From positions 682,001 through 746,000 of the forward strand of contig NZ_BDCO01000003.1 of assembly GCF_001613545.1 (NCBI RefSeq): 64,000 nucleotides of DNA. Reading direction: 5' to 3'. The translations under genes were made by a program, and so were the position numbers. The notes beneath the pieces were generated by a model, which worked only from the letters and a program-made list of their open reading frames with translations, did no database searches and was not told the DNA's origin. The stretch comes from Terrimicrobium sacchariphilum. GTDB taxonomy: Bacteria; Verrucomicrobiota; Verrucomicrobiia; Chthoniobacterales; Terrimicrobiaceae. Shown here piece by piece: positions 1 to 64,000 of the stretch. Position 1 is the first letter of the stretch. Each line of letters starts with the position of its first letter.

Positions 1-1100
1 CAGCTCTCACTGGCATTCGCGCCCTTGCTGCCATCTGGGTTATCAGCTTGCACTTCCAGGACGTGTGGGAGATTCTGTTTCCGCCGCTTGTATTGGTTCG
101 GCCCCTCATTGCTGCGGGAAATTACGGAGTCGATCTCTTCTTCCTCCTGAGCGGCCTCATCATGATGCACGTTTACGCGGCCGTTCGCCCCTTTCGCTGG
201 AGGGACTACCGTGATTTTCTCGGTCGGCGCCTTGCCCGCATTTACCCAGCCTATCTGGCAGCATTCTTTTTCATGATTGGACTCGTCCTCGCGGCAAACT
301 TCGCGGGTGTGCCGATGTCTACGGAGATGTATCCCCCGAGTTCTCTCTGGCGCGAAGCTTTCATGTTGCAGGCGTGGGGAGCGCCGGTGCTTTCATGGAA
401 CTATCCCGCATGGTCCGTCAGTGCAGAATGGTTCGCCTACCTCGCAGTTTTTCCTCTCGCTCTCCTCTGCCATCACCGTCTCGGAGATCTTTCGCCGCTC
501 CGTCGTGCTTTTACGGCGATCGTCATTATCTTTGGGGCGATTGCCACTCTCCGCCTCGCCACGCCAGATGGCGATCTTCCGCATGCCTTGATCCGCGTCT
601 CGACCGAATTTTTTGCCGGAGCAATGCTCTATCATCTCCTGCGCGCTCTCTGCGGGCATCCCCGACTTGCTGACGCACTGGTCATGTTTTCCATACTCCT
701 CCTTGGCCTGGCGTGCTGGTTTCCCGCTGGCACAATGGGCACAGGCATTCTCACCCTTTCCTCCCTCGTCTTCGGCCTCCTTGGTCTCGGGGAATCCCGC
801 AGTCTCTCCGCACGTGTTCTCGCCGCGTCTCCCTGGGTTTATCTCGGCACGATTTCCTACTCTCTCTACCTCATTCATGCCCCGATGCAGCGGATCCTGA
901 AGGTAGTCCTTCCCGTGGAGCGTTTCGCGGAATCATCTATCGGCTTGCGCTGTGCGGTCTTCGCCGTCCACCTTTGCGCCCTTTTTCTCGCAGCGGCCTG
1001 CCTCTATCACTTCGTGGAAGATCCCGCTCGCCGGTATTTCGTGACGAGACTCTCCCGTAGGAAAAGCGCGGGCGCTCCATGCAATTCGAGCGGGGGCTAG
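1..1100 (+). CDS. Acyltransferase-3 family membrane protein, 5'-truncated by window edge
   Basis: Integral-membrane O-acyltransferase of the OafA/YrhL type, which moves acyl groups from the cytoplasm onto surface sugars or lipids. The frame is open to the left edge and its first codons (from base 3) read LTGIRALAAIWVISLHF, the usual first-helix motif of the family with the conserved Arg and His, so only a few residues are missing. A later TTG at base 48 is not the true start. Many hydrophobic helices follow (e.g. VDLFFLLSGLIMMHVY, YLGTISYSLYLIHAPM), with the typical WSVSAEWFAY segment. It ends in a basic tail and is convergent with the antiporter gene. The acceptor cannot be told. Confidence 0.85.
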   Translation, partial: ALTGIRALAAIWVISLHFQDVWEILFPPLVLVRPLIAAGNYGVDLFFLLSGLIMMHVYAAVRPFRWRDYRDFLGRRLARIYPAYLAAFFFMIGLVLAANFAGVPMSTEMYPPSSLWREAFMLQAWGAPVLSWNYPAWSVSAEWFAYLAVFPLALLCHHRLGDLSPLRRAFTAIVIIFGAIATLRLATPDGDLPHALIRVSTEFFAGAMLYHLLRALCGHPRLADALVMFSILLLGLACWFPAGTMGTGILTLSSLVFGLLGLGESRSLSARVLAASPWVYLGTISYSLYLIHAPMQRILKVVLPVERFAESSIGLRCAVFAVHLCALFLAAACLYHFVEDPARRYFVTRLSRRKSAGAPCNSSGG

Positions 1101-1163
1101 CGATGGACCGAAACGATGTCGGCATCCGGTTGGCGATGCCGCAACGGGCTGGTTGCCGTGCTG

Positions 1164-3212
1164 CTAGGCGGCGGATTTTTCCTCGAGCGAACTGAGTAAC
1201 TGGCGGGCGGCCTCGAGTTGCTCGGGCCGTCCGATGAGGAGGATTTCGTCCTTGGCGGTGAGTTCCTCATCCGGCGGAGGGTTGATGATGCTATCCCCGG
1301 CGCGATCGATGCCGACAATACTCGCGCCCGTGAGACTCCGAATCTGAAGTTCCCGGATCTGCTTGCCTTCCCATGGCGAGCCGCCGGGCAGGGCGACGGT
1401 CTCGAGCTTGGCATTGCGCAACATCGATGGCAGGGCCGGAGCGTGATGGGGCGACAGGGGCAGGGGTTCGGCCTCCTCCGCAAAGGTGTCGTGCAGAGCG
1501 GATTGAGCGCGGGAATACAGACGAACCGATCCCCGATAAAGGAAAAATCCGGTGATCGCCGCGACGATCAGGGCGAGGAGGAGAAGATTGCGCGACGGCA
1601 GGACGGCGGAACTGAGCAGCAGGATCAGCAGGATGAGGCCGATCGTAGCCGCTGTCGTAATGACCCCGGTGATGATGGCCTGGATGCCTGCGGCGCTTGC
1701 CCCTGCCTTGGCGGTATTGACGCTGATCTCGGAGATCAGCATTGCCACCACCTCCAGCTTGCGCCAGACGGCGATAAGCAGCGGGAAGCTGATCAGCATG
1801 GCCGCCAGCCAGCAGGCAGCTTTGGCTCCATCGACTCCGCCGGGGAAGTGATCCCATTGCGAGACCACGGTGCGATACAGAAAGGCCGCCGCGATGAAAA
1901 TGCCGGTGACCATCAGCAGGTTGATCCCGATCTGCATGCCGAGCTTGGTCAGGATCTTGCGCTCCATGTTGCGTCCGCTCCGCGCAGTGAGACTGCCCAC
2001 CCAGAGCGAATACGCCTCCATACCTTTGACGAGTGGTTTGGGGGCGATCCGATCAAACCAGCCGACCAATCCATCGGAGGCCTGGATCAGGTAGGGCGTC
2101 GTGAGCGTGGTGATCGACGACACCGCCACGGCGATCGGATAGATGAAGTCGCTCGTGACCCGCAGGGATAGACCGAGGGCGGCGATGATGAAGGAAAATT
2201 CGCCGATCTGCGCCAGACTCATGCCGACACGCAGGGAGGTCCGAGCGTCATTGCCCGCCACAAAGGTACCCAGCGAACAGGCGATGACCTTGCCCATGAT
2301 GACGACCATCGAGATGATCAGGATGGGCCACGCATATTTGAGGATGAGCGTCGGGTCGATCATCAGGCCGATCGAGACGAAGAAGACCGCGCTGAAAAGA
2401 TCCCGCACCGGGAGCATGAGCGTCTCGATGCGGTAGATGTGACGCGATTCCGCAATGATGGCGCCGATGAGGAAGGCGCCGAGCGCCACGCTGTAGCCGA
2501 GTTTCACAGTGATCAGCGCGACGCCGAAGCACAGGCCGATCACGGTCACGAGCATCATCTCGTCGCTCTTGAACTTCGCTACGTAGTTCAGCAGACGCGG
2601 TACGATGATCAGGCCGAGAACGAGTAGGATTCCCAGGAACGACCCGAGACTCAGGATCGTCATTCCGATCTCCGGAGCCGAGACCTCGCCTGTCCGCGCG
2701 AAGCCTGAGAGCAACGCGATCATGACGATGGCAAGGATGTCCTCGACGATGAGAATGCCGATGATCAGCGAGGCAAAATGGTCGTTCTTTTTGCCCAGCC
2801 CCTCGAGGGCCTTGATGATGATGGTGGTCGAGGAGATGGAGAGGATCGCCCCGAGGAAGATACTGTCCATCTGGCTCCAACCAAAGACCCGGCCGAGTTC
2901 GTACCCGACGAGGATCATGAGGAGGATCTCCATGGTCGCACCGATAACGGCTGTCGCACCGACCTTCTGGAGCTTGCGGAAACTGAATTCCAACCCCAGC
3001 GCAAACATGAGGAAGATCACGCCGAGCTCGGCCAGGGTCTCGATGCGGTGCTCGTCGGCGATAAGGGCAAAGGGCGGAGTATGCGGACCGACCAGCACGC
3101 CTGCCAGGATGTAGCCGAGCACGACGGGCTGTCGGAACTGGCGGAAAAGCACTGTCGCCAGCGCCGCCGCGATCATCACAATAGCCAGGTCCTGTAAGAG
3201 CGTGTCGTGCAT
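1164..3212 (-). CDS. CPA2-family cation:proton antiporter with C-terminal RCK_C domain
   Basis: Inner-membrane Na+/H+ or K+/H+ antiporter of the CPA2 (KefB/KefC, GerN) type, 682 residues from the ATG chosen here. That start has an AAGGAAAGAGG ribosome site just upstream; a longer frame to 3251 lacks one. Residues 1-390 form the exchanger domain with about 12 helices and motifs such as QPVVLGYILAGVLVGP and ALGAFLIGAIIAES. A central part adds three or four hydrophobic helices, and the last 80 residues (LETVALPGG to LLIGRPEQLE) look like a TrkA-C/RCK_C regulatory domain. No TrkA-N nucleotide-binding domain is seen, unlike KefC. A role in pH or K+ homeostasis is likely; the ion is not determined. 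Confidence 0.85.
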   Translation of the reverse strand: MHDTLLQDLAIVMIAAALATVLFRQFRQPVVLGYILAGVLVGPHTPPFALIADEHRIETLAELGVIFLMFALGLEFSFRKLQKVGATAVIGATMEILLMILVGYELGRVFGWSQMDSIFLGAILSISSTTIIIKALEGLGKKNDHFASLIIGILIVEDILAIVMIALLSGFARTGEVSAPEIGMTILSLGSFLGILLVLGLIIVPRLLNYVAKFKSDEMMLVTVIGLCFGVALITVKLGYSVALGAFLIGAIIAESRHIYRIETLMLPVRDLFSAVFFVSIGLMIDPTLILKYAWPILIISMVVIMGKVIACSLGTFVAGNDARTSLRVGMSLAQIGEFSFIIAALGLSLRVTSDFIYPIAVAVSSITTLTTPYLIQASDGLVGWFDRIAPKPLVKGMEAYSLWVGSLTARSGRNMERKILTKLGMQIGINLLMVTGIFIAAAFLYRTVVSQWDHFPGGVDGAKAACWLAAMLISFPLLIAVWRKLEVVAMLISEISVNTAKAGASAAGIQAIITGVITTAATIGLILLILLLSSAVLPSRNLLLLALIVAAITGFFLYRGSVRLYSRAQSALHDTFAEEAEPLPLSPHHAPALPSMLRNAKLETVALPGGSPWEGKQIRELQIRSLTGASIVGIDRAGDSIINPPPDEELTAKDEILLIGRPEQLEAARQLLSSLEEKSAA

Positions 3213-3298
3213 CCTCTTTCCTTTTGCATTAACGGCCCGGCAAATGTCCAACGAAGAGGGTAAAAACTTCTGTCACCCCGCCCGGAGGCTGGTCGGAG

Positions 3299-3859
3299 CT
3301 AACTTTCGGAAAGGAAATGAGCGACCTTTTCCCGGATGCCGCGTGACACGACCGGCCACGCGTGGGCAGGGACGCGGGATTCCAGCACATGGCTCGCCTT
3401 TTTCCAGCAGGCGGATTTTCCGGGGAAGACCATCAGGTCGGCGGCGCACCAGGTCACCATGGTGGGGCGGAGCCATTCGTGGGCGTCGAGGCGGCGCAGG
3501 AAAGCGCTGCCGGGCCGCATCTCCCGGCACGCGGGCAGTACGGGCAGGAGGTGCGCCACCAGCGACCCGCCATGCGGGGAATGCAACAGGGCCGCGCGGT
3601 GCAGCGGGAGGGCGGGGGACTGGCGGATCGTTTCACGAGCCACGAGTCCGCCCATGCTGTAGCCGACAAGGTTGAAGGTTTCGCCCCGGGCGGAAAGCTC
3701 CGCTGCGAGTTCGGCCGCCACGGTCTCCAGCGACACGCGACCGGAGTTGTTGTATTTCCAAATCCGACACGGGCCGACCGTCTTCTCGATGTGGCGGCGC
3801 ATCGGCTCCCACCGATCGTGCCACCCCCAGATGCCGTCGAGGATGTAGGTCGTGCTCAC
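3299..3859 (-). CDS. Small alpha/beta-hydrolase (lipase-like)
   Basis: Alpha/beta-hydrolase fold protein of 186 residues. The nucleophile elbow GYSMGG is near residue 87 and is followed by a lipase-like LLHSPHGGS segment; the acid and His are likely in the C-terminal half (VTWCAADLMVF, SRVPAHAW) but I cannot assign them. The GTG start overlaps the TGA of the upstream LplT-PlsC-Aas gene as GTGA, with GGGAG six bases before it, so the two are translationally coupled. A longer ATG frame to 3892 would overlap 37 bases and is less likely. Coupling to a lysophospholipid re-acylation protein suggests an acyl-ester substrate, which is inference. No signal peptide is seen. Confidence 0.75.
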   Translation of the reverse strand: MSTTYILDGIWGWHDRWEPMRRHIEKTVGPCRIWKYNNSGRVSLETVAAELAAELSARGETFNLVGYSMGGLVARETIRQSPALPLHRAALLHSPHGGSLVAHLLPVLPACREMRPGSAFLRRLDAHEWLRPTMVTWCAADLMVFPGKSACWKKASHVLESRVPAHAWPVVSRGIREKVAHFLSES

Positions 3860-6800
3860 GCGATGCTCCCAGTTTTCACCAGCTCGCGGCATGAGGCAAG
3901 GTCGAGCTTGCCCGAGCCCAGCAGGGGAATGGACGGCACGACGATCACCTCGCGGGGCGTCCAGAGGTTGGGCAAGCCGGCGCTGCGGAGCGTGGTGGAG
4001 ATCGTTTCCCGCTCAATGGGGCTGGTCGAGATCAGCACGATCTCCTCGCCTTTTTCCGCATGGGGGCGGCCCAGTACGCAGAGGGTGGGACCGGTGGCAC
4101 GGGCCGGGATGATTGGGGCGAGCACCTCCTCGATGGCGAGATGGGAGACCATTTCTCCGCCGATCTTGGAGAACCGGCTGAGGCGGCCGGAGATGAAGAG
4201 GAATCCCTCGACATCAACCCGGGCCACGTCGCCCGTGATGAACCACCCATCGCGGAATTTCCCGCCTTCGCAGCCCGTAAGATACCCGTCGGCGACATTG
4301 ATCCCCTTGAGCGCGAGGACGCCTTCGGTAGCTCCCGGGATGGGCAGCTCGGTTTCCGGGTCGAGGAAGCGTGCGGCGAGGCCGGGCAGCAGGCGGCCCA
4401 CACTGCCAAAGCGGTTGCCGATCTGGATGGAATCCGCCCCGATGCCGCGCGCCGGAGCAGGCATGTTCAGGCAGGCGACGGGGGAGGTTTCCGTCAGCCC
4501 GTAACCCTCCATCACCTCGCAGCCGAAGCGCTCGCGGAAGGCTGCCGCGGTTTCCCTGGGCAGCTTCTCCGCTCCGGTCACGACCAGGCGCAGGGTTCCG
4601 AAGGCATCGCGCGGGATGCGCTTGATGTAGCTGCGGAGGAAGGTCGGCGTGGAGAGCAGCACGGTCGGCAAACCCTCACGGGCGGCCTGAGCGAGCTTGT
4701 CGGCATCGAGCGGAGAGGGCGCAGTAACGACCGAGCGCTGCGCCAGAATGGGGAAGAGCAGGCCCATGGTCAGGCCGAAGCTGTGGAACAACGGCAGCCC
4801 GCTCAGGATGCGGTCGCCGGGCTGGAGGAAGCCTGTGTCCACCGCCTGGGCCATGTTACCGAGCACATTGCGATGGGTCAGGGCGACTCCCTTGGGCAGG
4901 CCGCTCGTGCCGCTGGTGAAAAGGAGGAGGGCTTCCTCCGTGGCAGTACGGTCGACGTGTCCGGTTATGGCGCGGATGACGCCCCGGGCATAGTCCGTCC
5001 ACTTCAGCCCGCGCAGGCAATCCTCGACATATCGGACATCGCATGTCCAAGGCAGCTTGGGAAACCGCTGCTGGACGGGATGCGCCGTGATCGTGGTGGT
5101 GAGACCCGCCTGCTCGATGCAGGAACTGAGCGCGGCGGACGAAAGGGTCGGGTTCAGGTTGACCGGTACTTTCCCGGCGAAGATCACGCCGAGGTTGGCC
5201 AGCGCGCCACCGACTCCCGGAGGCAGGAGAATGCCGACGCGGTCCTCGCGGATCGAGCGCTTCCACGACGAGGCGAGCGCCTGGGCGGCCACGAGGAGGG
5301 TGCCGCGTTCCATCGTTTTTCCGCCGACGGGATCGATCACGACATCCTGCCAGAAGTTCCGGCGGAGGCTCTTCGCCAGACGCTGGCCGAGTACGCCCTG
5401 GTCGCGTAAAAGAAAGCTCTCGGCTCCCTGCTCAAGCAGGATCTCGCGGACACGCTCCGTCGTGGCTTCCTCCGCCGCGAGCGGCTGGGAGAAGGCGACG
5501 CGAACCGTGCGACGGCGCAGGCTCTCGGGGCGTTTGAAGAAGTATTTGCCTCCCGCGAAGGTGTAGATCGATCCCCACAGCCCATCGAGATGAGCCACGA
5601 CGACGGGAGTTTTGGCGCGGCGGGCGATGAGCTCGAAGCCGCTCTTGAGTTCCATCAGGCAGCCTGTGCGGGTGAGCTGACCCTCGGGAAAGATGCAGAC
5701 GACTTCCCCGGCGGTGAGGTGCTCGGAGGCGGTGCGAATCGCATCCTTCGCCTTGGTGGCCGAGATCGGCACCGCGCCGAAGAGACGGAGGATGGAACCC
5801 AGCAGCGGGGTTTTGAAAAAGGCATCATAGGCCATGAAGCGAATCGGACGCTTGCAGGAGATCGACAGGATGAGCGTGTCGACGTAGCTCACGTGATTGC
5901 AGACGAGGAGCACGCCGCCTTTCGCCGGAATGCGATCCGCATGGCGGGCGATCACGCGGTAGTGGCCGCGCGAAATCAGGAGCGTCATCAGGCGCAGAAA
6001 GTCACGGCGCGCCAGGTGCAGGCAGAGGAACGACACGAGTAGGAATCCGCCGCCGATGACGAGGAACTGGCTCGACGGCCTGAGGCCGAGCCATCCCGAG
6101 GTAAGGGAATACACGCCCACCGCGACCACGCCGGCAATGCTCGAGAGCATGCTGGAGGCGGCGAGAATGCTGCCGCGATCCGCATCCGGCGAACGGTCGA
6201 CCAGATACGCGCCGAGCGGCACGAGGAACAAGCCGCCAAACACGCCCAGCACACCGAGCACGACGTGGAAAGCGAGGCCCGCCGGAGTGAACGCCAGCAC
6301 GCCGAGCATGATGGCCAGGCCGAGAGCGCCCACGGGGGCGAGGCCGACGTTGACCGAGTGGCGGTTGGCCCGGGCGGCGGCGATGCTGCCGACCGCGATG
6401 CCGAGGCCGAGGACCGCGAGCATGATGCCCGTGGCACGGGCCGCGCCGTGGCCGTCGGGATTCAACTCGCGCCCCACCTGCGAGAGCGAAAGCATCAGCA
6501 TGCCGCCCGCCAGATAGAACACCGCGTCGCCCAGCGCGGCCTGCCAGATGCCGCGATCGCGGCGGAGCAGCTTGAAGAGATTGCCATGCGACCAGAGCAG
6601 CTTCCAACGGAAGGGCGTCGGGTTCGCTGCCTTGCGAGAGGGAACCTTGCGGAAAATCCAGAGCGCGAGCAGGCAGCCCGCCGCCAGGATCACCGTCGAG
6701 ATCGTGGCGGAAATCCACGGCGTCACATGGGAGGCGAAGCCGTCGATCAACTGGCCTCCCGCGACGCTGCCGACGAGGATCGCTGCCACACACGTCATCT

Positions 6801-7227
6801 CCATCCAGCCAACCGCCTCGCCGACCTGGTCGCCCGCGACTTCCTTGGCCAACCCTCGCCGGGCCGGACCCATGAGGGCGGATTGCAGGCCGAGCAGAAA
6901 GAACGCGCCGAGCGCGATGACGAGCGAGTTGAACGAGGTGCCGACGAGCAGGAAGCCCATCACCGCGAGTTGAAACCAGAGGCAGGCCGACATGACCTTG
7001 CGGTTTGGAAAGCTGTCCGCCAGCCAGCCGCTCAGCGGGGCAAAAATCACGAAGGGCGCGACCAGCAGCAGCGCCAGCGCGCTGACCACCCGGGCTGCGC
7101 CATCCTGCGGGAGGAGCATCTGCACCAGACCGATCAGCACGAGCTTGATCGCATTGTCATTGAAGGCGACCTGGGCCTGGGCGGTGAGCAGGCCGCTCAT
7201 CCCGGGTTTCTGAAAGAGTGATTTCAT
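3856..7227 (-). CDS. aas: LplT-PlsC-Aas fusion: lysophospholipid flippase, acyltransferase and acyl-ACP/CoA synthetase
   Basis: Three activities of lysophospholipid salvage in one 1123-residue polypeptide. Residues 1-405 are an MFS transporter like LplT (VAFNDNAIKLVLIGL start, about 12 helices). Residues 420-600 are a PlsC-type acyltransferase with the HX4D motif in NHVSYVD (about residue 445) and FPEG. Residues 640-1110 are an AMP-forming acyl-ACP/CoA synthetase with the P-loop LLLFTSGTSGLPKG (about 766) and the GYGLTETSP motif. In E. coli LplT and Aas are separate genes that flip and re-acylate 2-acyl-lysophosphatidylethanolamine; fused forms are known elsewhere. The hydrolase downstream overlaps by 4 bases, and a LysR gene is divergent 73 bases away. 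Confidence 0.9.
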   Translation of the reverse strand: MKSLFQKPGMSGLLTAQAQVAFNDNAIKLVLIGLVQMLLPQDGAARVVSALALLLVAPFVIFAPLSGWLADSFPNRKVMSACLWFQLAVMGFLLVGTSFNSLVIALGAFFLLGLQSALMGPARRGLAKEVAGDQVGEAVGWMEMTCVAAILVGSVAGGQLIDGFASHVTPWISATISTVILAAGCLLALWIFRKVPSRKAANPTPFRWKLLWSHGNLFKLLRRDRGIWQAALGDAVFYLAGGMLMLSLSQVGRELNPDGHGAARATGIMLAVLGLGIAVGSIAAARANRHSVNVGLAPVGALGLAIMLGVLAFTPAGLAFHVVLGVLGVFGGLFLVPLGAYLVDRSPDADRGSILAASSMLSSIAGVVAVGVYSLTSGWLGLRPSSQFLVIGGGFLLVSFLCLHLARRDFLRLMTLLISRGHYRVIARHADRIPAKGGVLLVCNHVSYVDTLILSISCKRPIRFMAYDAFFKTPLLGSILRLFGAVPISATKAKDAIRTASEHLTAGEVVCIFPEGQLTRTGCLMELKSGFELIARRAKTPVVVAHLDGLWGSIYTFAGGKYFFKRPESLRRRTVRVAFSQPLAAEEATTERVREILLEQGAESFLLRDQGVLGQRLAKSLRRNFWQDVVIDPVGGKTMERGTLLVAAQALASSWKRSIREDRVGILLPPGVGGALANLGVIFAGKVPVNLNPTLSSAALSSCIEQAGLTTTITAHPVQQRFPKLPWTCDVRYVEDCLRGLKWTDYARGVIRAITGHVDRTATEEALLLFTSGTSGLPKGVALTHRNVLGNMAQAVDTGFLQPGDRILSGLPLFHSFGLTMGLLFPILAQRSVVTAPSPLDADKLAQAAREGLPTVLLSTPTFLRSYIKRIPRDAFGTLRLVVTGAEKLPRETAAAFRERFGCEVMEGYGLTETSPVACLNMPAPARGIGADSIQIGNRFGSVGRLLPGLAARFLDPETELPIPGATEGVLALKGINVADGYLTGCEGGKFRDGWFITGDVARVDVEGFLFISGRLSRFSKIGGEMVSHLAIEEVLAPIIPARATGPTLCVLGRPHAEKGEEIVLISTSPIERETISTTLRSAGLPNLWTPREVIVVPSIPLLGSGKLDLASCRELVKTGSIA

Positions 7228-7283
7228 GGGGCGATCATGCGCCCGGGATTTGAATTTACATAATCGATAAATAATGAAGTAAT

Positions 7284-7298
7284 ATTGATTTAATCAAT
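7284..7298. promoter_or_regulatory. 15-bp perfect palindrome, candidate LysR operator
   Basis: ATTGATT-T-AATCAAT is a perfect dyad in an AT-rich 73-base divergent spacer, ending two bases before the LysR ATG. It contains the T-N11-A pattern of LysR-type boxes, so it may serve autoregulation and control of the divergent aas-like gene. The ATG has no purine-rich ribosome site because the palindrome occupies that place. Confidence 0.45.
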
Positions 7299-7300
7299 AA

Positions 7301-8185
7301 ATGAACGTCCACCATCTGGAGCTCTTCTATTACGTCGCCCGGTACGAGGGGATCGTGGCGGCCTGCCGTCATATTCCCTACGGAATCCAGCAGCCCGCTG
7401 TGAGTGCGCAGGTGGCATCGCTGGAGGCGGATCTCGGCGTGCGGCTTTTCGAGCGGCGTCCCTTCCGGCTCACGGCGGCGGGGAAGAGGCTGTACGAGTT
7501 TGCGCGGCCCTTCTTCGGGCGGTTGGGCGAGGTGGCCGAGGAGGTGCGCGGTTTTCATACCGATACGCTTCGGCTGGCGGGTCTGACCGAGGTGATGCGC
7601 GGCCATGTCCCGGCTATCCTGGCGGAATTGAGGCGCGATTTTCCTGGGCTGAAGGTGGGCTTGCAGGAAATCGACCAGCGCGGAGCGGAGCGTCTGATCG
7701 AGGAGGACGAGGCCGATATCGCGATCACCGTGCTGGAGTCGAAATTGCCCCAGGGTTTCCGCACCGTCGTACTTGCCGAACTTCCCCTTTGCCTGCTCGT
7801 TTCGCCCGAGACGCGGTTTCACAAGGCCGCCGATTTGCTCAAGGCAGGCGCGGCCGGGGAGATCGGCCTGGTCAGCCTGCCTCCGCATGAACTCCTTCCG
7901 CGTCTTTTCCAAAAAGAACTGACCCGGCGAGGGCTGGTCTGGCGGACCGCGATGGAGACGAGTTCCCAGGATCTGGTCACTATTTATGTGCGCAGTGCCT
8001 TGGGAGCCGGACTCGCGGTGCAGACGCCGGACCTGATGGCGGCAAAGGACATCCGTGTTCTGCCGCTCGCGGGATTTCCCTCGCTGGCCATCGGCGCCTT
8101 CTGGCGTGGATCGCTCGCTCCAGTGGCGGAGAGTTTCCTTGAGCGAATCAAGGCCCGCTCACGGAGCTATACGAGTTCGCTTTAG
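7301..8185 (+). CDS. LysR-family transcriptional regulator (NhaR-like)
   Basis: LysR-type DNA-binding regulator of 294 residues. The N-terminal winged helix is clear (HLELFYYVARYEGIVAACRH, then QPAVSAQVASLEADLGVRLF), followed by the periplasmic-binding-protein-like effector domain (about 90-290). The head resembles NhaR-type members more than classic CysB/CbbR ones. It is divergent from the LplT-PlsC-Aas gene and convergent with the RND pump, whose stop codon overlaps its own. The most likely target is the divergent lipid-salvage operon, or itself through the palindrome at 7284-7298. The effector is unknown. Confidence 0.85.
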   Translation: MNVHHLELFYYVARYEGIVAACRHIPYGIQQPAVSAQVASLEADLGVRLFERRPFRLTAAGKRLYEFARPFFGRLGEVAEEVRGFHTDTLRLAGLTEVMRGHVPAILAELRRDFPGLKVGLQEIDQRGAERLIEEDEADIAITVLESKLPQGFRTVVLAELPLCLLVSPETRFHKAADLLKAGAAGEIGLVSLPPHELLPRLFQKELTRRGLVWRTAMETSSQDLVTIYVRSALGAGLAVQTPDLMAAKDIRVLPLAGFPSLAIGAFWRGSLAPVAESFLERIKARSRSYTSSL

Positions 8186-11100
8186 TGCGCCTCCGCCAGC
8201 TTGCCGGGCTTGGGCGTCGCCGGATTTTTCGGCTGCCGTTTTCCGAACCATCCCTGCACCCGTTCAAGGTACAGATAGATGATGGGAGTGATGTAGAGCG
8301 TCACCACCTGGGACAGGATCAACCCGCCGACCACCGATAAACCCAGCGGCTGGCGCACGTCGCCGCCTGCGCCGAGTCCGAGAGCGATCGGCAGCGTGCC
8401 CATCATTGCCGCCATCGTGGTCATCATGATCGGGCGGAAGCGCACCACGCACGCCTCGAAGATCGCGCGCTCCGGCGGCATCTTGTCTGTGCGCTGCGCC
8501 TCCAGGGCGAAGTCGATCATCATGATGGCGTTCTTCTTCACGATGCCGATGAGCATCAGCAATCCGACGAAGCCGTAGACGTTCAGCTCCATGCCGAAGA
8601 GCAGCAGCGTCAGCAGCGCGCCGAAGCCTGCGGACGGCAGGCCCGACAGAATCGTCAGTGGATGGACGAAGCTCTCATAAAGGATGCCGAGAATGATATA
8701 GATCACGATGATCGCCATGATCAGAAGCAGTCCCAGGTTGCCGAGGGAGGACTGGAAGGCCTGAGCTGTTCCCTGGAACTGCGTGCCAATACTTTCGCCC
8801 AGTTCCGTCCTGGCGAGTTGCTGGATGCGCGGCACGACATTGCTGAGCGAGTACCCCTTCGCGAGGTCAAAAGAGATTGTGACAGCAGGCAACTGGCCGA
8901 GATGCTGGACGGTCAGCGGGCCGACCTGGGTCTTGAATTTCGCCACAGCCGAGAGGGCAACCAACTGGCCTTGGCTGGATCGCACGTAGAGACGTGAAAG
9001 ATCCTCCGCTTCGCGCTTGAAATCATCCTTGGCCTCGATGATGACGCGATATTGGTTATTGGGCGTGTAGATGGTTGAAATCTGGCGGGAACCAAAGGCT
9101 CCCCCCAGTGCGCGCTCGATTTGCGCCGCGCTTACTCCCAGAGTGGAGGCTTTGTCGCGGTTGATATCGACGAGGACTTGCGGGTTGGTGATTTGTAGAT
9201 CGGTCGTTACGTCGACGATACCCGGGATATCCCTCATCAGGTTCTCCATCTTTTCCGACGCGCTGTAGAGCTGCTTCAGGTCGGGACCGAAGAGCGTGAA
9301 CTGATAAAGGCTCTTGGTTTGCATGCCGCCGATGCGAATGGTGGGCGGATTCTGGGGAAAGACCTTCAGTCCCGGAATTCCTGCCAGTTCCCTTCGCATC
9401 TGGCGCACCACGGTATCGACCGGTGGCCGTTCGCTACGGGGTTTGAGGGTCACAAACATGCGCCCATTGTTTCCAGCGGAGGCCGAGCCGCCGCCGATGC
9501 GCGACATGAAGCCCTCGACCGCGGGATTCTTTGCCACGATCGCAGCTGCCTCCTGCTGCATCTCGACGAGCTTTTCAAAGGCGACGCCTTGCTCGGCTTC
9601 CGTCGTGATCATGATGCGGCTGGAGTCCTCATTGGGCAGGAAGCCCTTGGGAACGATGATGAAAAGCCATGCCGTGCCAGCCGCCATGGCGAGAGCCAGG
9701 AGGGAAACGATCAGGTGATGCTTGAGGGCGATTCCCAGCGTGCGGCGATACGTGTTCTGCAGTTTCGCGAAGGCTGCCTCCGAGAAGCGGAAGATGGGGT
9801 TCCGGCTTTCGCTATGCGCTTGTTTCAGGAACCGGCTGCAAAGCATCGGAGTAAGCGAAAGTGAAACCACGCCGGAGATGAGGATGGCAACGGCGATGGT
9901 GACGGCGAACTCATTGAGCAGTCGCCCGAGAATGCCGCCCATGAAAAGCACAGGAATGAATACCGCCGCCAGAGAAAGGGTCATGGAGAGAATGGTAAAG
10001 CCAATCTCCCGGCCGCCTTTCAGCGCCGCTTCCATCGGCGACATCCCTTTTTCAAGGTGACGCACGATATTCTCCAGGACGACGATCGCATCGTCGACCA
10101 CGAAGCCCACAGCAAGAATCAACGCCATCAGCGAGAAGTTGTTCACGCTGAAGCCTAGGAGGTGAATGATCCCGAACGTACCGATGATCGACAGCGGGAT
10201 GGCTGCACTCGGAATGAGGGTCGCGCGAAGGTTGCGCAGGAAGATGAAAATGACCAGGACGACGAGGATGACCGCCAGAACGAGGGTGAACTCCACGTCG
10301 TGCAGCGATTCGCGGATGGAGGTCGAGCGGTCGTAGAGAATGTCGAGGTGCATGCCGCCCGGGAGCTGGGCTTTGTAGGCAGGGAGGAGTTCCAGGATGC
10401 GGTCGATCACCGCGACGGTGTTCGCTCCGGGCTGTCGTTGGACGGCGAGCACGACGCCACGCTTGTCGTTGTACCAACCGAAGTTCTTGTCGTTTTCGAC
10501 GTCGTCGAGCACCGTTGCGATCTGCTTGAGCCGTACGGGATAGCCGTTGCGGTAGGTGACGATGAGCTCGCGAAACTGCGCCGCGTTGGTGAGTTGTGCG
10601 GTCGTCTCGATCGTGCGCGACTTGGACCCGGTATCGAGCTCGCCGGTGGCTTCCTTGGAGTTGGCTTCCTTGATGGCGTTCTCCACCTCGTCAATGCCGA
10701 TTCCCCGCGCAGCCAGCTCGCGAGGATCGACCTTCACGCGCACGGCATATTTTTGCGAACCATACAGATCCACCTGGGCAACTCCCAGCACGGTCGAGAG
10801 GCGCTGGGCGATCAGGGTGTCTGCGTATTCGTCGACCTTGCTGTACGGGAGGGTGTCGGAGTAGGCGGCAAGGAGGAGAATTGGCTGCTCCGCCGGGTTG
10901 ACCTTGCGAAACGACGGAGGTGTCGGCATGTCGGTGGGCAGATTGCCCTGGGCCTGCGAGATGGCCGACTGCACGTCCTGGGCCGCGGCGTCGATATTAC
11001 GTGAGAGATCAAACTGGATGGTAACCGTGGTCGTTCCCTGCGCGCTGCTCGAGGTCATCGATTCGATGCCGGCAATGGTGGAAAATTCCTTTTCCAAAGG

Positions 11101-11295
11101 CAGCGCCACCGCTGAGGCCATCGTTTCCGGGCTGGCTCCCGGCAGGCTGGCTGAGACGCTGATCGTCGGAAAGTCGACGCTCGGCAAATCACTTACTGGC
11201 ATTTGGAGGTAGGCCAGCGAGCCAAAGCCGAGGATGCTCGCCATCACGAGCGTCGTCATGATGGGGCGGCGTACGAAGGGATCGGTGATGCTCAT
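8182..11295 (-). CDS. RND multidrug efflux transporter, HAE1 (AcrB/MdtB-like)
   Basis: Inner-membrane proton-driven pump of 1037 residues, the normal length for AcrB/MdtB/MexB proteins. It opens with SITDPFVRRPIMTTLVMASI and has two homologous halves with large periplasmic loops after helices 1 and 7. The relay acids are in LILAVGFVVDDAIVVLENI, in helix 4. It exports drugs or toxic small molecules together with the adaptor gene three bases upstream and an outer-membrane channel that is not encoded here. The TetR-adaptor-pump order points to repression by TetR. Confidence 0.92.
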   Translation of the reverse strand: MSITDPFVRRPIMTTLVMASILGFGSLAYLQMPVSDLPSVDFPTISVSASLPGASPETMASAVALPLEKEFSTIAGIESMTSSSAQGTTTVTIQFDLSRNIDAAAQDVQSAISQAQGNLPTDMPTPPSFRKVNPAEQPILLLAAYSDTLPYSKVDEYADTLIAQRLSTVLGVAQVDLYGSQKYAVRVKVDPRELAARGIGIDEVENAIKEANSKEATGELDTGSKSRTIETTAQLTNAAQFRELIVTYRNGYPVRLKQIATVLDDVENDKNFGWYNDKRGVVLAVQRQPGANTVAVIDRILELLPAYKAQLPGGMHLDILYDRSTSIRESLHDVEFTLVLAVILVVLVIFIFLRNLRATLIPSAAIPLSIIGTFGIIHLLGFSVNNFSLMALILAVGFVVDDAIVVLENIVRHLEKGMSPMEAALKGGREIGFTILSMTLSLAAVFIPVLFMGGILGRLLNEFAVTIAVAILISGVVSLSLTPMLCSRFLKQAHSESRNPIFRFSEAAFAKLQNTYRRTLGIALKHHLIVSLLALAMAAGTAWLFIIVPKGFLPNEDSSRIMITTEAEQGVAFEKLVEMQQEAAAIVAKNPAVEGFMSRIGGGSASAGNNGRMFVTLKPRSERPPVDTVVRQMRRELAGIPGLKVFPQNPPTIRIGGMQTKSLYQFTLFGPDLKQLYSASEKMENLMRDIPGIVDVTTDLQITNPQVLVDINRDKASTLGVSAAQIERALGGAFGSRQISTIYTPNNQYRVIIEAKDDFKREAEDLSRLYVRSSQGQLVALSAVAKFKTQVGPLTVQHLGQLPAVTISFDLAKGYSLSNVVPRIQQLARTELGESIGTQFQGTAQAFQSSLGNLGLLLIMAIIVIYIILGILYESFVHPLTILSGLPSAGFGALLTLLLFGMELNVYGFVGLLMLIGIVKKNAIMMIDFALEAQRTDKMPPERAIFEACVVRFRPIMMTTMAAMMGTLPIALGLGAGGDVRQPLGLSVVGGLILSQVVTLYITPIIYLYLERVQGWFGKRQPKNPATPKPGKLAEAH

Positions 11296-11298
11296 AGG

Positions 11299-12429
11299 CT
11301 ACTCCGGGGTCTTGTCGACAGCCGGCACCTCCTCGGCCTTTTGCTGCTTCTTGATATCGACTTTCGAGCCGGGGTTGAGGCGGAGTTGTCCGACCGTGAC
11401 CACGCGTTCACCGGGTTCGAGTCCTTTTCGGATGATGGAAAGGTTTCCGACCGTTCGCTCCACCTTCACCTTTCTCAGGGTGACGGTGTCGCCCGTCACG
11501 ACAAAGACCTGCGAGCCTTGCTGTCCCTCCATGACCGCAGTGGATGGAACGACGAGCGCCTGGGGCTGAATGGCCAGCTCCAGCGTGACGTCAACGAACT
11601 GGCCGGGCCAGAGCGTTTCATTTTCATTCGGAAACGTTGCTTTGAATGCCACCATGCCGGTGGCGCGATCGACCGCGTTGTCGATGAAATCCAGTGTTCC
11701 CGTCCCGAGCAATCTGCCGTTGTCAGGATCGTAGGCGGTGACGACGGGTTTGTTTTTGGCCATCCACTCCCTCACCTCGGCCAGGGTGTTTTCCGGTAGA
11801 GAGAAGGTGACATAGATTGGCTGCATCTGATTGATCACCGCGAGGGTGTCGCTATTGGCCTGCACGATATTTCCCGGCTTCAGGAGGGCTGCGCCGGCCC
11901 GCCCGTTGATGGGGGCAGTGACCTCCGTCCAATCGAGGGAAAGCTGCGCCTCATTGATGTCGGCCTGCCGTGCGGCCAGCTCGGCTTTAAGCGATTTGGC
12001 ATTGGAGAGGAATTGCGACGTCTGCTCCTTGGACGCGACACCGCGCTGAATGAGCGTCGTGTAACGCTGTGCCTGCTCGGTGGCATTGGAGGCTGTGGCC
12101 TCGGCGATCTCCAGGTTGGCCTTGGCCCGGTCGAGCGCAGCCTGGAATGCACGTGGATCGATGCTGAAAAGCGGTTCGCCTGCCTTCACCTGTGCGCCAT
12201 CGGCGAAATGCACCTTCAGGATTTCTCCGGCAACCTTGGACTTTAGCTGCACGCTCGCGATCGGCTCCACCGTGCCGATGGCCTTCATCTCGACTGGCAT
12301 GCCGCGGAGAGCTGCTGCTGAAACCTCGACCGGGATCGGCGGATTGGCCGGAGAACTGGGGCCGGCGGGTTTACCGCACGCGGCCAGGCTGGCGCAGAGG
12401 ACAAGGAGAGTGGGGATACGAATCTTCAT
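11299..12429 (-). CDS. RND efflux periplasmic adaptor (membrane fusion lipoprotein)
   Basis: Adaptor of the HlyD/AcrA family, 376 residues, bridging the RND pump to an outer-membrane channel. The chosen ATG gives a lipoprotein signal (MKIRIPTLLVLCASLAAC), the cysteine being the lipid site; the frame runs further upstream to 12462 but that would break the signal. A lipoyl/barrel-sandwich part (SVQLKSKVAGEILKVHF), an alpha-helical hairpin (about 90-150) and a beta-barrel follow. Its ATG overlaps the TGA of the TetR gene as ATGA, so regulator, adaptor and pump form one coupled operon. Confidence 0.9.
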   Translation of the reverse strand: MKIRIPTLLVLCASLAACGKPAGPSSPANPPIPVEVSAAALRGMPVEMKAIGTVEPIASVQLKSKVAGEILKVHFADGAQVKAGEPLFSIDPRAFQAALDRAKANLEIAEATASNATEQAQRYTTLIQRGVASKEQTSQFLSNAKSLKAELAARQADINEAQLSLDWTEVTAPINGRAGAALLKPGNIVQANSDTLAVINQMQPIYVTFSLPENTLAEVREWMAKNKPVVTAYDPDNGRLLGTGTLDFIDNAVDRATGMVAFKATFPNENETLWPGQFVDVTLELAIQPQALVVPSTAVMEGQQGSQVFVVTGDTVTLRKVKVERTVGNLSIIRKGLEPGERVVTVGQLRLNPGSKVDIKKQQKAEEVPAVDKTPE

Positions 12430-13076
12430 TGAGGGAGAGAGGCAGCGCCGTACAGGAAGCAATCGGCGGCAAAATCGGCGGAGTCGATCAGGAGGGCGTC
12501 CGTGTTTTCGCGGATGAACTGGCGGGTCATTTGCAGGGTGATGCCCAAGTACGCCACGGCCAGCAGGCGCGGACTCCCCGGTTTCAATTCAACCCGGGAT
12601 TGCCCGCGAAGGATGCAATCCTCGATCACGCCGAGATTATGGAGTTTCAGTGCCTCCATTTCCTCCCAGTGCTCCTTGTGGAGTGGCGACTGCTGGACTT
12701 GATGCTGATGGAGGAAAATTTCGAAAAATGTCCGGTTCGCATCGTGAAAGGCAAACTGCGCATGAATGCCGCGGCGCAGGCACTCCGCGGCACTTTCCGA
12801 CGAGGTGAGAGCGGATTCAAAGGCTTTCACCATCTGCGTCATCCGCTCCAGCAGCACGCAGCCGTAGAGATCGGACTTATCGCGGAAATACAGGTAGATC
12901 GTACCGACCGCGATCTCGGCTCGCCGGGCGATCATGGTCAACGAGGCATCATGATAGCCGCTCTCGCTGAAAACCTCCTCTGCCGCATTCACGATCCACC
13001 GGCGCTGCTCATCCTTGGCCTTCTGTCGAACGACCGAAATCCGGCGGGAAGGAGGTGTGGGTGAATCCGTATTCAC
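12426..13076 (-). CDS. TetR-family repressor of the efflux operon
   Basis: TetR/AcrR-type repressor of about 216 residues. The DNA-binding domain is clear (RRWIVNAAEEVFSESGYHDA, then SLTMIARRAEIAVGTIYLYF); the rest is a variable ligand-binding bundle. The start is uncertain: this GTG at 13076, or an in-frame TTG at 13112; neither has a good ribosome site. The GTG sits in an inverted repeat that may be its own operator. The gene is first in a coupled TetR-adaptor-pump operon, so substrate-induced derepression is the expected logic. Confidence 0.82.
   Translation of the reverse strand: MNTDSPTPPSRRISVVRQKAKDEQRRWIVNAAEEVFSESGYHDASLTMIARRAEIAVGTIYLYFRDKSDLYGCVLLERMTQMVKAFESALTSSESAAECLRRGIHAQFAFHDANRTFFEIFLHQHQVQQSPLHKEHWEEMEALKLHNLGVIEDCILRGQSRVELKPGSPRLLAVAYLGITLQMTRQFIRENTDALLIDSADFAADCFLYGAASLPQ
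13061..13076. promoter_or_regulatory. Inverted repeat at the TetR start, candidate operator
   Basis: GTGAAT-N4-ATTCAC, perfect 6-base arms, overlaps the candidate GTG start of the TetR gene. TetR proteins commonly bind short dyads at their own promoter. It may also affect the divergent GH28 gene, whose promoter lies about 90 bases away. Confidence 0.35.
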
Positions 13077-13159
13077 AATACTGAACGCAAATTCATTTTC
13101 GGCGTTTGTCAAAGGAAGGAGTTGTAAAAAAGTGTATCAGCTCCCGCCTCAGGTCTTTG

Positions 13160-13168
13160 TGCTATAAT
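13160..13168 (+). promoter_or_regulatory. Extended -10 promoter for the GH28 gene
   Basis: TGC followed by a perfect TATAAT at 13163-13168 forms an extended -10 element. No good -35 is seen 17 bases upstream, as is usual for extended -10 promoters. The predicted start near 13175 leaves a leader of about 54 bases before the ATG at 13229. Confidence 0.5.
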
Positions 13169-13228
13169 GAGAGTACGATGCTCTTGGCGCGATCTCCGCC
13201 GAGGCCTCAAGATGGGAAAACTATCTCG

Positions 13229-14584
13229 ATGAAGACCTTCCCGATCACGGATTTTGGCGCGATTCCCGACGGAGTGACCATCAACACGCAGGCCATTCAG
13301 GCCGCGGCGATTACCTGCCGCGATGCCGGGGGAGGCGTGGTGCTCGTGCCACCGGGAACATTTGTCACCGGGACCTTTGAACTTTTCAGTCATACGACTC
13401 TACAGGTGGACGCGGGAGCGCGTCTCCTCGCCAGTTCAGACCTGAGCGACCATCTGGTTGGAGAATGCAGCGTGGGATTGCTTTACGCGCAGGATGCCGA
13501 GGGCATCACGCTCACCGGAGAAGGTATCCTGGATGGTAATGGTGCGCTGCATTTTCACGAGGGGGAATTGCACGGCGGGCATGACGACTACTCGGCGCAC
13601 GATACCTGGCAGAGGCGCAACGCGTTATCCCATGGAACCAAAGACGCTGTCCACGGCCCGTTCCGGCCGAAGCCGAGGCCGGGCAACATGATCGTCCTGG
13701 CCCGGTGCCGCGATGTGCGGATGGAAAAGCTCACGATCATCGGAGCCTCGTACTGGACGATCCATTGCGCGGACTCCGAGCATCTTGTTTTTGAGGGGTT
13801 GAACATTGCCAACGACCTGCGCCATCCCAATAACGATGGTATTCACCTGACCACCTGCCGTCATGCTGCGATCCGCCATTGCCGGATCGTGAGCGGCGAC
13901 GACTGTGTGGCGATCACAGGATTTCGGAACCATGGCGGGGAGCGTGAGATTGCCTTTGGCCTGAGCGGGATCGAGGGCGTAGGCGAGGATATCGAGGTTT
14001 CCGACTGCGTCTTCACCAGCCGGTCGTCGGCGGTGCGCATCGGCTACGGGGAGAATCCTGTGCGGAACATCCGCCTCAAGCGGCTCGATATCCGGGAGTC
14101 CAACCGCGGCATCGGCATCTACGCCCGGCAGGCGGATGTCGAGGACGTCACAGTGGAGGACTGCACCATCCAGACCCGGCTCTTTCATGGGAACTGGTGG
14201 GGGCGGGGAGAGCCAATTCACGTCTCCGCGGTGCGCTTCGGCCACGACCTGCCGCTTTTCCGTATTCGCAACCTGAGCTTCCGCGACATCCAGGCCGAGG
14301 GGGAAAACGGTATGCTTTTCTTTGCCGAGGAGCCCGGCGCCATTGAGCACGTACGGCTTGTCCGTGTTTCCAACACGCTGCATCGGGGCGCTCTATACGA
14401 GCAATGGGGCGGAAACGTGGAGCTTCGTCCCGTGGCAAATCACGATTGGTCGGTCATGGCCGGGGGGAACGCGCCATTGTGGGCGGTCGGCGTCAAAGAC
14501 CTCCATTGCGAGGATTGCACCTGGCAGGCCGATGAGGATGCCGTGCTTTCGTCGGAGCCATTTCTCGCCGAGCGCGCCGGATAG
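13229..14584 (+). CDS. Glycoside hydrolase family 28 (polygalacturonase-like), cytoplasmic
   Basis: Right-handed beta-helix enzyme of 451 residues in the GH28 family, which cleaves galacturonic acid links in pectin. It starts KTFPITDFGAIPDG, the normal head of the fold. Catalytic aspartates are visible in NNDGIHL and SGDDCVAI; the usual GHG His motif is not seen and the equivalent stretch reads SRSSAVRIGYGE, as in divergent subfamilies. There is no signal peptide from this ATG, so it probably trims imported oligogalacturonides in the cytoplasm. An upstream frame to 13106 is open but its extra residues do not look like protein, and the promoter lies inside it. No transporter or other pectin gene is adjacent. 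Confidence 0.85.
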   Translation: MKTFPITDFGAIPDGVTINTQAIQAAAITCRDAGGGVVLVPPGTFVTGTFELFSHTTLQVDAGARLLASSDLSDHLVGECSVGLLYAQDAEGITLTGEGILDGNGALHFHEGELHGGHDDYSAHDTWQRRNALSHGTKDAVHGPFRPKPRPGNMIVLARCRDVRMEKLTIIGASYWTIHCADSEHLVFEGLNIANDLRHPNNDGIHLTTCRHAAIRHCRIVSGDDCVAITGFRNHGGEREIAFGLSGIEGVGEDIEVSDCVFTSRSSAVRIGYGENPVRNIRLKRLDIRESNRGIGIYARQADVEDVTVEDCTIQTRLFHGNWWGRGEPIHVSAVRFGHDLPLFRIRNLSFRDIQAEGENGMLFFAEEPGAIEHVRLVRVSNTLHRGALYEQWGGNVELRPVANHDWSVMAGGNAPLWAVGVKDLHCEDCTWQADEDAVLSSEPFLAERAG

Positions 14585-14593
14585 CGCGGAACC

Positions 14594-15346
14594 TCAAGCC
14601 GCCTCGGCGTGGAAGATCGCTCCGCCGAGCGCTCCCTCGCGGAGGAGATGGAGCAGGTTCGCGTAGAATCCCCGTGCATAGGCGATCATCGCCTCATCGG
14701 CCACCGAGGCCAGAGCTGCCTGCCGCGTCGTAAAGCGGGACACGAGATCGGCATACCACCGTTCGTACTCGCGGTTGAGGGAATGCGTCGTGACAAGATT
14801 CCATCCCGATGCCTGAAGCGTGGCGGACATTTTGGCCATGACAGGCGGGTGCCACAGGCCAAACTCCGGGTGAAGCGAGGCGACGGCCTTCTCGTAGCCG
14901 CTTGTCCCGGTGTAATCGAAGATCATAAGCTGCGCCCCCGGGGCCGCGACCGTGCGGAGGGCTTTCAATGCCGCCGCCTGATCGGAAATGGCATACAGCA
15001 CATTGAACATCGTGATGCCGTCGAACGGCCCGTCCGGCAGGCTTTGCGCATCGGTCAGGTCTGCTGTCGCAAAAGTACCGTCCGGGTATTTATCCCGTGC
15101 GTGGTCGACCGAGGCAGCGTCCCGATCCACTCCGGTGACGAGGCCCCATCCGTTGGTTTGGAGGAAATGCGCCGTGCCGCCGCGTCCGCAACCCGCGTCG
15201 AGAATCCGCCGTCGGGGACTTTTCGGCCAGTCCGCCAGAGCCATTTCGATGGCGGTTTCTTCTCCCGCGTGGGCGTAGTCCGCGCCGCGCAGGGCGGACA
15301 GGAGGCGCTTGCCTTCCGGCGTATTCATTCGATGTTCCCCGGACAT
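14594..15346 (-). CDS. Class I SAM-dependent methyltransferase
   Basis: Methyltransferase of 250 residues with the SAM-binding motif I in ILDAGCGRGGTAHFL, motif II near GVDRDAASVDHA and a post-I acidic stretch. The substrate is not recognisable; the fold resembles small-molecule methyltransferases of the UbiE type. The ATG chosen has AAAGAAAG just upstream; another ATG six codons later is possible. It is convergent with the GH28 gene and divergent from dnaK. Confidence 0.78.
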   Translation of the reverse strand: MSGEHRMNTPEGKRLLSALRGADYAHAGEETAIEMALADWPKSPRRRILDAGCGRGGTAHFLQTNGWGLVTGVDRDAASVDHARDKYPDGTFATADLTDAQSLPDGPFDGITMFNVLYAISDQAAALKALRTVAAPGAQLMIFDYTGTSGYEKAVASLHPEFGLWHPPVMAKMSATLQASGWNLVTTHSLNREYERWYADLVSRFTTRQAALASVADEAMIAYARGFYANLLHLLREGALGGAIFHAEAA

Positions 15347-15514
15347 GGCTTTCTTTTCTAGGAGATCATCGGGGAGGCAAGCCCGGCGCGAGGAGCGTTG
15401 TGTCTCACCTTTGTGTGACAGTGTGACACGAAAATGAGTCATTATGGCGCAATTTGGCGCTTCTGAATAACTTGTGAATTTCTGTAACATATTACTCGAG
15501 AGTGGGATGTGTGA

Positions 15515-17491
<1,977 letters not shown>

Positions 17492-17519
17492 GTCCAATCA
17501 TAACCCTTTAACAAACCCT

Positions 17520-17545
17520 CCCGCTCCGGGACTGTCCGGAGCGGG
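17520..17545 (+). terminator. Hairpin between dnaK and groES
   Basis: A perfect 10-bp stem (CCCGCTCCGG / CCGGAGCGGG) with a 6-base loop, 29 bases after dnaK, followed by ATTCTGTT, a poor T-run. It may be a weak terminator or an mRNA-processing/stability hairpin separating dnaK from groESL. Confidence 0.6.
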
Positions 17546-17581
17546 ATTCTGTTAAAAAACAACAAAAACGAACCTACATAC

Positions 17582-17878
17582 ATGGCCAACGTTAACATCA
17601 AACCTCTCGGCGACCGCGTGCTCGTGCACCCGCTCGAGGAGAAGGAAGTCAAGAAGGGCGGAATCATCATTCCCGACACCGCCAAAGAGAAGCCTCAGGA
17701 AGGCGAAGTCGTTGCCCTCGGCACCGGCAAGCGCGATGAGGACGGAAAGCTCGTGGAGTTCACCGTGAAGAAGGGCGACAAGGTCCTCATCTCCAAGTAC
17801 GGCGGAACCGAAGTCAAAATCGACGGCGAAAGCTACCTGATCATGCGCGAGGACGACATCCTCGGCATCATTGGCTAA
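17582..17878 (+). CDS. groES: Co-chaperonin GroES (Hsp10)
   Basis: Ten-kilodalton lid of the GroEL folding chamber, 98 residues, the usual length. It starts [17 protein letters not shown], has the mobile-loop region [18 protein letters not shown] and ends with the GroES-type [11 protein letters not shown]. It lies 90 bases after dnaK and 40 before groEL. No purine-rich ribosome site precedes the ATG. Confidence 0.97.
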
Positions 17879-17891
17879 GCCTCACCAATAA

Positions 17892-19547
<1,656 letters not shown>

Positions 19548-19584
19548 GTCCGGCGCCTCGCTCTTAAGCGAAAAACCTAACAGG

Positions 19585-19617
19585 CAGCCCCGAGGCAACT
19601 CGGGGCTGTTTTGTTTT
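19585..19617 (+). terminator. Intrinsic terminator of groEL
   Basis: Perfect 10-bp stem CAGCCCCGAG / CTCGGGGCTG with a GCAA tetraloop, directly followed by TTTTGTTTT. It lies 38 bases after the groEL stop. Confidence 0.9.
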
Positions 19618-19633
19618 CCGGAAGGATTGCGAA

Positions 19634-20515
19634 TTACGCCGCAGGCGACGAATGCTTGCGCACCAGGTCCACCCAGTTCTGTGCCTGACGGGAGAGAGGT
19701 GGGCCTTGCCGCCAGATCAAACCGAGCCGCCAGAGAAGGTCGCTATCCTCGATCAGTACGGCTTTCACCCCGCCGTGCGAGGTGGCGATGATGCGCGGGA
19801 GCAAGGCAATACCGAGTCCCGCCGCCACGAGGGCGATGATAAACTCGGCCTGCGAACTCCGCGCGACCTCATGGAGTTCGATGCCCTTTTTCCGGCAGGC
19901 GGAGGCGATGATGGCATTCAGCGCGAAACCTCGCTCGAAGAGGATGCACGGGTCCCCATCCAGCTCGAAGAACTCGATGCTTTTGCGCCCCCAGAGCGGG
20001 TGCCCGGCAGGAAGCAGCGCCATCATGGGTTCCTCCCGCACCGGCTGCCATGCGAAGGACTCGGGGGCGGGAAGCAGCGTGCCGCCCACCTCGATCTCGC
20101 CGGACTGCACTGCGCTTTCCAGCCGGTTACTGCCTTCTTCGAGCAAATCAATGCGGATGCCGGGATGTTGTTTCCGGTATTTGGCAATCAGTGGGGCAAA
20201 GATCGTCGCGCTGCCCAGCGGCGGCACCCCGATGCGCAGGCAGCCCGTCTCCAGCCCGCGCCGGGCGGCGAGCTCGCTTTCCAGCCGCTCCTGCTCGGCC
20301 AGCATGGTGCGGGCGCGTTGAAGCACCGCCTCCCCGGCGTCTGTCGGTTTTATGCCATGGGGCAGGCGGTCGAGGAGCGGCATTCCGCAATCATGCTCCA
20401 GTTGCTGGATCACCTTGCTCACGGTGGATTGTGTGCTGCCCAGGGTCTTGGCCGCAGCGGAAAATCCGCCTTGTTTCACCACCTCGGCAAAAATTCTCAG
20501 GTGGCGTAGCTCCAT
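19634..20515 (-). CDS. LysR-family regulator, divergent from LrgA/LrgB pair
   Basis: LysR-type regulator of 293 residues: winged helix at the N-terminus (LRHLRIFAEVVKQGGFSAAA, then STQSTVSKVIQQLEHDCG) and a substrate-binding domain from about residue 90. It is divergent by 67 bases from an LrgA/LrgB-like pair. In Staphylococcus and Bacillus the LysR protein CidR/YwbI controls such genes, so local control is likely. The effector is unknown; acetate or pyruvate overflow would be the precedent. Confidence 0.85.
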   Translation of the reverse strand: MELRHLRIFAEVVKQGGFSAAAKTLGSTQSTVSKVIQQLEHDCGMPLLDRLPHGIKPTDAGEAVLQRARTMLAEQERLESELAARRGLETGCLRIGVPPLGSATIFAPLIAKYRKQHPGIRIDLLEEGSNRLESAVQSGEIEVGGTLLPAPESFAWQPVREEPMMALLPAGHPLWGRKSIEFFELDGDPCILFERGFALNAIIASACRKKGIELHEVARSSQAEFIIALVAAGLGIALLPRIIATSHGGVKAVLIEDSDLLWRLGLIWRQGPPLSRQAQNWVDLVRKHSSPAA

Positions 20516-20518
20516 GAA

Positions 20519-20564
20519 ATTCCCATATGGAATAATAAGTATTCCATCAATTCATTTTTTGAAT
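20519..20564. promoter_or_regulatory. Array of ATTCC/GGAAT half-sites, candidate LysR operator
   Basis: Three alternating half-sites, ATTCC (20519-20523), GGAAT (20529-20533) and ATTCC (20541-20545), make two overlapping dyads: ATTCC-N5-GGAAT and GGAATA-N5-TATTCC. A further ATTCA-N5-TGAAT follows at 20550-20564. They fill the spacer between the divergent LysR and LrgA genes, as expected for recognition and activation sites of a LysR protein. Confidence 0.5.
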
Positions 20565-20582
20565 GAGTGGGAATAGGGCAGA

Positions 20583-21005
20583 ATGACCCACGTCATGAAG
20601 CTCGCGATTTTCAAGACCTGCCGCACCGCTCGCTGGCATCTGAGCCGGAACTGGTGGCTGCAGGCCCTCCTCTTCATCGCCATCTGGGCGCTGGGCGAGG
20701 CGGTGGTCCGGCAGTTTTCCATTCCGATCCCTGGCAGTGTGCTGGGCATGGGGGCGCTGCTGGCCGCGCTGGAATTGCGCTGGATTTCGGTTCGCTGGTT
20801 TCGTCGCGGTGCGCGCGGGTTGCTCGCTCACCTTCTGCTTTTCCTGACTCCAGCCATGCTGGCGGTGGTGAACCATCGCGAACTCATCAGCATGACCGGG
20901 CTGAAGCTTATTGTCGCCGTGCTGATTGGCACCCCCCTCGTCATGATCGGCACGGCCGTCGTGGTGGAGATCGGGTTCCGACTTCAGCCCATCCGTGAAC
21001 GCTGA
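20583..21005 (+). CDS. CidA/LrgA family membrane protein
   Basis: Small membrane protein of 140 residues with about four helices, of the CidA/LrgA holin-like family (FSIPIPGSVLGMGALLAALE, LLFLTPAMLAVVNH). These proteins act with CidB/LrgB in cell lysis or in pyruvate/overflow-metabolite transport. It overlaps the following LrgB-like gene by 11 bases. ATG at 20595 (MKLAIF) is an alternative start. The divergent LysR gene is its probable regulator. Confidence 0.83.
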   Translation: MTHVMKLAIFKTCRTARWHLSRNWWLQALLFIAIWALGEAVVRQFSIPIPGSVLGMGALLAALELRWISVRWFRRGARGLLAHLLLFLTPAMLAVVNHRELISMTGLKLIVAVLIGTPLVMIGTAVVVEIGFRLQPIRER

Positions 21006-21684
21006 ACTCCAGGCCGTCCTTTGGGCGGCGGTTACGCTCGGGATTTATCTCGCCGCCTTGCGGCTTTACCGTGCGTGCCGCGTCTGGTGGCTGTCGCCCC
21101 TGCTTGTGACCTGGGTGCTCTGCGGCGTTTTGATCGTGGTTTTTCATACCGCCTATCGCGACTATCTGCGTGGCACGAGCTGGCTCGTTTCCCTCATCGG
21201 GCCGACCACGGTGGCGTTCGCCATTCCGATTCATGAAAACCGCGCCCTGATTCGCAAATACTGGGTGCTGCTTCTCATCGGCACGGTGGCGGGAAGCGCC
21301 ATCTCATTTGGCTCAGCCTGGGCCTTGGCATGGCTGTTTCATCTCTCGCCCGAGATGCAGGCGAGTCTGCTGCCCCGCTCGATCACCACGCCTTTCGCTA
21401 TGACGGTATCTCAGGATCTCGGCGGTTTGCCGGAGCTCACGGCGGCTTTCACCGCCATCACCGGTCTTTTTGGTGCCGCGATTGGCGAAGGCGTGATGAG
21501 CTGGCTGCCGCTACGCTCCTCGTTTGCCCGAGGTGCCTTCTTCGGCATGGGCGCTCACGGTGCAGGCGTGGCCAAGGCTCGCGAGATTGGTGAAGAGGAG
21601 GGCGCGGTCGCCGGTCTCATCATGGTCTTTGCGGGTCTGCTCAACGTGCTTGCGGTGGTGCTCTTCGTTCACCTTCGCGGCTAG
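20995..21684 (+). CDS. CidB/LrgB family membrane protein
   Basis: Membrane protein of 229 residues with six or more helices, matching the LrgB/CidB family (LIGPTTVAFAIPIHENRALI, RSITTPFAMTVSQDLGG, TGLFGAAIGEG, FGMGAHGAGVAKAREIGEEE). It is the partner of the LrgA-like protein, and its GTG start lies inside the end of that gene. In plants and bacilli LrgAB homologues transport glycolate or pyruvate, an alternative to a lysis role. Confidence 0.88.
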   Translation: MNAELQAVLWAAVTLGIYLAALRLYRACRVWWLSPLLVTWVLCGVLIVVFHTAYRDYLRGTSWLVSLIGPTTVAFAIPIHENRALIRKYWVLLLIGTVAGSAISFGSAWALAWLFHLSPEMQASLLPRSITTPFAMTVSQDLGGLPELTAAFTAITGLFGAAIGEGVMSWLPLRSSFARGAFFGMGAHGAGVAKAREIGEEEGAVAGLIMVFAGLLNVLAVVLFVHLRG

Positions 21685-21690
21685 GCGGCG

Positions 21691-24102
21691 CTACTGCAGC
21701 GCCCCTTCCAGTACCTGGTCGACGGTCGAGACGGGAACGAACTCGATCGCTTCGCGCACTTCCTCGGGAATGTCCGACAGATCCTTGCGGTTCAACTCCG
21801 GAATAAGCACCCGCTTGATGCCCGCCCGCAGCGCCGCGAGGCTCTTTTCCTTCAACCCTCCGATCGGCAACACCAGTCCGCGCAAGGTGACCTCGCCGGT
21901 CATCGCGACATCGGAACGCACCGGCTTGTCGAGGAATAGCGAGGCAATCGCGGTAAACATCGCGATACCCGCCGACGGGCCGTCCTTTGGCACCGCCCCG
22001 GCCGGGACGTGCACGTGGATGTCGTTTTCCTGGAAAAGCGTCGGATTGATCCCGAGTTGCGTTGCGCGCGAACGCACGAGGCTCATCGCGGCCTGCACGG
22101 ATTCCTTCATCACATCGCCGAGCTGGCCGGTGAGCGTGACACCGCCACGTCCGGGAAACTTCGCCGCTTCGATGTACAGCACCTCGCCGCCCACCGGGGT
22201 ATAGGCTAGTCCCGTCACCACGCCGGGCGCGTTGGTTTTCAGATGTTCCTCGCGAACGAAGCGCGGCGGGCCGAGCAACTCCTGTACGAGCTCGGGCGTG
22301 ACCGTGATGCGCTCCTGCCTGCCACGCGCCACCTCCGCAGCGACGGCCCGGCAGACCGAGCCGACCTGCCGCTCAAGGTCGCGCACTCCAGCCTCGCGGG
22401 TGTAGTTGTCGATGACAAAGGCGAGCGCGGCATCCTCCCATGCGCATTGCTCCGGCGTAAGGCCGTTTTCCTCGAGCTGGCGGCGCACCAGGTATTTGGC
22501 CGCGATGTTCTGTTTCTCGCGGGCCGTATAGCCGGGAATCTCGATCGTCTCCATGCGATCCCGCAGCGGGGCGGGAATGCCCTCAACATAGTTTGCCGTA
22601 GCGATGAAAATCACCTGCGAGAGGTCAAAGGGCACGTCGAGATACCGATCCACAAAAGCATGGTTCTGGCGAGGATCGAGGACCTCCAGCAGGGCGCTGG
22701 CCGGGTCGCCCCGGAAATCCGTGCCGACCTTGTCGAGTTCATCGAGCATGATCACCGGATTGCGGGTGCCCGCGCGGCGAAGCTCCTGAATGATGCGGCC
22801 CGGCATCGACCCGATGTAGGTGCGGCGGTGACCGCGAATCTCCGCCTCATCGCGGATACCGCCGAGGCTGATGCGGACAAACTTCCGCCCGAGCGCGTCG
22901 GCGATGGACTGGCCGAGGCTGGTCTTGCCCACGCCCGGAGGCCCGAGGAAGCACAGGATCGGGCCGCGCCCGGTCGGGTTGAGTTTCCGCACGGCGAGGT
23001 ACTCGATGATGCGGCGCTTCACCTTGGTCAGGCCAAAGTGGTCGCGATCGAGGATCTCCTGCGCCCGGTTGAGATCGAGATTGTCCTCGCTGAATTTGCT
23101 CCACGGCAATTCCGCCACCGTTTCGAGGTAACTCACGATCACGGAAAATTCGGGACTGGCGTTCGGAATCGACGAGAGCCGCTTCAACTCGCGGTCGGTC
23201 TGTTCCTTGACCTCGGCAGGCAGGTTGGCTTCATCGAGCTTCTGGCGGAGTTCGTCCGTCTGTTCCTGTGCGCCGGTCTCATCCTCGCCGAGCTCACGCT
23301 GGATCGCCTTCACCTGCTCGCGCAGGTAGGCGCGGCGCTGGGCGTCGGTGAACTGTGCCTGTACGTCCTGATGGAGCCGCTGCTGGATGCGGGCGATCTC
23401 GAGCTGGGCGGATAGCCCGCTCTGGACGGCGGCGACCCGTTTTTTGACGTCGAGTTCCTCGAGCAGGGCCTGCTTGGCCGGGAGATCGAGGGTGAGATTG
23501 ACGCTCAGAAAGTCGGCCAGCGTGCCCGGGTCCGTGATGCTTTGGAGGATCTGGCGAAACTGCTCGGGTGCTTCCGGATTCAGGCTCAGGAGTTCCATCC
23601 CGGTTTGTTTCAGATTGTTCGTCGCCGCCTCCGCCTCCTTGTCCCCGACAACGGGAAGAATGGATTCCAGCAACCGCACCTCGGCACGCAGATAGGGAAA
23701 GGTCAGGACATATTTCTGCACCGCGAAACGCTGCAATCCCTGCACGATCACGATGGCAGACTGCTCGCTCTGGCGGATGTATTTCAGCACCTGCACGGCA
23801 GTGCCGATCCCGTAGACGTCGGCGGGCGATGGCTCCACGGTCTGTTCGCTGCGTTGGGCGATGACCCCGAGCACCTTTGACTCAGGCAGGGTCTCGTCGA
23901 GCATCTTCAGCGTGGCTTCGCGCTCGATGGTGAGCGGCATCACGGCTCCCGGGAAAAACACCCCGCCGCGCAAAGGCAGCAGCGAGAGCGTATCCGGAAT
24001 GGCGGGTTTGCCCGCGTTTGCGTTATTACCGGTTCCCGGTTCCTGGCCGGAAGGCTGGTCCCCAGCGCTGGAGAGAAGATCAAGAGGAGGAAATGTGCTC
24101 AT
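21691..24102 (-). CDS. lon: ATP-dependent Lon protease
   Basis: Cytosolic AAA+ serine protease of 803 residues that degrades misfolded and short-lived proteins. The N-terminal LON domain begins near [19 protein letters not shown]; the Walker A motif GPPGVGKTS lies near residue 388 and Walker B in [11 protein letters not shown]; the protease Ser is in [11 protein letters not shown] (about 705) and the Lys in [10 protein letters not shown] (about 749). The start used overlaps the TGA of the hsp20 gene as ATGA, so holding chaperone and protease are translated as a pair. It is convergent with the LrgB-like gene. Confidence 0.96.
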
Positions 24103-24503
24103 GACAGGGGCAGATCGATCCAAAGGAGGCCATTTTTCTGTTCCGCCGTCACCCGGCTGACGTCGACCCCCGCCGGGAGGAGGACATCACGCTCGAACGG
24201 CCCGTAGTCGATTTCCATCGCCAGCACCTGCACGGCTTTCCCATGCGGCGCAGCGGGTTCCGGCAACGATCTGCGTCCCCGGATGCGCAGACGGCCCGGC
24301 TCGATGGTCAGGTCGATTTCCGATTTGTCCACTCCGGCCAGGTCGACGCAGATGCGGACACACCTGTCGCACCGATAGGCGTTGACCGCAGGCTGCCAGG
24401 CGGCGGAGTGGGGGACATGGGAAAAGGTTGCGAGGTGACGCGAGGCTGCGTCGAGAAGCTGGCCGTGAAGCCAGCGAAGTTTCAGGCTGTTCAGATCGCC
24501 CAT
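24099..24503 (-). CDS. Hsp20/alpha-crystallin family small heat-shock protein
   Basis: ATP-independent holding chaperone of 134 residues. The alpha-crystallin domain spans about residues 40-130 ([49 protein letters not shown]); the C-terminal I-x-I tail of classic Hsp20s is absent because the protein stops right after the last strand. It lies first in a two-gene unit with lon, overlapping by 4 bases, so substrates it holds may be passed to the protease. Confidence 0.85.
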
Positions 24504-24619
24504 GTTCTATTCATAGCCGGAGGTGAGCGTATTCTCAAGTCGAGGTCGTCTGCAGCGGGGTGGGATTGCACGAAAAGCATTGCGACGCCGCCTCTGAATC
24601 GTTACGGTTATCCATTCCC

Positions 24620-25897
24620 ATGGCAGGTCAGCTACCCCCGGTCCTTCAAAAATTTATCGATAAGTTCAGCAACTCGCGGGACTTTGCGATTTCGTTTACC
24701 CTGCACGTGATTCTGGTCGCCGTTTTCGGAGGCACAGTGTTGTTCAAGGCCGTTCAGGAACCACCGGATTTCGAGGGTGGGGAAGGCGGATTCGTCCAAG
24801 CCTCCGATGCTCAGAATGTTCCGCCGCCGCCGCAACAGCAACAGCAGCAAACCACCTTTAACGTGACGTCTGTTGCCACGCCGACCTCGTCCACGCTGAA
24901 CACCATCACCACCACCGCGGTCAACCCGCTGAATTTCTCGATGGCCACCACTGTGGTCGCTCCGGTGACGACTCCGACGAACGCGCCGAGCGCTCCGGCT
25001 CCGGCCCCTGCTCCTGCGGGCGGCGCGGAGGGCATGCCGACTGCGGTTGCTTCCCAGATCAAGGCCTTCACGGGTGGCTGGGGCAAGGGACAGGGTTCCG
25101 GAACGGGTAGTCGTAGCCGGGAGTTTGAATTCACCGCCTACATCGGCCAGTACAATGGCGGGAATTGGAATTCCACCATCCGGGTCAGCGGAGGCAAGAT
25201 CGAAACGGGAAGTCTGCCGAACCTGCTGTATTTGATGAGCTTTTGGTCGAAAGACAAGATCAAGACGAACTACAAGAACGTCAAAGCGATCAAGCTCGAT
25301 AGCGATGAGATTTTCGCCGTCAAGCCGCCCTTCATTTTCCTTACGGGCACGCGTGATTTCGTCCTGACTCCGAAGGAAGTCGAGAATCTCCAGAAATACG
25401 TCCGCATGGGCGGTTGCATCTGGGGTGACAGTTCGGTGCCGGGTCTCCGCTCGCGTTTTGACATTGCCTTCCGCCGTGAGATGAAGCGCGTGATTCCCGA
25501 CGTGGACAAGGACTTCGAGCCTCTACCTGCGAATCATCCGATCTTTACGCAGAGCCCGTACTTTCCCGAGGTTAAGGACGTGCCTCCCGGCCTGAACTAC
25601 TACTCGCTCCCGATCTACGCGATGAAGATCTACGGTGAGGTAGCCATCATCTACACCGCCAATGATTATGGCGATATGTGGCAGGTCGGTCTGGATGAGA
25701 ACGGCAAGATCGATTTTCGCAGGAACGCGGCTGGTCTGTACGTGGCTCTTAATCCGGCTATCTGGGATCAGCGCGACGTGTACATCCGCAACCTGGGTGT
25801 GGATGCGCTCACGATGACCTACAAGTTTGGTACGAACCTGGTCATCCACCTGCTCACCCGCTGGGAGAGCAAGGTCCGTACTGCTCCCACTCTCTAG
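24620..25897 (+). CDS. Membrane-anchored DUF4159 protein, copy 1
   Basis: Protein of 425 residues: a short cytoplasmic head (AGQLPPVLQKFIDKFSNSRD), one transmembrane helix (about 26-46), a flexible linker with a Gln run and Ala/Pro repeats (about 65-145), then a DUF4159 domain from about 165 (YNGGNWNSTIRVSGGKIE to the end). The layout is like a TonB or AgmX-type protein with a periplasmic domain. DUF4159 domains resemble glutamine-amidotransferase-like folds (FIFLTGTRDF, GGCIWGDSS) and are usually of unknown role. Its paralogue lies at 34711-35979. A terminator follows. Function unknown. Confidence 0.8.
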   Translation: MAGQLPPVLQKFIDKFSNSRDFAISFTLHVILVAVFGGTVLFKAVQEPPDFEGGEGGFVQASDAQNVPPPPQQQQQQTTFNVTSVATPTSSTLNTITTTAVNPLNFSMATTVVAPVTTPTNAPSAPAPAPAPAGGAEGMPTAVASQIKAFTGGWGKGQGSGTGSRSREFEFTAYIGQYNGGNWNSTIRVSGGKIETGSLPNLLYLMSFWSKDKIKTNYKNVKAIKLDSDEIFAVKPPFIFLTGTRDFVLTPKEVENLQKYVRMGGCIWGDSSVPGLRSRFDIAFRREMKRVIPDVDKDFEPLPANHPIFTQSPYFPEVKDVPPGLNYYSLPIYAMKIYGEVAIIYTANDYGDMWQVGLDENGKIDFRRNAAGLYVALNPAIWDQRDVYIRNLGVDALTMTYKFGTNLVIHLLTRWESKVRTAPTL

Positions 25898-25919
25898 GTT
25901 GATTTAGCTCTGTATTTCT

Positions 25920-25956
25920 AAGGCTGTGGTGATCCTCAGATCGCCACAGCCTTTTT
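25920..25956 (+). terminator. Terminator of DUF4159 copy 1
   Basis: Stem AAGGCTGTGGTGATC / GATCGCCACAGCCTT (one G-T pair) with a CTCA loop, ending in TTTTT. The right arm contains the last codons of the convergent uvrA gene. No T-run follows in the opposite direction, so it serves the plus strand. Confidence 0.8.
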
Positions 25957-28900
25957 CTTTGTCTTTTTAACTGGTGCAGGTTTGTCGCCTCCCTGCACAA
26001 GAGCCTCTTTGATGAAGGGGGCGGTGCGGCTTTCCTTGCTGAAGGAGACTTCTTCCGGCGTGCCGGAGGCAATCACCTTTCCGCCCTTGGCCCCTGCCTC
26101 GGGGCCGACGTCGACGACATAGTCTGCCTCCGCAATGACGTCGAGGTGATGCTCGATCACGATGACGGTGCCGCCTTCATCGACCAGACGATGCAGGACC
26201 TGGATGAGCTGGCTGACATCATGTGCGTGGAGGCCGATGGTGGGTTCCTCGAGGATGTAGAGCGTCGACTTGCCCCGGCGCGTCGTCTTGATCTCCTCGG
26301 CCGTGGATGTGGCGCGACGGGTGAGCTGGGTGACCAGCTTGATACGCTGCGCCTCGCCTCCGCTGAGAGTAGGCGAGGGCTGGCCGAGCTTGAGATACCC
26401 CAGGCCGGTCTCGTTGAGGAGACTGAGTGCGCGGCGGATTTTCGGATGCGACCCGAAGAATTCCGCGGCCTGCTCCACCGTCATCTCCATGACGTCGCCG
26501 ATCGACTTGCCGTTGTACTCGATTTCCAGGGTGGCGGAGTTGTACCGCTTGCCGAGACATTCCTGACACGGCATGTAGGCGGCAGGGAGGAAGTTCATCT
26601 CGAGCTTGATCACGCCCTGTCCCTGGCAGGCTTCACAACGCCCGCCCTCGGTGTTAAAAGAAAACCGGCTCGCGGAATATCCTCGCATGCGGGAGGCGGG
26701 AAGGTTGGCGTAAAGGCTGCGGATTTCGTCGAAGACCTTGATGTAGGTCGCAGGCGTGGAGCGTGAGCTCTTGCCAATGGGCGACTGATCCACCTCGAGG
26801 ACCGCACCGAGTTCGTTGCATCCCGTGATCGAACCCCACGGCTGATCGAGTGGGAGCTTCCGGCGCGACGAGCGCGAAAGCGCGTCCTTGACCGCAGGCA
26901 GCACGATGCCGCGGACCAGCGTGCTTTTGCCCGAGCCGGAGATGCCCGAGACGACAGAAAGGCGGTTGAGAGGGAACTTCACGCTCACGTCCTTGAGATT
27001 GTGAAGATTGCCGCCGCGCAATTCCACCCAACCCGGCGCGACATCCAGCGCACGTCGCTCGCCGCGTGAAGGATGCCGCATCGGTTCGCGCAGGGTCTGG
27101 CCGGTCAGGGATTTCTTGTCGGCGAGTATGGTCTTGAGCGGTCCCGCTGCCACGATCTCGCCCCCCCTGCTTCCCGCTCTCGGGCCCAAGTCGATGATGT
27201 GATCGGCGCGACGCATGGTTTCCTCATCGTGCTCGACAATGACGAGGGAATTGCCATTCCCCGCCAGAGCTTCCAGGGCATCGAGCAGCCGCGAGTTATC
27301 CCGGGCATGCAGGCCGATGGTAGGCTCGTCGAGAACGTAGAGCACGCCACGCAGATTCGATCCGAGCTGAGCCGCAAGGCGGATACGTTGCGACTCTCCG
27401 CCGCTCAGTGTATTTGCAGCGCGATCGAGCGTGAGATAATCGAGGCCGACCTGGCTGAGGAATTTCAGGCGCTGCGAAATCTCCGCGAGGATGTCGTGCG
27501 AGATCTGCTCGGCGGAGCCGCGGAATTTGAATTTCCCAACCAATTCCAATGCGTCCGTGGCCGAGGAGCCTGTGATGCCCTCGATGGTGTGGCCTTGCAG
27601 ATGCACCGCGCGTGCCACCTCGTTGAGCCGGGTTCCCTGGCAGATCGGGCAGGGGCGCGCCTCGGTTTCCTCGAGATTTTCATGGCTGCGTTCCTCTGCG
27701 AGTTCGGCCTCGAGTTCGGAATCGAATTCCTTCTTGGAAAACGACTCCCAGACCACTCCGAATCCCCGGCAGTGCGTGCACCAGCCATGCGGCGAGTTGA
27801 AGGAGAATAATCTCGGATCGAGCGGCTCGAAGGCACGGGCGCACGACGGGCAGTTCATTTCGGAGCTCAGGATGTGATACTCGCCTTTCGAATCCCGCAC
27901 GCGGGCGGACCCCTTGCCGAGTTCGATGGCGCGGCGTACGATGGCGGGAATCTCCGAGGCATTGGAGGAATCCAGCTCACCGACCAATGCGTCGATGGTA
28001 TGTTCTTTGAAGCGCTCGAGCTTGTTGAAATTTGTCACCCGCACGAGCTTTCCATCGACGAGCAGGGTGTCGATGCCCTGCCGCTCCGCCCAGAGGGCGA
28101 TCTTGGAGTGGAAGCCCTTGCGTGCCTTGATCAGGGGAGCAAAGACCAGCGTCTTGCCCTTTTTGGCAAAGCCCTGCACCGTCGTGACGATGGCCGAGAG
28201 CGTTTGCTTCTCCACCGGCACATGGCAGTCCGGGCAATGCTGGGTGCCGAGTTTGGCAAAGAGCAGGCGCAGGAAGTGATAGATCTCCGTGACCGTGGCG
28301 ACGGTCGACTTGCCTCCTCCGCGTGTCACTCGCTGCTCGATGGCCACGCTGGGTGGAAGCCCCTCGATGGAATCCACATCGGGCTTTTCCATCTGCTCGA
28401 CGAACTGCCGGGCATAGGCCGACATGCTGTCGAGAAAGCGCCTCTGGCCCTCGGCGAAAAGAATGTCAAAGGCGAGGGTGGATTTTCCCGATCCGCTCAG
28501 GCCGGTCACGACGACGATCTTTTCGCGCGGAATCTCGACGGTGATGTTCTTGAGGTTGTGCTCGCGGGCACCCTGTACGCGGATGACGTCGAGAGCCTTC
28601 TTCGGCGTGGTGGCCCGGGCGACGGGAACCTTCTGGCCTTTCTTGCTGTTCAGCAACTGGGCCAGAAAGCGTCCCGTATGCGAGTCGGCGCATTTTGCCA
28701 CGTCCTCTGGAGTACCTGCGGCTACGAGTTTGCCGCCCTGGTCGCCCGCCTCGGGGCCGAGGTCGACCACCCAGTCGGCGGATTTGATGACCTCAAGGTT
28801 GTGCTCGATCACGATCACGCTGTCGCCCTCGTCGACCAGGCGCTGGAAGACGCGAAGCAACTGCGCCACATCGTCGAAGTGCAATCCCGTCGTCGGTTCG

Positions 28901-31428
28901 TCAAAAATGAGCAGTGCGCCAGTCTCGCGCCGTTCCGCGAGATGGCTGGCAAGCTTCAGGCGCTGGGATTCTCCACCGCTGAGGGCATTCACCGGCTGGC
29001 CGAGACGCAGGTAATCGAGGCCCACATCGGCCAGGAGTTGCAGAGGCTGTACGATACGGGCATGGCCTGCGAAAAAACCGATGGCATCGCGCACGGTCAT
29101 CTCCAGCACATCGTGTATCGACTTGCCCTTGTATTCCACCTTGAGCACGTGGGGCTGGAAGCGCTTGCCCTCGCACTCGGGGCATCGCAGGAAAAGGTCG
29201 CTGAGAAATTGCATCTCGACCTTTTCAAAGCCGAGACCGGCGCAGCGTTCACAGCGGCCATTGCCTGAGTTGAAGGAGAACGACGACGGCGAAAGCCCGG
29301 CGCCGAGCGACTCTGGCAGCGTGCCGAAAAGCTCCCGGACGCCGTCATAAACGCCGAGGTACACGGCGGGGGTTGAGCGAGGACTCCGAGCCAGTGGCGA
29401 TTGATCCACCATGACGATGTCGCCAAGATCCTCATCGCCCTTGAGCGAGCGCACGTAACCCGGCCCGTCTGTTTCGTCGGGTGTTTCTGCGACGAGGTTG
29501 CGGTAGAGCACGTCGTGAATGAGCGAGCTCTTGCCTGATCCGGAGACGCCCGTAATGGCGCAGAATACGCCCAGCGGGATGTCGACATCCAGCCCCTGGA
29601 GGTTGTGATGCCGGATGCCTTTCATGCGGAGCGATTTCACTGACTTGCGGCGTTTGGCCGGAATCGGGATCGTCTTCTTGCCCGAGAGATAATCGCCGGT
29701 CAGCGACTCCTGCCCTTGCAGCTTCGTCAGCGGGCCGGAGTACATGAGTTTGCCGCCTGTGCTGCCGCGACCGGGGCCGATATCCACGAGATGGTCGGCG
29801 GCGCGAATGATCGCCTCCTCATGCTCCACCACGACGAGGGTGTTTCCCTTGTCCCGTAAAGCGTGCATGATCTCGACGAGACGGCTGGTGTCGCGCGGGT
29901 GCAGGCCCACGCTCGGCTCGTCCATGACGAAGAGGGTATTGACCAATGACGCCCCCAGGCAGGTCGTGAGATTTACGCGTTCGATCTCTCCACCGGAGAG
30001 CGTGCGGGTGGGGCGATCCAGCGTCAGATATCCAAGGCCGACGCTATCGAGGTAGTTCAGCCGTGAGGCGATCTGGTCCCGCAGCAGCAGAGAACTCGGA
30101 TCACCCGTGGGCAGATTTACCTCGGCCATGATCTTGCGCAGATCACGCACCGGCGTGGAGGCGATCTCGGGCAGAGTGCGATGGGCGGGTTCCAGGCGAT
30201 AATTCAGTGTCTCGGGCTGGAAACGGCCGCCCTTGCAGGTCGGGCAGGGCTGGTAGCTGCGATACCGGCTGAGCAGCACACGGATGTGCATCTTGTAGGT
30301 TTTTGACTCCAGCCAGTTGAAGAAACCCTGCACGCCGTACCAGCCGCCGTGCTGCCAGGATTCCTCGGGGTTACCGCCATCGCCCTCAAGGACCCACTTC
30401 TGGTCCGCCTCGGGCAGTTCGTCGAAGGCGATATGGACGTCGACATCCCGCTTGGCCGCAGCCCGCATGAGGTCGCGCTGGCATTCCTTGGACTGACCGC
30501 TCTGGAACGGTCGCACCACGCCCGCCGCGATGGAGAGCGACTTGTCCGGCATCACGCGGGTCCAGTCGATACCGATCACCCGGCCAAATCCGCGGCAATC
30601 CGGACAGGCGCCGAGCGGGTTGTTGAAAGTGAAGAGTCCCGGACTCGGCGGGCGGATCGTGATATCGCAGTGGGCGCAATGCCACCCCGACGAGTAGGGA
30701 AGTGTATTGCCGCCCTCCACAGGGTGGACGTCAATCTTGCCTGCTCCGAGACGCAGCGAGGCCTCGATGGCCTCGGAGAGACGACTCCGGTTTTCCTCCG
30801 TGACGGCGATGCGATCCTGGATCACCGGGACCACTGCGGGCAGACGCGGCATGCCTGGCGCCTCGTCGGTGCGAACCACCTTGCCGTAAAGCCAGACTCG
30901 CAGGTAGCCCTGCTGGCGGAGGAAATCGAAGAAATCAGCCGGTTTCGTGCCCGGAGGCACCGGAATTCCGAAGGTTACGAGCACCTGCTGGCCCGCCATC
31001 GTCGAGTAAATCTGCTCAAGGATCGAGGTGGGCGTTTCGGTGCGGATTTCCCGCTGGCATTCCGGGCAGAAGGCATGGGCCGCACGGGGAAAGAAGAGTT
31101 TCAGATAGTCGTTGATCTCCGTGATCGTGCCGACCGTCGACCGGGTGGTCTTGACGGAATTCGCCTGCTCGATTGCGATCGCGGGGGGGATGCCCTCGAT
31201 GAGGTCCGCCTGCGGCTTGTCCATGCGGTCGAGGAACTGTCGCGTGTATGGGCTGAAGGTTTCCACATACCGCCGCTGGCCCTCGGCATAGAGGGTATCG
31301 AAGGCAAAGCTCGATTTGCCGCTACCGCTGGGGCCGGTCACCACGATCAACTGACCGAGTGGCAGATCTACATCGAGGCCTTGGAGGTTGTTTTGGCGGG
31401 CGCCGCGTACTCGAATCACAGAAGACAC
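25936..31428 (-). CDS. uvrA: Double-length (tandem) UvrA excinuclease subunit
   Basis: UvrA is the damage-recognition ATPase of nucleotide excision repair. Here two complete UvrA units are fused in 1830 residues; the normal length is about 940. Each half has two ABC cassettes: Walker A motifs GPSGSGKSS and GVSGSGKSS in the first, GLSGSGKST and GISGSGKST in the second, each with LSGGE signatures. Each half also keeps the UvrB-binding region and zinc motifs ([38 protein letters not shown]). The join is near residue 940-960 ([20 protein letters not shown]), followed by [15 protein letters not shown], a second UvrA start. GTG at 31428 is the likely start; GTG at 31419 is possible. Fused UvrAs of this size are known in a few phyla. 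Confidence 0.93.
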
Positions 31429-31557
31429 ACCGTAGCATACGAAGGGAGGCAAGTCCTTGGAGGGATAAAATCATCCAAATGAAAAATTTCCTTCTTGCGC
31501 CAGACCTGCCGCCTGTCTTGCCTCCTGCGAGAACAGCCTCTATCCTCCTGCGCTTTC

Positions 31558-32268
31558 ATGAGACGTGTCGCCGGATTTTTTCTCTGTTTGCTCCTGGCTG
31601 GATGTGGCGGCGGCAGCCGTGACTATGCGCCATCCTCGACGCCCCGGCAGGTCCGCATCGACTGGCTCGGCAACCAGACGTTTCTCTTTACGTCCAGTAT
31701 CGGGCTGAAAGTCCTCGTCAATCCTCATGCCGACGGGACGGGTGGTCCCAATCTCCCTCGCAACCTTGCTCCTGACGTCCTCCTCGTCACCATGGAGAAA
31801 CCTGCCTTTAACTCCGAGGACTCCATCACCAACACGCCCACCGCTTTCCGTGGAGCCATCGGGACGGGTCTCAATAATGCCTCGGGCATCCGCTTCCGGG
31901 GCGTGCCGACCTACACCGACGCGACCAAGGGCGAGAATATGAACCTCGTCTTCTCCTGGGCCATGGAGGGCATTCGGTTCTGTTTTGCTGGCAATCTCCC
32001 TGGTCCGCTCACCGGTGAGGAGGTCGCTCAGCTCGGTCAGATTGACGTTCTCTTCCTCCCGGTCGGCCAGCCTTCCTACCTCACAGACGAGGAACGCGTC
32101 CTCATCATCAACCAGCTTCACCCCAAGGTCGTCGTTCCCATGGGAACTCCTGGGGCCATCGAGTCCTGGATCGCCGGACGTGGCGGAGTTCATCGTCTCA
32201 CCGGGCCATCCGTCCTTCTCAACGCAGCCAATCTCCCCGGACCTACCATTCTCGTTTTCGCACCGTGA
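31558..32268 (+). CDS. Lipoprotein with degenerate UlaG-like metallo-beta-lactamase fold
   Basis: Predicted lipoprotein of 236 residues: signal and lipobox in MRRVAGFFLCLLLAGC, then an MBL-like chain (VRIDWLGNQTFLFTSSIGLKV, VNPHADG, IDVLFLPVG, HPKVVVPMGT) resembling UlaG/L-ascorbate-6-phosphate lactonase-like proteins. The metal ligands of that family are lost: the place of the HxHxDH loop reads VTMEKPAFNSEDS, and the downstream His/Asp positions are also changed. A binding rather than catalytic role is likely. Its TGA overlaps the GTG start of purD by 4 bases. A longer frame starts at 31495 but would spoil the signal peptide. Confidence 0.7.
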   Translation: MRRVAGFFLCLLLAGCGGGSRDYAPSSTPRQVRIDWLGNQTFLFTSSIGLKVLVNPHADGTGGPNLPRNLAPDVLLVTMEKPAFNSEDSITNTPTAFRGAIGTGLNNASGIRFRGVPTYTDATKGENMNLVFSWAMEGIRFCFAGNLPGPLTGEEVAQLGQIDVLFLPVGQPSYLTDEERVLIINQLHPKVVVPMGTPGAIESWIAGRGGVHRLTGPSVLLNAANLPGPTILVFAP

Positions 32269-33524
32269 AAATTCTCATCATCGGATCAGGAGGGCGTGAG
32301 CACGCCCTGGCATGGAAGCTCAAGCAGTCGCCTCGCGTGACGAATATCTACGTCGCACCCGGCAACGCGGGTACGGCGGAGATCGGTGAAAATGTCGCCA
32401 TCGGCGCGGAGGATATTCCCCGGTTGGTGGAGTTTGCCGAGCGCGAGGGTATCGGATTTACCGTCGTCGGACCCGACGACTCGCTCGCTGCAGGCATCGT
32501 CGATGCCTTTCAGGCCAGGGGGCTGCGCGTCTTCGGCCCACCACAGGCCGCCGCCCAGCTCGAATCCTCCAAGACCTTCGCCAAGGAGTTCATGAAACGC
32601 CATGGCATTCCCACGGCGGAGTCGCGGGAGTTCACCTCCAGCCTGGAAGCGCAGGAATGGTGCAAGACGGCAAAATACCCGCTCGTGGTAAAAGCCGACG
32701 GCCTGGCGCTGGGCAAAGGCGTGGTCATTGCCATGACTCGCGAGGAGGCCGAGGAGGCGGTTTATCGCTCGATGGATCTCCTCGTTTTCGGTGAGGCGGG
32801 CAAAAAAGTGGTGATCGAGGAGTTCCTTACCGGGGTCGAGTGCTCGATCCACGCTCTCATCGATGGCGACTCCTACGTGCTCTTTCCGGATGCCAAGGAC
32901 CACAAGCGAGCCCTTGATGGCGACCAGGGATTGAACACGGGCGGAATGGGTACCATCTCGCCATCGCGTACCCTCTCGCCAGAGCTGCGCGCAAAGGTAA
33001 AAACCGAGGTGCTCGATCGCTTTGTCGCGGGGATCAAGGCTGATGGGATTCCTTTCAAGGGCATGCTCTTCCCGGGCCTCATGATCACCGCCGACGGATT
33101 GAAGGTGCTGGAGTTCAACTGTCGCTTCGGCGACCCCGAGACCCAGGTGCTCCTTCGCCGTCTCCAGACCGATCTGCTCGACCTGTTGGAGGCCACGGTC
33201 GATGGCACACTGAAGGAAACCTCGCCCGCATGGGATGAGCGTGCGGCAGTGTGTGTGATTCTTGCCTCCGGCGGATACCCGGGGGCCTACGCCAAGGGCG
33301 CGGAAATCACAGGCCTGGAAAAGGCCGGAGAACAGAGCGATGTGGTGGTCTTTCACGCTGGAACGAAGAATAACGGCTCGGCCATCGTGACGAACGGCGG
33401 TCGGGTTCTCGGGGTCAGCGCCTTGGGCGGTGACCTGGAGGATGCGCGGCGGAAAGCCTATGCTGCGGGCGAAATAATCGCCTTTGACCAGAAGCAGTTT
33501 CGCAGTGACATTGGCGCAAAATGA
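32265..33524 (+). CDS. purD: Phosphoribosylamine-glycine ligase (GAR synthetase)
   Basis: Second step of purine synthesis: joins 5-phosphoribosylamine and glycine with ATP. 419 residues, normal length, starting KILIIGSGGREHALAWKLKQ, the family's N-terminal signature. The ATP-grasp domain includes VVKADGLALGKGVVIA, and the conserved GxGDPETQ-type motif is in FNCRFGDPETQVLL. The GTG start overlaps the TGA of the lipoprotein gene, and its own TGA overlaps the next ATG, so three genes are translationally coupled. No other pur gene is nearby. Confidence 0.97.
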   Translation: MKILIIGSGGREHALAWKLKQSPRVTNIYVAPGNAGTAEIGENVAIGAEDIPRLVEFAEREGIGFTVVGPDDSLAAGIVDAFQARGLRVFGPPQAAAQLESSKTFAKEFMKRHGIPTAESREFTSSLEAQEWCKTAKYPLVVKADGLALGKGVVIAMTREEAEEAVYRSMDLLVFGEAGKKVVIEEFLTGVECSIHALIDGDSYVLFPDAKDHKRALDGDQGLNTGGMGTISPSRTLSPELRAKVKTEVLDRFVAGIKADGIPFKGMLFPGLMITADGLKVLEFNCRFGDPETQVLLRRLQTDLLDLLEATVDGTLKETSPAWDERAAVCVILASGGYPGAYAKGAEITGLEKAGEQSDVVVFHAGTKNNGSAIVTNGGRVLGVSALGGDLEDARRKAYAAGEIIAFDQKQFRSDIGAK

Positions 33525-34645
33525 TACTCCGTGCTCTTCCGCTGGTGTTGGTGGCCACGGCGCCACTGCTCGCTCAGTCTCCCACACCCACTCCGAGCGC
33601 AACAGTGGCTCCCACGCCATCGGCGACCCCGGCGGAAAGCCCGACACCTGCGCCTTCACCCACGCCGATCCCGACCCTCCGGCAGAAGGTTAACAGCCTC
33701 AAGGACGACGACGTCTCCAAGGCTGTCGATGCGATCAAGCGGCAGTTTCTCGACGGGGAAAAAACCAGCGAGGCCGCTATGCAGCGCGCGTTGCTGGAGG
33801 GACTGCTCCGGCGCCTCGATCCAGGGGCGGAGCTGGTCGATTCCCGCGCCCGGCAGCAGGATGAAGGCACTCCCTTTCTCGCCGAGATCCTCGATGGCCA
33901 TATCGGCTATATCCGGCTCGGCTCGATGGAGGCTGGTGTGCTTCCGCAGATGGACGCCGTCCTCACGGGCTTTGACCCCAAGAAGGTCGATGCCGTGATT
34001 CTCGACCTGCGCGAGGCGGCGCACGGCGGCAGCTACGAGGTGGCGGCGGATGTGGCCAGGCGGTTCTGCGCGAAGGGCAAGCTGCTCTTCACCGTTCAAA
34101 AGCCCAGCGCCAAACAGGAGCGCATCTTTACGTCAAACCAGGACCCGGCCTTTCAGGGCGTGATCGTGGTTCTCACGGATGCCGACACCTCCGGCCCTGC
34201 CGAGGCACTGGCCGCCACGCTGCGCCAGAATGCCGGAGCCATGATCATCGGTGCGCCGACGAAAGGCGGTGCCGCAGAGTTCTACGATAATGAACTCTCG
34301 GGCAATCTCGTCCTGCGAGTGGCCATCGCCCAGGTCATCGTCCCCGAGGCCGGGCCAATCTTTCCCGAGGGAGTGAAACCCGATGTCGCCATTGCCCTGC
34401 CTGCCGAGGTACAGGCCCAGATTTTTCGTGAATCAAAGGAAAAGGGCGTCAGCCAGTTCGTCTATGACGTCGAACGCAAGCGGCTGAATGAAGCTGCTCT
34501 CGTCGCAAATACCAACCCCGAGATCGATTCCGTCCAGAGCATCCAGCGCGAACGCGGAAAAGGCAACCCATTGCGAGATGGCGTGCTCCAGCGAGCAGTG
34601 GATCTGGTCACGGCCATCAATTTTTACAAGGCCAAGCAAAAGTAG
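33521..34645 (+). CDS. Secreted S41-like protein, possible pseudoprotease
   Basis: Exported protein of 374 residues: signal peptide (ILRALPLVLVATAPLLAQ), a Pro/Thr/Ser-rich linker of TP and SP repeats (about 20-52), then a C-terminal-processing-peptidase-like (S41) core (HIGYIRLGSM, VDAVILDLREAAHGG, IVVLTDADTSGPAEALAATL). In active S41 enzymes the catalytic Ser lies three residues before the Glu of an SASAxE-like motif; here that position is Gly in TSGPAE, with the Ser one place earlier, and no PDZ domain is seen. Activity is doubtful. It is coupled to purD by ATGA. Confidence 0.68.
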   Translation: MILRALPLVLVATAPLLAQSPTPTPSATVAPTPSATPAESPTPAPSPTPIPTLRQKVNSLKDDDVSKAVDAIKRQFLDGEKTSEAAMQRALLEGLLRRLDPGAELVDSRARQQDEGTPFLAEILDGHIGYIRLGSMEAGVLPQMDAVLTGFDPKKVDAVILDLREAAHGGSYEVAADVARRFCAKGKLLFTVQKPSAKQERIFTSNQDPAFQGVIVVLTDADTSGPAEALAATLRQNAGAMIIGAPTKGGAAEFYDNELSGNLVLRVAIAQVIVPEAGPIFPEGVKPDVAIALPAEVQAQIFRESKEKGVSQFVYDVERKRLNEAALVANTNPEIDSVQSIQRERGKGNPLRDGVLQRAVDLVTAINFYKAKQK

Positions 34646-34670
34646 CCGGCTTTTTTCCGAGCTAAGAATC

Positions 34671-34709
34671 GGCGCTTGCCTTAGCATTCCCGGAGTGCTA
34701 AGCGTCGCC
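34671..34709 (+). promoter_or_regulatory. Hairpin with CIRCE-like half-sites before DUF4159 copy 2
   Basis: CTTAGCA / TGCTAAG pair perfectly around a 9-base loop (34680-34702), extended by GGCG / CGCC at the ends. The hairpin ends one base before the ATG at 34711. Read as half-sites it is TTAGCATTC-N3-GAGTGCTAA, 17 of 18 matches to CIRCE halves but with a 3-base spacer instead of 9. It may be a translation-control hairpin, since no clear ribosome site is free. Confidence 0.4.
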
Positions 34710-34710
34710 C

Positions 34711-35979
34711 ATGACTGATCAGCTTCCCCCGCTGGTTCAGAGACTTCGCGACAAGCTCAGCCGCTCGCGCGACTTCTCCATTTCCCTCGTCATCCACTTC
34801 ATCATCATCGTTCTTCTAGGCGGGGTGATTATTACCAAGGTCGTACCCGAGCCGGAGCAGATTACGGGTACGATCGCGCCGGTTGCCGACGCAGTCCGCC
34901 CTCCGCCGACCGACAAAACGACCCTCAAGCAGGAGATGTCGCTCGATAAGTTGATCAACCCGGCTCCATCGAAAGATCAGCCAGACATCATTTTCAGCGA
35001 GCAGAAAAACCCCCAGGCTCCGATTTTTGTCAAGAGCATCGACATTCCTCCGCCGAACGCCGACCAGGTGCCGGCCGCCATTTCCAAAATGGAGAGCATA
35101 GCTCCATCGACCGTGAACGAGATCACGCCGGAGGTTCTCACGCAGCTTGCGAAGACTCAGCGCATCTGGATGGGGACGCCGGGCAAGGGCAAGCATGCCG
35201 AATACGATTTCACGGCCTTCATTGGTCAATACTCCGGGGGCAATTGGAACTCCACCGTGCGAGTCTCCAATGGCAAGATCGATGCGGGCAGCCTGCCCAA
35301 TCTGCTCTATCTTATGAGCTCCTGGACGAAGGATCGCGTACGGACCAACTACACCAACGTTCGCGCCATCCGCCTCGATAGCGATGAACTCCTCAATGTT
35401 CGCCCGCCATTTATCTTCCTCACCGGAACGCGTGACTTTCAGTTGACCGAGAAGGAGGTCGAGAACCTGCGCGCCTATCTCAAGGTCGGCGGTTGTATCT
35501 GGGGTGACAGCTCGGTGCCGGGACAGCGGTCGCGCTTCGATCTCGCCTTCAAGCGCGAGATGCGCCGTGTGGTGGCCGATGTGGACAAGAATTTCGAGCC
35601 GCTTCCTGCTGACCATCCGCTGTATTCACAAGCCTACTTTAAGGACGTAAAACAGATGCCCGCTGGTCTGAACAACTATCGCCTCCCGATTTATGCCATG
35701 AAAATGTATGGCGAGGTCGCGATCCTCTACACGGCCAATGACTACGGCGACATGTGGCAGGTCGGTCTCGATCAGGATGGAAAGATCGACCTCGGGCGCA
35801 ATGTCGCCGGGCAGTATGTCGCAACGAATCCCGCCATCTACGACCAGCGCGATGTCTACCTCCGCAATATCAATCGAGACTCACTCGAGGCATCATACCG
35901 CTTCGGCGCCAACGTCGTGATGCATCTCCTGACCCGCTGGCAAAGCAAGGTCGGCGAGGCGGCTACGTCGACATTGTAG
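34711..35979 (+). CDS. Membrane-anchored DUF4159 protein, copy 2
   Basis: Paralogue of the protein at 24620-25897, 422 residues with the same plan: short head (TDQLPPLVQRLRDKLSRSRD), one membrane helix (about 24-44), a linker of about 100 residues and a DUF4159 domain (YSGGNWNSTVRVSNGKIDAG onward). The C-terminal 290 residues are largely identical between copies (FIFLTGTRDF, GGCIWGDSSVPG, SLPNLLYLMS), while the linkers differ: this one lacks the Gln and Ala/Pro runs. Role unknown; an envelope function is inferred from topology. Confidence 0.8.
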   Translation: MTDQLPPLVQRLRDKLSRSRDFSISLVIHFIIIVLLGGVIITKVVPEPEQITGTIAPVADAVRPPPTDKTTLKQEMSLDKLINPAPSKDQPDIIFSEQKNPQAPIFVKSIDIPPPNADQVPAAISKMESIAPSTVNEITPEVLTQLAKTQRIWMGTPGKGKHAEYDFTAFIGQYSGGNWNSTVRVSNGKIDAGSLPNLLYLMSSWTKDRVRTNYTNVRAIRLDSDELLNVRPPFIFLTGTRDFQLTEKEVENLRAYLKVGGCIWGDSSVPGQRSRFDLAFKREMRRVVADVDKNFEPLPADHPLYSQAYFKDVKQMPAGLNNYRLPIYAMKMYGEVAILYTANDYGDMWQVGLDQDGKIDLGRNVAGQYVATNPAIYDQRDVYLRNINRDSLEASYRFGANVVMHLLTRWQSKVGEAATSTL

Positions 35980-36351
35980 CGTCGACAGGGGGTTATTCGG
36001 GATTTTCGAGCATGCGGCGATAGCCGGGGCCCGGAAAATCCACAGGGGCTCGTTCTCCCGTGAGAGCGAGTTGCCGGGACCTTGTTGAAAAGACAACAAA
36101 GCCGCCTTTCCAGGCTCCGACGAGATTTTTTCGTGAGGCATCGCTTGGTGACAGCGATGGCGTTGAGGAGAGGCTCAGGGTCAACTGCTCCGGTTTGGTG
36201 AGGGAGGCTCCGCAAAAGCTGCGCCAGTCAGACAGACCGTAAAGAGAACGGCTGTTTTCGTAACGGAGAGATAATGCCTTCACTTTTCGAAAAGCAAGAG
36301 GGGGGCTTGACCCATGGGATACACGCATCTACATGACATCCCGCCTCGGTT
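35980..36351. other. Non-coding, hairpin-rich spacer
   Basis: 372 bases with no recognisable gene. Three hairpins lie close together: CTCGTTCTC / GAGAGCGAG (36049-36070), TTGTTG / CAACAA (36082-36099) and CATCGCT / AGCGATG (36139-36159, perfect 7-bp stem, 7-base loop). A structured RNA or leader is possible. Short open frames on both strands have no protein-like features that I recognise. Confidence 0.35.
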
Positions 36352-36933
36352 ATGAAATCTGCTGGTAACAAAGATATTTTGAGGGGCCATGTGTTCATTG
36401 CAACCAGCCTCGATGGCTTTATTGCCCGCAGGGACGGTGATATCGGGTGGCTGGAGGAGAAGTCAATCAGCGCGGCTCGCCTCGACGGTGAAAATGAAGA
36501 CCACGGTTACGCCGATTTCCTGGCGGGCATGGATGGAATCATCATGGGCCGCCGCACGTTTGAAAAGGTTCTCACCTTCGACTCGTGGCCCTTCGACAAG
36601 CCTGTGGTGGTGCTTAGTCGTTTTATATCAGCTGTAGATTTGCCGTCCGATATTGCGGGAAGGGTGACGATTCTTAATCAGCCTCCGAGGGCGGTGGCGG
36701 AGTATCTCGCAGGGCGTGGCTGGGAGCATGCCTACATCGACGGAGGACAGGTGATTCAGGCCTTTCTCCGCGAGGGGCTGATCGCGGATTTGGTGATTAC
36801 GCGCATTCCCATTTTACTCGGAGACGGGCTGCCGCTCTTTGGAGCGATCGAGGATCATACCGAGCTTCGGCACCTCGGCACAAAGGCGTTTCCATCGGGA
36901 TTTGTTCAATCGAGGTACAAGGTCCTGGGGTAG
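36352..36933 (+). CDS. Dihydrofolate-reductase-like (RibD C-terminal) family protein
   Basis: Cytoplasmic protein of 193 residues with the DHFR/RibD C-terminal fold, as in B. subtilis YyaP and YwjB: VFIATSLDGFIARRDGDI at the start, then MDGIIMGRRTFEKVL, KPVVVLSR and HAYIDGGQVIQAFL. These proteins probably reduce a pterin or related substrate with NADPH; the substrate of this subfamily is unknown. Not part of a riboflavin operon. The methyltransferase follows 57 bases later on the same strand. Confidence 0.85.
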   Translation: MKSAGNKDILRGHVFIATSLDGFIARRDGDIGWLEEKSISAARLDGENEDHGYADFLAGMDGIIMGRRTFEKVLTFDSWPFDKPVVVLSRFISAVDLPSDIAGRVTILNQPPRAVAEYLAGRGWEHAYIDGGQVIQAFLREGLIADLVITRIPILLGDGLPLFGAIEDHTELRHLGTKAFPSGFVQSRYKVLG

Positions 36934-36990
36934 TCTGGCGGTGGATGCCGTCTTTTGTACCATGCACTTTCTGCTAGGTTGGAGGCAGCC

Positions 36991-37788
36991 ATGGACTTCA
37001 CCGCGAACATCGAGCGATTCACCGGCTTTGCCGATCACTACGATCAATTTCGGCCATCGCCGCCCGAGGCGCTTGCGGGATTGGTGGGGCAGTATCTCCA
37101 GATGGATCAGCCGCGACTGGTGGTGGACCTCGGCTGCGGGAGCGGGCTATCGACCCGATATTGGTCGGGGCGTGCGGAGGCTGTGGTCGGGGTTGATCCG
37201 ACCGAAGCCATGCTGAATCAGGCGCGGTCTTTGGCGATGCCGTGCGTGCAATATCGCCTCGGCTTTTCTCATGCGACGGGGCTGGCGGATGAGTCCGCGG
37301 ATATTGTGACCTGCTCGCAGTCCCTGCACTGGATGGACCCGCAGCCGACCTTTGACGAAGTGGCGCGTGTTTTACGGACAGGCGGGATATTTGCGGCCTA
37401 TGACTACGACTGGCCGCCAGTGACGACCGCCCCTGAGGTGGACGTCCTCTACCGGGAATGCATGGAGAACGCCCGCAAGCTCGAAAAAGCGGCAGGTGTT
37501 TCCTCCGAAGTCCGGCGATGGGGCAAGTCGGGTCACCTGGCTCGCATGCAGGAGAGCGGGTGTTTCCGTTTTGTCCGGGAATGCACCCTCCATCACACCG
37601 ATGAGGGAAATGCCGACCGCATCGTGGGGCTCCTTCTCAGCCAGGGACACGTGCAGACTTTGCTCAAGGCTGGTTTCACCGAGTCCGAACTGAGAGTCGA
37701 TCAACTCCGGGAGATCGCAGGGAAGAGGCTCGGGTCTCATCCGCAACGCTGGTATTGGTCGTCGCGGGTGAGGCTGGGAGTGAAATGA
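36991..37788 (+). CDS. Class I SAM-dependent methyltransferase (methyltransferase type 11)
   Basis: Methyltransferase of 265 residues. Motif I is VVDLGCGSGLSTRYW, followed by GVDPTEAMLNQA and the motif IV region DIVTCSQSLHWMDPQPTFDE, as in UbiE/Tam-like enzymes. The ATG at 36991 is preceded by GGAGG at good spacing; the longer frame from 36955 lacks that. The substrate is unknown. It ends 4 bases before the stop of the convergent PEP-CTERM gene. Confidence 0.85.
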   Translation: MDFTANIERFTGFADHYDQFRPSPPEALAGLVGQYLQMDQPRLVVDLGCGSGLSTRYWSGRAEAVVGVDPTEAMLNQARSLAMPCVQYRLGFSHATGLADESADIVTCSQSLHWMDPQPTFDEVARVLRTGGIFAAYDYDWPPVTTAPEVDVLYRECMENARKLEKAAGVSSEVRRWGKSGHLARMQESGCFRFVRECTLHHTDEGNADRIVGLLLSQGHVQTLLKAGFTESELRVDQLREIAGKRLGSHPQRWYWSSRVRLGVK

Positions 37789-37792
37789 TCCC

Positions 37793-39310
37793 TTACCGGA
37801 CGGCTTGACGAGAATGCCGGAGGAGCCACACCAGCGGCAGCCCGAGTGCGAGCAGTGCCAAGGCGGAGGGTTCGGGTACTGCGGTGTAGTAAACTGCGAA
37901 GACCTCGTTCGATGCTGCGGTTTTGCCGTTGTTGGGAGCATCTGCGGCGATGCCTCCGTAGATATATCCGAGCAAAGTGCCGTCGGTCAGCGCATCGAGA
38001 TCGATCACGCCGTTGTCATACGTCGGCAGGCCGAGAACCGGAAAGAATTTCGCCTCGGCTCCGAAAAGGATCACTTTGCCTTCCGAGTCGAGGATCTGCG
38101 GCAACCCGCCTGCGTAGTATTGCGCGTAGTTGCCGTTTTCATCCCGGGTGATGGCGGAAATCTGCGAGGTGAAGGGAAACTCCGCGTCGTATGTGAGTGT
38201 CCCGGTGGTTGGGTTGTAGGTATTGGCGGTGATGCCGCCAAAGAAGAATTCCGTGAACTCGCCGGTTGCATTCGAATACAGGCCGAGCTTGGCTGCATCA
38301 TAGTTGCTCATGGCTTGTTTGAAGGTCGCCGGGTTGCTGGGATCGGCCATCACGGGCACGCCGTCCGCACCGATTTCCACCGGCACGGTCCATACGCCCT
38401 CTCCATTGTAGAATACGCCCGAGTACGCGATCAGCCCAGCCACAGGAGCGCCACCCTCAGGATTCTTGGACAGCGACGGGGCGACGTTCAGATCGCGGCG
38501 GCGAAATTGCGTGGGATCGCCGGGCCCGGGGCTCACTTGCGTCTCGGTATACCCCAGCGTGCCGTTTTCTTTATTGTAGTCGATGGTGAATGAGCGGACC
38601 TGCGACGTGTAGGTGCCATTCGATCCGGGCGTGTAGGGACCCTCAAAATCCTGTCCGAAGACGAGCTGCACCGTGCTGCCGGTCTGGTACATTTCTCCGC
38701 CTGTCACCGCAAAGAAGCCTCCGGTGTAGGAGCCGTTGCTGCTGGTCCCTCCGGTGGTCTGCAGCACGCTGTTCGCGGCCAGAGAGGAGGTTTCGCCTTT
38801 GACCCAACTCACCACATCGGCCACGTCGATCGCTGTGAGCGTGTTGTAGGTGGTGAAGTTATTCGCGGTCGAGTCGTAGACGTAACCGCCGGAGACGAAG
38901 AGCGTACTCCCCTGCGTGAAACTCTGGGTGGCTGTTGCCGACAGGCTACTAATGATCGAGTCGCTGAGGCCGGAGGAGGAAAGCGATTTGCTCCACGTCT
39001 GCTTCGTCACCGGATCAACCACCCAGATCTCGGTGTTTTGCGATGCGGGCGGAAAATTGACCGTGCCGCTGTTGGTGAAGCCATGGAGCCCGTTGGTGCG
39101 CCCGGCGAGCACCACCCATTCGTCGCCGTAGGACGCCGAAGCAAAGGACTGGAGCGTCGGCACGGAAGCCGTTCCCATGTCATATTGCTGGACCGACAGG
39201 GTGTACGCTCCATTCCAGTTCGTGACGGGGGAAAAGATCGAGGTCTGGTTTTGGGCTATTGCCAGGCCGGCACTGGCTCCGAGCACGAGGGCGCATATCC
39301 GTGGGGTCAT
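37793..39310 (-). CDS. PEP-CTERM sorted secreted protein, large
   Basis: Exported protein of 505 residues: signal peptide (TPRICALVLGASAGLAIAQ), a Ser/Thr/Gly/Asn-rich body with repeated WVV- and FFxV-type strands that may form a propeller (kelch-like phrases such as EWVVLAGRTNGLHGF and STLFVSGGYVYDS), and a C-terminal sorting tag VPEPSALALLALGLPLVWLL plus basic end. PEP-CTERM proteins are anchored, then processed by an exosortase not encoded here and delivered to the surface or matrix. Function unknown. Confidence 0.78.
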   Translation of the reverse strand: MTPRICALVLGASAGLAIAQNQTSIFSPVTNWNGAYTLSVQQYDMGTASVPTLQSFASASYGDEWVVLAGRTNGLHGFTNSGTVNFPPASQNTEIWVVDPVTKQTWSKSLSSSGLSDSIISSLSATATQSFTQGSTLFVSGGYVYDSTANNFTTYNTLTAIDVADVVSWVKGETSSLAANSVLQTTGGTSSNGSYTGGFFAVTGGEMYQTGSTVQLVFGQDFEGPYTPGSNGTYTSQVRSFTIDYNKENGTLGYTETQVSPGPGDPTQFRRRDLNVAPSLSKNPEGGAPVAGLIAYSGVFYNGEGVWTVPVEIGADGVPVMADPSNPATFKQAMSNYDAAKLGLYSNATGEFTEFFFGGITANTYNPTTGTLTYDAEFPFTSQISAITRDENGNYAQYYAGGLPQILDSEGKVILFGAEAKFFPVLGLPTYDNGVIDLDALTDGTLLGYIYGGIAADAPNNGKTAASNEVFAVYYTAVPEPSALALLALGLPLVWLLRHSRQAVR

Positions 39311-39401
39311 GGCTCGGCACCGTAAATACTGGCGGCTAACTGGCAATATTTATCGCGGTGACATCGACCGTTTTGTCGGTCGGAGAACTAGTTGGGGCAA
39401 T

Positions 39402-39725
39402 CTATGCCTTTCGCACGAAGCAAGCCTTCAGCCCGACGGCCATCCCGTCGATTTTGCAGGAGATCTCGTGATCGCCGTCGACGAGGCGGATGGGCTTGGT
39501 CTTGGTGCCTCCCTTGAGCACCTGAGCGCCCTTGAGCGGCAAATCCTTGATGAGCACCACGCAATCGCCATCGGTCAGCACATTGCCGTGGGCGTCCTTG
39601 ACGATTCGCCCAGCAGGAGCCTCTTCTTCTCGCGCCCATTCGTGTCCGCAGGTCATGCATTCCCAATGGTCTGCGTGCTGCAATACGTCATTCATTTCAC
39701 ACTCCGGACACGTTTGTTGACTCAT
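39402..39725 (-). CDS. phnA: PhnA/YjdM-family zinc-ribbon protein
   Basis: Small cytoplasmic protein of 107 residues. The N-terminal zinc ribbon has paired CxxC motifs (TCPECEMNDVL; ECMTCGHEW), followed by the family's DAHGNVLTDGDCVVLIKDLP and KGGTKTKPIRLVDGDHEIS. It carries the historical name alkylphosphonate utilisation protein PhnA, although no phosphonate pathway is nearby and its true function is unclear. Confidence 0.93.
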   Translation of the reverse strand: MSQQTCPECEMNDVLQHADHWECMTCGHEWAREEEAPAGRIVKDAHGNVLTDGDCVVLIKDLPLKGAQVLKGGTKTKPIRLVDGDHEISCKIDGMAVGLKACFVRKA

Positions 39726-39885
39726 AAAGGACGAGTATCCTATCGGTTTGCTGGATAGAGTGCAATCTCCTTATATACCATGGTGAGCGACCATCGGGCA
39801 GATGAAAGAAAAGGGGTTCACCCGCGCTCTCTGGAATTCAGCCTCCTGCTCGCGAGTGAGCGGTGATAATTCTGGGGGAGTCCGG

Positions 39886-41736
39886 CTAGAGCGCCGAGAT
39901 CGACCACATCTGGCTGTTCCAGTTGCCGAAGGTCCACTGCTCGACCTTGGCCCCATCCGCTGTGGAACTCCCGGAGACATTGAGGGATTTGCCACTCTTG
40001 AGGCAGGTTAGCTGGTAATATCCCGAGCTTAACTTGGTCGCGAGCCACGTCTGGCTGTCAGTTCCACTCACGGGGCGGATCTCAATTGTCGCGCCGTTGT
40101 CAGTGGATGCATTGGTGACATCCAGGAATTTTCCGCTTTGCACGCTACGGATGAGGTATTGGTCCGTTCCGTAGGGCTGAAAGACCCATTTCTGGCCGTC
40201 AGCGTCGGCAAAGGTGCGTTGCTCGATCAGAGTTCCATCCGCACTGCCCCCGCCGGTGACGGTGAGTGCTTTTCCACTGCCCCGGTTGACGATTTTGTAA
40301 ATGCTGTTTTCGGTGAATGAGGTCGTGGCCGGTGGAGTTTCGATGATCCACTTCTGGCTGGCCCAATCGGAATACGTCCACTGCTCGATCTTTGCCCCGT
40401 CGCTGGTCGAGCTGCCCGAGACATTGGCGGATTTGCTGCTGTTGTAGTTTGTGATGCGAAATGCGCCGCCGGTGGGAACCACCACCCATGTCTGGCTGGT
40501 TATGGCGGACTTTGCATTGACCTGAAGGAATGCGCCATTGGCGGTGGAGGAGCCGGCGACATCGAGCGCTTTGCCGGTATCGGAGTTCAGGACGAGAAAC
40601 TGATTGTTTCCCATGGGGAAGAACGTCCACTTCTGCGTGAGCAATCCGCTGTAGGTTCGCTGCTCCACCCCTGTGCCATCAGGGGCGGTGGAGGAGGATA
40701 CGGTGAGCGCCTTGCCGCTGTTTTGATTCATGATGCGGTAGGTCTTTCCGGCTTCGACCGATTTGATATCCCAAAGACCCGTTTCGGTATCGATCCGCCA
40801 TTTTTGCACGCCATTGAGGGTGGGCGTGCCAGCGGAATCGAAGGTCAGCGGATACCAGCCATTTTTGCCGATACCTTCGCCCGTCTGCTGACTGTAGCGG
40901 TCGCCGCAATAAACATACGTGGTACCCTGGGCGCCGGTCACCGGCATGATAAAGTCGTTCTGGGTGTTGAAGGAGTTCGAACTGTAGGGACTGGTCGCCA
41001 GCAGGATCTTGGGTGCAGAGGCCATTCCCGCCAGCGTTGCGGACTTCTGGTACTTTGTAGCGGTCGAGTGCCAGCCATCGGTCCATGAAGTGAGGAGGTA
41101 GTAAAAGCCGTCCTTTTTGACAATGGCAGGGGCCTCCCGGTGGTCGCCTCCGTTGTTCCACTCGGCCACGACGGATTCCAGGCCGAGGTAGTCCGAGGTG
41201 AGCTTCACGATCTTCATGCCGCCGTTGTAATTGGTGGATGTCGGATCGGTGACGGCCAGGAGATAGGCGTCGCCATTGGCATCCTTAAAGACCGAGTGAT
41301 CGCCCATGGTATTGCCAAACACCATGTCGGTGATCCCCTGGCGGACGAAGGGGCCTGCCGCCTTGTTGGAGGTAAAAAAGACGACGCAATTACGCCCGGT
41401 CGATCGCGGCCCCTCGGTGATCATGACGTAGCGGCCTGTACGAGCATTGTAGAGCACGTCTGGCCGCCCGTACCAGGAGTTGCCGTGATAGACGATTCCC
41501 TGATAGGCCCAGTGGACGAAATCGGAGGAGGTATAGAGACGGACATCGTTCTTTTTGATGTCATAGCCATACCAGTAGAAGACCTTCCCGACTTTGATCA
41601 TGCTTCCACCCTGGGCAATGATTTCCTGCCCCGAAGTATCCAGCCAGATGGTGTCGTTGACGATTTCCTGCGGGGCGGAGGACGCGGAATGAAGGCAGAA
41701 AAGCAGCGCCAGGAAGATAAGGCGGAGGGTGTTCAT
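39886..41736 (-). CDS. Secreted GH43-like glycosidase with two ricin-type lectin domains
   Basis: Secreted protein of 616 residues. A signal peptide (NTLRLIFLALLFCLHSASSA) precedes a five-bladed GH43-like domain to about 325, with IIAQGGSMIKVGKVFYWYGY, YGRPDVLYNARTGRYVM and a probable catalytic Asp-Glu context in GDHREAPAIVKKDG. Then six QxW-type repeats (TQKW, SQTW, SQKW, GQKW, SQTW, SQMW) build two beta-trefoil RICIN domains that bind carbohydrate. The head resembles exo-beta-1,3-galactanase-like GH43_24 enzymes, so arabinogalactan is a fair guess, not proven. Upstream is AT-rich DNA with a TATAAT box. Confidence 0.85.
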   Translation of the reverse strand: MNTLRLIFLALLFCLHSASSAPQEIVNDTIWLDTSGQEIIAQGGSMIKVGKVFYWYGYDIKKNDVRLYTSSDFVHWAYQGIVYHGNSWYGRPDVLYNARTGRYVMITEGPRSTGRNCVVFFTSNKAAGPFVRQGITDMVFGNTMGDHSVFKDANGDAYLLAVTDPTSTNYNGGMKIVKLTSDYLGLESVVAEWNNGGDHREAPAIVKKDGFYYLLTSWTDGWHSTATKYQKSATLAGMASAPKILLATSPYSSNSFNTQNDFIMPVTGAQGTTYVYCGDRYSQQTGEGIGKNGWYPLTFDSAGTPTLNGVQKWRIDTETGLWDIKSVEAGKTYRIMNQNSGKALTVSSSTAPDGTGVEQRTYSGLLTQKWTFFPMGNNQFLVLNSDTGKALDVAGSSTANGAFLQVNAKSAITSQTWVVVPTGGAFRITNYNSSKSANVSGSSTSDGAKIEQWTYSDWASQKWIIETPPATTSFTENSIYKIVNRGSGKALTVTGGGSADGTLIEQRTFADADGQKWVFQPYGTDQYLIRSVQSGKFLDVTNASTDNGATIEIRPVSGTDSQTWLATKLSSGYYQLTCLKSGKSLNVSGSSTADGAKVEQWTFGNWNSQMWSISAL

Positions 41737-41765
41737 AAAGGGGTGCGTGATTTATATATCGATAG

Positions 41766-41771
41766 ATTATA
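41766..41771 (-). promoter_or_regulatory. Candidate -10 box of the GH43-RICIN gene
   Basis: A perfect TATAAT on the minus strand in an AT-rich stretch, about 30 bases before the ATG at 41736. No good -35 is visible at standard spacing. Confidence 0.35.
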
Positions 41772-41842
41772 TGTTTTCAATGGATTTAATTTGACGTGTG
41801 TCGAGCGGTTTTTGCACTGTAAACGGGCGTACGTTCCTCCCT

Positions 41843-42388
41843 ATGCGATTACTGGTGACACTTTTCTCGCTGGCGCTGCTGGTGCCTCACGGCAGGGCAG
41901 CCACACTGATCGGCTCCGTCGTGGAGATTTCCCGCAAAATACCTTCGGATGGGTTTTACTGGGGGCCGGTTTCCGTGTTGGTGACTGGTACCGATTCAGA
42001 CCGCACCTCAGTAAGCGATGGTAACAATATGGCCATTATGCCGCGGGCCAATAGCATCGTCTTCATCCTGGGGCCTGAAGGAGGTGCCGGCGGAGGAGCC
42101 GAGGATCATCGGATGCTCGTGTCGGACATCCAGTGGTTTGGGGAGTCCGAGTTGGAAATCGCCTCCATCGCGGTGACATCCGATCTTCCCTGTTTCAATC
42201 CCTCCTTGGTGACCTTCGATGGACGATCTGTTTCACTCTGGATTGGCAGCCTGGAGTGGGATGGCGGGGAAACCGTGGAGGTAACCCTCACGCCAACGGC
42301 TGTGCCCGAGCCTTCCACCGTATTTCTGATGGCTGGCGCTCTGGCACTTGGAATCTGCTGGCTGGGGCGTCGCCAGCCGGGGACTTGA
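41843..42388 (+). CDS. Small PEP-CTERM secreted protein
   Basis: Exported protein of 181 residues: signal peptide (RLLVTLFSLALLVPHGRA), a beta-rich body of about 130 residues with no known domain, and a C-terminal PEP-CTERM tag (VPEPSTVFLMAGALALGI then GRR). Its ATG is chosen because the signal peptide starts there; the frame is open upstream to 41798. It is divergent from the GH43-RICIN gene and convergent with the next gene. Confidence 0.72.
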   Translation: MRLLVTLFSLALLVPHGRAATLIGSVVEISRKIPSDGFYWGPVSVLVTGTDSDRTSVSDGNNMAIMPRANSIVFILGPEGGAGGGAEDHRMLVSDIQWFGESELEIASIAVTSDLPCFNPSLVTFDGRSVSLWIGSLEWDGGETVEVTLTPTAVPEPSTVFLMAGALALGICWLGRRQPGT

Positions 42389-42398
42389 GAATGACGAG

Positions 42399-43103
42399 CT
42401 AGCCGCCCCAGCGGCTGCCTTCGCTCAAAGCGGGAATCCAGCCATTGGTCGGACATTTGGAGTAATCGGTCTTGCCCACAGCGCCGATCATGCGTTTGCC
42501 GGTGGCGGCACGCCACAGCTTGCTCATGCTCTCGCCGGTGTAGCATCCCCAGCTTTTCACGAGGGCATCCTTGGTGAAGAGGCCGCGATGGATGGCGCTG
42601 AGCTGGGACTCATGCAGGTATCCCTTCGATGCGCTGTCGATCTCGTTGCTGTAGTCGAACATGAAGCACGCACGATTGGAGTGGCCGTAGTAGTCGAAGG
42701 TCGCGATCTTGACCTGACCGCGAGGCTGACCGGCATTGAGGTAGTTGATCACATCCTGGCCCGACTTGATCCAGACGAGGTTCACGTTGTACTTGTCGCG
42801 AACACTGACGATGTTGCTGATAAGATCGGTTTTGTCCTGCTGACTACGGCGATCGTAGGCAGGACGATAGACGAGCCAGGTGATCCTGGCGGTCGGGCCA
42901 TACTGCTCGCGCAGTTGCTGAATCCGGACACGAGCGGAGCGGATGAAATTGCCCCACCAGCGGTCATGGGGTTCCGCCTTGAACTTTTCCCACTCGATCA
43001 GCGATGGCCCGCCGCTTACGACGATGTACTCCCGCTGGACTTCCGCCTGGGCCAGGGCTGCGCAGGCCAGAAAGGTGAGGAGGAAAAGGCGCAGAAATTT
43101 CAT
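42399..43103 (-). CDS. Secreted protein with possible caspase-like His/Cys dyad
   Basis: Exported protein of 234 residues not matching a family I can name. A signal peptide is clear (KFLRLFLLTFLACAALAQA). A hydrophobic strand leads into YYGHSN (His141), and a second leads into SWGCYTGES (Cys187); this strand-His and strand-Cys order and spacing resemble clan CD peptidases (caspase, gingipain, CHAT). An earlier strand reads ARITWLVYRPAYDRR. The start at 43103 is chosen for the signal peptide; an upstream open frame to 43244 overlaps thiE and is unlikely. Function inferred only. Confidence 0.65.
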   Translation of the reverse strand: MKFLRLFLLTFLACAALAQAEVQREYIVVSGGPSLIEWEKFKAEPHDRWWGNFIRSARVRIQQLREQYGPTARITWLVYRPAYDRRSQQDKTDLISNIVSVRDKYNVNLVWIKSGQDVINYLNAGQPRGQVKIATFDYYGHSNRACFMFDYSNEIDSASKGYLHESQLSAIHRGLFTKDALVKSWGCYTGESMSKLWRAATGKRMIGAVGKTDYSKCPTNGWIPALSEGSRWGG

Positions 43104-43182
43104 CCCATGAGAATTGCCGCCTCGCGCCGTCGCGCAAGTGGAAAAAGCCGAAAAACCGCCTTTCTCAGGGTAGAAAGTTTCC

Positions 43183-43836
43183 CTAGACCAGCGGCACGGC
43201 GTCCAGAAGGGCACGGCAGCGGCGACAATATGCAGCGACATCATCCGCCAGCAGGATGCCGGAAACGATGACCACGCGTTTCGCCCCAGCGGCGAGCACG
43301 GTCTCGAGATTCTCGAGTTTCACCCCGCCGATGCAGAAGATCGGGTGCCGGACCAACCGATGCACCTCGGTGATCTCGGCGGTGCCTATCGGGGTGTAGT
43401 CCGGCTTGGTCGGAGTGGCAAAGAGCGGGCCGAACCCGATGTAATCCAGATCCTGTACGCCGGCGGCGGTCGCCTGGGCGACGCTGTGGGTCGATTTTCC
43501 GAGGAGTACATTGCCAATGATCCCCCGGGTGGCCTCGACGGCGAGGTCATCCTGTCCCACATGCGCGCCATCGGCCCCCGTGGATTGCACGAGGTTCGGA
43601 TGGTCGTTGATGATGAATGGCACCCCTGCGGAACTGGTGAGAGCGGCGACTTCTTTCGCCAGCCGCTCGATGAGCTCCAGAGGCTGGTTCTTGGCGCGGA
43701 GTTGCAGGATCTGCACTCCGCCGTCGATCATGCGTCGCGCCATATCGGGCGCGACCTCGGCGGCGACGTAGGAAAGATCGAGGATGCCGTAGAGCCGGGC
43801 CTCGGAGACAGCCCGGCGGGCGGCGGTTATTTCCAC
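43183..43836 (-). CDS. thiE: Thiamine-phosphate synthase
   Basis: Joins the pyrimidine and thiazole halves of thiamine to give thiamine phosphate. TIM barrel of 217 residues with ILQLRAKNQP, the NDHPNLVQSTGADGAHVGQDD segment (NDxxxLAxxxxADGxHxGQxD type), GKSTHS and GFGPLFATPTKPD, and the phosphate loop CIGGVKLENL. The GTG start lies in the last codons of the upstream nucleotidyltransferase gene and overlaps it by 10 bases. No thiamine riboswitch or other thi gene is visible. Confidence 0.9.
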   Translation of the reverse strand: MEITAARRAVSEARLYGILDLSYVAAEVAPDMARRMIDGGVQILQLRAKNQPLELIERLAKEVAALTSSAGVPFIINDHPNLVQSTGADGAHVGQDDLAVEATRGIIGNVLLGKSTHSVAQATAAGVQDLDYIGFGPLFATPTKPDYTPIGTAEITEVHRLVRHPIFCIGGVKLENLETVLAAGAKRVVIVSGILLADDVAAYCRRCRALLDAVPLV

Positions 43837-44732
43837 AGCGGGGTCGGGTACTCGCCCGACGCGTGGAGCCTGGCGAGGGCTTCGGTCACGAGCGGCTTGT
43901 CCTCGCGGTAGGTCACGCCGAACCACGGGGCATTCGTCGGCAGCACCTCAAGCGTGGCCTTGCCCTGCTCGGTGAGCTGGCCGAGGGCGGTCGGGATGTA
44001 GCACTCTGCCTTCAGGTCGCTGCTGTTCGCGGTAAGGAAGTCGCCGAGGATTGTCTCGAGTTGCGGGAATACGGCGGGTGTGAGACCCCAGAAGTTCATC
44101 GAGACGGGCTCGCTGCCGGTGAAGGTCTTTTCGCCGCTGTCGGTCTTTTGGAAAATCTTTCCCTCGGTGTGCTCGATGGCGGTCCACTCGACGATGGAGG
44201 TGAGCTTGTTGGCCGCATCCACCTCGCAGACACCGCGTGCCACGGAGCCGTGATCGGAGAGCGTATTATCGAGGCGATAGCCGGCCATCGCGTAATCTGT
44301 GCTGGCCGCCGTCTTGTCGCGGAGGAACTTCGCCAGCACCTCGTACGAACCGACACCGTAGAAATCATCGGCATTGATGGAAACAAACGGACCGTCAAGC
44401 ACCTCGCGGGCGCACCATACGGCATGGGCGGTGCCCCAGGGTTTTTTACGATCGGCCGGTACAGTGAAGCTGCCGGGCAGCGAGTCGAGCTGCTGGAAGG
44501 CGTAGGCCACATCGATGCGGCCCTCGTAGCGCGAGCCGACCTTGGCCCGGAACTCCTCCTCAATGTCGCGGCGAATCAGGAATACCACGCGGTCAAAACC
44601 GGCGCGCATGGCGTCATAGACCGAGTAGTCGAGCAAGGTTTCCCCCGATGGTCCCATGGGATCGACCTGTTTCAGGCCTCCATAACGGCTGCCCATGCCT
44701 GCGGCGAGTACGAGAAGAGAGAGAGAAGACAT
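43827..44732 (-). CDS. Sugar nucleotidyltransferase (NTP-transferase family)
   Basis: Nucleotidyltransferase-fold protein of 301 residues. The nucleotide-binding start LSLLVLAAGMGSRYGGLKQV (GxGxR type), the DxDD-like FVSINADDFYG and the later WGTAHAV are clear. It activates a sugar phosphate or similar compound; the exact substrate is not visible. The ATG used fits the domain start; the frame is open to 44786. ThiE is overlapped downstream although the pathways are unrelated, so coupling may be coincidental. Confidence 0.85.
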   Translation of the reverse strand: MSSLSLLVLAAGMGSRYGGLKQVDPMGPSGETLLDYSVYDAMRAGFDRVVFLIRRDIEEEFRAKVGSRYEGRIDVAYAFQQLDSLPGSFTVPADRKKPWGTAHAVWCAREVLDGPFVSINADDFYGVGSYEVLAKFLRDKTAASTDYAMAGYRLDNTLSDHGSVARGVCEVDAANKLTSIVEWTAIEHTEGKIFQKTDSGEKTFTGSEPVSMNFWGLTPAVFPQLETILGDFLTANSSDLKAECYIPTALGQLTEQGKATLEVLPTNAPWFGVTYREDKPLVTEALARLHASGEYPTPLWK

Positions 44733-44801
44733 CGGGCGTGTGTTTTCTCCGATTGCGCCCCCTCTGGCAAGCCGGGGATACGACACCCCACGGCGAAAAC
44801 G

Positions 44802-45686
44802 TTAATTCAAAGGCCTTTCCCCGTGCTGCCGCATGGCCCGAGGACTCGATCCAAAGTGCTTCCGGAAGGTTTTGGAGAAGTGAAAGGCATCCTCGTACCC
44901 CACCTGCCGGGCGATTTCCGATACGGTCATGTTGTGATCGGAAAGCAGATGCGCGGCGCGGTGCATTCGATGCTGGATGAGGCATTCCATGGGAGCGAGG
45001 CCGAAGGTTTTTCGAAACTGAGCGGAGAAATGCGATGGCGACATGCCCGCCATGGAGGCGAGTTTCTCCAGAGTGATGGGGTGATCCGGCACGGCGGCGA
45101 TGAGACGATGCACGGCCAGCAGGCGCTCCGGCACCTGAATGCCGGAATCGACTCCCCGCAACTGGCGGGCGAGTTCTCGAAAACAATTTTCCAGGAGATT
45201 TCCGATAAGGATTTCATCGGGCGGCATGTAGGACACGACCTCGGCGTGGACATCGAGGAGGGTTTGCTGGAAGTGCGAGATGTTTCCGACCGGGAACGGT
45301 TCCGCCAGCGGAAGTCGGGCCTGGCGCAGGGCCTGGCGGATGCGGCGGCCTTCACAATGAATCCACGAGTGAACGAAGCCCTGCCGGGGATTGCCATAAA
45401 ACTGCCCCTTGCCGGGTGGCCAGACCATCATGGTGTCCGGGCGGTCCGTGGGCTGCATGACCGGGGAGGTGCCGATCTGGGCTTCATCATGGAAGAGCAT
45501 GATCAGGTAGTCACCTGTTCCCTGTGGACGTTCGACAAGACACGCCGGCATAGCCTCTCGAATGCCGATCCCGCGCACGCTGACAGTCTTTGAGCCGAGC
45601 GGCTGCGGAGAGAAGAATCGCTTGAAGCCCATACCGGGGAAGGCGGAAGGGCGATTGCGGGAATGGGCGAGTTCCGACGGATTCAT
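44802..45686 (-). CDS. AraC-family transcriptional regulator
   Basis: Regulator of 294 residues: an N-terminal cupin-like sensing part (residues 30-150) and two C-terminal HTH motifs (ITLEKLASMAGMSPSHFSAQ; MTVSEIARQVGYEDAFHFSK, followed by FRKHFGSSPRAMR). It is divergent from the GH116-GH172 pair by 94 bases, so it probably activates that pair in response to a sugar. A later ATG (MGFKRFF, 45632) is an alternative start. Confidence 0.88.
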   Translation of the reverse strand: MNPSELAHSRNRPSAFPGMGFKRFFSPQPLGSKTVSVRGIGIREAMPACLVERPQGTGDYLIMLFHDEAQIGTSPVMQPTDRPDTMMVWPPGKGQFYGNPRQGFVHSWIHCEGRRIRQALRQARLPLAEPFPVGNISHFQQTLLDVHAEVVSYMPPDEILIGNLLENCFRELARQLRGVDSGIQVPERLLAVHRLIAAVPDHPITLEKLASMAGMSPSHFSAQFRKTFGLAPMECLIQHRMHRAAHLLSDHNMTVSEIARQVGYEDAFHFSKTFRKHFGSSPRAMRQHGERPLN

Positions 45687-45780
45687 GGAGGATCGTAAGA
45701 TATTACAGGTATTTCATGGCGGGCTCCATGTTCAAGACCGCTCGATCTGTATTAGATTTCACCCAGCATTTTTGAGACAT

Positions 45781-48366
45781 ATGCCCTCCCGTCGCCTTCC
45801 GGCCATAGCTTCGTCCAAGAAAGGAACTCAACCGCTGTTTCCTTTTCACCATCGCAATATTCTCCAGACGGCAATGCCGCTGGGTGGCATCGGCGCAGGC
45901 TGTATCTGCTTCAACGGATATGGAGGATTGCAGGATTTTTCGATCCGCAATCGCCCCTCCACGACTGCGCTTCCCGATGAGAACAGGGAGGACGATGCTG
46001 GTTTTGCGCTTTTGCACATCAAGGGAGATAAGCCCGTCACCCGGCTGGTCGAAGGACCCTTTCCGCCAGGGAAAATCTACGACCAGGGCTTGCAGGGGCG
46101 GGGCTGCCGACATGGAGGATACGAGGGATTGCCGAGGTTTCGGCAGAGCCGTTTTGAGAGCGGGTATCCGTTTGCGCAAGTAACCTTGTCGGATAGAGAC
46201 ATGCCCGTTGAGGTCAGGGTGACGGGTTGGAGTCCATTCGTGCCGCTGGATGAGATCGCTTCCAGCGTGCCTGCGGCCATGATCGAATATTCCATCCGGA
46301 ATACATCCCGGAAGGCTGTCGAATGTGAGTTTTCGTTTCATCTTGCTCACCCGGCGGTCGGCGCATCAACGAAAGATGAAGGGACCCGGTGTGCTGTGAT
46401 TCCGGGAAAAGGCGTTCATTTTACCAACACCGAGCCTTCGGATAGCGAGACCTTTGGCGAGGGGAGCCTGACCGTGATCGGACCCAAACCGCGTATCAAG
46501 GCCACCTGGATACGGGGCGGCTTTTTCGACGGAGTTTCCGCATTGTGGCGGGAGGTCGAAACGGGGAAATTCCAGCCCAACGATGGCACGGAGGACGCGG
46601 GGAGAGGGGGGCGTAACGGTGGCTCCGTGGAAGTCAAGGTGAGGCTGCGTCCCGGGGAAAAGGCGGAAATCCCGGTAATCATCACCTGGTATTTTCCCAA
46701 CAGCAACTTGACCTTCGAGCAGGTCGGATATCCGGTGGGCGAGAGTCCGCGTTGGCGCACCTATTACTCCTCACTCTGGCGGGACGCGCGTGATGTCGTG
46801 GATTATCTCCACGAACATTATGAGGAACTGCGTCGAAGGACGGTGGCTTTTCAGAATGCGCTGCTTAGTTCCTCCCTGCCGCCCTATGTGCTGGATGCTG
46901 TCTCGGCCAACCTGGCCATTATCAAATCCCCGACCGTGCTCCGGCAGGCCAGCGGCAATCTTTGGGCCTGGGAGGGGAGCGCCACCATGGAGGGAAGCTG
47001 CCACGGGAGCTGTACACATGTCTGGAACTACGCCCAGGCGTTTCCACATTTGTTTCCCGCCATCGAGCGCACCTTGCGCGAGCAGGAACTGGAGCGGTCC
47101 ATTGATGAGCGAGGACACGTGAATTTTCGCGCCGCATTGCCAGACGGCCCTAATCCGCACACCTGGTATGCCGCAGCCGACGGGCAGCTTGGCGGCATCA
47201 TGAAGCTCTATCGCGACTGGCAGATCAGCGGAGACACTGCGTGGTTGCGACGACTATACCCGCTCGCTCTCCGCAGCATCGAATATTGCATCAACCAATG
47301 GGATCCCGACCGCATCGGCGCTGTGGTGGAGCCGCATCATAATACCTACGACATCGAGTTCTGGGGCGCTGATGGAATGTGCACGACAATCTATGCGGGC
47401 GCTCTGTCCGCCATGAGTGAAATCTGTGCCGCGCTCGGGGATTCAGCCGGGGCGGAAAAGTACCGCGATCTCGCTTCGCGCAGTGCACGTTACCTGAAGG
47501 GAAAGCTCTTCAACGGCGAGTACTTCGAGCAGAAGGTGCAGTACCGCGGACTGCGCGACACGTCGTTCCTGGAGAAAATCGCCGGACGCCTCAAGGCGGA
47601 AGAGTCGGATTCCAAGCTCCGTCTGATGAAAAAGGAGGGACCACTCTACCAATACGGAAAGGGATGTCTTTCCGATGGCGTAATTGGTGCGTGGATGGCG
47701 CAGATTTACGGAATATCCACGCCTCTCGACGATGAGCTTGTTCGCAAGAGCCTGTACTCCATCCATCGGTACAATTTTCGTAAAGACTTATCCGACCATG
47801 CGAACTGCCAGCGGCCGGGATATGCCATCGGGAGCGAATCGGGTTTGCTGCTTTGCTCGTGGCCGCGGGGCGGGAAACCCACCCTTCCATTTATTTACAG
47901 TGATGAGGTGTGGACCGGCATCGAGTATCAGGTGGCGTCCCACCTTATCGAGTGCGGTTTGGTACGTGAAGGGCTCCAGATCGTGAAGGCCGTGCGCAGC
48001 CGCTACGACGGTGCGGTGCGCAATCCCTGGAATGAATACGAGTGCGGCAACTACTACGCCCGGGCTCTCGCCAGCTTTGCCCTGCTCGGCTCGCTATCCG
48101 GATTCCGGTACTCGGCGGTGACAAAAACACTTTGGTTTGCTCCGAAGATTTCGAAACAGTCATTCCAGACATTCTTCTCCACCGCCTCCGGATACGGAAT
48201 CATCAGTTTGGACCGGGGACGTCTCACTGTGCGCCTGATCGAAGGAACTCTTTCGCTGCGAAGCCTGGTTTTGGGAGATGGTAATACAATCTCTCTCGAA
48301 GCCGAGGTTGCGCCCGGGCGTCCCGTGACGATTTCCCTTTTAAAGAAAAATCCCAAGAAACCATGA
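45781..48366 (+). CDS. Glycoside hydrolase family 116 protein (GBA2/DUF608-like)
   Basis: Glycosidase of 861 residues. The N-terminal beta-domain has the family start MPLGGIGAGCICFNGYGGLQ; the C-terminal (alpha/alpha)6 barrel carries EPHHNTYDIEFWGADG, a run with the probable catalytic acid residue, and DEVWTGIEYQVASHLIE. GH116 includes beta-glucosidases and beta-xylosidases, and exo-beta-D-arabinofuranosidase activity has been reported in the family. No signal peptide is seen, so it is probably intracellular. The start has no strong ribosome site, and an upstream open frame overlapping the AraC gene (to 45562) is less likely. It overlaps the GH172 gene by 4 bases. Confidence 0.85.
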   Translation: MPSRRLPAIASSKKGTQPLFPFHHRNILQTAMPLGGIGAGCICFNGYGGLQDFSIRNRPSTTALPDENREDDAGFALLHIKGDKPVTRLVEGPFPPGKIYDQGLQGRGCRHGGYEGLPRFRQSRFESGYPFAQVTLSDRDMPVEVRVTGWSPFVPLDEIASSVPAAMIEYSIRNTSRKAVECEFSFHLAHPAVGASTKDEGTRCAVIPGKGVHFTNTEPSDSETFGEGSLTVIGPKPRIKATWIRGGFFDGVSALWREVETGKFQPNDGTEDAGRGGRNGGSVEVKVRLRPGEKAEIPVIITWYFPNSNLTFEQVGYPVGESPRWRTYYSSLWRDARDVVDYLHEHYEELRRRTVAFQNALLSSSLPPYVLDAVSANLAIIKSPTVLRQASGNLWAWEGSATMEGSCHGSCTHVWNYAQAFPHLFPAIERTLREQELERSIDERGHVNFRAALPDGPNPHTWYAAADGQLGGIMKLYRDWQISGDTAWLRRLYPLALRSIEYCINQWDPDRIGAVVEPHHNTYDIEFWGADGMCTTIYAGALSAMSEICAALGDSAGAEKYRDLASRSARYLKGKLFNGEYFEQKVQYRGLRDTSFLEKIAGRLKAEESDSKLRLMKKEGPLYQYGKGCLSDGVIGAWMAQIYGISTPLDDELVRKSLYSIHRYNFRKDLSDHANCQRPGYAIGSESGLLLCSWPRGGKPTLPFIYSDEVWTGIEYQVASHLIECGLVREGLQIVKAVRSRYDGAVRNPWNEYECGNYYARALASFALLGSLSGFRYSAVTKTLWFAPKISKQSFQTFFSTASGYGIISLDRGRLTVRLIEGTLSLRSLVLGDGNTISLEAEVAPGRPVTISLLKKNPKKP

Positions 48367-49481
48367 ACTTGTTCACTCAATCCCTCGGCAGCCTCTCCTT
48401 TCTGAGCAAAGCGCAAACCCGGTCCATCTCGCCGGAGAATGTCTATGGAGAAAAAGGACGCGGCGGCATGGCGGAGGTTTCGGCGATTCCTCAGCCGGAG
48501 GTGGAGAGAATCGGCCAGCACTGGGTTGAAAACTATCCCGATGCGCGCGATCTCGGGCGCGGGTGGAAGGTGCGGCCTCGCATCATTCTCCCGGCGGGAA
48601 GCGTCACGACCATCATGGATGTCGATGGGCCGGGGCAGATTCAGCAAATCTGGATGACGCTGGCCGGTTCATGGCGGTGGAACATCCTGCGCATTTACTG
48701 GGATGGGTCCGAACATCCCTCGGTCGAGTGTCCGGTGGGCGATTTCTTTGCCTGCGGGTGGGGAAAGTACGCGCCGCTGGTGTCGCAGCCGGTCTGTGTG
48801 AATCCCGGCAGCGCCTTCAACTGCTACTGGCCGATGCCCTTTCGCAAACACTGTCGCATCACGATCGAGAATCTGGCCGATGACGCGGCGACGCTCTATT
48901 ACCAGATCAACTACACGCTGGAGGAGATCGCGGAGACGGCGGCGTATTTTCATGCGCAATTTCGCCGCGTGAATCCACTGCCCTACAAGGAGGTCTACAC
49001 CATCCTCGATGGCGTGGAGGGGTGGGGGCACTACGTCGGCACCTACATGGCCTGGGGCGTGAACAACTCGGGCTGGTGGGGCGAGGGGGAGATCAAGTTT
49101 TACCTCGATGGTGACCGGGAGTTTCCCACCATCTGCGGCACGGGCACGGAGGATTATTTCTGTGGCTCGTACAACTTTGAGAACAAGGAGACCCGGCAAT
49201 ACGAGGAGTACACCACGCCGTACGCGGGGCTGTCGCAGGTGATCCGGCCCGATGGCGTGTACAATTCCCAGACCCGCTTCGGCATGTATCGCTGGCACAT
49301 CATGGACCCGGTGCGGTTTCACAAAGACCTGCGTGTCACCATTCAGGCGCTCGGCTGGCGGAGTGGCGGGCGGTACCTTCCGCTGCAGGATGACATCGCC
49401 TCGGTGGCCTATTGGTACCAGACGCACCCGGGAGCGAAGTTTCCTCCGCTGCCTGCGCGGGAATATCTCGAGGTGATCTAG
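48363..49481 (+). CDS. Glycoside hydrolase family 172 protein (DUF2961)
   Basis: Jelly-roll protein of 372 residues in the former DUF2961, now GH172. The family's segments are GPGQIQQIWMTLAG, DGSEHPSVECPVGDFFACGW, FNCYWPMPFRKHCRI and the hallmark GTGTEDYFCGSYNFE, whose Glu/Asp are catalytic candidates. GH172 covers alpha-D-fructofuranosidase/difructose-dianhydride synthase and exo-alpha-D-arabinofuranosidase. It is coupled by ATGA to the GH116 gene, so the pair likely acts on one oligosaccharide. No signal peptide. Its stop overlaps that of the convergent DUF1697 gene. Confidence 0.9.
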   Translation: MNLFTQSLGSLSFLSKAQTRSISPENVYGEKGRGGMAEVSAIPQPEVERIGQHWVENYPDARDLGRGWKVRPRIILPAGSVTTIMDVDGPGQIQQIWMTLAGSWRWNILRIYWDGSEHPSVECPVGDFFACGWGKYAPLVSQPVCVNPGSAFNCYWPMPFRKHCRITIENLADDAATLYYQINYTLEEIAETAAYFHAQFRRVNPLPYKEVYTILDGVEGWGHYVGTYMAWGVNNSGWWGEGEIKFYLDGDREFPTICGTGTEDYFCGSYNFENKETRQYEEYTTPYAGLSQVIRPDGVYNSQTRFGMYRWHIMDPVRFHKDLRVTIQALGWRSGGRYLPLQDDIASVAYWYQTHPGAKFPPLPAREYLEVI

Positions 49482-49990
49482 AGTGCGGCGGCCATTTCGG
49501 CCAGCTTGGCGACGGTATTGATGTTGCGCGCGGTGCCGGTTTTCTCGGCGGGAAGCCGGAGCCGTGATGTTCCCATGCCGTCGGGGTAAAAGATGAACAA
49601 CTCGCGTTTCCCGAGAGCGAGTTGCTCCGTTTTCTGTCCCGTCACGCCAGCCGCCGGATCGCTGGGCAGGGGTGCATCGGTGAAAAGGACTGCTACGCGA
49701 TTGCCGGGTTCATTGGAGAAGGGATTCCGCTTCAGGATGTCTGCCATTTCGGAGGCAGTGCGGATGCAGACCTGTACGGGCTTGCCCATGTGGGTTAGCA
49801 GGCGCTCCTCCAATGCGGAGCGGACGGCTTTTTCACCCGAGGGGCTGCGAAAGATCACGTTGCCGCTGGCGATGTAGGTGCGGACGTCCTGAAAACCCGC
49901 CTCCTCGCAAAGCGCCTTTAGCTCCGTCATAGGCAGCTTGCCGGTTCCTCCCACATTCACGGCGCGGAGCAGGGCGACATAGGTGGGCAT
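49478..49990 (-). CDS. DUF1697 family protein
   Basis: Cytoplasmic protein of 170 residues in the widespread DUF1697 family, recognised from YVALLRAVNVGGTGKLPM, RTYIASGNVIFRS and TARNINTVAKLAEM. Role unknown. An AAAGGAAA ribosome site precedes the ATG. It is divergent from imuA. Confidence 0.9.
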   Translation of the reverse strand: MPTYVALLRAVNVGGTGKLPMTELKALCEEAGFQDVRTYIASGNVIFRSPSGEKAVRSALEERLLTHMGKPVQVCIRTASEMADILKRNPFSNEPGNRVAVLFTDAPLPSDPAAGVTGQKTEQLALGKRELFIFYPDGMGTSRLRLPAEKTGTARNINTVAKLAEMAAAL

Positions 49991-50055
49991 GAGGATTTCC
50001 TTTAGGGCGGAAAATGGCGGCTGGCGACATCTTTTCGGCGACGGTTTTCTCCTGC

Positions 50056-50074
50056 TCGGACAAGCAATGTCCGA
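50056..50074. promoter_or_regulatory. 19-bp palindrome upstream of imuA, candidate SOS operator
   Basis: TCGGACA-N5-TGTCCGA has perfect 7-base arms and lies between DUF1697 and imuA, 30-130 bases before the possible imuA starts. imuA-imuB-dnaE2 cassettes are commonly LexA-controlled. The core GGACA/TGTCC differs from known LexA boxes, so the binding protein is unknown. A related TTGTC-C-GACAA lies at 50227-50237 inside imuA. Confidence 0.45.
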
Positions 50075-50103
50075 CCCCTGCGGGTGTAGTGAAAAGCGTC
50101 TTT

Positions 50104-50853
50104 ATGGAACTTGCGCGGACGGCCCGGGAACCTACAGTTGAGGTGATGGATGCGGCAAAGGTTCCGGCCCGCTCGCTGGGAGCTGACATGCCGTCCTTTG
50201 GGCAAGAGGGTGAAAGTTGTAACCCATTGTCCGACAAGATTATCCGTTTTGAGCAATTGCGCGGCATGCTGGCGGAGAAGTTTCCCGCCGCAACGCACGG
50301 CCTCCAGGCTCCGAAGCCGGTCGAACGAGCCGCCATCCCGACGGGAATTTTGACTGAAATCACCGGTCCCTCGGGAGGCGTCGGGCTGCTCATGCTGGAC
50401 GCCCTTATCGCGCCTTCGGCCTTTGCGGCAGTGGTGGATACGAGCGACAGCTTTGACCCCTCCGATGTGCCGGAGGATTTTCTTTCCCGTCTGCTCTGGG
50501 TGCGCTGCGAAAAGCTGACCGGGGCGATTCAGGCGGTGGACCTTCTTTTGCGCGATGGCAACCTGCCCATGGTGCTGCTCGACCTGCGCATGGTCGCGGC
50601 GAAGGAACTGCGCTCGGTGCCCGCGAGCACGTGGCACCGGTTTCAGCGCCTGCTGGAGCAACAGGGAAGCGCCCTGGGCATCTGCACGGCGCGACCCTGC
50701 ATCCCGGCGGCGCGTTTGCGCGTGCATGCGCGGAGCCAGTGGACCCTGCGCGATCTCCTGCGTCCGCGGGAAGAGTTGATGGCCGAGTTGCTCTCCGAAT
50801 CCCAATATCGCGGTGTCGCCGCCCCGGGTGAGCGAGCGCTGCACATCGCCTGA
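50104..50853 (+). CDS. imuA: ImuA-like mutasome protein (RecA/SulA-like)
   Basis: First gene of the inducible-mutagenesis cassette; 249 residues from this ATG. The recognisable ImuA/RecA-like core begins at KIIRFEQLRGMLAEKFPAA and includes IPTGILTEITGPSGGVGLLM, LPMVLLDLRMV and a C-terminal helix region. The P-loop is degenerate (no GKT/S), so ATP binding is doubtful. The start is uncertain: ATG 50104 is used; ATG 50188 has the best ribosome site (GGGAG, five bases), and the frame is open to 50014. ImuB follows 8 bases later. ImuA is thought to assist the ImuB/DnaE2 complex in lesion bypass. Confidence 0.78.
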   Translation: MELARTAREPTVEVMDAAKVPARSLGADMPSFGQEGESCNPLSDKIIRFEQLRGMLAEKFPAATHGLQAPKPVERAAIPTGILTEITGPSGGVGLLMLDALIAPSAFAAVVDTSDSFDPSDVPEDFLSRLLWVRCEKLTGAIQAVDLLLRDGNLPMVLLDLRMVAAKELRSVPASTWHRFQRLLEQQGSALGICTARPCIPAARLRVHARSQWTLRDLLRPREELMAELLSESQYRGVAAPGERALHIA

Positions 50854-50861
50854 CGCGCGCC

Positions 50862-52319
50862 ATGTATGCCGCCGTCCATCTGCCGACGTTCCATCTCCAG
50901 GCTGCGCTACGCTGGCGGGAGGAGCTATGGGCCGTTCCTGCTGCGGTGGTCGACACGCAGGACGGCTGCATCTGCGAGCGCAACCTGCCTGCTGCCGCAC
51001 GGGATATCTCGGCGGGCATGCCCGTGGCGCTCGCCCTCGCGCGCTGTGCGGAACTGAAGGTTTTCTCCATCTTTCCAGCCAAGGAAGCGGCTCTTTCCGT
51101 CCTGCTGCAGGATATCGCGCTGTCGCATTCTCCGTTCGTCGAGGCCACGCAGCCGGATATCGTGGTGCTGGACTGGCGTGGCGTGCTGCACCAGATCGAT
51201 TGGCACACGCAGGGCGACCATTTACTGAAGGACCTGCAGGCGGCGGGGTTGAAAGCCACGGTGGGCGTCGCTCCCACGCCAGATGTCGCCATCCTCGCCG
51301 CGCGCGAGACGGATGCGGTGAGCGTGGTGCGCGATCGGGGAGAATATCTCGGCCCGCTGCCGCTTTCGCATCTCACCTCGGATGCCCGCATGCTTGCAGT
51401 GCTGGAGGATTGGGGCATCCATACGATCGGGCAGTTCCTGCGCCTGCCCAAGGCCGATGTGATCGCCCGCCTCGGCGCGGGAGCGGAGGAAATGTGGCGC
51501 GTGGCCAATGGCCGCACGCAGCGCCCGCTGAAACTCGTCGCACCGCCTGAGGTTTACCGCGAGGCGTTTGACTTTGAGCATGTGGTGGAAACCACCGCCC
51601 CCCTGTTGTTTTTGCTCCGGCGCTTCGTCGACCAGCTCTCGGCCCGTCTGCAGGTCCGCTACGTGGTGGCCTCGCAGATGATCCTGCGGTTGCCCCTGGA
51701 TGATGGCGAGACCTACGAGCGCGTCTTTTCCATTCCGGAGCCGACCTCGGAGGCCGATGTGATGTTTCGCACGCTGGAAACGCACCTTGACCAATTGACT
51801 CTTCCTCAGCAGCCGGTCGGACTCAGTCTCGAGATCGAGGCGGTGGAGCCGACGCGGCAGCAGTTTGGCCTTTTCGGCACGCGGCTGCGCGATCCGAACC
51901 GCTTCGGACACACGCTGGCGCGTATCGGCGCCCTGGTCGGGGTGAGAGAGGTCGGCTTCCCCGTTCCTCAGGATACACACAAGCCCGACAGCTACCAGCT
52001 TGCGCCCCGCGTGGCCTGGAACGCGGAGGAGACCGGGGAGTCGAACCGCGAATGGCTCGGCCTGCCGCTGCAACGCTGCCGTCCGGCCATTGCTGCGACC
52101 GTGGAGACAAAAAACTCCTGTCCAGTTCGTATTGCCTCTTCTTTGGCGGATGGGCGCATCACCGAGGCGCTGGGACCGTACCGGCTCTCCGGGCATTGGT
52201 GGGATCCGGCGGCCTGGCAGCAGGAGGAGTGGGACATCGCGCTTGGCGACGGGCTATACCGCATCGTGCGCCGGGATGGTCAATGGTGGGTGGAGGGCTG
52301 CTATGAGCGGGTATGTTGA
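50862..52319 (+). CDS. imuB: ImuB, catalytically inactive Y-family polymerase
   Basis: Y-family polymerase-like protein of 485 residues (YAAVHLPTFHLQAALRWREE start, little-finger and HhH-like middle, ImuB C-terminal part). Active-site acids are not conserved where expected: VVDTQDGCICE and VVLDWRG replace the usual metal-binding acidic motifs, as in known ImuB proteins. A clamp-binding-like QFGLF motif lies near residue 330, as in ImuB where it recruits the beta clamp. It acts as a scaffold between clamp, ImuA and DnaE2. The dnaE2 start overlaps its end by 17 bases. Confidence 0.92.
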   Translation: MYAAVHLPTFHLQAALRWREELWAVPAAVVDTQDGCICERNLPAAARDISAGMPVALALARCAELKVFSIFPAKEAALSVLLQDIALSHSPFVEATQPDIVVLDWRGVLHQIDWHTQGDHLLKDLQAAGLKATVGVAPTPDVAILAARETDAVSVVRDRGEYLGPLPLSHLTSDARMLAVLEDWGIHTIGQFLRLPKADVIARLGAGAEEMWRVANGRTQRPLKLVAPPEVYREAFDFEHVVETTAPLLFLLRRFVDQLSARLQVRYVVASQMILRLPLDDGETYERVFSIPEPTSEADVMFRTLETHLDQLTLPQQPVGLSLEIEAVEPTRQQFGLFGTRLRDPNRFGHTLARIGALVGVREVGFPVPQDTHKPDSYQLAPRVAWNAEETGESNREWLGLPLQRCRPAIAATVETKNSCPVRIASSLADGRITEALGPYRLSGHWWDPAAWQQEEWDIALGDGLYRIVRRDGQWWVEGCYERVC

Positions 52320-55300
52320 GCTGCACGCCCGCAGCGCGCTGAGTTTTCTGCGCGGAGCGTCGCGTCCAGAGGAACTGAGTGCGCAGGCGGCCGCGTTGAA
52401 GCTGCCCGCCATGGCGCTCTGCGACCGGGACGGGCTCTACGGCGCGGCGCGGCATCATGTGGCGGCCAGAGATACAGGCATCGAGCCATTGATCGGCGCG
52501 GAGTTGACCATGGAGGATGGCTGCATCCTGCCCGTGCTCGTGGCGACGCGGAATGGGTATCGCAACCTGAGCCGCCTCATTACGGAGGCGAAGCTGCGCG
52601 GAACGAAAACAGAATGCGCCGTGCGCTGGGACGAACTGCCCGCCTATGCCTCGGGGCTGCTGGCCCTCACGGGTGAGAGCGACGGCCTCCTCCAACATCG
52701 CGCGGCGAAAGCCTCGGAGGCTCGCTTGGAGAAGGCGCTCGCGGCCTTTGGGCAGGATAATGTTTATGTGGAGGTCCAGCGCCATCTGCTGCGGGGCGAG
52801 GAACGGAGGCAGCAGTATCTGGAGGCGGTCGCCGCTCGATGCCGTCTGCCCATCGTGGCGACGAATGGCGTGATGTACCATGAGCCTGCCCGCCGGGGCG
52901 TTCAGGATGTCTTTACCTGTATCCGTCATCACACCTCGCTGTCCAAGGCCGGGCGGTTGCTCTCAGCCAATGGCGAACGGTTTCTCAAGGCCCCGGAAGA
53001 AATGCGGCGACTTTTCGCCGATCACCCGGAGTATCTGGAGAATACGCTGCGCGTGGCCGAACGGCTGGAGTTTCGCCTTAACGATCTCGGATATGAATTT
53101 CCCAAATACCCGGTGCCGGAGGGCGAGACGATGGAGGCGTTTTTGCGACGAACCACGATGGAGGGCGCGCGGCGGCAATATGGCTCGGGACTTTCCGAGA
53201 AGGTGCGGCGTCAGCTCGAGTTTGAGCTCGATCTGATCTGCCGGCTGGGCTTTGCCGGGTATTTCCTCATCGTCTGGGATCTGGTGAACTATTGTCGCGA
53301 GCACGACATCCTCGTGCAGGGCCGGGGAAGCGCGGCCAATAGCGCCGTCTGCTACAGCCTGGGCATCACGGTGTGCGATCCGGTGGGGGCGAATCTTCTC
53401 TTCGAGCGCTTCCTGAGCGAGGGGCGTACGTCGTGGCCGGATATCGACCTCGACCTGCCGAGCGGCACCCGGCGGGAGCAGGTCATTCAGGAGGTCTATC
53501 AGCGCTATGGCAAGCATGGTGCGGCCATGACGGCCAATGTCATCACCTATCGCGGGCGGAGCGCCATGCGCGAGATCGGCAAGGCGCTGGAGTTTTCCGA
53601 GAGCACGCTGAAGCGCTTTTCCAGTCTCTTCGCCAATGGCGATTTCCCGCATACGCTCGACCTTGAGTCGCAGCTCGAGCGCTCCGGCGTGGGACGCAAC
53701 AATCCGCATGCTCGCACCGCAGCGCTGCTTTACGAGCAAATGAAAGGCCTGCCGCGCCATCTCGGCCAGCACTCGGGCGGCATGATCATCTGCCAGGGGG
53801 CGCTCAGCTCCGTAGTGCCCCTGGAAAATGCCTCGATGCCGGGCCGCGTCGTCGCACAGTGGGACAAGGACGACTGCGAGGACATGGGCATCATCAAGGT
53901 CGATCTTCTCGGTTTGGGCATGATGTCGGCCATGCAGGACACACTGGCGATTTGCTCGGAGCGAAACAGGCCGGTCGACCTGGCTCATCTCCCGAAGGAT
54001 GATCCCGCGGTGTATGACCTGCTCCAGCGGGCGGATACGATCGGCACTTTCCAGGTCGAGAGCCGTGCGCAGATGGCAACGCTGCCCCGGCTGAAGCCCG
54101 AGAACTTTTACGACATCGTGGTGCAGGTGGCGATCATCCGGCCCGGACCGATCCAAGGCAACATGGTGAACCCTTTCCTGGCTCGCAAAGCCGGGGAGGA
54201 AGAAGTGACCTATATCGACCCCAAGCTCAAGCCGGTGCTGAAGCGCACTCTCGGCGTTCCTTTGTTCCAGGAACAACTGCTCAAGATCGCAATGGTGATG
54301 GCTGACTTCAGTGGCAGCGAGGCGGAGGAATTGCGGCGAGCCCTGTCCTTCCATCGCAGCCAGGAACGCATGGACAAGGTCTGCGTGAAGCTGCGCACTG
54401 CCATGGAATGCAAGGGCGTGAAGCCCGACGTGCGGGATCAGCTCATTCAAGCGGTCCAGTCCTTCGCCGTCTACGGGTTTCCGGAGAGCCACGCCATCAG
54501 CTTTGCCACCATCGCCTATGCGAGCTGCTGGCTGAAGGTCCACCGCGCACCGGAGTTTTACTGCGGCCTGCTTAACAACATGCCCATGGGATTTTACAGC
54601 GAGAATACGCTCCTGCAGGATGCGCGGCAGCGCGGGGTGCGCGTGCGGCCCATCTCTGTGCTGGAGTCGGGCTGGCTTTGCCGCGTCGATGAGGATGGTG
54701 CGTTGCGCCTCGGGCTGTGCATGGTGCGGGGCGTGCCTGCGGAAACCGGTCAGCGCATAGCGGACGAGAATGCGCGAGCGCGCTTCACCTCCCTGAAAGA
54801 TCTGCGCGCCCGGGCTCACCCCGGTACGCCTGCCTTGCGTGTTCTGGCCCGTATCGGCGCGCTGAATGGACTCGTGGCCCATCGACGCGATGGACTTTGG
54901 AAGATTGAAATTCCCTTTTCTCCGGACGAACTTCCGCTCTTTGAGGAGGCGGAAAGCTCGCCGCTTGAGGCGATGAGCCCGGAGGAACGGCTGACCATGG
55001 ACTTTGCCGACACCCGGGTGACCACCGGACCGCACCCGATGCGATTGCTCCGGGATCAGGTGCCGGATGCGGTGCCTGCGACCGATCTGCCGGTCTGTCC
55101 TGCCAACGAGGAGGTCGAGATCGCCGGCATGGTCATCTGCCGCCAGCGGCCGGGAACGGGCAAAGGGGTGGTCTTTGTCAGCCTGGAGGACGAAACCGGA
55201 ATAGCCAATGCCATCCTGCACGCCACGTTTTTTGAGAAAAACCGGCTGGTGGTGACTCAGGAGCGGTTTTTACGCATTCGCGGAAAGCTGCAGCGCCACA

Positions 55301-55389
55301 AGGGAGTCATTCATGTCCTCGCCTCCGCTGTCGAAAAGCTCGTGGCCCGCCCCCCGGAGGTGGCCGCATCCTCTCACGATTTTCACTAG
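52303..55389 (+). CDS. dnaE2: Error-prone DNA polymerase III alpha subunit DnaE2
   Basis: Catalytic subunit of translesion synthesis, 1028 residues. The PHP domain at the start is of the degenerate DnaE2 type (YVELHARSALSFLRGASRPE); the palm metal acids lie in WPDIDLDLPSGTRREQ and IIKVDLLGLG, and an OB fold is near the C-terminus (EIAGMVICRQRPGTGKG). The ATG with GGAGGG upstream is the start; the open frame extends further back into imuB but lacks domain signal. It ends just before the convergent NERD gene. Works with ImuA and ImuB. Confidence 0.95.
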   Translation: MSGYVELHARSALSFLRGASRPEELSAQAAALKLPAMALCDRDGLYGAARHHVAARDTGIEPLIGAELTMEDGCILPVLVATRNGYRNLSRLITEAKLRGTKTECAVRWDELPAYASGLLALTGESDGLLQHRAAKASEARLEKALAAFGQDNVYVEVQRHLLRGEERRQQYLEAVAARCRLPIVATNGVMYHEPARRGVQDVFTCIRHHTSLSKAGRLLSANGERFLKAPEEMRRLFADHPEYLENTLRVAERLEFRLNDLGYEFPKYPVPEGETMEAFLRRTTMEGARRQYGSGLSEKVRRQLEFELDLICRLGFAGYFLIVWDLVNYCREHDILVQGRGSAANSAVCYSLGITVCDPVGANLLFERFLSEGRTSWPDIDLDLPSGTRREQVIQEVYQRYGKHGAAMTANVITYRGRSAMREIGKALEFSESTLKRFSSLFANGDFPHTLDLESQLERSGVGRNNPHARTAALLYEQMKGLPRHLGQHSGGMIICQGALSSVVPLENASMPGRVVAQWDKDDCEDMGIIKVDLLGLGMMSAMQDTLAICSERNRPVDLAHLPKDDPAVYDLLQRADTIGTFQVESRAQMATLPRLKPENFYDIVVQVAIIRPGPIQGNMVNPFLARKAGEEEVTYIDPKLKPVLKRTLGVPLFQEQLLKIAMVMADFSGSEAEELRRALSFHRSQERMDKVCVKLRTAMECKGVKPDVRDQLIQAVQSFAVYGFPESHAISFATIAYASCWLKVHRAPEFYCGLLNNMPMGFYSENTLLQDARQRGVRVRPISVLESGWLCRVDEDGALRLGLCMVRGVPAETGQRIADENARARFTSLKDLRARAHPGTPALRVLARIGALNGLVAHRRDGLWKIEIPFSPDELPLFEEAESSPLEAMSPEERLTMDFADTRVTTGPHPMRLLRDQVPDAVPATDLPVCPANEEVEIAGMVICRQRPGTGKGVVFVSLEDETGIANAILHATFFEKNRLVVTQERFLRIRGKLQRHKGVIHVLASAVEKLVARPPEVAASSHDFH

Positions 55390-55403
55390 GGCCGTTTACG
55401 CGA

Positions 55404-56288
55404 TCACCTGTCCTTGCCGACGTCGCGGCACTTTTGGTCCAGCAGGGCGCAGATGGCCCTTACTGTAACCGGGTCCATGACGGGGCGCTTGTTCAGGCCG
55501 TCGAAGATCTGGCCCAGTTCGCGTCCACTCACGACCTGCAGGTCGCTTTTTCCCGTGCGCTTTACGAACCAGCCGGGCAGGGCGAGGACGGGCCGAAACG
55601 AGCATACCGTTTGCAGGCTTTTTGACAGCCATTGGGAAAGGTGCTGTGAGCGCTCCCGTGCGTCCCGGATGCCAAAGTCCTCACGCCCCCAGGGATACTC
55701 CAGGGCGGTACCGTCGAAGACGACGATATTTGGCGAATGATCGTGGGGTTTCAGCACCCGTTTTCGACGTGTCTTGGTCTCAATGGCAAACAGTCCGCCG
55801 GGACCCACGACCACGTGGTCCACATTAAAGGTCTTCTGCCCGGGATGCTCGTCAAATTCCACGTCATGGAAAACACTCCAGCCATCGGCGAGGAGAGAGT
55901 TGAGTTCCTCACCCACAGCCCGTTCACCGAGAAAGCCGAGGTTGTAATCGCGGAGCAGACAAAGTCTATGCCAGAGACGATGCGAAAAGAAGAGAAAGGG
56001 AGGGAGAGAGATGGCGAGGGTGACTCCGCCGGTGACAGGATGTTTGAAGACGGTCCAGAGTCCGAAGCCGACTACCATCGAGCAGATAAGCAGGATCAAT
56101 GCATCGGTCATGAGCTTTTCGCTCAGATCGTCGATCCTCAGGCGCAGAGACTCGCCCGGCGGACGAAGTAAATGCTGGCTGAATGGCGTTTTGAATCGTC
56201 TTCGGTACTCGAAGATCAGCAAAAACATAACGCCGAAGACGCCGAGGAGCGGCGTCAATCCGGCAAAAAACAGAAGGGCAGCCTGCAT
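55404..56288 (-). CDS. Membrane-anchored NERD-domain protein
   Basis: Protein of 294 residues: an N-terminal helix (LFFAGLTPLLGVFGVMFLLI), two more hydrophobic helices (about 65-110) and a NERD (nuclease-related) domain from about 130 (LGFLGERAVGEELNSLLADG, NVDHVVVGPGGLFAIETKTR). NERD domains share the restriction-endonuclease-like fold, with the E-x-K pair visible in AIETKT, and probably act on DNA. The ATG is chosen because the first helix starts there; the frame is open to 56591 but those 100 residues are unstructured and overlap the terminator. Partner and substrate unknown. Confidence 0.8.
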   Translation of the reverse strand: MQAALLFFAGLTPLLGVFGVMFLLIFEYRRRFKTPFSQHLLRPPGESLRLRIDDLSEKLMTDALILLICSMVVGFGLWTVFKHPVTGGVTLAISLPPFLFFSHRLWHRLCLLRDYNLGFLGERAVGEELNSLLADGWSVFHDVEFDEHPGQKTFNVDHVVVGPGGLFAIETKTRRKRVLKPHDHSPNIVVFDGTALEYPWGREDFGIRDARERSQHLSQWLSKSLQTVCSFRPVLALPGWFVKRTGKSDLQVVSGRELGQIFDGLNKRPVMDPVTVRAICALLDQKCRDVGKDR

Positions 56289-56467
56289 CGCAGCGGTATG
56301 GTAAATTTCAAAAAGATGTACCAGAGTGGAGTATCCGGGTTTCCTTCGCCGTTGATGGAACGAGGGGCGGAAGGGAGCCTGTGGGAGCCTGATCAACTGG
56401 TTCCCTAGGGTTTGTACGTAATCTTTTGACGACGTTGTGAGAGGGAGGTTCCCTGGTCGATTTCTAC

Positions 56468-56510
56468 AAAAAAGCGCCAGGTCGGAAAGAAACGCTTTCG
56501 AACCTGGCGC
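56468..56510 (-). terminator. Intrinsic terminator of the autotransporter-repeat gene
   Basis: Read on the minus strand, GCGCCAGGTTCGAAAG pairs with CTTTCCGACCTGGCGC (one internal mismatch region, 5-base loop) and is followed by six T. It lies 23 bases after the stop of the PEP-CTERM gene at 56533. Confidence 0.9.
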
Positions 56511-56532
56511 GACTGTTACCGACGGAGCCGGT

Positions 56533-58170
56533 TTATGACAGAAAGGAAACGTGGCGCCGCGTAAGCCTCTGTACAAGGAACAGGAGACCAAGTCCCGCCA
56601 GCGCGAGAGTCACGGAGCCGGGTTCGGGAACCACGCTTAAGCTGAGAACCCCTGTATTTTCAGCGAAGGTCCAGGTATTGTTTCCGCTGCTCATCGTCCA
56701 TACATTGGCATTCTCCGTGAAGCCATTGACGGTGAATGTGCTGCCAAAGGTCTCGTCCAGGGTTCCGGTCGTGACGATGGTCCAGCTGTTACCGTCGGCA
56801 ATGGCGGCGCTGGTCAGATCAAAAGTGAAATCACCGTTCAAAGCCAGGGTGCCGGTACCATTGATCTGATTGCTCACGCCGTTGGATCCGATGGCGAATG
56901 TCATCCCGGCATTGTCGGCGAGAACGAGCGTGCCGCTGCTTACCACGGTATTTCCCGTGTAGGTGTTGACTCCTCCGAGGATCCATTTGCCCGTGCCGGT
57001 CTTGGCCAGCGAGGTGGCTCCTCCGTTGTCACCGATGACGACCGAGAGCGAGTTGTCGCCTGCGCTGGATCCGGTCAGCGTGAGCGTGCGCTCGCCGCTC
57101 TGGCCATTGTATCCGATCGCACTTGTTCCGCTAAATGTCACTGCGCCGCTTCCCGATGCGTCCAAAGTGCCGCCATTCGCGCCTACGCTGAAGAGACGAT
57201 CGGTGCTGATCGCTGCTCCCGTGTAACGAAGCGTGCCGCCATTGAGGATCAAGTTGCTGGCTAAACTCGAGGCAGCGCCGATACTGCTGTTGGCACCGCC
57301 GTTGGCGAGAGTCGAGATGCTCAGGATGCCGCCATTGATCGTGGTCGCGCCGGAGTATGTCGAGGCGGTATTTGACAAGGTCAGGGTGCTGGTGCCGGAC
57401 TTGGTCAACGCAAGGATCTGGGTGGCCGAATTGCCGTTGTTCAGATTTCCGCTATACGATGTGCTGGAGGAACCGTTGACTGTTAGCGTGCTCGTCGAGT
57501 TGTTTGTGAGATTTCTGATCACATTGGACGAGTTTGTGCCTGCCAGAGATGCGACAGTGAGGTTCTTCCCGCCCATGAGGATGTTCCCACCAGCCATCGT
57601 CAATGCCGTGTCAGTAGGGAGGGCATTATCGACACCGATCCGCAGGTTGCCAGCCGTGACCCTCGTTGCTCCGGTATAGGTATTGGCCGCTCCCAGCGTA
57701 AGGTTGTAGTTCGCCGCAAATGAAACGCTTTCGTTACCGGTGAGGACGGAATTGATGATGGCATTGGAGCTGGCATTTGTACTGTTCTTAACGGTAACGC
57801 CTGAGCCTCCATTCGAGAATGTGACCGCGCCTCCATTCAAGGTGACGGTGGATGTGCCGCCATTCTGAAAATCCAGGCCGCCGCTTGTCACTCCTCCTCC
57901 CTGCACGGAGACCGTATAGCTTCCTGTGGAAACGGCATCTTTGAATACAGCGGTGTTGCCAGCCCCCGGCCAGGTGCTATCGACTCCCGCGCTCAACCAC
58001 TGGGAATTTGTCGTATCCCAGGTTCCTGTGCCTCCTACGCCTGACTGATTGCCGCTCGGGTCCCACGTCAGAGATATCGCCGGGGAGTTGGTCAGCGACA
58101 GACCGAGCAGGCTGAAGGCTACACATGCCGAGCGGTAGATGGCCGGGGAGGAGGCAAAGGGGGATTTCAT
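56533..58170 (-). CDS. Autotransporter-repeat PEP-CTERM surface protein
   Basis: Exported protein of 545 residues. Signal peptide (about 1-30), then Gly/Thr/Ser/Asn-rich beta-strand repeats of the passenger-associated type (NTYTGATRVTAGNL, STYSGATTINGGILS, NTYTGNTVVSSGTLV), predicted to form a right-handed beta-helix, and a C-terminal PEP-CTERM tag (VPEPGSVTLALAGLGLLFLV then RR). No autotransporter beta-barrel is present, so export is through an exosortase path. Likely a matrix or adhesin protein. A strong terminator follows. Confidence 0.85.
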   Translation of the reverse strand: MKSPFASSPAIYRSACVAFSLLGLSLTNSPAISLTWDPSGNQSGVGGTGTWDTTNSQWLSAGVDSTWPGAGNTAVFKDAVSTGSYTVSVQGGGVTSGGLDFQNGGTSTVTLNGGAVTFSNGGSGVTVKNSTNASSNAIINSVLTGNESVSFAANYNLTLGAANTYTGATRVTAGNLRIGVDNALPTDTALTMAGGNILMGGKNLTVASLAGTNSSNVIRNLTNNSTSTLTVNGSSSTSYSGNLNNGNSATQILALTKSGTSTLTLSNTASTYSGATTINGGILSISTLANGGANSSIGAASSLASNLILNGGTLRYTGAAISTDRLFSVGANGGTLDASGSGAVTFSGTSAIGYNGQSGERTLTLTGSSAGDNSLSVVIGDNGGATSLAKTGTGKWILGGVNTYTGNTVVSSGTLVLADNAGMTFAIGSNGVSNQINGTGTLALNGDFTFDLTSAAIADGNSWTIVTTGTLDETFGSTFTVNGFTENANVWTMSSGNNTWTFAENTGVLSLSVVPEPGSVTLALAGLGLLFLVQRLTRRHVSFLS

Positions 58171-58421
58171 AGGATGGGGGAAAACACGTGTTCTCCCGAA
58201 GCATCCCGTTGCAAAGATCTCGATTCAATGGAGATAATGGTCAAACTGTTGAATCAATGACTCTACTCCAAGGTGTTTTGAGATTTCCAAAATCTCCTAC
58301 GGGAAGAGGAGTTCAGCCTGCTTTCTGAAGGTCCGAAACTTGTACTCCCAAGGGTGGGAGCCACCTTGATCTGTGGTTAAGTGGGCGACGGTAGTCCCGG
58401 GACCCTATAATGAAAAACGTT
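58171..58421. other. Intergenic region with palindromes, no gene
   Basis: 251 bases between the PEP-CTERM gene start and the end of the ars operon. It has AACACGTGTT (58183-58192) 13 bases before the ATG, a perfect GAGATTT-CCA-AAATCTC (58280-58296), and a CAAGG(G)TGG / CCACCTTG hairpin (58349-58368). No protein-coding signal is seen. It probably holds the promoter of the PEP-CTERM gene and the end of the ars transcript. Confidence 0.4.
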
Positions 58422-58853
58422 CTAGCGGAGGGCGAAGGAAAGACCGGCTGCGTACGCCTCGAAGACGAGCTTGATCTCGTCCCGGACACGCCGGAATTCC
58501 TTCAGGATATCTTCATCAGTTCCGGTGGCATGCGCCGGGTCGTCGAATCCCCAGTGATAACGATGCACCTGACCCGGAAACATCGGGCAGGCCTGGTCGG
58601 CATTGCCGCAAACGGTGATCACTGTGTCGATTTTCGTCTGCAAAAACTCGTCCATGTGCTTCGAGCGGTGAGCGGAAATGTCGATGCCGATTTCCTGCAT
58701 GACCTGGATGGCCTTGGGATGGACGTAGCCGGCAGGCTTTGAGCCAGCGCTCTGGACATTGACGAGGTGACCGGCGGCATGATGGAGAATGCCTTCGGCG
58801 AGGTGACTGCGGCAGGAGTTGCCGGTGCAGAGGATGAGGACCGTGGGTTTCAT
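58422..58853 (-). CDS. arsC: Arsenate reductase ArsC, thioredoxin-coupled LMW-PTP type
   Basis: Reduces arsenate to arsenite using thioredoxin; 143 residues. Close to the Staphylococcus type: catalytic loop [13 protein letters not shown], the second and third redox Cys in [15 protein letters not shown] and the [12 protein letters not shown] stretch. The ATG overlaps the TGA of acr3 as ATGA. It is the last gene of the leftward ars operon; a second reductase of different subtype lies upstream in the same operon. Confidence 0.93.
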
Positions 58854-59929
58854 GAGAGGGTGGGTTTGCTCTGGTACCAATCGCGGCTTTGGACGCAGAT
58901 GCGGCAGACGGAGAGCATGACCGGCACCTCGACGAGCACGCCGACGATGGTGGCCAGCGCGGCGGGGCTGGTCGGGCCGAAGAGCGTGATCGCGACCGCA
59001 ACGGCGAGTTCAAAGAAGTTGCTTGCACCGATGAGAGCGCCGGGTGTGGCGACATTGTGACGCACGCCAAAGAGCCGCATCAGGCCGTAGGTGAGGCCGG
59101 AGTTGAAGTAGACCTGGATGGTGATGGGAATGGCGAGGAGGATGACGGCCAGCCAGTTCGAAAGAAGATTGTCGGCCTGGAAAGCAAAGATGAGCGTGAG
59201 CGTGGCAAGCAGGGCGAGGATGGCGACCGGGCGAAATTTTGGCAGGAATGCGCCCTCGAACCACGCCGAACCCTTTGCCTTGATCAGCGCGAAACGGCTG
59301 AGCCAGCCCGCCGCCAGCGGCACGACGATAAAGACGATCACCGATGTGATGAGGACCTCCGCCGGGATATGGACTCCGCTCACCCCGGCGAGGATCATGA
59401 CGATCGGAGCGAAGGCGAAGACCATGATCAGGTCGTTGATGGCGACCTGAGCCAGCGTGTATGCGCCGTCCCCATCGGTGAGATAACTCCAGACGAAGAC
59501 CATGGCCGTGCAGGGCGCTGCGGCGAGGATGATGAGGCCTGCCACGTAGTTGGCCGCCGTGGTGGGTTCGATCCAGCCGAGGACGGAGGAAAAAAGTCCC
59601 TGGATGAAAATCCAGCCCAGCGCAGCCATGCTGAGCGGTTTGATGATCCAGTTGACGAACAAGGTGACGAGGAGTCCCCTCGGTTTCTGAAAGACGCCAT
59701 GAATCCCGCCGAAGTCGATCTTCAGCATCATGGGAAAGATCATGAGCCAGATCAGGATGGCGATGGCGATGTTGACGTGGGAGCCCTGGCCAAACTCCCA
59801 TCGGCTGACAGCGGCGGTGACACCGGGCAGGAACTTGCCGATCGTCACTCCGGCGACCATGCAGACGAGCACCCAGGCGGAGAGATAGCGCTCGAAGAAA
59901 TCGAGGCGCTTGGCGACGTTGGTGGTCAT
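58850..59929 (-). CDS. acr3: Arsenite efflux transporter Acr3
   Basis: Ten-helix arsenite exporter of the ACR3/BART family, 359 residues. Family signatures include [33 protein letters not shown] with the essential Cys, and [21 protein letters not shown]. It removes arsenite produced by ArsC, and can be energised by ArsA, encoded 10 bases upstream. It is coupled to the last arsC gene by ATGA. Confidence 0.95.
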
Positions 59930-59939
59930 CGTGTGTGGC

Positions 59940-61922
59940 TTAGCAGCAGCCGGTCCCTCCGCAGCACTCGCTGCTCGCCTTGGCCAGCGGTTGATCGCCG
60001 ATCATGACTCGACGGATCGCTTCGCCCGTCTCGGGGTGCCGGGTCAGGGCGGGGGCCGCTTCTTCCTGCTTGATCTCGTAATGCTTCGGAGTTTCGCAGC
60101 AGCCAGAGGGGAGGGTTTCGTAGATGTAGGTTTTCATGAAAGGGAAGGGGGACGAGGTTGCAAAAAGGGAGGCCAGCGCTGCCGAGCCGATAGGCTCCTC
60201 GGCCTGCCAGGTGATCATGGCAGAGCGCTTCGCAAGCGAGGTTACCTCAGCGAGGTAAGGCCCTTCATTGATTGCACGGTGTCTTAGCACGGGGTCGTTG
60301 GAGCCGAGTGACGTAAGGCACTGGTTGACGACCCAGCCAAAAGGCTCGATGCCTGCGCGGCGGAGATCGTCTTGGAGTTGAGCCGCTTCATGGACCGGGG
60401 TGGCCTCGGGCAGGGTGACCAGGATCACCCGGGTGAAATCGGGATCTCTCAGGCGCGGTAGCAGGGTGCGGACATCCTCCGGAATCGTGTCGCGCGACTG
60501 TCGGCCGAGTTCGCGATGATAGGCCTCGGTCGTATCGAGCAGCAGCAGGGTATGCCCGGTCGGGGCGGTATCCAGGATGACAAATCCATCGCTGGCTGCC
60601 GCCACCGTACGCGCGAACGCTCGAAACACGGCGATTTCCTCTGTGCACGGCGAGCGCAGATCCTCGGCCAGCAGGGCCCGGCTCTCTGCATCGAGCTGGG
60701 CTCCCTGGGTTTCCATGACCTGCGCGACATAGGCGCTCGTTTCCTCCTGCGGGTCGATGCGGCTGACGGCGAGGCCCTGGGAGTTTCCCTGCAGGGTATC
60801 CAGCAGGTGCGCCGCCGGGTCGGTGGTGGATAGGTGCACGGCATGGCCCCGGCTCACAAGCTCCATGGCAATGGCGGCTGCAAGGGTGGTTTTGCCTACT
60901 CCTCCCTTGCCCATCGTCATGATGATGCCACGACCAGCTTGTTCCAGCTCGGAAAGAAAGTCGCCGATATTCTCAAAGAGGGGCATCGCGATGACTGGTG
61001 CCTCGGGAGCCGCTTTCAGATCCGAAGCAGTTCCTGTGATGGCGCGCAAGGCATTGAGTCCAATGAGATTTGTCGGCCGGAGAGGTATGTGGCAGACAGG
61101 CAACTGGTTCAGGAAATCCGCGAAATGGGCGAGCGCACGTTTTCCTCGAGCCTCCATCGCCGTCGCGATGCGATCTCCGTCCACGCTGGAGGTGAACAGG
61201 CCATTCAGGACGAGGCGTTGATTGGAGACTCCGAGAGCGAGCAATTCCTCGTGTGTTCTCCGGGCTTCGCGCAGGGGAGCCATTTCCGCTCGGCTGACAA
61301 GAATGACGCTCGCAAGTGCGGGGTTGGTCAGAGCCTTGAGCGCGCCTTCGTAGACTGAGCGCTGCTGGTCGAGTCCGGCGAGCGGACCGAGACATGAGGT
61401 TCCCGAAGTGTTGGTCTGAAAGAATCCCGTCCAAGCCTTGGGCAGGGTCAGCAGACGCAACGTGTGTCCGGTCGGCGCGGTGTCAAAGATGACATGATCG
61501 TATCCCATCGTCGATGTGGGCTCGCCGAGGAAACGGGAAAACTCGTCAAAAGCGGCAATCTCCATCGTGCATGCGCCGGAGAGCTGCTCCTCCATGTTTT
61601 CCAGGGCGGCGTCGGGCAGAATGCCGCGCATAGGGCCGATGATCTTCTCGCGGTATTGCCGGGCGGCCTCCTGGGGATCGATGTTCAGCGCGAACAAGCC
61701 AGGCACCCGCGGAATCTGCCGCGGCTCGTGGGAAAGCGGCGTCTCCAGGACCTCGTCGAGATTCGAGGCCGGATCTGTGCTGACCAACAGTACCCGCCTT
61801 CCGGCGTCAGCGAGAGAAATCGCCGTGGCACAGGCGAGTGATGTCTTTCCTACTCCGCCCTTGCCGGTGAAAAACAGGAACCGAGTGGCCGAGGACAGGA
61901 AATCCGAGAAATCCACGCTCAT
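59940..61922 (-). CDS. arsA: Arsenite-stimulated ATPase ArsA with cysteine-pair tail
   Basis: Tandem-duplicated P-loop ATPase of 660 residues that drives arsenite export. Walker A motifs GKGGVGKTSL (about 20) and GKGGVGKTTL (about 340) and two DTAPTGHTL segments mark the halves. Cysteines equivalent to E. coli C113, C172 and C422 are kept (SGACTMEIAAFDEF, SCLGPLAG, PCTEEIAVF). The ArsA core ends near residue 595; a 65-residue tail follows that starts MKTYIYETLPSGCCETP, resembles small FmdB-like zinc-ribbon proteins and ends ECCGGTGCC. Three vicinal Cys pairs (608-609, 653-654, 659-660) suggest metalloid binding. The ATG overlaps the TGA of arsD. Confidence 0.92.
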   Translation of the reverse strand: MSVDFSDFLSSATRFLFFTGKGGVGKTSLACATAISLADAGRRVLLVSTDPASNLDEVLETPLSHEPRQIPRVPGLFALNIDPQEAARQYREKIIGPMRGILPDAALENMEEQLSGACTMEIAAFDEFSRFLGEPTSTMGYDHVIFDTAPTGHTLRLLTLPKAWTGFFQTNTSGTSCLGPLAGLDQQRSVYEGALKALTNPALASVILVSRAEMAPLREARRTHEELLALGVSNQRLVLNGLFTSSVDGDRIATAMEARGKRALAHFADFLNQLPVCHIPLRPTNLIGLNALRAITGTASDLKAAPEAPVIAMPLFENIGDFLSELEQAGRGIIMTMGKGGVGKTTLAAAIAMELVSRGHAVHLSTTDPAAHLLDTLQGNSQGLAVSRIDPQEETSAYVAQVMETQGAQLDAESRALLAEDLRSPCTEEIAVFRAFARTVAAASDGFVILDTAPTGHTLLLLDTTEAYHRELGRQSRDTIPEDVRTLLPRLRDPDFTRVILVTLPEATPVHEAAQLQDDLRRAGIEPFGWVVNQCLTSLGSNDPVLRHRAINEGPYLAEVTSLAKRSAMITWQAEEPIGSAALASLFATSSPFPFMKTYIYETLPSGCCETPKHYEIKQEEAAPALTRHPETGEAIRRVMIGDQPLAKASSECCGGTGCC

Positions 61923-62239
61923 GGCAGCCGGGCCTTTTCCGCTGTGAGCCATGCCTGCCGGGTGGCTTCATCAGGATAGGCGCCCTTGAAGGCGATCTCT
62001 CCATCGACAAAGACCAGTGGCAGCACGGTGATGCCCTCTTTCTGAAGGAGATCTTTTACCTGCCCATTCTGGGCAAAGGCAATCGGCTGCTGGGCGAGAT
62101 TGTAGCGCTCCACGCGCACTCCGCAGTCCTTGAGCTGATGCAGCCATCCCGCCACGGCGGCCAGCACCGGATCGACATCCGGGCCGCAGACGCCTGTGGA
62201 ACAGCACATTGCCGGGTCGTAAACTTGAAGGGATTTCAT
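61919..62239 (-). CDS. arsD: Arsenite metallochaperone ArsD
   Basis: Delivers arsenite to ArsA; 106 residues of thioredoxin-like fold. The As(III) site is kept as AMCCSTGVCGPDVDP (vicinal Cys pair plus a third Cys), and QNGQVKDLLQKEGITVLPLV is typical. The C-terminal vicinal Cys pairs of plasmid ArsD are absent, leaving a Cys-free end. Coupled by ATGA to both neighbours: the arsC stop overlaps its start, and its stop overlaps arsA. Confidence 0.95.
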   Translation of the reverse strand: MKSLQVYDPAMCCSTGVCGPDVDPVLAAVAGWLHQLKDCGVRVERYNLAQQPIAFAQNGQVKDLLQKEGITVLPLVFVDGEIAFKGAYPDEATRQAWLTAEKARLP

Positions 62240-62754
62240 ATCGTTGCAACGGATTGATCGAGGTCAAGAGCCTCCCTTGCGCCAATGTCTTTCATTGCTG
62301 CTTCAAGACGGAGCGAATCGAGCTTTTCAAACGGCAGGGAGGCGAGAAGCTCCAGACGGCGTCGGATCTGCTGGGCAACCTGCCAGAAAGCGCGCTCTTT
62401 CTCGGTATCGCCGCCCTCAAACTCCGCCGGGTCGGGGGACGGCCAGTGAGCGATGATCGGCTGGCCCGGCCATACCGGGCAGGATTCCTTTGCGTTGTCG
62501 CAAAGGGTGATGACGAAATCGAAGCGTTTTCCCTGATACTCGCTCCACGATTTGCTGCGAGCCTCGGAGACATCGATCTTGTAATGGTCGCGCAGGACTT
62601 GCAGCGCCAACCGGTGCGGAGCGGGTTTGGGGCTGGCTCCAGCGCTGAAGACATCGAATCTATCGGGCGCGATTTTGCGGAGCAAAAACTCTGCGAGGAT
62701 GCTGCGGGCGGAGTTTCCCGTGCAGAGAAAGAGGATTTGGAATTTGGTGGACAT
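62236..62754 (-). CDS. arsC: Arsenate reductase ArsC, longer LMW-PTP-like type
   Basis: Second arsenate reductase, 172 residues. Catalytic loop CTGNSARSILAEF and a CDNAKESCPVWPG pair supply the redox cysteines; the IAHWPSPDPAEFEGGD segment marks a subtype common in Gram-negative ars operons. A C-terminal extension of about 30 residues is of unknown role. It lies 4 bases after arsR and overlaps arsD by 4 bases. Differences from the other copy (Ala for Cys in the loop, length) argue for separate origin rather than a recent duplication. Confidence 0.92.
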   Translation of the reverse strand: MSTKFQILFLCTGNSARSILAEFLLRKIAPDRFDVFSAGASPKPAPHRLALQVLRDHYKIDVSEARSKSWSEYQGKRFDFVITLCDNAKESCPVWPGQPIIAHWPSPDPAEFEGGDTEKERAFWQVAQQIRRRLELLASLPFEKLDSLRLEAAMKDIGAREALDLDQSVATI

Positions 62755-62758
62755 AGTG

Positions 62759-63121
62759 TTAGCAGCAGGACTTTGGGCCGCAGTATTCTTTCCAGTCGGA
62801 GCACTTCTGGATTCTTGAGAGGCGGGTGAGATCCTCGTGGAACATCTTGTCGGATGCCGTGCAATCCTGCAGGCATTTCAGGTTGGCCTCGAGTTCCCGG
62901 GTCGGTCTTTCTGGTAAAGAGTAGATGATCCAGGTGCCTTTGCGGGTAGTCTCCACCATCTCATGCTTGCGCAGGTAGGCGAGATGCTGGGAGACCTTTG
63001 CCTGCGGGATGTCAAGGATCTGTTGAAAGTGACACACGCACAACGGACCATGTGTCAGCAAGTTAACGATGCGCAGCCGGGTACGGTCGCAGAGGCATTG
63101 GTAGATCTGAATGAGATCCAT
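62759..63121 (-). CDS. arsR: Arsenic-responsive repressor ArsR
   Basis: ArsR/SmtB winged-helix repressor of 120 residues that leaves its operator when arsenite binds. The metal-site motif CVC (Cys28, Cys30) lies in PLCVCHFQQILDIPQAKVSQ, the start of the recognition-helix region; extra Cys lie at 9 and 11 and in a C-terminal CGPKSCC. First gene of the ars operon. Its ATG coincides with the predicted transcription start of an embedded promoter, so the mRNA may be leaderless; no ribosome site is seen. Confidence 0.93.
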   Translation of the reverse strand: MDLIQIYQCLCDRTRLRIVNLLTHGPLCVCHFQQILDIPQAKVSQHLAYLRKHEMVETTRKGTWIIYSLPERPTRELEANLKCLQDCTASDKMFHEDLTRLSRIQKCSDWKEYCGPKSCC

Positions 63122-63127
63122 GGCAGG

Positions 63128-63157
63128 AGTATATTCGCCTTTTCATATATTTGGCAA
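63128..63157 (-). promoter_or_regulatory. Sigma-70 promoter of the ars operon
   Basis: On the minus strand TTGCCA (63157-63152, one mismatch to TTGACA), an 18-base spacer and TATACT (63133-63128). The predicted start falls at the A of the arsR ATG (63121). The -35 box sits in the centre of the ArsR operator, so repressor and polymerase compete. Confidence 0.65.
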
Positions 63158-63168
63158 CGCGAATATAT
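63145..63168. promoter_or_regulatory. ArsR operator dyad
   Basis: ATATATTTG-N6-CGAATATAT, arms matching at 8 of 9 bases, in the form of known ArsR/SmtB 12-2-12 operators. A second copy of the GCGAATAT arm pairs with ATATTCGC at 63131-63138, next to the -10 box. Confidence 0.65.
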
Positions 63169-63503
63169 CGGGTGCTCGATCGTTGGAAAATTGGCCCTTC
63201 AAGGGGCGTTCTGGGGAGAGATGCTGGTGGATCGGAAATTCAATGATGGAGTTTGACAGCGGGTCTCTCCGGGCGGAGTCTGCTCCCGCCGAAACGCCAG
63301 CAGTTGTCGGTCGGCCGAAACATTTTGAAGATTCCCATTACAAAGCCTTCTGTTCTATTGGCTCGAGGGGGCTTTTTTTTTCCGGCCTTCCTGCGTTTTC
63401 TTGGTGCGGCTGAAGCCTGCCTTGTCCCCGAGTGGAAGCATAATACCATCTGGCGGATACATCTCCGTCCTACGTCTTGCCCGAAAGTCAGAGACCACCA
63501 TTT

Positions 63504-64000
63504 ATGATTTTAGTCACACCCTGTCGCTCCGCTGCTGATCGAACACTCTTTGAGCTCATCCCCGAGATGCTGCATGGATCGGACGCAGCCTTTGTTCCGC
63601 CCGTGCCGGGAAGCATCGCAAAGTTCCTGAAGCCCGACAGCCTTTTCAACCGGCAGGATGGCTCTATCACGGGATTCATCGCACGTCGTGACGGAAAGCC
63701 TGTTGGCCGTATCGCTGCGATCCAGAATCGCTCGCACAATGCCTATTGGAACGATCGGGTGGGCTTTTTTGGCTTCTTTGCCTGCGAGAACAATGTGGAA
63801 ACCGCGCAGGCGCTCTTCGCTCATGTCGAGGAAACTCTCGCGAAGCTGGAATGCGACTCGGTTCGCGGTCCCTACAATCCCTCGATCAATGAGGAATGTG
63901 GTCTTCTCACCGAGGGCCACCATGAGCCGCCGAGCATCTCGATGCCTTGGAATCCTCCCTACTACCCAGCGTTGATGGAGAGTGTTTCCCAGGAGATCGT
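63504..64000 (+). CDS. GNAT-like N-acetyltransferase family protein, 3'-truncated by window edge
   Basis: The frame is open to the end of the window (165 codons seen). It starts ILVTPCRSAADRTLFELIPE and contains DGKPVGRIAAIQNRSHN and RVGFFGFFACENNVETA, then RGPYNPSINEECGLL and MPWNPPYY, matching a large family of GNAT-like proteins of about 370 residues whose substrate is unknown. I recognise the family from these segments but not a gene name. The ATG at 63504 is the first in frame; no strong ribosome site is seen. Confidence 0.75.
   Translation, partial: MILVTPCRSAADRTLFELIPEMLHGSDAAFVPPVPGSIAKFLKPDSLFNRQDGSITGFIARRDGKPVGRIAAIQNRSHNAYWNDRVGFFGFFACENNVETAQALFAHVEETLAKLECDSVRGPYNPSINEECGLLTEGHHEPPSISMPWNPPYYPALMESVSQEI

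Follow-up and report, generated by a model that had tools for sequence, protein, structure and literature searches.

The window, a 64,000-nucleotide stretch of the Terrimicrobium sacchariphilum genome, carries on its minus strand an ars operon with the order arsR, arsC-like, arsD, arsA with an in-frame tail, acr3 and a second arsC-like gene (Table 1). The acr3 gene begins 10 bp past the arsA stop. Translation of arsA more likely starts at position 61922, where an ATG forms an ATGA overlap with the arsD stop; this gives a protein of 660 aa within a frame that is open for 670 codons. Directly beyond the operon, 56533..58170 encodes a protein of 545 aa that has a PEP-CTERM motif and passenger-associated-transport repeats. 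ArsD has a CCSTGVC motif near its N-terminus and, just as the sequence-only reading of this DNA had stated, no C-terminal Cys pairs. Cys 128, 187 and 436 of ArsA are invariant across 15 aligned ArsA proteins, and their spacings fit the numbers of the metalloid-site cysteines C113, C172 and C422 given for E. coli ArsA in PMC2963123, a correspondence by numbering. Because these three cysteines are kept, a receiving site probably exists in ArsA, and the tail does not seem, as far as the residues indicate, to be a replacement of the ArsA metalloid site.

Table 1. Features of the ars operon in the window, in the direction of transcription
Feature	Coordinates	Strand	Remarks
arsR	62759..63121	-	ends CGPKSCC; NF033788 82.1 bits, cut-off 55
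arsC-like gene	62236..62754	-	TIGR02691 83.3 bits, under cut-off 174.3
arsD	61919..62239	-	106 aa; NF033727 119.3 bits, cut-off 90
arsA open reading frame	61952..59940	-	670 codons
ArsA proper	60195..61952	-	two GKGGVGKT halves; TIGR04291 766.5 bits, above cut-off 650
Variable linker	60138..60194	-	between ArsA profile end (residue 586) and tail
ArsA tail, of apparent FmdB descent	60137..59943 coding, stop to 59940	-	65 aa, residues 606-670 of 670-aa ORF
First vicinal pair, tail Cys13-Cys14	60096..60101	-	loop after strand 1
C-terminal CC-x4-CC, tail Cys58/59 and 64/65	59943..59966	-	tail end
acr3 arsenite efflux transporter	58850..59929	-	TIGR00832 361.3 bits, cut-off 282.8
Second arsC-like gene	58422..58853	-	TIGR02691 145 bits, under cut-off 174.3

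The tail, MKTYIYETLPSGCCETP...SECCGGTGCC, lies outside canonical ArsA, because the NCBIfam ArsA profile TIGR04291 covers residues 22-586 and the closest solved ArsA chains (PDB 1f48 and 9nbl) match residues 18-597 and 18-595 only. Its six cysteines form three vicinal pairs, and at least three CC pairs arise in 83 of 200,000 shuffles of its own letters; the 65 extra in-frame residues read as first described. The same fusion is found in Spartobacteria bacterium LR76 (L007) and in a Verrucomicrobia MAG (L006), which apparently correspond to G471 and G470, so that it is present in all three sampled species of the genus, in which the six tail cysteines are invariant. Pairwise dN/dS among the three species, computed with our own Nei-Gojobori script, is lowest in the tail (0.086, 0.070, 0.054), intermediate in the ArsA core (0.109, 0.117, 0.094) and highest over the 42-43 aligned codons (45 alignment columns) that precede the tail (0.208, 0.287, 0.219). 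The tail is thus a protein under purifying selection, which is stricter than that on ArsA. A sequencing error or frameshift as the source of the fusion, and a tail restricted to a single strain and without metalloid binding, had both been raised as possible objections. A frameshift or assembly error is ruled out by the open frame common to three species, whose linkers differ in length by whole codons and whose tails have low dN/dS, so that the window fusion is no artefact; the second does not hold, as the tail extends beyond one strain.

Profile comparison places the tail among relatives of the FmdB proteins, as had been supposed. The window tail itself has no Pfam match (E <= 10) and no NCBIfam match (E <= 1), and none of the ars-linked relatives tested passes an FmdB-family cut-off; a free-standing copy in G578 scores 19.0 bits against a cut-off of 34.4 (PF09723 / TIGR02605). 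When a 12-row profile of ars-linked copies was compared with FmdB proteins, hhalign gave 97.1% probability and E 5.6e-11 over columns 1-52, with inputs that are shallow (12 and 3 rows). Of the three FmdB proteins used (L147, L004 and L146), L147 and L004 were scanned with Zn_ribbon_8, and both exceed its cut-off, at 44.8 and 41.9 bits. In the alignment FmdB C13xxC16 corresponds to C13-C14-E-T16 of the tail and FmdB C34-P-x-C37 to H34-P-E-T37, so that both CxxC knuckles are broken and only Cys13, the counterpart of the first FmdB knuckle Cys, retains a knuckle position. With CCET in place of C13xxC16, the loop pair occupies the position where the first knuckle has been broken. These alignments indicate that the tail descends from FmdB zinc-ribbon proteins and has lost both CxxC knuckles. 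The DPETG-like core that had been taken as typical of small zinc-ribbon proteins does mark an FmdB-like branch, but this branch has lost the zinc knuckles, so that the core is probably not itself a zinc ribbon.

Structure prediction gives the tail three strands (2-8, 19-24 and 40-46; pLDDT 72.9), and a full-length model places strands at 606-613, 624-630 and 645-654 with low confidence. Neither Foldseek (best E 0.2, a release-factor C-terminal domain) nor VIA-align (best Z 3.7, a mitoribosome chain and a release factor, followed by MCM domains) gave a significant match to the tail model, and the PDB sequences gave no match to the tail profile. Several of the weak structural matches (mitoribosome chain, release factor, MCM) are proteins that we take to be zinc ribbons. 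The three-strand predicted fold, the FmdB ancestry and the conserved non-Cys core of the family (T-Y-x-Y-E ... H-P-x-x-G ... R-V) would all suit a structural or docking domain without an As(III) role, which would either coordinate a soft metal such as Zn(II) or dock ArsA to ACR3 or ArsD. Such a domain is unlikely, since neither of the ancestral zinc knuckles is intact and since Cys pairs are what distinguishes the ars-linked copies. The C-terminal residues of the tail are modelled with low confidence and yield no site geometry, which counts against the proposal, set out below, that the tail relays arsenite to ArsA.

Homologues of the tail were found in 64 of 387 genomes of the phylum (E <= 0.001) and in 109 of 213 of the order; a tail-family search of the class (12-row profile, E <= 1e-10) found 162 of 384. 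In 12 other ars operons the homologue is encoded separately, directly behind arsA and on its strand, at gaps of -4 to 277 bp: 11 bp in a second operon of G470, 12 in G578, 23 in G581, 38 in G586, 23 in G369, 19 in both G482 and G484, 184 in G119 and 277 in G158, and, from the class search, -4 in G970 (an ATGA overlap), 2 in G944 and 31 in G916. The genome of T. sacchariphilum also holds an unlinked free-standing paralogue (L002:1438-1707) that ends CGCGAGGCGR and adjoins a divergent ORF which by eye is prephenate-dehydratase-like. ArsA occurs in 30 of the 387 genomes of the phylum sample and in 17 of the 213 of the order, and a tail-family gene is fused or adjacent to it in 4 of these 30 and 9 of these 17, the 17 including G413, which was not assessable for the tail. 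That ArsA is often without a tail counts against an arsenite relay. Farther afield, the tail was absent from genomes G589, G591 and G592 (0/3); one of 299 genomes in the phylum of G589 has a 133-residue frame with HPETG, and two of four in the phylum of G590 have FmdB-like proteins that keep the CPxC second knuckle. Plasmids gave one chance-level match only (E 1), and in viral contigs none was confirmed. The distribution in Verrucomicrobiota, fused in three species of the genus and free in 12 operons, together with a second fusion elsewhere, agrees with the earlier suggestion of a fused former neighbour gene, and the origin of the tail as a former neighbour that became joined to ArsA is well supported by these gene arrangements.

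The free-standing homologues begin at a Met that matches Met606 of the fused protein, and Met606 is kept in the three genus members despite the fast-changing linker. An internal start at this codon could produce a free tail in addition to the fused ArsA. By eye, no Shine-Dalgarno sequence precedes any of nine free-standing or three fused copies, so that its absence is no argument against such a start; the reading frame that stayed open through the linker in the fused copies does speak against it. This double product, which is compatible with the other readings, seems somewhat unlikely.

A second fusion was found in G1024, from another family of the class, in which a single open frame joins arsA to a tail homologue whose Cys type is different (it ends CCGPSCGCH). 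Its ArsA is nearest to that of G944 (91% identical), where the tail is a separate gene. Given its well-supported branches, a 45-protein ArsA tree requires a minimum of two changes in the fused state. A single clade of the four fused ArsA was rejected (p-AU 6e-63) with a quick tree and with a group that was picked after an earlier tree had been viewed. From these sequences, arsA and the tail appear to have been fused a second time in another lineage, with the reservation that this is one genome, in which an error is possible. Proteins whose neighbouring genes have been fused more than once usually work together, an established inference from gene fusions.

The cysteine pattern of the family differs between copies on or beside arsA and copies elsewhere. 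The comparison covers 72 distinct family proteins whose neighbourhood was seen (16 ars-linked and 56 not), which are those with a fetched locus, mostly best-scoring hits with mostly 1.5 kb flanks, rather than all hits; the 72 rows are related, and Fisher p-values that are not corrected for descent overstate their independence. A -GCC end is found in 13/16 ars-linked copies vs 1/56 others, a CC in the first 25 residues in 8/16 vs 0/56, at least five Cys in 10/16 vs 1/56, and any CC in 16/16 vs 15/56. An earlier rule that all ars-linked copies and no others end in -GCC (11/11 vs 0/49) was weakened by this larger sample. The ars-linked copies of G916, G944 and G1024 lack the -GCC end and, since the loop pair occurs in only half of the 16, no single Cys set is universal. 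This lack of a common set counts against an arsenite relay, as do the CC in 15 copies away from arsA, the -GCC end of the G984 copy, which has no ars gene in the 10 kb around it, and the ability of glycine-cysteine ends to bind Zn or other soft metals. Among the 56, the copy of G483 (L094) ends CGSGCGCHA and lies within 1.5 kb of an ArsC-like ORF, with no arsA in view. A scan of the window and of 34 loci, which include many ars loci, covered 3,144 distinct six-frame ORFs, of which 25 end in the C-terminal paired-Cys pattern: nine tails, 14 ArsD (assigned by profile or by the CCxxGxC site), one arsenite methyltransferase (NF008823, 334.3 bits, cut-off 263) and one apparently spurious frame. As the non-tail bearers include ArsD and an arsenite methyltransferase, the other bearers of this pattern handle As(III).

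The data do not support a simple replacement, by the tail, of the pairs missing from ArsD. In the first set, C-terminal Cys were present in none of 12 ArsD from tail operons vs 17 of 31 from tail-less operons (Fisher p 0.001); for G369 and G484 among the 12, the two sides of a contig break were linked through the ArsA halves, G404, G393, G127 and later G916 were left out as their ArsD was not visible, G393 shows about 375 bp downstream, G413 is among the 31 with its downstream side out of view, and G247 and G159 make a weaker case, since what matches ArsD there is a long protein (~248 aa). Three tail operons were added later: ArsD of G970 is without C-terminal Cys, that of G944 has them, and in G1024 a protein end with Cys pairs that resembles G944 ArsD is cut by the contig end. 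With these, ArsD lacks C-terminal Cys in 13 of the 15 tail operons with the ArsD end in view. Mutual exclusion of the tail and ArsD C-terminal Cys was dropped as a rule in view of G944, the probably similar cut protein of G1024 and too few independent pairs. The ArsA tree holds too few independent contrasts to test the pattern, so that an ArsD without C-terminal Cys where a tail is present appears to be a tendency, indistinguishable on that tree from shared descent. The idea that the pairs had moved onto ArsA because ArsD lacks them is weakened accordingly, with both present in G944 and apparently in G1024.

The tail has no match to an ArsD profile (NCBIfam and Pfam, E <= 1). Its CC-x4-CC end is similar to those of Enterococcus and Alkalibacterium ArsD, and such short ends cannot, as sequence evidence, prove tail-ArsD kinship; a series from CGCGPSGCC to CCSGSGCC suggests instead that the Cys pairs arose inside the tail family. 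Some ArsD proteins show further elaborations. In G944 (L171:3986-4690) ArsD is fused to an AhpD/carboxymuconolactone-decarboxylase-like domain (PF06953 + PF02627) with a Cys-pair end, the G1024 fragment (L169:2-328) is by eye the cut-off end of a protein similar to this fusion, and the ArsD C-terminus of G131 (L113:7542-8078) repeats CCGDDE-like units and ends DCCGGSSCC. The identical CC-x4-CC spacing raises the question of whether the tail could be a sensor or regulator, with As(III)-sensing pairs that tune operon expression or the activity of ArsA, a role proposed for the pairs at the C-terminus of R773 ArsD. According to PMC4562236, C-terminal ArsD pairs were linked to regulation, and an ArsD that lacked them did not bind its promoter. 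The tail, however, shows no DNA-binding domain by Pfam or NCBIfam match and is physically attached to an ATPase, an ArsR is already encoded in the operon, and G944 and, as far as visible, G1024 carry ArsD pairs plus the tail. A sensing role is very unlikely on this evidence.

The second ars operon of G470 is accompanied by genes for an arsenite methyltransferase ending TCCEESCCS (L116:3097-3960, minus strand) and a thioredoxin reductase (L116:4566-5528, minus strand), both above NCBIfam cut-offs, and an ArsR-like ORF beside it (L116:5551-5946) ends KRACC, the window ArsR likewise having a Cys-pair end. The adjoining thioredoxin reductase gene would fit a tail that has retained the role of small zinc-ribbon proteins as redox or folding chaperones and protects ArsA or As(III)-damaged proteins via thiol-disulfide change with thioredoxin, As(III) binding being secondary. 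A precedent is Ruc (Rv0991c), described in PMC7448276 as a zinc-binding protein whose N-terminal ~50 aa adopt a zinc-ribbon fold, while its C-terminus is variable; in its oxidised form it prevents aggregation, and 60.81% of 74 Verrucomicrobia genomes were found to have it. The likeness of Ruc and the tail is one of description, and FmdB is not named in PMC7448276. The tail is without the four zinc Cys of Ruc-type proteins, its pairs are adjacent rather than CxxC, and its fusion partner is ArsA, which makes such a chaperone quite unlikely.

The carrier known to bring cytosolic arsenite to ArsA is ArsD. According to the respective papers, ArsD delivers As(III) to ArsA (PMC2963123), its Cys12, 13 and 18, which include a vicinal pair, serve the As(III) chaperone function, and three thiols likewise handle As(III) in ArsR (PMC4562236). 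The reading we prefer is that the tail, a fused former neighbour derived from FmdB that lost its zinc knuckles and gained Cys pairs, is an arsenite-holding thiol arm for ArsA, a proposal that we regard as evenly balanced. In this mechanism the pairs 13/14, 58/59 and 64/65 would hold As(III) whose source is ArsD, arsenate reduction or the cytosol. Thiol exchange would then move it from the tail to the metalloid site that lies between the ArsA halves. The hand-over would raise the effective affinity of ArsA at low arsenite, with free-standing copies acting in trans and the fused form in cis. We infer As(III) binding, hand-over and the affinity effect as the best explanation of what was found directly, namely the fusion, the homology, the adjacency, the selection, the Cys pattern and, in one genome, the second fusion.

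More broadly, the copies behind arsA in several verrucomicrobial lineages may represent an undescribed ars-operon family of FmdB-derived, zinc-free, Cys-pair arsenite relays that was fused at least twice into a built-in arsenite-collecting arm, a generalization to which we give slightly less than even credence. A literature search, with subscription journals mostly outside its coverage, found neither this tail nor an FmdB-like ars gene described. The protein is an ArsA with a new accessory domain. A second thiol protein on ArsA, free or fused, would if true be a natural cis delivery step that can be cleanly removed and mutated, and a zinc-ribbon scaffold without zinc sites would have been re-equipped with vicinal thiols. 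For annotators, the family would give a name to a gene of which the copies tested here are missed or fall under the cut-off in Pfam and NCBIfam.

Compared with known systems, the tail is, by description only, like Ruc (Rv0991c), according to PMC7448276 a small zinc-ribbon protein with a variable C-terminus that is common in Verrucomicrobia, whereas Ruc keeps its four zinc Cys. The window ArsA resembles known ArsA (TIGR04291; PDB 1f48 and 9nbl) over residues 18-597, with two Walker A halves and the conserved Cys; the solved chains have 589 and 594 aa and match no further than residue 595-597, short of the tail. The ars-linked profile is like the FmdB zinc ribbon (PF09723 / TIGR02605) in columns 1-52, whereas the tail is unlike it in its broken knuckles, in its Cys pairs at the loop and the C-terminus, and in scores of the family that stay under the cut-offs. 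With the ArsD metallochaperone the tail has in common the C-terminal CC-x4-CC of the Enterococcus and Alkalibacterium proteins; unlike ArsD, it matches no ArsD profile and is located on or behind ArsA.
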